From NCBI GenBank assembly GCA_900175165.2, contig FWWN02000662.1, positions 1 through 30,935 on the forward strand: a stretch of DNA of 30,935 nt. The letters run 5' to 3'. The number at the start of each line of letters is the position of its first letter. Position 1 is the first letter of the stretch. This document shows, piece by piece, positions 1-30,935 of the stretch. Both the position numbers and the translations under genes were made by a program. The stretch comes from Rhizomucor pusillus (Eukaryota > Mucoromycota > Mucoromycetes > Mucorales > Lichtheimiaceae). Under the pieces are notes generated by a model, which worked only from the letters and a program-made list of their open reading frames with translations, ran no database searches and was not told the origin of the DNA.

Positions 1-722
1 GAGCACTCTATGAATTCGTGAGGACGCAGTGCAACCTGACACTGAAAAAAGCCTGGTTCCAATCTGTGGACAGGAACAGCGAGGCCAAGATCCAAGAGCG
101 CCTTGACTGGGTCCGCAAATGGGAGACTACTGACATGGACTTTGGGAAAAACTGTGTCTTCCTTGATGAGTCTGCCTTCCATGTTAATATGAAGCGCAGC
201 ATGGCCTGGTCAAAAAAAGGCGCATCTGCAATGGTCACAGCCCCCAAAACACGAGTCAAGACAACCACGATCTTGGGCGCTATCTCTGCCTCAGGTCTAA
301 TTAAATGCAGTCCAAGACTTCCACAGCCGCCGGCCAAGAAAAGAAACGAGGAGGTCATGCTGATCTTACAAGCACAGGAACTGTGACAGGACATTAACCT
401 AAGTTTCCTGAAGGCTACAATGGACGAGATGGATAAGTATCCACACATGAAGGACCATTATCTGGTAAGGATAATGGCCCTATCCACAAATCTGAGGATA
501 TTCAAAAGTACATTAAGTCTCGGAAATATCGCTATGCTTATCTTCCATCATATTCACCTGAGCTCAATCCCATCGAGCAGTTCTGGTCAGTCGTTAAGAG
601 CAAAGTTAAACGGAACAGGCTTTTGGAGAAAAGAGACACTGATGACCAGAATTACTGAAGCATCTAATAGCTTAAGGTTGAGCGATTTTAAGATTTTGTC
701 TCTCATTCCCATAAGTGCTTAG
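1..722 (+). pseudogene. Tc1/mariner-like transposase, decayed and cut by the window edge
   Basis: DDE-superfamily (Tc1-like) transposase remnant. The frame is open to the left edge of the window, so the N-terminal DNA-binding part lies outside or is lost. Seen: the first catalytic Asp in FLDESAFHVN (about 166-195), the second in a DNGPIHKS-like segment near 470, and the third-acid region YSPELNPIEQFWS near 550-590, which is the usual Tc1 signature. An in-frame TGA stands at 384-386. The frame then shifts near 462-468 and shifts back near 628-638, so no full protein can be made. The end near 722 is a stop codon, not a proven element end. Terminal inverted repeats were not identified. Family assignment is firm; activity is excluded for this copy. 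Confidence 0.85.
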
Positions 723-1103
723 ATAAATGTCGTAACAGAGAGCAGCTCTGATATGCTTCTCACCACGAAGTTGACAGATTTCCAAGTGGGGAGGTCACGG
801 GCCGCGACAAGACCTCCTGGATATGCGACATCTGATTTGTTAGTGCGCGAAATCTATTCTTTTGGAAATATATATATACACATCCGCCACCTACTACAAC
901 TAGAATTTTGAGCATGTTTTATATCCGTATTTATATCTGCATGCTTGTCTCTCCCATCGTCGCTACCTGAGTGGTGGACAAGTTGTTTGCTTCTTCAATG
1001 CGACACAAGACTCATGAAACCCCGCTCTGCAGAGAGCACAGAAAGATGTTGTGGCTCGGGCGTCGTGTCCGAACTGTGTCCCTTCTTCTTCCTCATCAAC
1101 TTC
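723..1103. other. Intergenic stretch upstream of the kinase gene
   Basis: No gene is visible. It holds a TA-rich run (about 869-882), a plausible promoter element, and a short pair of inverted heptamers, GGAGGTC at 790-796 and GACCTCC at 811-817. These resemble the ends of the hairpin elements in the right half of the window, but the arms are too short to call. Confidence 0.5.
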
Positions 1104-2748
<1,645 letters not shown>

Positions 2749-2905
2749 AAGCATGTCAATTCTCCTCAGTAAAAAAGTCATTTTTTTGCTGTTGCATCAT
2801 ACGAACCCATGTTTTACAACTTTGTTGTAACCTCCCTGTCGCTGCATCTGTATTTTTCATTCCTTGCTTTCTTGTTATTATTTCACTTTGGTCTCGTTTA
2901 TTCCA

Positions 2906-4862
2906 ATGGCTTCTAGAGCAAGCGCAGCGCTGAAATCGCGTGTCCGACGCCCCCAGTACTGGGACAAGGTCGTCAAGGCCGAGGACACCATCCATCTGTT
3001 TAAACCGGGACAGTAAGCAGCTAGACAATGCGTGTGCATTTAAGGGAGGAAATACATGCTGACAGCACAAAAAAGATATATGGGATGGTCCGGATTCACA
3101 GGCGTTGGTTATCCAAAAATGATCCCTACAGCGCTTGCCGACCACGTTGAAAAAAACAATCTGCAAGGCAAGCTAAAATTCAACCTCTTTGTGGGCGCTT
3201 CCACCGGAGCAGAGACAGAGGACCGATGGGCTTCTCTCGATATGATTGATCGCAGATATCCACACCAAGTCGGTAGAAATATCAAGAAAGGAATCAACCA
3301 AGGTCGCATCCGGTTTGCAGACAAGCATCTATCCATGTTTCCACAGGACCTTATCTACGGTAAATCATATAACTTTTTCATTTTTAAGCTCGAATGTTTA
3401 GCATGCTTTTCTAGGGTTTTACACAAAGGATAAGCCGGACAATGATAAGCTGGATATTGTAATTGTGGAAGCTACAGCCGTAACCGAGGAAGGGCACGTA
3501 GTCCCAGGCGCATCTGTCGGCGCCACACCTGAACTGCTGCAAATGGCGGACAAAATCATCATTGAAGTCAACACAAGCATCCCTTCCTTTGAAGGATTGC
3601 ATGATATCACAATGTGCCGCAATCCGCCTAGTCGTCTGCCCTATCTTATCCTAGGTCCTGAGGATAGGATTGGCACGGTAAAGTATAAGCTGAACTCTCC
3701 AATCTTATCACCTAAATATTTTGCTCACAACAAGGGTACAATAAAATAGGCTGCAGTCCCTATCGATCCGGACAAGGTCATCGCTGTCGTAGAAAGCGTC
3801 CATCCTGACAACACAGGTCCCAACACACCCCCGGATGCGACGTCGGAGGCTATTGCTGGACATCTTATTGACTTTCTTTCGCACGAGGTTAGCAAGGGAC
3901 GTTTGCCGAAGAACTTGTTGCCTATCCAATCCGGTATCGGCAATATCGCCAATGCCGTAGTCGGTGGACTCGCTCAAGGCCCATTCAACGATGTTACAGT
4001 GTATGCCTCTCCGACTTTATACAGTTAGTAGCTGCTGCTGCTGCTACTACTACTGTTGTTGCCCGCTGCAAAAGAGTCAACAAACTTATTCAGCCTTTAA
4101 TTCCTTTTAGGTTCACTGAAGTGTTGCAAGACACATTCTTGGACTTTTTCGAATCCGAAAAGCTAAAGTATGCAAGCGCCACGTCCATCCGATTTTCACC
4201 CAATGGGTTCAAGCGTTTCTACGATAACTGGGAGTATTATCGAGTGCGTAAATCATCTGCTATGTCGTGGCCTTCCCTTACGCTGTTGTATCGCTCACCA
4301 TTTTTCTCTCTCTTTCTCCTAGACAATGCTTGTCCTTCGTTCTCAACAAGTGAGCAACTCACCGGAGGTGATCCGGCGCTTGGGCTGCATTGCAATGAAT
4401 ACGCCTGTCGAAGTCGATATCTACGCCCACGCTAACTCGACGCTTGTGTGCGGATCTGCCATGCTCAACGGTCTTGGAGGCTCGGCGGATTTCTTGCGCA
4501 ACGGCAAACTCAGTATCATGCATACACCCTCCGTTCGTCCCTCAAAGACTGACCCCACCGGTGTGTCTTGCATTGTCCCCTTTGTTACTCATGTCGATCA
4601 GACCGAGCATGATCTGGATGTCATTGTGACCGAGCAAGGTCTAGCTGATCTTCGAGGCCTCTGCCCTCGAGACCGCGCGCAGGTGGTGATTGACAAGTGC
4701 GCCCATCCAGATTACAAGCCTATCCTGCAGGATTACCTGGATTCTGCAACCAAGAAATGCCTGGCTGGTGGCAGAGGACACGAACCTCACGATCTAGAAC
4801 GGTGTTTCCGTATGCATACCAACTTGATGTCAAAGGGCACCATGAAAATCGATTCTTGGTAG
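2906..4862 (+). CDS. ACH1: Acetyl-CoA hydrolase / acyl-CoA:acetate CoA-transferase, mitochondrial
   Basis: Ach1-family class I CoA-transferase. In yeast it moves CoA between succinyl-CoA or propionyl-CoA and acetate in mitochondria, and it supports acetate and propionate metabolism. Model: 2906-3012, 3076-3359, 3415-3677, 3750-4000, 4111-4243, 4323-4862; 1578 nt, 525 aa, almost exactly the length of yeast Ach1. Seen: [14 protein letters not shown] near the N terminus, [39 protein letters not shown] holding the likely catalytic Glu (about E305, at the start of exon 5), GLGGSADF near residue 400, [20 protein letters not shown], and the C-terminal KGTMKIDSW. The second exon uses an AAG acceptor (3074-3075) because only this keeps the frame. 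Intron 4 carries a CTG/CTA triplet run (about 4030-4055). No clear presequence was seen beyond a basic N terminus ([15 protein letters not shown]). Confidence 0.95.
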
Positions 4863-4891
4863 ATATAGAAGAAAGAAAAGGAAGGGGAAAT

Positions 4892-4945
4892 ACAACTAAA
4901 AAAGATGAAGTTCTTGATACAACTAAAAAAGATAAAGTTCTTGGG
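4892..4945 (+). repeat. 27-bp tandem duplication
   Basis: Two adjacent 27-nt copies (4892-4918 and 4919-4945) that begin ACAACTAAAAAAGAT and differ at a few positions. They lie just 3' of the Ach1 stop codon, probably in its 3' UTR. Confidence 0.8.
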
Positions 4946-5881
4946 CCTCAAACAGTTGTGGGAGGGAGTACATGAATGGAAAATAAGAACCAGTGTATAC
5001 TTGTTACAACAGGTGCTTTAGCGGTCGCTGCGCTCGTTCCCTGTAACCGAAAAGGTTTTAGTGAAATGCGCATTAAATGATAACCTCGCTTGCCCTTCAT
5101 AAACCTCCATTATCCGGCGGTTTTGCGTCCGCTTCGCTACTGCAAGTAGAGCACCATCGAATTCCCGGTTTATTCAGGTCGGCGCTCGCGGGAATACACC
5201 TTTGAGCCGTCATATTTCTCCGTTCTATTTGATATCTTCATTCATCAACGACCTAGTGGAACGGATTAAATTTCCTGGTTATACTGCACGAAGCATCATT
5301 CGGTCTCTTGAAGGATACAAAAGCTTAGTTCACCAAAATCAACTCTATGCTAGATCAAAGTGCGAGCTGATTTAGCGGTCCCCTTGTAGCGTCTGTCTTG
5401 ACCCCTGGTGCAATTGCTTAACAATATTTGCTTTTGCATTATCTTGCTTATTATTCACGATGTGTGCTTCAAGATCTAATGCCCAATATCGAACACTCAG
5501 TTCTGACCAATTGGACTCTTTTAGCCCAGCTGTATTACATCATGCGAACCGGGGCAGCTATTCCACCACAGGCCGCCTTCGGACGTAAGTCCTGATTTTC
5601 TTGAAGCACACCCCCACCACCAGTCAAACGGTGAGTTTCCTGTGCGCTTGTATATGACAAAAATACTTAGTATACCATTATATGTTAGGTGCGTGAGAGG
5701 TCCCCGGTAAATTCCCGGAATGCTTTTTTCGTAAGTAAATGTATCATTGCTCAGTTGGATACAGTGTGCTAAAGGTCTTTTGTTTCTCCGATAACCTCCC
5801 TTCCTCGTTTCTTTTCGGTGCATCTTTGCTCCTGATAATTCAGCTTTGTCAATTCTTTTATATTATAAAGATACAGCTATA
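4946..5881. other. Convergent intergenic region between ACH1 and SCD6
   Basis: No coding region is recognisable. It contains the dispersed repeat at 5088-5194 and several CG-rich patches of GCGCTCG/CGCTTCGC type (5015-5200) that look like part of the same repeat. The rest (5200-5880) shows nothing I can name. Confidence 0.5.
5088..5194 (+). repeat. Dispersed repeat copy 1 (mate at 25408-25514)
   Basis: About 107 nt that align, in opposite orientation, with 25408-25514. Shared blocks include TTCATAAACCTCCATT, TCCGGC, TTTTGC.TCCGCTTCGCT, CGGTTTATTCAG and GGCGCTCG, separated by diverged spacers. The short length, lack of coding capacity and two copies 20 kb apart suggest a non-autonomous element (MITE or SINE-like). 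Similarity may continue weakly 80 nt to the left. Ends are not defined. Confidence 0.75.
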
Positions 5882-6255
5882 CTACTTTGCAACATTGCGG
5901 CGTCGACTTGCACGGCGGTTGTTTCTTCCTCGACCTCCTCCTTCTCCTATTCCTCCACGACTGTTGCGACCGACAATGTCGACAGAAATTTCTCCAAATG
6001 TTTCCAAATTAAGTTTCTTCTCCTCTTGATGCTTCCTGCGATAGTCAGCGCTGCATGGACCGGAACCGTCAGTGAAAAAGAACATCAAAACCGGAGTTCG
6101 TCGAGTGTGAACTACTGACCTTGACTTTTTAGCTTCAGCGCGTTCCTTGGCATCGCAAGAAATGTCATCAAAGAAACTCTTGGACTTGTCGTAATAAACA
6201 TCCGCCTCGGGAATAACAATTGCTTCGTCCAAGCTTGTGCTCTCTCTTCTTGCTT

Positions 6256-6286
<31 letters not shown>

Positions 6287-7865
6287 CTCAGTTTCGTCGG
6301 ATTTCTTTGCTAAGCTGCGCATGATTTGCTCCTTGTCAAACTTGGCATTCGCAGAGGCAAAGTCAAAATCCTGCTCAGGTACCACAGAGGCACCGTTTGT
6401 TTGCGAACGTCGACGACTTTTTCTTGTGCTTTGAGAGCGGCTGCTTGACTTGGTGGGATGCTGATGCGACATTCGCTTTTCTATGTACAGCAGTTTCGGC
6501 TTAGAAATGGGCCTCCAGAAACACGTAAAGTTGAGCTTACCTCGATTGTTCTTGCTGTTAGCGCGGTCCTTTCCAATTCCAAGCTCGCTCACTGACTTTG
6601 CCAATTTCTCGACCGACATTGCCATTGTATCCGTGCCTGTAATCTCTGCTGGTTTCTCGGTTTTTACTATTTCTGCAGACGCGACGGGCGTGTCTTTCAA
6701 GTCAGGTTTCGGCGTGGCTGACTGTGGAGTTTCTTTCTCATCAACGACGATAGTAGTCTGTCCCCCAGATTAAATTTTCGTTCAGAACATGGTATATATA
6801 TCCCTTACCTTATCAGGAGCAGGTGGTTTTTCAGGTACAGTATTGGGTGGATACAAAGTCCCGTTGGATTCAGTTGTAGCTGCTTTTTTTGCCGTGGAAG
6901 GCGAAGGCATCGACATTGGCGGGATATTCTGAGTTACGTTAGGTGCACCAAGTGCCTCTGGTTTCGAGACCTGTTCCCCAGATGTTGGCATCTGCATAGC
7001 AGACTCTGCTTGCGGTTGCGGCTGCTGCTGATGCTGCGTCGTATGAAACGCTTGACCATTGATGCCGCTGTGTGGAGGGAGCTGTGGCTGCTGCTGCTGC
7101 TGTGGATAATAACCGTTGTGGCCAATCATGTGCGGCATTGAAGGCGGCTGCTGACGATACGGATCAGAGCCATATGGGTAGTTTATCACCGGAAAAGGCA
7201 TTGGCTGATGTAAATGGTCTGGTCCTTGATGCTGAGACTGCGGAGGCATCATGCCAGCCGATTGATGCGGAAACGGGTACCCGCCGTAGGTTTGGTCGCT
7301 GAACATAGGGGTCATCTAATACGCACAAGCAATCAGCTTTTTGAAAACAACTTTAAATCGGCTCAAAAAAGGAAAAGACATTACGTGTTTTGGAAAGGAC
7401 AGGTATCCATTGTTGACATAACTTGATGGGATCTGGGGCAAAGAGGATTGCTGTTGTTGCTGTTGCCGTTGCTGCTGCTGCTGCCTTTTTTGCGGCGGGG
7501 GAGCCTCAAACACTTGAAGATCCTTCACGTCCGAACCACGAAAAACTACGCACTTGAATACATTGTCAGAAGGCGGTATCTCCTCGGCTGGATTACCGCC
7601 CCTGCGCCCTTCTGTGCCGAAAGATACCACTGGAAGAAGAGGAGCAAGTTAGGAATACTTGACACGATACTGGTTCTGCAAGCGTTACCTTGCTCTAAAG
7701 CTATCGTGCTGTTTTGAGCGTCAATGTCATGCAAAAAGCCGACGTAACGGATATCGCTTTTCGACACGAGCTTCGCGGAAATCACGACCATGAGTTGTCT
7801 GGCATGGACGAGTTTGTGTGTAAACTTACCGAGATTTTCGAGCCAATGTAGCTCGAGCCACTCAT
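5882..7865 (-). CDS. SCD6: Scd6/LSM14-type translation repressor (Lsm, FDF, FFD, TFG, RGG), seven exons
   Basis: RAP55/Scd6/LSM14 protein, an RNA-binding repressor of translation initiation and decapping cofactor of P-bodies. Model (5' to 3' on minus): 7865-7830, 7770-7689, 7629-7385, 7315-6809, 6757-6541, 6480-6120, 6050-5882; 1617 nt, 538 aa. The first exon ([12 protein letters not shown]) was chosen over the in-frame ATG at 7791 because it completes the Lsm fold and ends at a GTAAGT donor. Seen: Lsm domain (res. 1 to about 80, [22 protein letters not shown]), long Q/P-rich linker (about 100-290), FDF box EQDFDF (about 398-403), FFD box SFFDD, TFG box LNLETFGE (about 496-503), and a basic [10 protein letters not shown] tail in the position of the RGG eIF4G-binding motif. 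The last two introns (60 and 69 nt) have no stop codon. A GCTCCT repeat (about 6253-6282) encodes alternating Gly-Ala. Confidence 0.93.
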
Positions 7866-9447
7866 AGTTGTCTCGCGCAGTTGGTGTATATAAGTGGGGA
7901 GTTGAGCCAGTAATATAGGGGAGGGGGGCAAGAGGGAGCAGTGAAGAGAAAGGTCTGGAAAAGAGGCTCGAGGTTACGTCCCACTTGTTTGGTCTATATC
8001 CGTCGTGTACCACAAGGAACGGGGGAAAATGCGTCACGTAGCAGCAGTGCAGGCGCCCTTGGCTTGATGCAAACCACCTCTAAGATTGATACTGCCCTGT
8101 ATTTACAGACAATGGAGTATCTTGATTCTTTCGAGGAAAATAGTCGACTAAATATCTCGTAGGGTCTAACAACAATCTTGTTATTCTTTGTTCCTTTGTC
8201 GTTTATGCAAAGCCGTTTTTCCTGGACAAAAAGGCTGGGTGCTGACGACAGTTGTCTGCAGATTCGGGCAATTCAAAAAATGCATGCATAATTTGGCAGG
8301 CTCTGTTCGGTTCCGGAGCAGCAACGAAGCCTCCAAGGATCCGTGGGGGGAGGATAACAAGTATTATCCAGTGACGATTCCACCCTGGAAAGGGTCGCGG
8401 TAAATACCCAACGTAAGGCAGCCAATTGGAGATCAAAGGAAGTTTTAGGGGATAGCAGGAATTCTCTGCCTATCCTATTAGCTATGTGGACGGTATTCAC
8501 TACTTTAACGTCTGAGGCAGCCAAAGATGAAGTTTCGATCAATTTACGACATTATTCTGTCGATTTGTGGCTATCTCATCCTATTACTTGAGCAGTAGCT
8601 ACGGAATAACGATTACAAAGATAAGCTTACACAGAATATGTCAAGTTGAAAATGTACGAAGACACTATGTCTTCTGATGGTAAAAGTGACAACTCATATT
8701 ATTCACCCTGTCCTGTTTGCTGGAAAGACTAGTAAATATTTACAGTAGACGCAGACGGGGGAACATCGAGGTCCATCAGAAACTGTGAATTTAGTGAGCT
8801 GATCCAAGGCACGAATTTTTATCAACAATCCGTACATATAGCTTGCACCTTGACACTCTGGAGTAATGTAGGTAACATTGGCGTCGAGGATGTTACGAAA
8901 CGTGGCTCACATTGGGATGGCTGGACGCCAAAATTGGTAGTAGCACTGTAGCAGAATATGACGCCTTTTTGTACTGCATCACAGGATCCCATGGGCAGAG
9001 GAGACCCCAATTTGGTCAAGACCATTCTGCATAATCAAGGGAAAAAGAACCGATCCTCCATTTTTCTCTCTCCACTACAATGGTCGGCTGCGTTTGAGCT
9101 CGAAGCATCTCTACAGTTGTCTGGTAGCGATCACCCCTCATTACCACGCGCAAGCTACAGGGATATGAACACATGTGTCGTAGGAGACAGTTTATGAACG
9201 GCCTTCTCCGTAGTACCCGAAATAAGCAGTGTATTCATCCCCTGCAGCGATAAGAAGGAGAGGCTTTAAAATCCAAGTTGACTGGTTTTAACCATTCTCT
9301 TTTGCCTTTGCAGATCCAAAGTTTTTTGCCCCTAACTTTTTCCCTTTCTCTCCCCTCACTCTTTCAACTTGTTTCTCTTTTGACTCTAAAACATTTAATT
9401 TCTTCACTGCCATACCTTCTTGTCCACTCTCTGTCTCTTTTCCTTTT
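7866..9447. other. 1.6-kb divergent promoter region between SCD6 and the Pumilio gene
   Basis: No protein or RNA gene can be supported; the open frames here lack recognisable domains or codon structure. A TATATAA-like string lies at about 7889-7895, close to the SCD6 start. From about 9290 the plus strand becomes strongly CT-rich, which fits the 5' UTR or promoter of the Pumilio gene. Confidence 0.5.
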
Positions 9448-9476
9448 TTCCTTCCTTCCTTCCTTCCTTCCTTCCT
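9448..9476 (+). repeat. (CTTC)n microsatellite just upstream of the Pumilio start
   Basis: About seven CTTC units end within 10 nt of the start codon at 9483. This is part of a long pyrimidine tract (about 9290-9480) that is probably the 5' UTR. Length variation here could affect translation, but that is inference. Confidence 0.9.
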
Positions 9477-9482
9477 CCCACA

Positions 9483-12400
9483 ATGGATACAAAGGAAAAG
9501 CAGCAGCACCCGCACCAGCAAAAGCAGCTACCGAATTCGTTCTTTGACGGTGGATTGTACAGCAACGTCCATCCTTTGCACGACTCCAGCTCCTTTCGTC
9601 GGCACTCGCCCTCGCTTCCGTCCTCCGATAGCTGTGCAACCAGCATGTCACAAACGTCAGAGTCACGACGTAATTCAAACGACGGCCTGGACACCAAGGA
9701 AGACGACAAGGAGGAGTCCGGCCTCTGTTCAGTCTTTGATAAACTCAACACTGACAATTTTGAAGAACGGAGGTATGCAACCAATTGACGCCATTCGCTC
9801 ACTTTCTGTTCGATATTTGCTTATACGCACTTTTTTGCTTGCAGAAATTCTTCACCCGGTGCCAAACAAGATGATGATTATGTTAAACCATGTCACCGTT
9901 CAATGAGTGTGGATGTTGGATCAATGCAGCGCAAACTTCCCTTGTCCGCATCTTCCTCTTGCTCGACAAGGCATGGTGGTAACTCCTTGGCCGACAGCGC
10001 CGCCGCCGGTGCCAATAATATCCACGATCTGTTGTCCAGGAGCTTGCTATTCGACAACAAGTCAGGTGAAGTATTTTGGGGAGAAGAGGATCATGACCAT
10101 GTTGTTAAAGTTTTTAATATGTTTGCCATTTGGATACCAGATTTATCATCATTCCCTGCTACCCCGCAACCTCCAAGAAATGATCCATATCTGCGCAGAT
10201 ACGCTGGTTCCACTGAGAAGCTATCCTCTCTTGCAAGCAAGGATAAAGGGTACAATGGACTGGTAAGCTGTCTTTGGTTCGTTTGACTGAGGAAATTATC
10301 GCTTAGTTATGCATCAATCATTAGTTTCCTTCTTCGTCTGCACTCGATTTGCCAAGTTCGCTTCGACGTAGCCCTGCTCGCCACAACAAGAGTGTAGAAT
10401 CCCTGAGAAGTGAATCCTGGGCTCAGTACCTGGAGAATGCAGAGGGATCGTTCTCCGCAGATGATTCCCTCCCTGAAGCACGTGCTCAGGCCGCTTTTAT
10501 TGGGCAGCAAAGACGTTTCTCGTACAATTGGCCAGACATGGGAAATGGCAAATACAACCATTTGCCGGCCAGTATGAAATTCAAAAGTGGAAACAGCAGG
10601 TTAACGACGTCGCATTCTTACTCGGATCTGCATGATGCTGCACTGCGCTCGTATTATGCCGGTTCTGCCCATCAACAACAACAGAGACAGCAACAACAAT
10701 CGCAGCCGCAGTATCAACAACAGCAACATATGACGGCGGGATCCATGCACGATGCGATGTTTGCTGCTGCTGCTGCCGCTGCCGCTGATAACTTGGAAAT
10801 TTCTTGTCCACAATACCAACAACATGGATTCTGCGTTTTGGATAGCCAGTGTCCCTATTCTCACAATGCTGCCTTATCTCAGCCGCCGCTAATGGATCAC
10901 AGTACCACTGCTGCCGCTGCTGCTGCCGCCGCTGCCGCTGGCGGGTTGCCTCCTCCACATCCGCTAGGTTTACCTGCGCTGCCATTATACTCTTCGCTGT
11001 ACCAGCAATACGCCATGCTGAATAATTTGACACCGAATGCATCGCCTGCATTTAGTATGAAAGCAGCTGCGGCGGCCGCTGCGCTTTTAAGTGCCAACCT
11101 CGCACCCGGCCAACGCCTTCCCACTGATATCCGGCCCACCGGCAGCGGTAACAACAACAGCGGCAGTGCCAACGGCAGTCGAAGGACTAGCCAGGCAACC
11201 GTTCCTACAGCGCCAAACGACGAAGCAAGCAAATTTGCAGGCGCAAGATTAGAAGAATTCCGGGGCAAAATATATGACCTATGCAAAGACCAAAATGGGT
11301 GCCGATTCTTACAAAAGAAGCTTGAAGAGCCGAACCGACAGCAACTAGAACTGATTTTCGAAGAAGTACAACCACATTTTGTTGAGCTCATGACAGGTAT
11401 AAAGAAGAACTATACAGTTGCACGAAAGAAAGGAGAGCAAATTTTTTTCTAACGCAGGGAGAGCTTAGAACCCTTTGGCAACTATTTATGCCAGAAATTA
11501 ATTGAACATTGCGACGATGCACAGCGCGATATTCTCGTTGACACTGTAGCCCCTGATCTTTTAAGAATCTCCTTAAACATGCATGGCACGCGTGCAGTCC
11601 AGAGATTCATAGAGTTTCTGTCAACACCACAGCAGGTATGGGGATCCTAAAAACGGAATTATCAAGGTATGCGACTGACATGATTCTAGATCCACACAGT
11701 GACGATCGCTCTGAAACCTAACGTCGTGACACTTATCAAAGACTTGAACGGAAACCATGTTATTCAAAAATGTCTGCATCGCTTATCAGCGGAACACAAG
11801 CAGTTCATTTACAATGCCGTCAGTGAGCACTGTATCCAGGTCGCTACCCATCGTCATGGCTGCTGTGTCCTGCAGCGCTGCATAGACTATGCATCCGAAG
11901 CACAGAAGGTAAAGAATCATTATCGCAAGATGGGTTGCTGCGCATGTAATGTACAGACATTTACTTGTTACTTTTACAGGATCAGCTGGTCAAGGTCATT
12001 ACTTGGCACGCACTGCCACTTGTGCAGGATCCGTTTGGTAACTATGTAGTGCAATATGTTTTGGACCTTGGAGATATCCACTATACCGATACCCTCGTGC
12101 GATGCTTTTTGGAACATGTCTGTGACCTGAGCGTACAGAAATTCAGCTCCAACGTCATTGAAAAGGTACATACAAGTTCGCTGTCTACCCATAGCAGGAC
12201 GTTTCCAGGCTGACAATCCTCTCCTCAGTGCATTAGAGTAGCTGAGCCTGAAACAAGGCGATTGCTTGTAGCCGAGCTCATGAACGAAGCCAGCATTGAA
12301 AAGCTCTTGAGAGACTCATTTGCCAATTATGTTATCCAAACATGTCTTGAATACGCCGATCAAGACCAACGTTTCGAGGTAGGTACACTCAGCAGTTGTC

Positions 12401-12750
12401 GCCTATATCTCTTAACTGATTACATTAATTTTTCCCGTCAGCTTGTCGAAGCTATCCGACCATTACTACCGTCTATTAGAAGCACGCCCTGTGGAAAGCG
12501 AATTCACAGCAAGATTCAGCGAGAGCAACAACCTAACCGCGCGCAACAGCAAGAGCCGCAGCAACAGCACCACCAAATGCAGCATCCTCCTCGTCTCAGA
12601 CAGCAGCAAAGTCTCGGCTCGCTAAGACTTTCCAGTAACGCAGGTGCATTTGGAAATACAAGCAGCAGCTCGATGTATTCAAATGGCGCAAACTCACTTG
12701 CATTTGGCTTGCCATTGATTGGCAACAACACATTCTATCCGTATCCGTGA
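9483..12750 (+). CDS. Pumilio-family (Puf4-like) RNA-binding protein with an N-terminal CCCH zinc finger
   Basis: PUF protein; binds UGUA-containing 3' UTRs to repress or destabilise mRNA. Model: 9483-9772, 9845-10262, 10325-11396, 11469-11635, 11690-11908, 11980-12165, 12229-12378, 12442-12750; 2811 nt, 936 aa. The segment 10066-10140 (75 nt, GT..AG, stop-free) could be a further intron, giving 911 aa. The intron-3 acceptor is the AG at 11467-11468; the nearer CAG gives an early stop. Seen: Ser/Gln-rich N terminus, poly-Q and poly-Ala tracts, a C-x8-C-x5-C-x3-H finger (C397, C406, C412, H416), then eight PUF repeats (about 545-880). Their RNA-contact motifs are NGCRFLQ, GNYLCQ, HGTRAVQ, GNHVIQ, HGCCVLQ, GNYVVQ, SSNVIE and ANYVIQ, and TPCGKRI closes the domain. 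TxxxQ in repeat 3 and CCxxQ in repeat 5 point to the Puf4/Mpt5 branch. Divergent from SCD6. Confidence 0.92.
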
Positions 12751-13604
12751 TAATATTTCCTTCTCCTGTTGCATCTTTTTGTCTGTGTGTCAATCTTGTA
12801 AAAAGCATCTGTCTTTTTCTCCTTTTTCCCTTGTTTTGCTCCAGATGATCTATAGCACCCCATTTTTTATTCTTCTCTCCTCTTCTCATTGCCTCTCTTA
12901 TTTCTTTTCACTTTTTGACTTGTTGTTGTCTTTCTCACCATTATCACATTTAAAATGAATGAAAATTATTCTGTACACTCACTTTTACATCGGTATCACC
13001 ATTTTCTCCTTGCAGTCAAGACAGAAAGTCTTTACAATAAATTTTCCACCGTGGATAATGCTTATTAATTTTTGAAAGCAACGAAAAGTCATGGTGCTCA
13101 GCAAATATTATATTTTAGACTGGTCACTTTCGAGTGGCAGTAGCAAGCAATTCATTCACAGCGAGGAACAAACACCTTGAATAAAATATCGAAACTGTAC
13201 ACGGGCGTTCGCTGCCTTCGTTGCTGTATCTCGCACGAATGCTACATAAATTTATATTTTGATCCATCAGGATGATATTAAATGTCATGATGGATTAGAT
13301 GGATTAGGCAACAGTAGCACAAGACACGAACGTAATGCCCTCACACAGTTTCCTTATTGCCAATCAACTACATTATCTACTGCTCTTAAGTTCTTTATAT
13401 TCATCCATGTATTATCTCCTTTGTAATTTAATTTTGATTCTTTCTATATGTATATTGTATAAAGATGACACCAATAACACCCTTCGAGATATTTGTCAAT
13501 CAAAGTCGTTTGAAATGCCGCATCACGGACCTTTGGGCAATTGAAACAGCGTCACGTTCAATGGCTTGGTGTTCATCCTACGGCGGTTCGTCTTGTGCAC
13601 AAAA
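12751..13604. other. 3' UTR of the Pumilio gene and promoter of RPB6
   Basis: No gene is seen. It starts with a pyrimidine-rich 3' UTR; a canonical AATAAA lies at 13036-13041, a likely polyadenylation signal for the Pumilio transcript. The remainder is AT-rich with no recognisable element. Confidence 0.6.
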
Positions 13605-14230
13605 ATGTCAGATTACGAGGATAACGGGTACGAAGAGGATTATGCGTATGGGTAAGTTTTGCCAAGATCAGACTGTAAAAACCTACCATTGACACGATTC
13701 CGTAAAGCTACGCACAACAGGTAAAAACCGTAACGTCTGTCATTGTTGTTGATGCATTTCAACTGACCGCTTGCAAAGGATTACGATGAGCAAATCGGAG
13801 AGCAGGGATTCGAGAATCAAGAGGAACAAGACATGGAAGTGGAAGAAGGAGTTGCTATTCTAGACGAGAGAACGGCGGCGAACGATGCTACTGCGAATGG
13901 CGTAGAATTGACGCCAATAGAAAAAAAGGACAGGACCACGACACCTTATATGACAAAGTATGAACGTGCAAGAGTACTCGGTACCCGTGCGTTGCAAATT
14001 AGGTATAATAAGAAACGAGAAGGAGGAAAACATGAGACATGTTCATTTTAAATTATATCTGCTTGTGTAGTTTAAATGCACCAGTGATGGTACAATTGGA
14101 CGGCGAATCCGACCCTCTCGTTATCGCAATGAAGGAACTGAAAGAGAAAAAGATCCCACTCATCATCCGACGATTCTTACCCGATAATACCTATGAGGAT
14201 TGGCACGTCAACGAACTCTTATCCGAATAA
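13605..14230 (+). CDS. RPB6: RNA polymerase I/II/III shared subunit Rpb6 (ABC23)
   Basis: Small common subunit of all three nuclear RNA polymerases; it holds the clamp base against the largest subunit. Model: 13605-13651, 13708-13720, 13779-14002, 14071-14230; 444 nt, 147 aa, between the lengths of the human and yeast proteins. Seen: an acidic N-terminal tail starting [16 protein letters not shown], then the conserved core [52 protein letters not shown] and the C-terminal [10 protein letters not shown]. Exon 2 is a 13-nt micro-exon (GYAQQ junction); it is needed for the frame and has clean AG and GT borders. The gene converges on uL13m, with 147 nt between the stop codons. Confidence 0.95.
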
Positions 14231-14377
14231 TATAATGAACTCATTGTACAGCATTTCTTTCATGACACTAAAAACAGAATTATACGAACAAAAAGGGCGT
14301 GGTCTGTGTTTATTTTTCTATTGTCGTACTAAATGCAGAGATGGTAATCTGAGGAATATGCATGTCCGTTGGTGCTT

Positions 14378-14943
14378 TTATTTGTTCTGCTCCAAGCCAT
14401 GGCGTTTGATTATGTTTTCCTTGTAAGGATGGTCTTCGCCCTCAAAAATATACAGTCGATCGAGACGAACGTTACGTAACCGGTTTTTAGGCAGCATACC
14501 CGACACTGCTTTGCGAATGGCTGCCGTGCAATCTTTTGCCTTGAGCTCATTGTACGTTATTTCTTTGAGTCCACCGGGATAGCCAGTGTGATGACGGTAG
14601 AGTTTCTGTTGTGCCTTGTTGCCGGATACCAAGACATCCTTCGCATTCACAACAACAACGTAATCGCCGCAATCAGCTAATAATCATTGATTGCAAGCGT
14701 TAATAAGGCCGCTGCTGTTCCTTTAACGAAGCTAACTACTTACACGCAGGATCATAAATCGGCTTATGTTTACCCATTAGTGTCGTTGCAATTCCGGTTG
14801 CCATACGACCTAGCGTTCTTTGACGTGCATCAACAAGGTGCCATACTCGAGCGTACGCTAATGCAGTCTATATTTTACATATTAATACGATCTAAAGCCA
14901 GACTACCTTCAGCTTTTCTTACATTCCCAATAGCCTGTGACAT
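14378..14943 (-). CDS. MRPL23: Mitochondrial large-subunit ribosomal protein uL13m
   Basis: Nuclear-encoded L13 of the mitochondrial ribosome. Model (minus): 14943-14923, 14867-14744, 14676-14378; 444 nt, 147 aa, slightly shorter than the yeast protein. The 21-nt first exon reads MSQAIGN, very like the yeast start. The intron-1 acceptor at 14869-14868 (ATAG) is preferred over the later TTAG because only it keeps the frame and yields [20 protein letters not shown]. Seen: [54 protein letters not shown] and [19 protein letters not shown], all L13 landmarks. No long targeting peptide is present, as for the yeast homologue. Confidence 0.94.
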
Positions 14944-15223
14944 GACCCAGCTGTTTAGAAAAAGAAAAGGCAATCTGCAGTTCCGTACTCTCCGAAATCG
15001 TGACTTGCGGGGTAAGAAGGGTACCACTGGGACAACACAAACGCAGTCAGTGTTCGGACACGCGCATAAATCATACACGCTGGAAGCTGCTGCATGACAA
15101 ATCGTTAGAGTTAGATAGTGTCTTGTTTGTTTTCAAGGTAACAGTACAATATGTTCTATGCTTAGGAAATGTCATTCGAATGTTGACCGTCAAAAGTGGC
15201 TTCCGGGGAGAAGAAACTGGACA

Positions 15224-16125
15224 ATGAGCCGGCCATACTGTGCTTCTTCCCTTTTTCTTACTTGGAATGTCCTCACTACCAATGCTCACTTTACTTCTCG
15301 CGAAGAATTGAAGAACTACCGTCAGCAATACGCTGAAAGCACCGGATTTGCTATCGTCATTTCCAACAGCGGGAGATACCTTCAGGAATAATAACTGGCA
15401 ACAACTGGCTGCTGAGACACGAAAAGTTAAGCGTAATCCTATGCGCTGTGGCTGCACCAATATCATCAAGTGCAAGCTACTTGGGGATCGTTTGATGGTC
15501 GATCACGTCGTTGGCGTGCACGACTATCCATCGGCCGACACTAGCAATCGGTTCTTTCACTAGCAACGTACTCTTGTTAGCAATGTTAAAAGGCGGTGCT
15601 TGATCGTATGGTCATGGCTAATGCTTGGCCAATTGATTACAGACGCCTTTAGAAGTAGCGGCAGAGAATTGCGATCATACCAAAGGACATCAGCAACCGG
15701 AAGAAAGTTCTCGCAACAGCTGAAGGAGAGGCCCGGTAACATGACCAAATTAGCCTAAGACTTGGAAAGCAAGGGTATCTTATCCGATACCAATATAATA
15801 TTGAACGCCGTCTTCTTGAGCTTTTCTTTTGCCACCTGAAGAGCGCGAAATTTTACGGTGTCTTCCTTGTCGACGCTACCTACAAGAGTGAATATGGTGT
15901 CTATTGGTAATGTCGGCATCGATGCTCATGTGATTTCTGCAGTTACTGGCACATGGATATCGAACGAAGCGACGGGGAATTATACCTGGGTGGCAAAGTA
16001 ATTGCATGACAACGTATACGCTTCGGTGAATGCCACGCCAGCCTTGATCACGATGGATAATTCGATTGCTGAATGAGGTGCTTTTTCGAAAGTCTTTCCT
16101 ATAAGCATTCAATTATTCTGCACTG
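15224..16125 (+). pseudogene. Decayed FAR1/MULE transposase
   Basis: Remnant of a Mutator-like (FAR1-type) transposase. Seen: an N-terminal FAR1-like zinc-binding part, with FTSREELKNYRQQYAE then KVKRNPMRCGCTNIIKCK and a VHDYPSAD histidine region (15290-15540). A catalytic-domain start GVFLVDATYKSEYGV follows (about 15855-15895), where VDATYK is the usual first Asp motif of MULE/FAR1 proteins. Then come ISNEATGNYTWVAK (about 15955-16000) and ALITMDNSIAE (about 16040-16075), the second Asp region. Frameshifts near 15385 and 15895 and in-frame stops (for example at 15561-15563 and 16072-16074) show that it is dead. The C-terminal acidic residue was not found. Ends are approximate; no terminal repeats recognised. 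Confidence 0.75.
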
Positions 16126-17255
16126 AGATATCAGACAGTTTAAAAAGGGACAAAACAAGAGTTCTGTGAGATTGGACGTATGTATTGTGTTAATATCATC
16201 TTTGCTAGACCATGTTCTACTCTTCTTTTGTAGCTTTACTGCTGTCTCATGGATAAATGATATATGCCTAATTCGATGAGAGGATAAGTGTTAACCCGTT
16301 GATTACTGCATCCAGTGGAGTTACCGGATTGCTATTAGGATCGGGTATCTGTATCTGAGACAGGCTATCGTCTTCATGATTGGATATTGCTCTGTACTAG
16401 TTAGATCTGTCTCGGTTAAAGTGTGTACAGATGGAAGCAACTGCTAATGTTATCATTCTCAGCATGGACAGGTTATCCGTTTTATCGTCTTTGTACACTT
16501 GTAGTTAGTTTATCACATGCACAATGCATATCAAAGAAGATAACTTCAAGAAGATCTGCTTGAAGGGGTTTGGAAACCCCTAGCCAGCATACTGCTTTGA
16601 TCGATCTGTTAACGGTGTTGTTTTTAAGAGCAAATAGTGGTTTTGAAAGCAGACGATGAGTATCGTGAGAGTTGAATGTACCGTTTATTCGGACAAGGCA
16701 GAAAACTTTTACGAACAACTCCCCAATAATAAGTACGCAACAGAGTCTAATAACTGACTGTGGTAAACCACATACATCCGGGTAAGCATTGAACAATAAA
16801 AGGGTTTCAGAAAACACTCCGTGATCCAATAATGGTGGACGGTTGCGTATATCGTCATATCGATGATCTGTAAAGAAAAAAAAGAATGCAACTGGGATAA
16901 AAGTGCATGGCTGACATAACGGTCAAAATGGTAGGCGCAAGCTCTTTGGTCCTAGACCACCTCCCAAAGAATTAGCTCTCATCAGCTGTGTCAAATAGTT
17001 AGTTGAACATACATTTTTCATTCATTCAGAAATGGGTAAATACGCACCATCGAGATAATACAGCATACGGGGAAAACGACAAACTGGCAATGTAATCCAG
17101 TTTAAGCGAAAGAGTTAATACCTAAACGACGTAAAGCACGTTAGTGGCCTAGAGGATGCCTTCTTCGCAGCCAATGTACTAACCAATTTCTGAAAGTGCT
17201 TTCCATATACTGGCTGAATTGCAGTTTCAATCCTAAGACAACGCTGTCAATCAGT
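16126..17255. other. Region without recognisable genes
   Basis: No coding region is seen. It contains one isolated arm of the GGAGGTC hairpin family (16935-16964) and a perfect 8-bp palindrome with a 2-nt loop (about 16564-16581). Possibly decayed transposon DNA following the MULE remnant. Confidence 0.5.
16935..16964 (-). repeat. Solo arm of the GGAGGTC/AAAGAGCTTGCGC hairpin family
   Basis: Thirty nt that match the right arm of the complete hairpin at 22854-22883 with one difference (CCACCTCC for CGACCTCC). No complementary left arm is visible upstream, so this is a truncated or half copy. Confidence 0.8.
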
Positions 17256-17332
17256 NNNNNNNNNNNNNNNNNNNNNNNNNNNNNNNNNNNNNNNNNNNNN
17301 NNNNNNNNNNNNNNNNNNNNNNNNNNNNNNNN
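17256..17332. other. Assembly gap (77 N)
   Basis: A run of N marks a gap of unknown content; open frames spanning it are meaningless. Confidence 0.99.
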
Positions 17333-17819
17333 AAAAAAAATTGGGAAAGTGAGAAAAACTGGAAACAGAGATGACAAAGTCCATATCTGTCTGCACCTTC
17401 CAATTTAAAGTTTCAGCTGCGCCCACCAGCAGCAATACAGCCCCTTAAAGTTCGTAGTCCAGTGCTCAATTTACTTGGAGTGTCTGAAGCGCTGCTCGCG
17501 AGTGTCTATGACGAGCCTTCGCGGAATTTGGTATGAAAATTACTGCTTTGTAAAACAAGGATAGAAACGAGATATAATTTGAAACTCTTTGTGAAATGGT
17601 TGACTTTATTGATATGGCGTTACGTTTTGGCTGCTTTTTCTGGGCGTTTCTCAGGGATAGGATATTCTGATGATGGTTGCGCTACAACGATTGACGATAG
17701 TTGATGTTGTTGGATTACTTATTATGAGAGAGCTGCAAACATTGCAAATAAAAACCTATCATCCAGAATGATTATACGATACTTTCTTTCTATTGAAAGC
17801 TCTTTCTCATTTTCACAAC
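17333..17819. other. Gap-to-gene stretch upstream of the coiled-coil gene
   Basis: No gene or repeat is recognised. The last 80 nt are AT-rich and probably hold the promoter of the gene starting at 17820. Confidence 0.4.
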
Positions 17820-18919
17820 ATGTCTTACTCAGGAATCCCCATCGTTCGCTCCACTACTGTTGGACCCGCCGTCGTGGAAAACAGTCGCAAGCGACCTAGA
17901 ATAGATGACGATAAGGATACCCTTATCGAACGTTTGGAGACTCGCATCGCGATGATGGAGTCTGAATGGCTGAATTGAAGCAGCTGGTATATGCCCAGAT
18001 GCAAGAGGTAGACCGCCCCAAGGAGCAGCTCGCAGAACGCCAGCACAACCATGGTCGCACGGAGGGTGATCCAGACCTGTTAGTAAGTATTCGAACATGA
18101 TATAACATCTATCGTATGTAATCACTCAAGTATTGGAAATAGGCAAAACTCCGTGCTTACTATCACGGCACTCTTGAGCTCAACCCGGATACTACGCGGC
18201 GACTGAATGAGAGCATCGACAGCACCCATAACAAGAATGTCGTCGCCGCCATGCAACGGTATATCCGCGAGCTACCTGAAGATGCCAAGCATCCGTACTG
18301 GACCGATGACTTTGTCTTGGAGAAGCTGAGAAATCAGCTAAGATATCAGAAAGAGAAGGAAAGTACCAGCGAGTACCAGAAGGAGCAGGAGCGTCGCAAG
18401 GCGCGCAACAATCGCTTGTACACTGTATGTTCCTGTATTTATACCATCGTACTCATCGAGACTCATACTTTCGAATAGAAATGCAAAGTCAGAAAGGCTG
18501 CCTATAAGGCCAACAAGGCAGACATTGACAAGGATTTCGAGGGCGTGGAAGAGCTTCTTTGTCCGAAGTTTATGTCGGACGAACAAGACGTAACTAATGA
18601 AGTCGACAATCGCCGGACCGCAAGAAAGGTTCTTCGTCCGACTTGGAGAAGTGAGGAGGTACGTCTGCAGTACGTTTGCAGTACGTTTGCATAAATCCTT
18701 ACACAGAAAGGACTATACTAAAAGGAAATCATACCTCAGGCAAACCGACTCTTAGTGAGACTCTCTGCGCTTGCCGACAAGCAAGAGGCGGAGACATCGA
18801 AGCGCGTGCGGCCGGAAATGCTGTGTATGGTGATTGAAGACGTTGAGGTATACCCTCCAAATCTGCCGAAGCGTTGGGCGAAACCGGATCGCCTCAGCCC
18901 TTCGCTTCGGTACGAATAA
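17820..18919 (+). CDS. Coiled-coil protein of unknown function, possibly transposon-associated; one frameshift
   Basis: I do not recognise the family. Four exons: 17820-18082, 18143-18424, 18479-18658, 18740-18919, all with GT-AG borders, giving about 301 aa if one base missing near 17962-17972 is allowed for. As written, exon 1 stops at 17976-17978; the shifted frame then reads on as AELKQLVYAQMQEVDR and joins exon 2 in phase, so the defect is one nucleotide (mutation or sequencing error). Seen: a basic patch SRKRPRIDDDKD resembling a nuclear localisation signal, a heptad-like segment LIERLETRIAMMESE, a soluble middle part with YIRELPEDAKHPYWTDDFV, a strongly charged helix QKEKESTSEYQKEQERRKAR, and a C-terminal YPPNLPKRWAKP. 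It converges on the Tnp2-type transposase remnant, so it may be an accessory protein of that element; this is inference. Confidence 0.6.
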
Positions 18920-19149
18920 AGCATCTTCTGTACCTCCTTTTTGTACTTTATTCAAGGCATTCAATGTTTGTTAAGAACCTTTTGCGTATGGGCTCTTACC
19001 TGGCATAATAGAGGAGGATGGTCCTATCCTGTCGCTGACAGTTAACTACAAGCACGCGATAATTCTTCACACTTACCTTGCATTCTTTGGAGTGACTTAA
19101 CAGAAGCGTTTAATTATATTGATTATCTATTATATTATATGATTATTTT
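18920..19149. other. Short spacer between two convergent coding remnants
   Basis: AT-rich 230-nt spacer, probably 3' UTRs. An AATAAA overlaps the stop codon of the upstream gene (18915-18920). Confidence 0.5.
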
Positions 19150-21138
19150 TCAGCCTTTTAGCTTGCGAGGCAATGGAATGATGACAATGTTGTCATCAAG
19201 CCAGCGGAATACTCCAATCGGCGAATAGATTTGGTGGACCGGCAGTATACACGTCCAGTTAAGAGGAGTAAAGGAGTTATCCCATACTCTCATTCCATGA
19301 GGTTGAAACGAAGGGACATCGTAAGCGGCACGCTTGTACCATCGCACAAAGGCAAAAAAGTGCTGAAAATCCACTTCGGAGTCGTCCGCGGCAGGCAGTC
19401 GAAGCATGTGCGTGAAATAGTATTGAACTAGCCCTGGTCGTAGCGTCGGGCGTTCGAAGAGTCCACCAGTTTCTGGATCTGTATCAAAGTAAGCCTGTAT
19501 GTAGGCGCCTCTGATATCCGAGGACTATCCTGGCATCTGTAAATTTGGCCCAGGATATTAATGGTCCAAGTCTTGCGTACGAGGTTCACGACCATCGTTT
19601 TGTTATTATCCTGGTAAGCACCTTCCGCGCACAGGTCTTTGTATACACCGTTGTAATAGTCGAGCAGACAATCATAGTGATTGCTGCTTAAACGGATGTA
19701 TTCAGACATCTTGAGCGAAGCGAACGCGGGGGGCAATGGTTCCCAACCGAGACATCCAAGATCGGTGGTGTCGCTATTTGGTTGCGCAAATCTGTCGAAA
19801 GCAGCAACGTCAAAGGCGGGTTCCTCTTGCTCATTCGATGTGGATTCGATGGTTGCAAGCGAAGGGATAAGTTTCATCAAAATTGCGATGAACGAAGGAC
19901 GGGAAGAGAGTCGCACGTACAAGCTTCGGAAACCGTCAGCTGCATAATATCTTTCGATATACTTGCTCATGAAAGTGACTTCGAAACCATCTTTGCTGTT
20001 GGTATCTATCGACTTTAGCAATCCATTAAGTCGTTCAAAGCCGAATAGCCAGAAAGCATATATCGGTCCGAAATCCTCGATCTTCTTCAAATGCATATGG
20101 AGATGCATGTTAGGTGTGATCTCTTCCTTGCCATACAGCCTCTTGTACTGTTCTCAAAACTGGCGAAGGTACTCGTGGGCATCGTCCAAATCCTTTAAGG
20201 ATATCGAGGGCCTTGATAGGAGATAATTGCCTTGAACGAACTTCAACCACAATCGCATATCATCCCGACTAGTTTTGCTTCAGCAGGATTGAGGAAGCAG
20301 CCAAAACCCACGTTCTCCATTCGTCGGAAGTCAAGTTCACGCAACCGGACGAGACTTTTCCTCTAGGCAAGTCGTAGCCTGAGGGAAGGATGATATTTTT
20401 CATTTGCTCACCCATAACTTCAAAGTCTTGTGTGGTGAGCAGAGGCTTGTTCGTACTCGGATCGAGCAGCGATTTCCAGAAATTCAAGATACGTTTGGCT
20501 GTGCCAGAGTACAAATTGTGCATTGGATCCACAATTGTACAGCGGACGGCCTCAAAATAGGTCAAGTGGTGGAGCTCGAACCAGCGAGCACCATACGCTC
20601 TCTCGATCATCCTTCACCCATCCAGATTGCTGGCATTTGCCCAACCTTCGGCGAGAGCTCTGTTTTCAGTTCCACTGCGTTCCTCCCTTGCTGCTATCTC
20701 CTCTGTCATAAATCCAGAGAAATCACGTTTCAAATAATCGCCAGGGACACTGGAACATTGCCGCTTGCATTTATAGCAGGCGCAGATTGATCCAATGCTT
20801 GTAAATCCGGAGACTTTTCGGGCAGCTGGGATGTCAGAAGCGACCATCAGCAACGCTGCTCGTATCCGAGCGTTGGATCGGCCGTTTACTGTTATTGTAA
20901 CTCCACTATAGAGCTTCTCCAGTTCGTCAACGAGTGGTCTCAGATAGCGGTTTATCTGGTGCTTGCTAGGTTCTTTTGGGCCTGGCATAACGCCAACGAG
21001 GATTACATTCTCCGGCTTATACCGCTCGGAGCGGGGCAGATTGTTAATTGTCAAGTAAATGGCTCCAACTGGTTGTTCGGTTTGGCGAATTTCGCAGTGA
21101 TTCGAACAAGAGTGGTGTGTCCCGTTGTGGCCGTTTGT
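19150..21138 (-). pseudogene. Decayed Tnp2-type transposase (CACTA / Plavaka group)
   Basis: Transposase of the CACTA/EnSpm-like group found widely in fungi. Read on minus from 21138: GAIYLTINNLPRSERYKPEN, ILVGVMPGPKEPSKHQINRY, LRPLVDELEKLY, SNARIRAALLMVASDIPAAR, CACYKCKRQC (zinc-binding cysteines), VDPMHNLYSGTAKR (the DPMHN motif typical of Tnp2), MHLHMHLKKIEDFGPIYAFW, FERLNGLLKS, HFFAFVRWYK and the C-terminal CILPVHQIYSP...VIIPLPRK. The frame shifts near 20270 and near 19430, and a TGA at 20156-20154 replaces what should be Trp. The N-terminal part is missing; the open frame begins at a stop at 21141-21139, about 110 nt from the tRNA-Asp gene. Inactive. No CACTA-type terminal repeats were found. 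Confidence 0.88.
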
Positions 21139-21249
21139 TTATATGTATTTTTTAGGGTAGGTGTTGCTTATACATTTCGACGAGTTTTCCAGTTCGAATT
21201 TCAAGCTTCTGGCTCAGAAAATAAACAACTCGCTTTCCGATCAAGGAGC

Positions 21250-21320
21250 TCTCGGATAGTATAGTGGTTAGTATCCCCGCCTGTCACGCGGGAGACCCGG
21301 GTTCAATTCCCGGTCCGAGA
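21250..21320 (+). tRNA. tRNA-Asp (GTC), copy 1
   Basis: Complete cloverleaf of 71 nt: acceptor arm TCTCGGA/TCCGAGA, anticodon loop CTGTCAC with anticodon GTC, and T arm with GGTTCAATTCC. No intron. It is identical over its full length to the copy at 30213-30283 on the other strand, although the flanks differ. A T5 terminator follows at 21336-21340. Confidence 0.97.
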
Positions 21321-21335
21321 GGAAACTGCGTACCG

Positions 21336-21340
21336 TTTTT
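21336..21340 (+). terminator. RNA polymerase III terminator (T5) of tRNA-Asp copy 1
   Basis: First run of five T after the tRNA 3' end, 15 nt downstream, followed by CGG. Confidence 0.75.
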
Positions 21341-21520
21341 CGGTTTTACTTTCCTGTTATCTATCGTGCATGGACTTTCGCGATTCCTTTTTGGTTCCTC
21401 TCGCCGCTTGCCAAGTCGTTGCCTCTTTGGAATATTTCTGCATGTCATAGCGCTTAGCATGCATTGTCTAGATTTTCCTTTTTGTATGTAATATCCTCTT
21501 TATTTTTGGTAGTTCCGAAA

Positions 21521-21640
21521 GGTATAAGCACCTAGCAAAAACATAGAATAAACGACACTTAACTACTGTCTATCCTCGTGTTCCTTTCTTCGTGACTCTC
21601 CTTCGTGATACCGTAACGCAAAAGAAGTAGCGTTACGGCA
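21521..21640 (+). repeat. LTR-like segment (family D), 5' side of the Ty3/Gypsy remnant
   Basis: Contains a TATAA box (21523-21527), an AGAATAAA signal (about 21545-21552) and an 8-bp inverted repeat CGTAACGC/GCGTTACG (21612-21619 and 21630-21637), ending ACGGCA at 21640. The same order of motifs recurs at 30053-30202, and its first part at 29801-29838. TTGGTAGC follows directly (21642-21649), a plausible primer-binding site for the downstream gag. The left end is not defined. It does not match the LTR at the other end of the remnant. Confidence 0.6.
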
Positions 21641-21763
21641 ATTGGTAGCTGAGGTTCAAGATCTACTATTCTTTCTCTGTGGTCTCTTTCTGTGGTCTCT
21701 CTCCGTGTGGAACCTCTTCGTGATATTCTCCTCGTGTCCCCCTCCTCGGTCTTACTTCCCGAA

Positions 21764-22266
21764 ATGGCAAATCTAATCCAGACAGTGCAGCTATGCTGAG
21801 TATGATGCAAAGGATGATGTCGCAAATGAAATCTCAACAAGAAGTGCTGATGCGCTTATTCAATCAGAACAAGATCGTAATAAAATCAAGCCGGTCCAAC
21901 CAGATCTTTTCCGACGCTCGGCCAGCAAAGTAGAATCCTGGCTCCATTCTCTAGCAAAGTTCTCCAACTCCACAAGCTTAGCGACAGGACTTTGATAACT
22001 TTCGCAAGTTCGCTTCTCCGTGATAATGCCGCCACTTGGTGTCTCCACATGGAAACCGTTCAAGAAAAAGACGGATTGCCTTTGAAGGCCTCATCCTGGA
22101 ATTTCAACACAGAATTCCGCAAAGAGTTCAAACCCGGCAATGCAACGCAAATCGCCCGTGCTCGTCTCCAAAGGAGGACGGACAAGGTCGTTATAATTTC
22201 GGACATCTTTTGGTCTGTCGGTGATCTATATGCCTATCCGACGTCTTGGGAGATAATTGCCTCCTG
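21764..22266 (+). pseudogene. Ty3/Gypsy gag remnant
   Basis: Capsid-like gag region of an LTR retrotransposon. Seen: PVQPDLFRRSASKVESWLHS (about 21888-21950), FASSLLRDNAATWCLHMETV (about 21995-22055) and EFRKEFKPGNATQIARARLQ (about 22110-22170). These are the usual order of motifs in fungal Ty3 gag, where the matching Cys is normally Trp. Frames switch several times between 21790 and 21990 and again after 22170. The rest of gag, protease and most of reverse transcriptase are missing; the next recognisable pol sequence begins about 22450. Confidence 0.75.
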
Positions 22267-22423
22267 AATGATGAGACAAATCCTGGATGACAACCAGAGA
22301 TTGGGACGCGGTAGATATCCTGGCCGTCCGTATATCTCTCGAGGGCGGTATCCTGTTTCGCAGGATGGAATAGATTTAAAGAACGTCGTTGACCGGCAAC
22401 AGAGACGGTAGCCCGATTGTCTA

Positions 22424-23925
22424 TTGATGGACATGAGGACATGGATGACCTCCAAACCGACTCCAAGACTGATGCGCTGGATAAATGAGGTCGAACTGTA
22501 CGACCCGAAGATTTCACACAAGCCCGGGAAAGAGAACGGTGTCCCCGATACGTTGTCAAGGCAGAAGTACGAGCAAGGCCCTGATCCGGAAGAGAAGTCG
22601 TTAGAAGCCGACTTCCTGGATGCGATCGATCAGCACAAGTTACCCCCGGATCACACCAAGGATTGGCAAAACTACTATGTCAAGCCGCCCGCCGATATGC
22701 CTGACTCGGTCGCCAAGTACTCGGAAGCCCAACGACAACACTTTGTCATTCGCAACGACAGATGTATCGCAAGATCACGTTCAAGAACGACAAGGATTCG
22801 GAGGTCGTTTAGGACCAAAGAGCTTGCGAAGCGGGTCCTATTTACCCAGACAGGCGCAAGCTCTTTGGTCCTAGACGACCTCCTTCCAAGACTTTTGAGG
22901 TCCGTTTCCTGCCTTTCGCCCTTTGTGCCGACAAGATCCTACAGTTCCACGATGGTTTCGGCCATGCAGGAAACCTTACCGTATATGACCTCATGAAGAC
23001 CCGTTACTGGTGGCCGAATATACGCACAGATATCAAGGCCTAGCTGCGATACCGCCCTGCATGCCAGATGAATGGTCCCCGCACAAGTGAGCATAAAGAC
23101 GAGATGCGCCCCTTGAATACCCCTCCTGCCTTTGCTCGCTGGCATCTCGACTTTATCGCCGAACTTCCCAAGTCGGTCCATGGCAACAAGTGGATCCTGG
23201 TTGCGGTAGATTCGATAACAAACTGGCCCATTGCTTGTGCTGTTCCTGTTGCTTCTGGCAAGGCTGTTGCTGACTTTATCTATGAGGAGATCGTCATGCG
23301 TTTTGGCTGTCCCAAGGGAATCCTGACTGATCGTGGTGCGAGGTTCATGAGCAACGTTGTCAAGCTGTATGCCGAGCGTGTCAAGATGAAACACAAGTTG
23401 CCCTCTGCGTTCTACCCAAGGTCCAACGGCATATGTGAACGTTTGAACGGCACTCTGAAGCAAATGTTGCGTAAATACACGAACGGTGCTTTCCACATAT
23501 GGGACGAATACCTGCATACTGCCCTCTTTGCCTGTCGTATTCGTACCCATGCGACCTCTGGTTACAGCCCTTTCAAAATGGTATATAGACAAGACCCAGT
23601 TCTGCCGGGCGACCCCCTAAGCCCGTACATTAGTGACTATCCTCTCAAGGACCCGCGCGTTGATGCAGAACTACAGGCTCAAGAGTTGTAGAAGCTCCAC
23701 CAAGTTCGTGCTGCTGCGACTGCTAGAATGAAGGCCGTCAGTCAGAGAGACAAAGAGAAGTGGGACGCTGCCCTCGACAAGGTGGACTTTGAAGCTGGCT
23801 ACTACGTCAAGCTGTCACATGAAGGACGCTATGGCCTAGAACCGCGCTACCAGGGCCCCTACTTGGTAATTGACAAGAACGCTGACTATGGTACCTACAA
23901 GCCTTGTTCAGGGGCCAACAAGTAG
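22424..23925 (+). pseudogene. Ty3/Gypsy RNase H tail and integrase remnant, hairpin inserted
   Basis: The 3' half of pol. Seen: KPTPRLMRWINEVELYDPKI and HKPGKENGVPDTLSRQ (end of RNase H, 22450-22565); the H2C2 zinc region HDGFGHAGN...MKTRYWWPNI...PACQ (22950-23070), where the first Cys has become Tyr and a TAG interrupts at 23041-23043; the integrase core WHLDFIAELP, LTDRGARF, ICERLNGTLK (23140-23470) with all three DDE acids kept; and a C-terminal GRYGLEPRYQGPYLVID segment. A TAG splits the frame at 23689-23691. A hairpin element (22800-22883) interrupts the linker before the zinc region. The core alone is an open frame of about 200 codons, so decay is recent or uneven. Confidence 0.88.
22800..22883. 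mobile_element. Hairpin element, GGAGGTC family, inserted in the integrase remnant
   Basis: Arms 22800-22828 and 22855-22883 (29 nt) are inverted repeats with one mismatch, around a 26-nt loop. Each arm reads GGAGGTCG(T/C)TAGGACC then AAAGAGCTTGCG, with T or TC at the variable step. It breaks the Gypsy reading frame: the left flank ends GGATTCGGAGGTC and the right flank resumes GAGGTCCGTTTCCTG. GAGGTC thus occurs both in the target and in the arm. Non-coding. Confidence 0.85.
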
Positions 23926-23936
23926 TTCGGGGGGAA
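23926..23936 (+). other. Polypurine tract of the Ty3/Gypsy remnant
   Basis: A GGGGGGAA run lies directly before the TGTCGGGG start of the 3' LTR, just after the integrase stop codon. This is the expected place for plus-strand priming. Confidence 0.75.
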
Positions 23937-24275
23937 TGTCGGGGATCAGAAACCACGAAAACGCTTCAGATCAGTAATCAACCCGGCAAAACCATTACGC
24001 CGAAAACATGTCTGATTGGCTGGCTTGGAGGAACATTCCAGCCTTACCGGGAAGGTCCTCGCTAAGTGAAGCTAGTTCACCAACCTACTTAGAAGATTTC
24101 CATAGACTTGTATACTTCCTGTATCCTCAAGAAGCTTCCTTGTAAATAGATATAAATATACGTCGTTATAAAATTAAAGTCCAATATCGGATTCGCCAGT
24201 AAAGATATTGTAGCCTTTATTGCCGGAATATTGATGCTTCAAGCACGATAAACATCTAGGGACATGCATACGACA
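23937..24275 (+). repeat. 3' LTR of the Ty3/Gypsy remnant (family G)
   Basis: 339 bp from TGTCGGGGATCAG to TACGACA, with TG...CA ends and short inverted termini TGTCG/CGACA, placed right after the polypurine tract. It holds a TATAAATA-like box near 24150. Its first 45 nt match the fragment at 30663-30710. A 4-nt spacer (TTTT) separates it from the next LTR-like repeat. Confidence 0.8.
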
Positions 24276-24279
24276 TTTT

Positions 24280-24632
24280 TGTCGGATTCGTCCTTTCCTA
24301 GATGTCTAGTCCTTCGATATTTCCTCGAACCGGGTTCAATCTAGCAGTTATACAGGGAGAAATCCGAATAAAATAGGCAGAGGATGTTCTCGATTGAAAA
24401 GATTGTTCTTTATTCTATTCAATTGGTTGTATATATACTTTTCTAATGGGATAATCCTGGAAGTAACTAGAATATGCTCAATCTATCTTTACACTTGGAT
24501 ATTCAAGTTTCTTCCCGTATGTTCTCAGAGTTTCTTTGAACTTCCTAATTTTCATTGTTCAACTCCGCAGTCCCGGTTTCCATTTTTGGTCGGCCGGGAT
24601 TTCTGCGCGTGAAGCGCCTATAGCTGGGGACA
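24280..24632 (+). repeat. Solo LTR-like repeat A, upstream of tRNA-Arg
   Basis: A repeat of 342-353 bp starting TGTCGGATTCG and ending near GGGGACA. It aligns end to end, roughly 90% identical by eye, with the copy at 30306-30658 on the other strand. Both have a TATATATA run and no coding capacity. The end of clear homology (24621) is 32 nt, and the CA end (24632) 21 nt, upstream of the tRNA-Arg 5' end. No internal retroelement genes adjoin, so it is probably a solo LTR. No matching target duplication was found. Confidence 0.8.
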
Positions 24633-24653
24633 ATCCAAAGAGACCATAGCAGA

Positions 24654-24726
24654 GGGGCTATGGCCAAATGGATAAGGCGCCTGACTACGAATCAGGAGAT
24701 TCCAGGTTCGACCCCTGGTAGCCTCG
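24654..24726 (+). tRNA. tRNA-Arg (ACG)
   Basis: 73-nt cloverleaf: acceptor GGGGCTA/TAGCCTC with one G-T pair, D arm GCCAAATGGATAAGGC, anticodon arm CCTGA-CTACGAA-TCAGG with anticodon ACG (A34 normally edited to inosine), T arm CCAGGTTCGACCCCTGG, discriminator G. No intron. A T5 terminator is at 24753-24757. Confidence 0.95.
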
Positions 24727-25407
24727 ACTTCCTCAACGGAGGGAATCGTATCTTTTTGTCTTCAAGCTTGTCGTATTGTCGCAGCAAAATCTTTTCTGTG
24801 CGGATTACTAAGCACCGCAGTCGAAGTTATTACGCAATGCTCAACCGCAGTTTATTTTTTTCCTCTCTTCTTATTGAAAAAATGACCACTTGACCTGCCT
24901 TTTTCGGAAGCCCTCTTTATGTAATCCATTTCCCCTTTGAGACGTAAAACGCTAATCTGGCTAGACTCGAGAATGGTTTTTCTCCTTTTATTGGCTCTTT
25001 TTTCCAAAAAATCGCTGTGGAAGCACTTTTTCTGGAGGTTGTAGCGATTTGACGAATGGGAGGAGGGCCGGGTTTTTGAGGGAAAACTGCACTTAATTTA
25101 TACACCTTCCACGTGCCTCGGCTTGAAGACTGTATAACAGGAAATGGGCTACAAAATTAATGTTCGCTTTTGGAGTTGGGCAGACAGAACGGACACCAAT
25201 CCAAGGAACTCGACTTTGAAAACTTTTGGTATTCAGCACCTGTATTCCCACAAAGTCCCTAGCCAGTGTCTTTGTGCGAAGCGCATCGCGACGCCAGGAG
25301 CGCTCCAACATGTTCAGGAGATAAAGAGGTGAGCGCTACTGTTATGAACTTAACCGAAAATTGCGGGCGCATGCGAGCCGCGACGCAGGAGCGCCAACAG
25401 CAAATCA
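24727..25407. other. Non-coding stretch after tRNA-Arg
   Basis: Contains the T5 terminator of the tRNA (24753-24757) and, near its end, a GCGACGCCAGGAGCGCTCC motif (about 25287-25305) that recurs slightly changed at about 25380-25396. Nothing else recognised. Confidence 0.5.
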
Positions 25408-25514
25408 AGAATATACTCCATCGAGCGCCAGTCTGAATAAACCGGAAATTCCACAGCGCCGTGGTTTCAGAAGCGAAGCGGATGCAAAATTGCCGGAGAA
25501 TGGAGGTTTATGAA
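25408..25514 (-). repeat. Dispersed repeat copy 2 (mate at 5088-5194)
   Basis: Inverted relative to copy 1. The same conserved blocks occur in the same order on the minus strand, from TTCATAAACCTCCATT to GGCGCTCG. CG-rich motifs continue on both sides, so the full element may be 150-250 bp. Confidence 0.75.
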
Positions 25515-26070
25515 AGCCAAGGAAGTTTATTCCACAACCTCGGATCAGCACCGGGTTTCCCGCCAAGCGCGCGAGCGTAGCCAGCAAAAAAAGCTTTTTA
25601 TTTAATACAGATAGACCTGAAATCAAAAAATACAGAAAGTCATCTATCGTGTACAGTCTTTTCCGTGATTACGGGCTATTAAGTTGTGTCGAATTCTGGA
25701 TACTACGACATACCGCTATTTCTTTCAGCGTTTCGAGCCGACAGACAAAAATAATAATGTCGTGCACGGACTCCAGCAATTTCCTTCTTGGTCCCTTCCC
25801 TTTTCATCCATATCTCTATTGCATAATCGCAATTAAAACGTTTTATTCTTGTAGCTATTCCTTTATTACTTTCAGATGCTTCCAGTAATTTCTACAGTCC
25901 ATCGGACTACAACATGAGCCTGTAGTTCTCCCACCTGTCGTGTCCAGGTGTAACGACCACCTATTTAATACGATGTCTGCTAAATGACAGTATAACCATC
26001 TTCAAACTTCATCACAAAAAATATAATGGAGAGTGGCGTAGATGTCTGTCTTCTTTGTCTTTATTCTCAG
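25515..26070. other. Non-coding stretch between the dispersed repeat and the long hairpin
   Basis: No gene or element can be supported. The last 150 nt may include the downstream part of the interrupted ISXO2-like gene, but similarity is too weak to claim. Confidence 0.4.
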
Positions 26071-26328
26071 GAGGTCATCTAGAACCACAGGTATGATGTT
26101 CCTCCTGTTCAAGTCCCCGCTCCGCGAGGCTACCCGGGTTTTCGAGAATATGCGATGGTCGCTCGACTGATCTTAATACAGTAATTTTCTGCCATGCAGA
26201 AAGATTCAGAAAACTTTATATGTGTCCGAACTTCAAGCGACCACCGCATATTCTCGAAAACCCGGGTAGCCTCGCGGAGCGGGGACTTGAACGGGAGGAA
26301 CATCATACCTGTGGTTCTAGATGACCTC
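26071..26328. mobile_element. Long-arm hairpin element (93-bp arms), GGAGGTC-type ends
   Basis: Inverted repeats 26071-26163 and 26236-26328 (93 nt, two mismatches) flank a 72-nt loop. The ends read GAGGTCATCTAG, as in the shorter hairpins, but the arm interior is unrelated to AAAGAGCTTGCGC. No coding capacity. It begins directly where the ISXO2-like transposase remnant loses similarity, so it probably inserted into that gene or broke it. Confidence 0.88.
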
Positions 26329-26329
26329 T

Positions 26330-27056
26330 TATCAGTGTGTACATTTGTAAAGGGTCTTAAAAATTTCTTTTACGATTTACAGTTTGATGCTTATAGGCTA
26401 TATTTTTAAATTAGTATACCCTTTCCAGGAATTAGTGTAAATTGTAGTTCCTCTTTTAACATACATTTTTATAATTTCATCTGTATTTTTTATATTTCTT
26501 TCTTCGATAGGAGGTAAAAACAGCTTTTAATTTATAGCTATAGTTTTGTTTTTCAATATACTTCTTTCTATCCCACCAATAACCCATGCACCTTCCACTT
26601 TTTGACCTCTGTTATATTTTCTTTTTCCAATTTTACTCTCATCTAATTCGACGATTTTATTACGACCTCCAATTTCTCTATCTCTGCTAAAATACTGTTT
26701 TTCACTTAAGTACTTTCTAAATATTTTGTTATATGATGACACTGTATTTTTATCAATACTTAAGCTAGCAGCTATAAACGAGGATGGAGCTTTCCCCAAA
26801 AATAAATATAAAGTATGTAATTGTATATTTATAGTAAACGCAACCTACTAAAGATTGTACCATTAAAAGGGGAAATGGCTTTTCTACACTTATATTTACA
26901 TACATATAATTTTTTATTTAAATTTAGGACGGTTTCTTTACCACACTTTATGCATTTCTCATACTTATTTATGTAGCTATTTTCAATTAAATATATAAGT
27001 GCATCGATCTCATTATCAAAAATTTTCTTTAATATTTCATAAGGTTCTATGAGCAT
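26330..27056 (-). pseudogene. ISXO2/Merlin-like (IS1595-type) transposase, decayed
   Basis: Read on minus from 27056. An N-terminal zinc ribbon CIKCGKETVLNLNKKLYVC...CRKAISPFNGTIF is followed, after one frameshift near 26830, by a helical segment and the catalytic start IVELDESKIGKRKYNRGQKV, EGAWVIGGIER, which is diagnostic of the ISXO2-like DDE family. A TAA stops the frame at 26529-26527. Beyond it the sequence reads YVKRGTTIYTNSWKGY, where the second catalytic Asp (normally TD.WKGY) is Asn, then a TVNxKRNF-like stretch with another stop. Similarity ends at the hairpin (26328). The region is much richer in A/T than its surroundings. Related elements are known in microsporidia and other fungi. 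Confidence 0.83.
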
Positions 27057-27232
27057 ATTTAATCATACTTTTATTTTATACGTGAAGTTCAATTTTTTTT
27101 CTTAAAATCTAAAATTTAAGGTTTCTGAGTTCAAATTCGACCTGAGACCTTTATTCGTAAAGATCCCATAATTCTTTGCTTGTTATTCCATTAAAAGCAC
27201 CTACCTAAAGTCTCACAGTATCTTACTGTTCC
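27057..27232. other. AT-rich flank of the ISXO2-like remnant
   Basis: Continues the AT-rich composition to about 27120. May hold the element's terminal repeat, but no pair was identified. Confidence 0.4.
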
Positions 27233-27934
27233 CATTTCTTGCCAAACACTTCACTTGGCTTGCTTGCGGATCCTTGGTGATAGGGCTCGGACTCGGGATG
27301 GGACAGTTGGGACCTCCCATTGGGACTTGCGACGAACAGTGTCCCAGCGTCCCAGGAGTCCTAAGAGTCCCAAGTGCCCTAACGTCTGAAATTTCTCGCT
27401 CCGATGAATTTTTCACGGCGAGCTGCATGCGGCCTATGTCAGAAGCCCAGTGACCTAGACGAGGAACGAAGACGTAAGTCAATGTATCTTAGCTTAAGCG
27501 TCCCAAACCGTCCCAGTGTGACAGCTCAGATGTCCCATTGGGACGTGGGACGGGGTCGTGTCCCATCCCATCCCATTCCATCCCAGTCCGAGCCCTACTT
27601 TGGTGATGCTGGCCCAGCCATTTGCAAAGACGCAGCTGCTTACATTCTTCTGTCTCTTGGGCTTCATGGAAACAGGTTGCTCCTCTTGGAGATTTTCGGT
27701 TTCAGTAGCACTTTGGTCATACATCGAGACGTCCGAGCCGACACGAGTAAATATTGGAATCGATACGATACTTTGGGAATCAGTTTCATATCCCTACACG
27801 CAAGAGGTTTTATTAGATCAGGTTCGGCTGGTAGATTATGTGCTATTTCCACTTACACTTTGAGTGGATTCATAATCTTCGAGATCTGCACGGCGCTTCT
27901 GGGCAGCTTTGGAAGGTTCAGGCAAGTAAGACAT
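27233..27934 (-). pseudogene. N-terminal fragment of an unknown gene, interrupted by a MITE
   Basis: Family not recognised. Exons on minus: 27934-27857 (starts MSYLPEPSKAAQKRRADLED, 26 codons), 27793-27644 (50 codons, ends MKPKRQKN), then an exon starting 27608 that is cut by the MITE at 27597-27281. It resumes at 27280 in a frame reading GSASKPSEVFGKKWEQ before a TAA at 27235-27233. All borders are GT-AG and phases agree once the MITE and one copy of the 8-bp duplication are ignored. A GTAAGA at 27237-27232 could be another donor, so the original gene may have been longer and its remainder replaced by the AT-rich element. Composition is acidic and Ser/Gln-rich, with a basic end. Confidence 0.5.
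27281..27597. mobile_element. hAT-like MITE with target-site duplication
   Basis: 317 bp bounded by inverted repeats TAGGGCTCGGACTCGGGAT (27281-27299) and its near complement ending AGTCCGAGCCCTA (27585-27597). The interior is full of short GTCCCA/TGGGAC motifs in both orientations, as expected for subterminal transposase-binding repeats. CTTGGTGA (27273-27280) precedes it and CTTTGGTGA (27598-27606) follows it. This is an 8-bp duplication with one extra T, the length produced by hAT transposases. It lies inside an exon of the flanking gene fragment. Confidence 0.8.
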
Positions 27935-28614
27935 GGTTGATAGAATAGTGATCAGGAGGAAGATATGGAATCGAGCGAATTGAATGAAGTCGGTCGTCTT
28001 GAATGGAGATGGTGGTTCTTGTATTTTTCTCGCTATACTGCAGATGATGGTACGGTTTGTCATCACGTCATACAGCTGTGGATAAATGCTGTGCAAAATA
28101 CTATGAGTTATGCCGTGCGTAGGAATGATGAATATATGCTGAACATATGTGAGGGAGTAATACGACGGGATGCGCAGCTCCTGCTGAGGACAGCTACGTA
28201 GTGACTCCACTTTTTTCTTTTCCTTCGCAAATTCGAAAAGACTTCACACCCAATGTAGTGAATGAAACAGCAGGAACTTGGCAAAGATGCCTTGGAAGGT
28301 CTTCAAATGTAAGTTGCGAGACATCACTATGTGTATTGTAACTTTTAAATCTAAATTGCTGCTTTCTGATTTGTAGATCTGTAGCTATTGCAAAGCAAAT
28401 AAACCTAACCGACGCGTACTTGTCAACAATCTGTTTCCATCGCGTCTTTGCAGCGAGCATCCGCAGATTGATACAACAGCCAAGGTTGACGCAAACGCAA
28501 ACTACGGGTTGACTCTACTATACAGTTGTCGACTGTTTTATGCAACTTTTCTCTTTCCTCATCGACGAAGCCGTTGTTACCATCAGCTGTCGCGTCACAT
28601 TGCATGGGAGGTCT
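27935..28614. other. Stretch without recognisable genes
   Basis: Probably holds the promoter of the minus-strand gene fragment starting at 27934. Minus-strand open frames at 28194-28460 and 28423-28605 show no family features and are not called. Confidence 0.4.
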
Positions 28615-28712
28615 CTAGGATTAAAGAGCTTGCGCTTGTTTGGGTCAAAGGAACCGCTTCCCAAGCTACGCGGGTCTTTTGACCCAAACAAGCGCAAGCT
28701 CTTTAATCCTAG
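28615..28712. mobile_element. Hairpin element, AAAGAGCTTGCGC family, flanked by direct GGAGGTC
   Basis: Arms 28615-28652 and 28675-28712 (38 nt, one mismatch) start CTAGGATTAAAGAGC and continue TTGCGCTTGTTTGGGTCAAA, around a 22-nt loop. Unlike the other copies, the terminal GGAGGTC is a direct repeat here: left at 28607-28613, right at 28712-28718. It therefore looks like a target-site duplication. Confidence 0.88.
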
Positions 28713-29704
28713 GAGGTCATCCAAGCACACTATGATCTAGGGCGCCCTGCTATCGGCTGGATGTCTCTATGCCTTTCCAACTTCTACGTGGATATCCATG
28801 CCTTGGATGTCGAAAAAATCCCGAGACGTCTCCCCCCCCCCAGTAGAACATCAGGAAAGATTCCTCCCGACGCCACGCCTCCTAAACGTCATCCAATGGA
28901 TTATAGACCAAACTCGTTTTAAAGGTTGGCCGTTGATCCGGTGAGGAAGTCATAGATGGACCATCCACGGACGAATCCTTGGATATGGACGACCTCCCTA
29001 GGCTACCTCCATGCATTTTCCCATCGTTCTAAAGTTATTCGGGCTGCTTACGATGACAGTCGTTGGTTGATGGAGTGCATTTGCAGTTATGAGGCACGTG
29101 TCGATTTACTTTTGCAAGTGCTTACAACCAGCAATTTCTGGGAACCATCATAACATGCAGAGAAAGATCAAAGTTGCAATACAATGAGCTCGTTGATTGT
29201 TTCATACTAGCGATTGAACTGGTGATGACTGAATGCGAAGGGCTATGGACATTGATAGTGCAGAATGATGCAAACAGGATATGGAAACCATGTGCTGTGC
29301 TATTTTATAGTATACATTCGACGTAGATATGAGCAAGGCAATGAAGTTACAAATTACGTTCCATTTCCTAAAACATTCTTCAAGAAGGTTCAAAACGTTT
29401 GTTGAAGACATGGCGAAATAAGCGAAATAAGGAAATCATAACATGAACTGCATAAACCCATATACTGCTCAATATGTCTAAATAACTTGGACCTCATAAA
29501 ACAGACTGCTTTCCTATAGCGGCATTCGCGATTATGACAGATTCAAGGATCTTCAACCCTTTTGCAATCACAATTGCGCGAATGAAAACGAACAAATGGA
29601 ATGAATGGACCTCCGCCTTTATTCGTTCGTTTTCGCTCGAGCGGAATTACACGAACGAAGACAAACGAAAAACAGTTAATCGAATAAAGTGCCGACCTCT
29701 ATTT
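28713..29704. other. Stretch without recognisable genes; poly-C run and a short inverted repeat
   Basis: Contains a run of ten C (about 28832-28841) and an inverted repeat built on GAAAACGAAC/GTTCGTTTTC (about 29579-29597 and 29621-29639). The segment ending GGATATGGACGACCTCC (near 28998) resembles the stretch before 22450 in the Gypsy remnant and may be gag-derived, but this is weak. Confidence 0.4.
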
Positions 29705-29761
29705 GGAGGCCATCCAGAATTAAAGAGCTTGCGCCTATTCCTTTAATTCTGGATTGCCTCC
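29705..29761. mobile_element. Short hairpin element, GGAGGTC / AAAGAGCTTGCGC family
   Basis: Arms 29705-29725 and 29741-29761 (21 nt, one mismatch) read GGAGGC.ATCCAGAATTAAAG. The AAAGAGCTTGCGC core is present on the left side only, so the right arm has lost its inner part. This is the shortest copy in the window (57 bp). Confidence 0.8.
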
Positions 29762-29800
29762 TTTACCAATAGTATCAATTGTATTTTAGCACTTGCAAAA

Positions 29801-29838
29801 GGTATAAATAACAGTACAAAAAGCATAGAATAAAAGGC
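29801..29838 (+). repeat. LTR fragment, family D
   Basis: GGTATAAATAACAG followed by AAAAAGCATAGAATAAAA, matching the TATA and AATAAA region of the LTR at 21521-21557. The match does not continue to the LTR 3' end. Confidence 0.5.
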
Positions 29839-30052
29839 ATCTGACAAACCCGCAAGTGTTTGATTTCTGTGTGATCTCCTTACTGCTTGAGATCGTGCCG
29901 TGCACGAACTTCATCTGTTTCCGTCTTTGATACTTCGCCGGCGGGCAAGTTTTATTCTCTTTTCATATACATCTTCATTGTACAAAATTCGGCTTATATA
30001 TTTCTTTTAATTTATCTATCCTTTCATTGTCAAAAACACGAATAGACATAAC

Positions 30053-30202
30053 AGTATAAATAGCCCCAAAAGCAAAAGAATAAATCGATACGCACCTACC
30101 TCGTACCTTGGTGGTCTTCATGGTCTTTTCTCTGTGTGGGTTCGTAACGCAAAACAATAAGCGTTATGATACTCGTAATACAAGGCAAGAAGTGTTACGA
30201 CA
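30053..30202 (+). repeat. LTR 3' part, family D, abutting tRNA-Asp copy 2
   Basis: AGTATAAATAGCC, AGAATAAATCGA, then the CGTAACGC...GCGTTATG hairpin (30143-30168), ending GTGTTACGACA at 30202. The same motif order is seen at 21521-21640. Its end lies 10 nt from the 3' end of the tRNA-Asp gene. Confidence 0.55.
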
Positions 30203-30208
30203 AAAAAG
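30203..30208 (-). terminator. RNA polymerase III terminator (T6) of tRNA-Asp copy 2
   Basis: Six A on plus (T6 on minus), 4 nt after the tRNA 3' end. Confidence 0.8.
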
Positions 30209-30212
30209 TGAC

Positions 30213-30283
30213 TCTCGGACCGGGAATTGAACCCGGGTCTCCCGCGTGACAGGCGGGGATACTAACCACTATACTATCCGAGA
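30213..30283 (-). tRNA. tRNA-Asp (GTC), copy 2
   Basis: 71 nt, identical to copy 1 at 21250-21320. Flanks differ, so the copies arose by an old or gene-sized duplication, or identity is kept by selection. LTR sequence lies on both sides: family D 10 nt beyond its 3' end and repeat B 22 nt before its 5' end. Confidence 0.97.
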
Positions 30284-30305
30284 ATTGCTTGCTTCGCCTT
30301 AGGGC

Positions 30306-30658
30306 TCCTCCCACACATAGGCGCTTCAAGCGCAGAAATCCCGGTCGACCAAAAGATGAGACCAAGACTGCGGAATTTAACAATCCAAATTAAGAAGTTC
30401 AAAGAAGCTCCGAGAACATGCGGGAACAAGCTCGAAGATCCAAGTGTAAAGATAGATTGAGCATACTCTAGTTGCTTCCAGGATTATCCCATTAACAAAG
30501 TATATATACAACCAGTTGAATAGAATAAAGAAGAATCTCTTCAATCGAGAACATCCTCTGCTTAGTTTATTCGGATTTCTCCCGGTATAGCTGCTAGATT
30601 GAACCCGGTTCGAGGAAATATCGAAGGACTAGACATCTTGGAACGGACGAATCCGACA
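30306..30658 (-). repeat. Solo LTR-like repeat B, upstream of tRNA-Asp copy 2
   Basis: On minus, it begins TGTCGGATTCGTCC at 30658 and stays similar to repeat A (24280-24632) to 30317 (strong) or 30306 (weaker). From 30317 to the tRNA 5' end are 33 nt; from 30306, 22 nt. The orientation relative to the tRNA is the same as for repeat A. Confidence 0.8.
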
Positions 30659-30662
30659 ATGA

Positions 30663-30710
30663 TGTCGGAGATCCGAAACTTGAATGGGCTTCAGGCCAGT
30701 AATCAACCAC
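30663..30710 (+). repeat. Start of a family G (Ty3/Gypsy) LTR
   Basis: TGTCGGAGATCCGAAAC, GCTTCAG and CAGTAATCAACC match the first 45 nt of the LTR at 23937. Similarity stops near 30710, so the copy is truncated or diverged. It starts 4 nt (ATGA) from the start of repeat B, head to head. Confidence 0.65.
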
Positions 30711-30935
30711 TACACATAAATCGAGGTTTCTGGAAAAATGCGGTGCCGAAACCAGCAGGTTTCTGCATGCAGAGACCTTTACCTTCGATATTGAGTAAAT
30801 GATCCCAATCACAGCACTGTCTCAAAATTATACTGCACTTCGAATGCCGCACTGACTCTGCTGCTTTATTGTACCTACAACTATGATGGTAACTTTTCGT
30901 CTAAGTAAGCACCAGTTGCACCAGTTGCAACTACG
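30711..30935. other. Right edge of the window, nothing recognised
   Basis: May contain more of the diverged family G LTR, but no alignment can be made by eye. A CACCAGTTG direct repeat lies near the end. Confidence 0.4.

Follow-up and report, generated by a model that had tools for sequence, protein, structure and literature searches.

A stretch of 30,935 nucleotides from Rhizomucor pusillus (contig FWWN02000662.1, here the window) carries several small hairpins, which raises the question of what these elements are and what could mobilise them. The first-pass annotation listed four complete hairpins and a single arm, all of which are present, with arms differing at one or two positions and loops of 15–72 nt; the measured values are one to three differences and loops of 12 to 66 nt. 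A core said to be common to four loci is indeed exact in four of the five, the 13-base sequence AAAGAGCTTGCGC being found at 16935, 22854, 28623, 28692, and 29722, and is missing from the hairpin at 26070, which is a member of a second family.

The single core-family arm (16935–16965) reads GGAGGTGGTCTAGGACCAAAGAGCTTGCGC on the minus strand and no partner arm was found for it. The 84-bp core-family hairpin at 22800–22883 is inside a Ty3/gypsy-like region, with an integrase domain (PF00665) downstream, and TTC is duplicated on either side of it (22797–22799 and 22884–22886). The 260-bp hairpin at 26070–26329, of the family found at the termini of the X1 elements described below, has arms of 96 nt that are 97% complementary and a folding z-score of -28; its flanks, TCA and TAT, show no duplication. 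The hairpin placed at 28615–28712 by the first-pass annotation is real as a site, but is an interrupted element of 28607–29010, with an outer ATG duplication (28604–28606 and 29011–29013). Its left arm, loop, and most of its right arm lie at 28607–28711, and nested within it is a 286-bp element (28712–28997) with related GGAGGTC/GACCTCC ends and its own CTA duplication (28709–28711 and 28998–29000). The displaced right end of the interrupted hairpin, CTAGGCTACCTCC, is at 28998–29010, directly before the ATG duplication. Ends in GGAGGTC are a feature of the family, as had been described, but the right-hand one of this hairpin belongs to the inserted element, which has split off the true right end. 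The 57-bp core-family hairpin at 29705–29761 is internally shortened and flanked by TTT (29702–29704 and 29762–29764). Hairpins inside or beside other transposons, as at the gypsy-like region or where one element lies within another, are often seen, as had been proposed.

The genome search that the first-pass annotation had called for returned 30 matches to the core, against 1 for a reversed-pattern control, and 85 to the end motif, against 2, which together with the folding z-score of the hairpin at 26070–26329 argues that the family is not a chance pattern. From the regions near motif matches, a sample of 55 machine-made arm pairs was obtained, of which 2 were dropped as mis-pairings; the 53 retained include C42 and C238, which look broken and have three-mismatch ends, while C329:16834, C329:24471–24730, and the left part of C321:8849 lie outside the catalogue. 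Exact 3-bp target-site duplications, mostly of A/T sequence, flank 22 of the 53 (mean 2.9 and maximum 9 in 2000 shuffles) and are absent from 31; there are no 4-bp duplications in any of the 53. Insertion without duplication, which had been an initial impression, is superseded by these counts. The proposal of a mobile repeat family is therefore borne out, with copies across the genome. The hairpins are short (45 to 286 bp), with terminal inverted repeats, many dispersed copies, a fixed-length duplication of 3 bp, ends in common with a longer transposase-bearing element, and no transposase, as is expected of MITEs; that the hairpin itself lacks transposase-like coding sequence agrees with the first description. 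Merlin/ISXO2 elements make duplications of 8–9 bp, and an origin of the hairpins from these is ruled out by the 3-bp duplication. For the 22800 insertion, the one window insertion for which an empty site was sought, only hairpins were matched, and the flanking region had no match elsewhere.

An autonomous element with the same ends had also been suggested as a thing to look for, and a candidate was found in element X, which has a Harbinger-type (PF13359) transposase and a terminus that is a complete hairpin, and which falls into two subfamilies, X1 and X2. There are at least 7 matches to PF13359 in the 24.45-Mb genome, and the 7 reported are all on contigs that bear hairpins. Between the X termini there are two ORFs, the transposase and ORF2. 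In the case of X1, all 10 matches that include query base 1 adjoin a hairpin of the 260-bp type, at identities down to 72%, where the 10 include the query's own place and a match cut by a contig end; the outer flanks differ among these hairpins. In X2, the 4 matches that extend to query base 1 or 2, again including the query's own place, all meet a GGAGGTC end within a base, and in 3 of these the hairpin is complete. That the termini of both subfamilies adjoin complete hairpins supports the view that X has the hairpins as its terminal modules, and that these also occur by themselves as MITEs. The one X copy with both termini for which both outer flanks were read, a 4,035-bp X1 copy in C129, has a hairpin at each end, the transposase, and an ORF2 with stops, and has CTA on both outer flanks, a 3-bp match that may be chance. 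Some truncated X bodies, too, end in a complete hairpin, the body stopping exactly at its edge; in C22 such a body is capped by a second hairpin, with differing outer flanks. The transposase carries a chromodomain in 2 of 3 copies scanned, and D180, D256, and E309, which we name as its putative catalytic triad, are invariant in 12 aligned proteins from at least 120. A plasmid search with this transposase found nothing.

Thirteen of the 53 hairpins are at an X terminus, so that the possibility raised at the outset, of the hairpins being only part of a larger element, holds for part of the family. By our reading 6 more touch the X body internally, and 34 touch no X sequence, which exceeds the number of X copies seen. 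Contact with X, the transposase, or ORF2 within 150 bp is seen for 16/31 hairpins without a duplication and 3/22 with one (Fisher p 0.008). Two of the 22 duplications (C79:24256 and C129:17245) are at X1 termini, where one flank is X itself, and may therefore be coincidence.

In 26 copies of the 260-bp family, arm identity is 0.957 within a copy against 0.872 between copies, and 29 private variants are in both arms against 34 in one arm. Private mutations common to the two arms of a copy would suggest that the palindromes have been re-copied, repeatedly, one arm from the other, perhaps by hairpin-templated synthesis or by gene conversion. Counting against this, the best match of an arm is its own partner in only 17 of the 26 (strictly so in 13), and of the private variants in 9 core-family hairpins just 1 is found in both arms, with 6 found in one. 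The hairpin of C299 is chimeric, its arms being 0.82 alike and one of them 0.979 identical to another copy, and it is flanked by a TTT duplication.

In all probability, then, the hairpins form the palindromic termini of a DNA transposon of the PHIS kind with two genes, and also include free, MITE-like copies of those termini. X would be a transposon with ends that are themselves mobile palindromes, and this anatomy offers an answer to what could mobilise the hairpins. A whole hairpin at the end of X would place the presumed recognition end, GGAGGTCnTCYAG, on both its outer and its inner edge, so that one DDE transposase could cut around the whole of X or around one terminal hairpin, and the excised X or hairpin would be inserted with a 3-bp duplication. 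The X transposase thus probably moves the hairpins. Recombination between hairpins also seems to occur, and would account for the chimeric arms, for the loss of duplications, and for X bodies that stop at a hairpin edge. Against this explanation, only about half of the 31 hairpins without an exact duplication touch X, and the rest need an assumed recombination or decay.

A single hairpin might also be what is left after recombination between the hairpins at either end of one X, with deletion of the body, as solo LTRs arise. Being palindromic, the two ends of X are direct as well as inverted repeats, and chimeric-arm hairpins exist, one of them (C299) with a duplication; exact duplications would be accounted for too. 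We regard this as a rather unlikely origin, given that 7 of the 10 hairpins below 90 bp carry their own duplications and that the hairpins free of X outnumber the X copies seen, neither of which is decisive. That the hairpins are ordinary MITEs preferring sites beside an X that itself ends without hairpins is quite improbable. Hairpins do enter other elements, such as the gypsy-like region, and the window hairpin holds the 286-bp element, while two X1-terminal hairpins (C79 and C129) are flanked by TAG/TAG or CTA/CTA; however, the hairpin begins at the identical base in every one of the X1 matches, and the 3 bp mismatch around the X1-terminal hairpins of C22, C154, C15, C183, C307, and C46.

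The first-pass annotation also saw a possible small-RNA source in the hairpins. The fold is very stable, and arms that change together resemble compensatory change, as might be seen in functional RNA genes or small-RNA sources under selection. Such a role is very improbable as the explanation of the family, since lengths vary as widely as found here and the elements have inserted, with target duplications, into one another and into a retroelement-like region.

Placed among known transposons, X resembles the PHIS superfamily (PIF/Harbinger, ISL2EU, Spy, Pangu, Nuwa) as set out in the available text of PMC4482050, with a PF13359-type (DDE_Tnp_4) transposase, two ORFs as in most groups, a size of about 4 kb, a 3-bp duplication, and ends beginning GG. 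It differs from the elements in that text in having termini that are whole palindromes of 118–260 bp, a mostly A/T duplication without the published sites (0 TWA, 4 ANT, and 0 CWG among 22), an ORF2 without a Myb/SANT or YqaJ match, and a chromodomain in the transposase. The PIF/Harbinger group proper has a TWA duplication there (PMC4482050), seen in 0/22 here. Its ORF2 bears a Myb/SANT domain, for which no match was found in the ORF2 of X. ISL2EU has an AT dinucleotide duplication and a YqaJ exonuclease as ORF2, where X has a 3-bp duplication and no YqaJ match. Pangu (Harbinger2), by its description in the same text, is like X in its GG ends, 3-bp duplication, similar-sized autonomous candidates, fungal occurrence, and an ORF2 with no reported known motif, but has an ANT duplication (4/22 of the X hairpins) and TIRs of 11–40 bp (PMC4482050). 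Foldback elements (FB, Galileo, Tm1) share with X the long foldback-capable ends and the foldback derivatives, and X differs in its PF13359 transposase and 3-bp duplication. FB and Galileo are foldback elements of other superfamilies, and Tm1 is a Mutator/Foldback element by the title of its report.

ORF2, the second gene of X (560 aa), has no match above the cut-off in Pfam and none below 0.1 in NCBIfam, and a profile search of the PDB found nothing. Among 16 ORF2 proteins, neither a Myb/SANT model nor YqaJ was matched at E up to 10, where HMMER's filters may hide a divergent Myb/SANT domain. Its predicted structure ranks Rep_trans (PF02486) structures near the top, with the solved members RepDE and RepSTK1 (PMC4797284, available text) among the best matches, and TATA-binding-type (TBP) structures and other folds tie with them, so that the fold alone proves nothing. 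The conserved D55, D171, and E278 (putative metal ligands), Y231 and K233 (putative catalytic residues), Q236, and R276 would correspond to the D, D, E, Y, K, E/Q, R of the Rep_trans active site in the same order, with similar strands and helix (PMC4797284), an equivalence of motif order and secondary structure and not of superposed residues. The remaining published conserved set (R140, A144, T176, Y178, G180, R189) is incomplete: there is D169, not R, before the DxxxD motif at R140, S/T/A at A144, and K229 at R189, and no T-x-Y-x-G was recognised. The alignment (A2) comprises the query and 15 of 20 relatives, with P0002, P0003 (a fused model), P0017, P0019, and P0020 outside it; P0003 has G in place of E278. 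Neither P0015 nor P0016 showed the tyrosine motif, and P0016 gave no match to the RxE motif either. No PF02486 match was significant in ORF2 and there is none on the genome, and hhalign against 24 inoviral Rep_trans proteins, from at least 120, gave a probability of 0.3%, with the RxE strand as the best local stretch; the control of ORF2 against the transposase was negative likewise. One of the 16 proteins (P0010, E 1.6e-6) matched the PHROG "replication protein" phrog_702; on the genome that profile gave no match anywhere, a silence that is no evidence. A phage search with P0010 found nothing, and 63 pattern-matching stretches of viral contigs, searched with the ORF2 alignment, gave 0 confirmed. 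Foldseek with the whole ORF2 model returned 4 PDB chains (TrwK/VirB4 type and an HMG-CoA reductase; E up to 0.001, TM 0.14 or less) and 3 viral chains (TM 0.18 or less), all taken as noise. On motif order and modelled structure, ORF2 may be a Rep_trans-like nickase, a reading that we hold at a little below an even chance. Rep_trans enzymes are apparently found in bacteria only, with an archaeal relative reported in the available text of PMC13107129; as described in PMC4797284, those that are known work at a hairpin, the form of the X termini, whereas ORF2 has a eukaryotic host and lies behind a DDE transposase.

If this reading of ORF2 is true, a eukaryotic element carries both a DDE transposase and a plasmid-type replication nickase, a combination in one transposon that would be new; we know of no earlier Rep_trans-like enzyme in a eukaryotic element, and none was found in a literature search. 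A function would also be assigned to one of the additional ORFs of PHIS elements, such functions being called unknown in the available text of PMC4482050. X might then be a hybrid replicator, a PHIS-type DDE transposon with a nickase acting on its terminal hairpins, which we consider an unlikely proposal on balance. ORF2 would nick the extruded terminal palindrome and hairpin-primed synthesis would copy one arm from the other, linking cut-and-paste with hairpin-primed replication in one element and providing a mechanism for concerted evolution of the palindrome arms. If so, it would explain the private mutations in both arms and the complete hairpins capping truncated X bodies, as well as the arrangement in C154, where two divergent X elements have one hairpin in common, head to head.

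The hairpins at 22800-22883, 26070-26329 (a 260-nt copy), 28607-29010 (interrupted) and 29705-29761, and the single arm at 16935-16965, which the first-pass annotation had reported as a family of small elements with GGAGGTC ends, are present in the window sequence as described, except that the right GGAGGTC assigned to the hairpin at 28615 is the start of an inserted element of 286 bp, and the hairpin's own right end is at 28998-29010. The 260-nt copy has a folding energy of -207.9 kcal/mol (z -28). Copies of the motifs, proposed as a genome-wide check, are indeed present throughout the 24.45 Mb searched (353 contigs, the window being contig C211), with 30 matches to AAAGAGCTTGCGC against 1 for the reversed pattern, and 85 to GGAGGYCNTCYAGRAYY against 2 for its control.

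Pairing of ends within 48 contiguous segments (186,946 bases) around the motif hits gave 55 candidates, of which 53 were kept. These fall into three families whose ends are related: the core family, of 57 to 245 bp and marked by AAAGAGCTTGCGC, a 260 family of 258-264 bp marked by GGAGGTCATCTAGAACCACA, and a third of 282-286 bp with two end types. Every family has shortened copies, the smallest being 45 bp. Three 84-bp copies from two subfamilies share an internal junction at a GCAAGCT repeat, which is consistent with slippage in the palindrome.

Identical 3-mers stand beside 22 of the 53 hairpins, exactly at GGAGG/CCTCC, while 4-bp matches are found at none; in 2000 flank shuffles, 3-bp matches averaged 2.9 and numbered 9 at most. 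Insertion of a hairpin makes a 3-bp duplication; two of the 22 (C79:24256 and C129:17245), both at X1 termini of the element described below, may be coincidental. In the window, the hairpin at 22800-22883 is bordered by TTC, that at 29705-29761 by TTT and the nested 286-bp element by CTA; the interrupted hairpin 28607-29010 has ATG on either side and stands outside the 22, as it was missed by the pairing script. The hairpin at 26070-26329 has flanks TCA and TAT and no duplication.

For the autonomous element with the same ends that the annotation proposed to look for, there is a candidate two-gene DNA transposon, here called X, with subfamilies X1 and X2. There are at least 7 genome matches to PF13359 (DDE_Tnp_4), 5 above the cut-off, and all 7 are on hairpin-bearing contigs; the transposase in C79 matches with an E of 3e-10, and in two other copies of X it carries a C-terminal chromodomain (PF00385). 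When the stretch that separates a 260-bp hairpin from the transposase was used as the X1 query, 10 of 22 matches included base 1 (its own place and 9 others), and in all 10 the hairpin adjoins base to base (C79, C22, C154 three times, C129, C307, C15, C183 and C46). In C154 one hairpin is common to two junctions, while the third ends with the contig after 73 bases. The outer flanks of these hairpins are not alike. An X2 query from C41 gave 15 matches, of which 4, its own place included, extend to base 1 or 2; all 4 have a GGAGGTC end no more than one base away, and 3 a complete hairpin, that in C129 being of mixed type.

Downstream of the transposase, on the same strand, is a second gene, ORF2, open for 560 codons in the C46 copy, with 30 genome matches in pieces, many with stops. 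In C129, positions 13470-17504 hold, in this order, a hairpin, transposase, ORF2, an inverted X end and a second hairpin, and CTA borders the whole on either side. X1 bases 1-167 match again on the opposite strand downstream of ORF2 in C46, C129, C154, C15 and C307, giving X1 subterminal inverted repeats besides the hairpins. There are 20 protein relatives of ORF2, the named species being Rhizomucor pusillus, Apophysomyces and Actinomortierella, and 238 of the transposase (the best 120 of 238 listed), the top match being from R. pusillus with 99% identity over 95%, which makes R. pusillus or a near relative very probably the host. One R. pusillus gene model (P0002) contains both PF13359 and ORF2, and two transposase/ORF2 pairs of hits are on contigs of equal size (3363 for P0022/P0006, 3296 for P0100/P0013), which suggests that the two genes may be linked.

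Of the 31 hairpins that lack a duplication, 16 have X, its transposase or ORF2 no more than 150 bp away on one or both sides (blastn, tblastn); of the 22 that have a duplication, 3 do, one of them added from the X1 search (Fisher p 0.008). By our reading, 13 of these 19 hairpins adjoin a terminus of X and the other 6 an internal position. This pattern would be expected if the hairpins are partly termini of a larger element and partly free insertions. In C154 (locus L098 at 3500-3940, together with 7476-7735), two X1 elements of different subfamily meet head to head at one terminal hairpin common to both; on their other side a pair of ORF2 3' ends joins at a palindromic junction that has no hairpin.

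On average, the two arms of a hairpin resemble one another more than they do other copies. In the 260 family, 26 full-length hairpins have an arm identity of 0.957 within and 0.872 between copies, and the partner arm is the best match in 17, strictly so in 13. Variants confined to one copy occur in both arms in 29 cases and in one arm only in 34; by our estimate, independent mutation would give almost none of the former. Nine core hairpins have identities of 0.966 within and 0.836 between copies, but just 1 private variant is shared by their two arms, against 6 confined to a single arm; it is therefore the 260 family that carries the private-variant result. Four 260-family hairpins are chimeras, with arm identity of 0.82-0.88 within the hairpin and 0.947-0.979 to another copy. 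The body of X is cut off exactly at the edge of a hairpin in C129 (X1 base 212), C262 (X2 base 245), C307 (X1 base 1075), C22 (inside ORF2) and C118 (inside the transposase). Recombination between hairpins suffices to explain this and calls for no new machinery; repeated hairpin-primed copying would be a bolder reading.

Transposons of the PIF/Harbinger-ISL2EU-Spy (PHIS) superfamily, according to PMC4482050, mostly have two ORFs and a DDE transposase, with 3-bp duplications in several groups, and X is like them in all three respects. It differs in its sites, the 22 duplications including 0 TWA, 4 ANT and 0 CWG, and ORF2 has neither a Myb/SANT nor a YqaJ match; X is thus a PHIS-like element that fits no group tested. 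PMC12730594 already describes PHIS relatives from fungi that carry unusual cargo; its main text has neither the word chromodomain nor hairpin, and the titles and abstract openings of the open-access literature surveyed describe no element like X.

AT-rich broken ORFs at 26330-27062 in the window and at 1539-2021 of locus L074, both on the minus strand, resemble on visual inspection an ISXO2/Merlin-type transposase; two scanned pieces had no Pfam match at 0.001. A possible foldback lies at 27281-27597, with a 16-nt inverted repeat (TAGGGCTCGGACTCGG) around many GTCCCA/TGGGAC words. There are tRNA genes for Asp (21249-21322), Arg (24654-24726) and Asp (30210-30284), the second and third of which adjoin mutually similar, oppositely oriented LTR-like stretches, judged by eye, as if from a Ty3-type element targeting tRNA genes.
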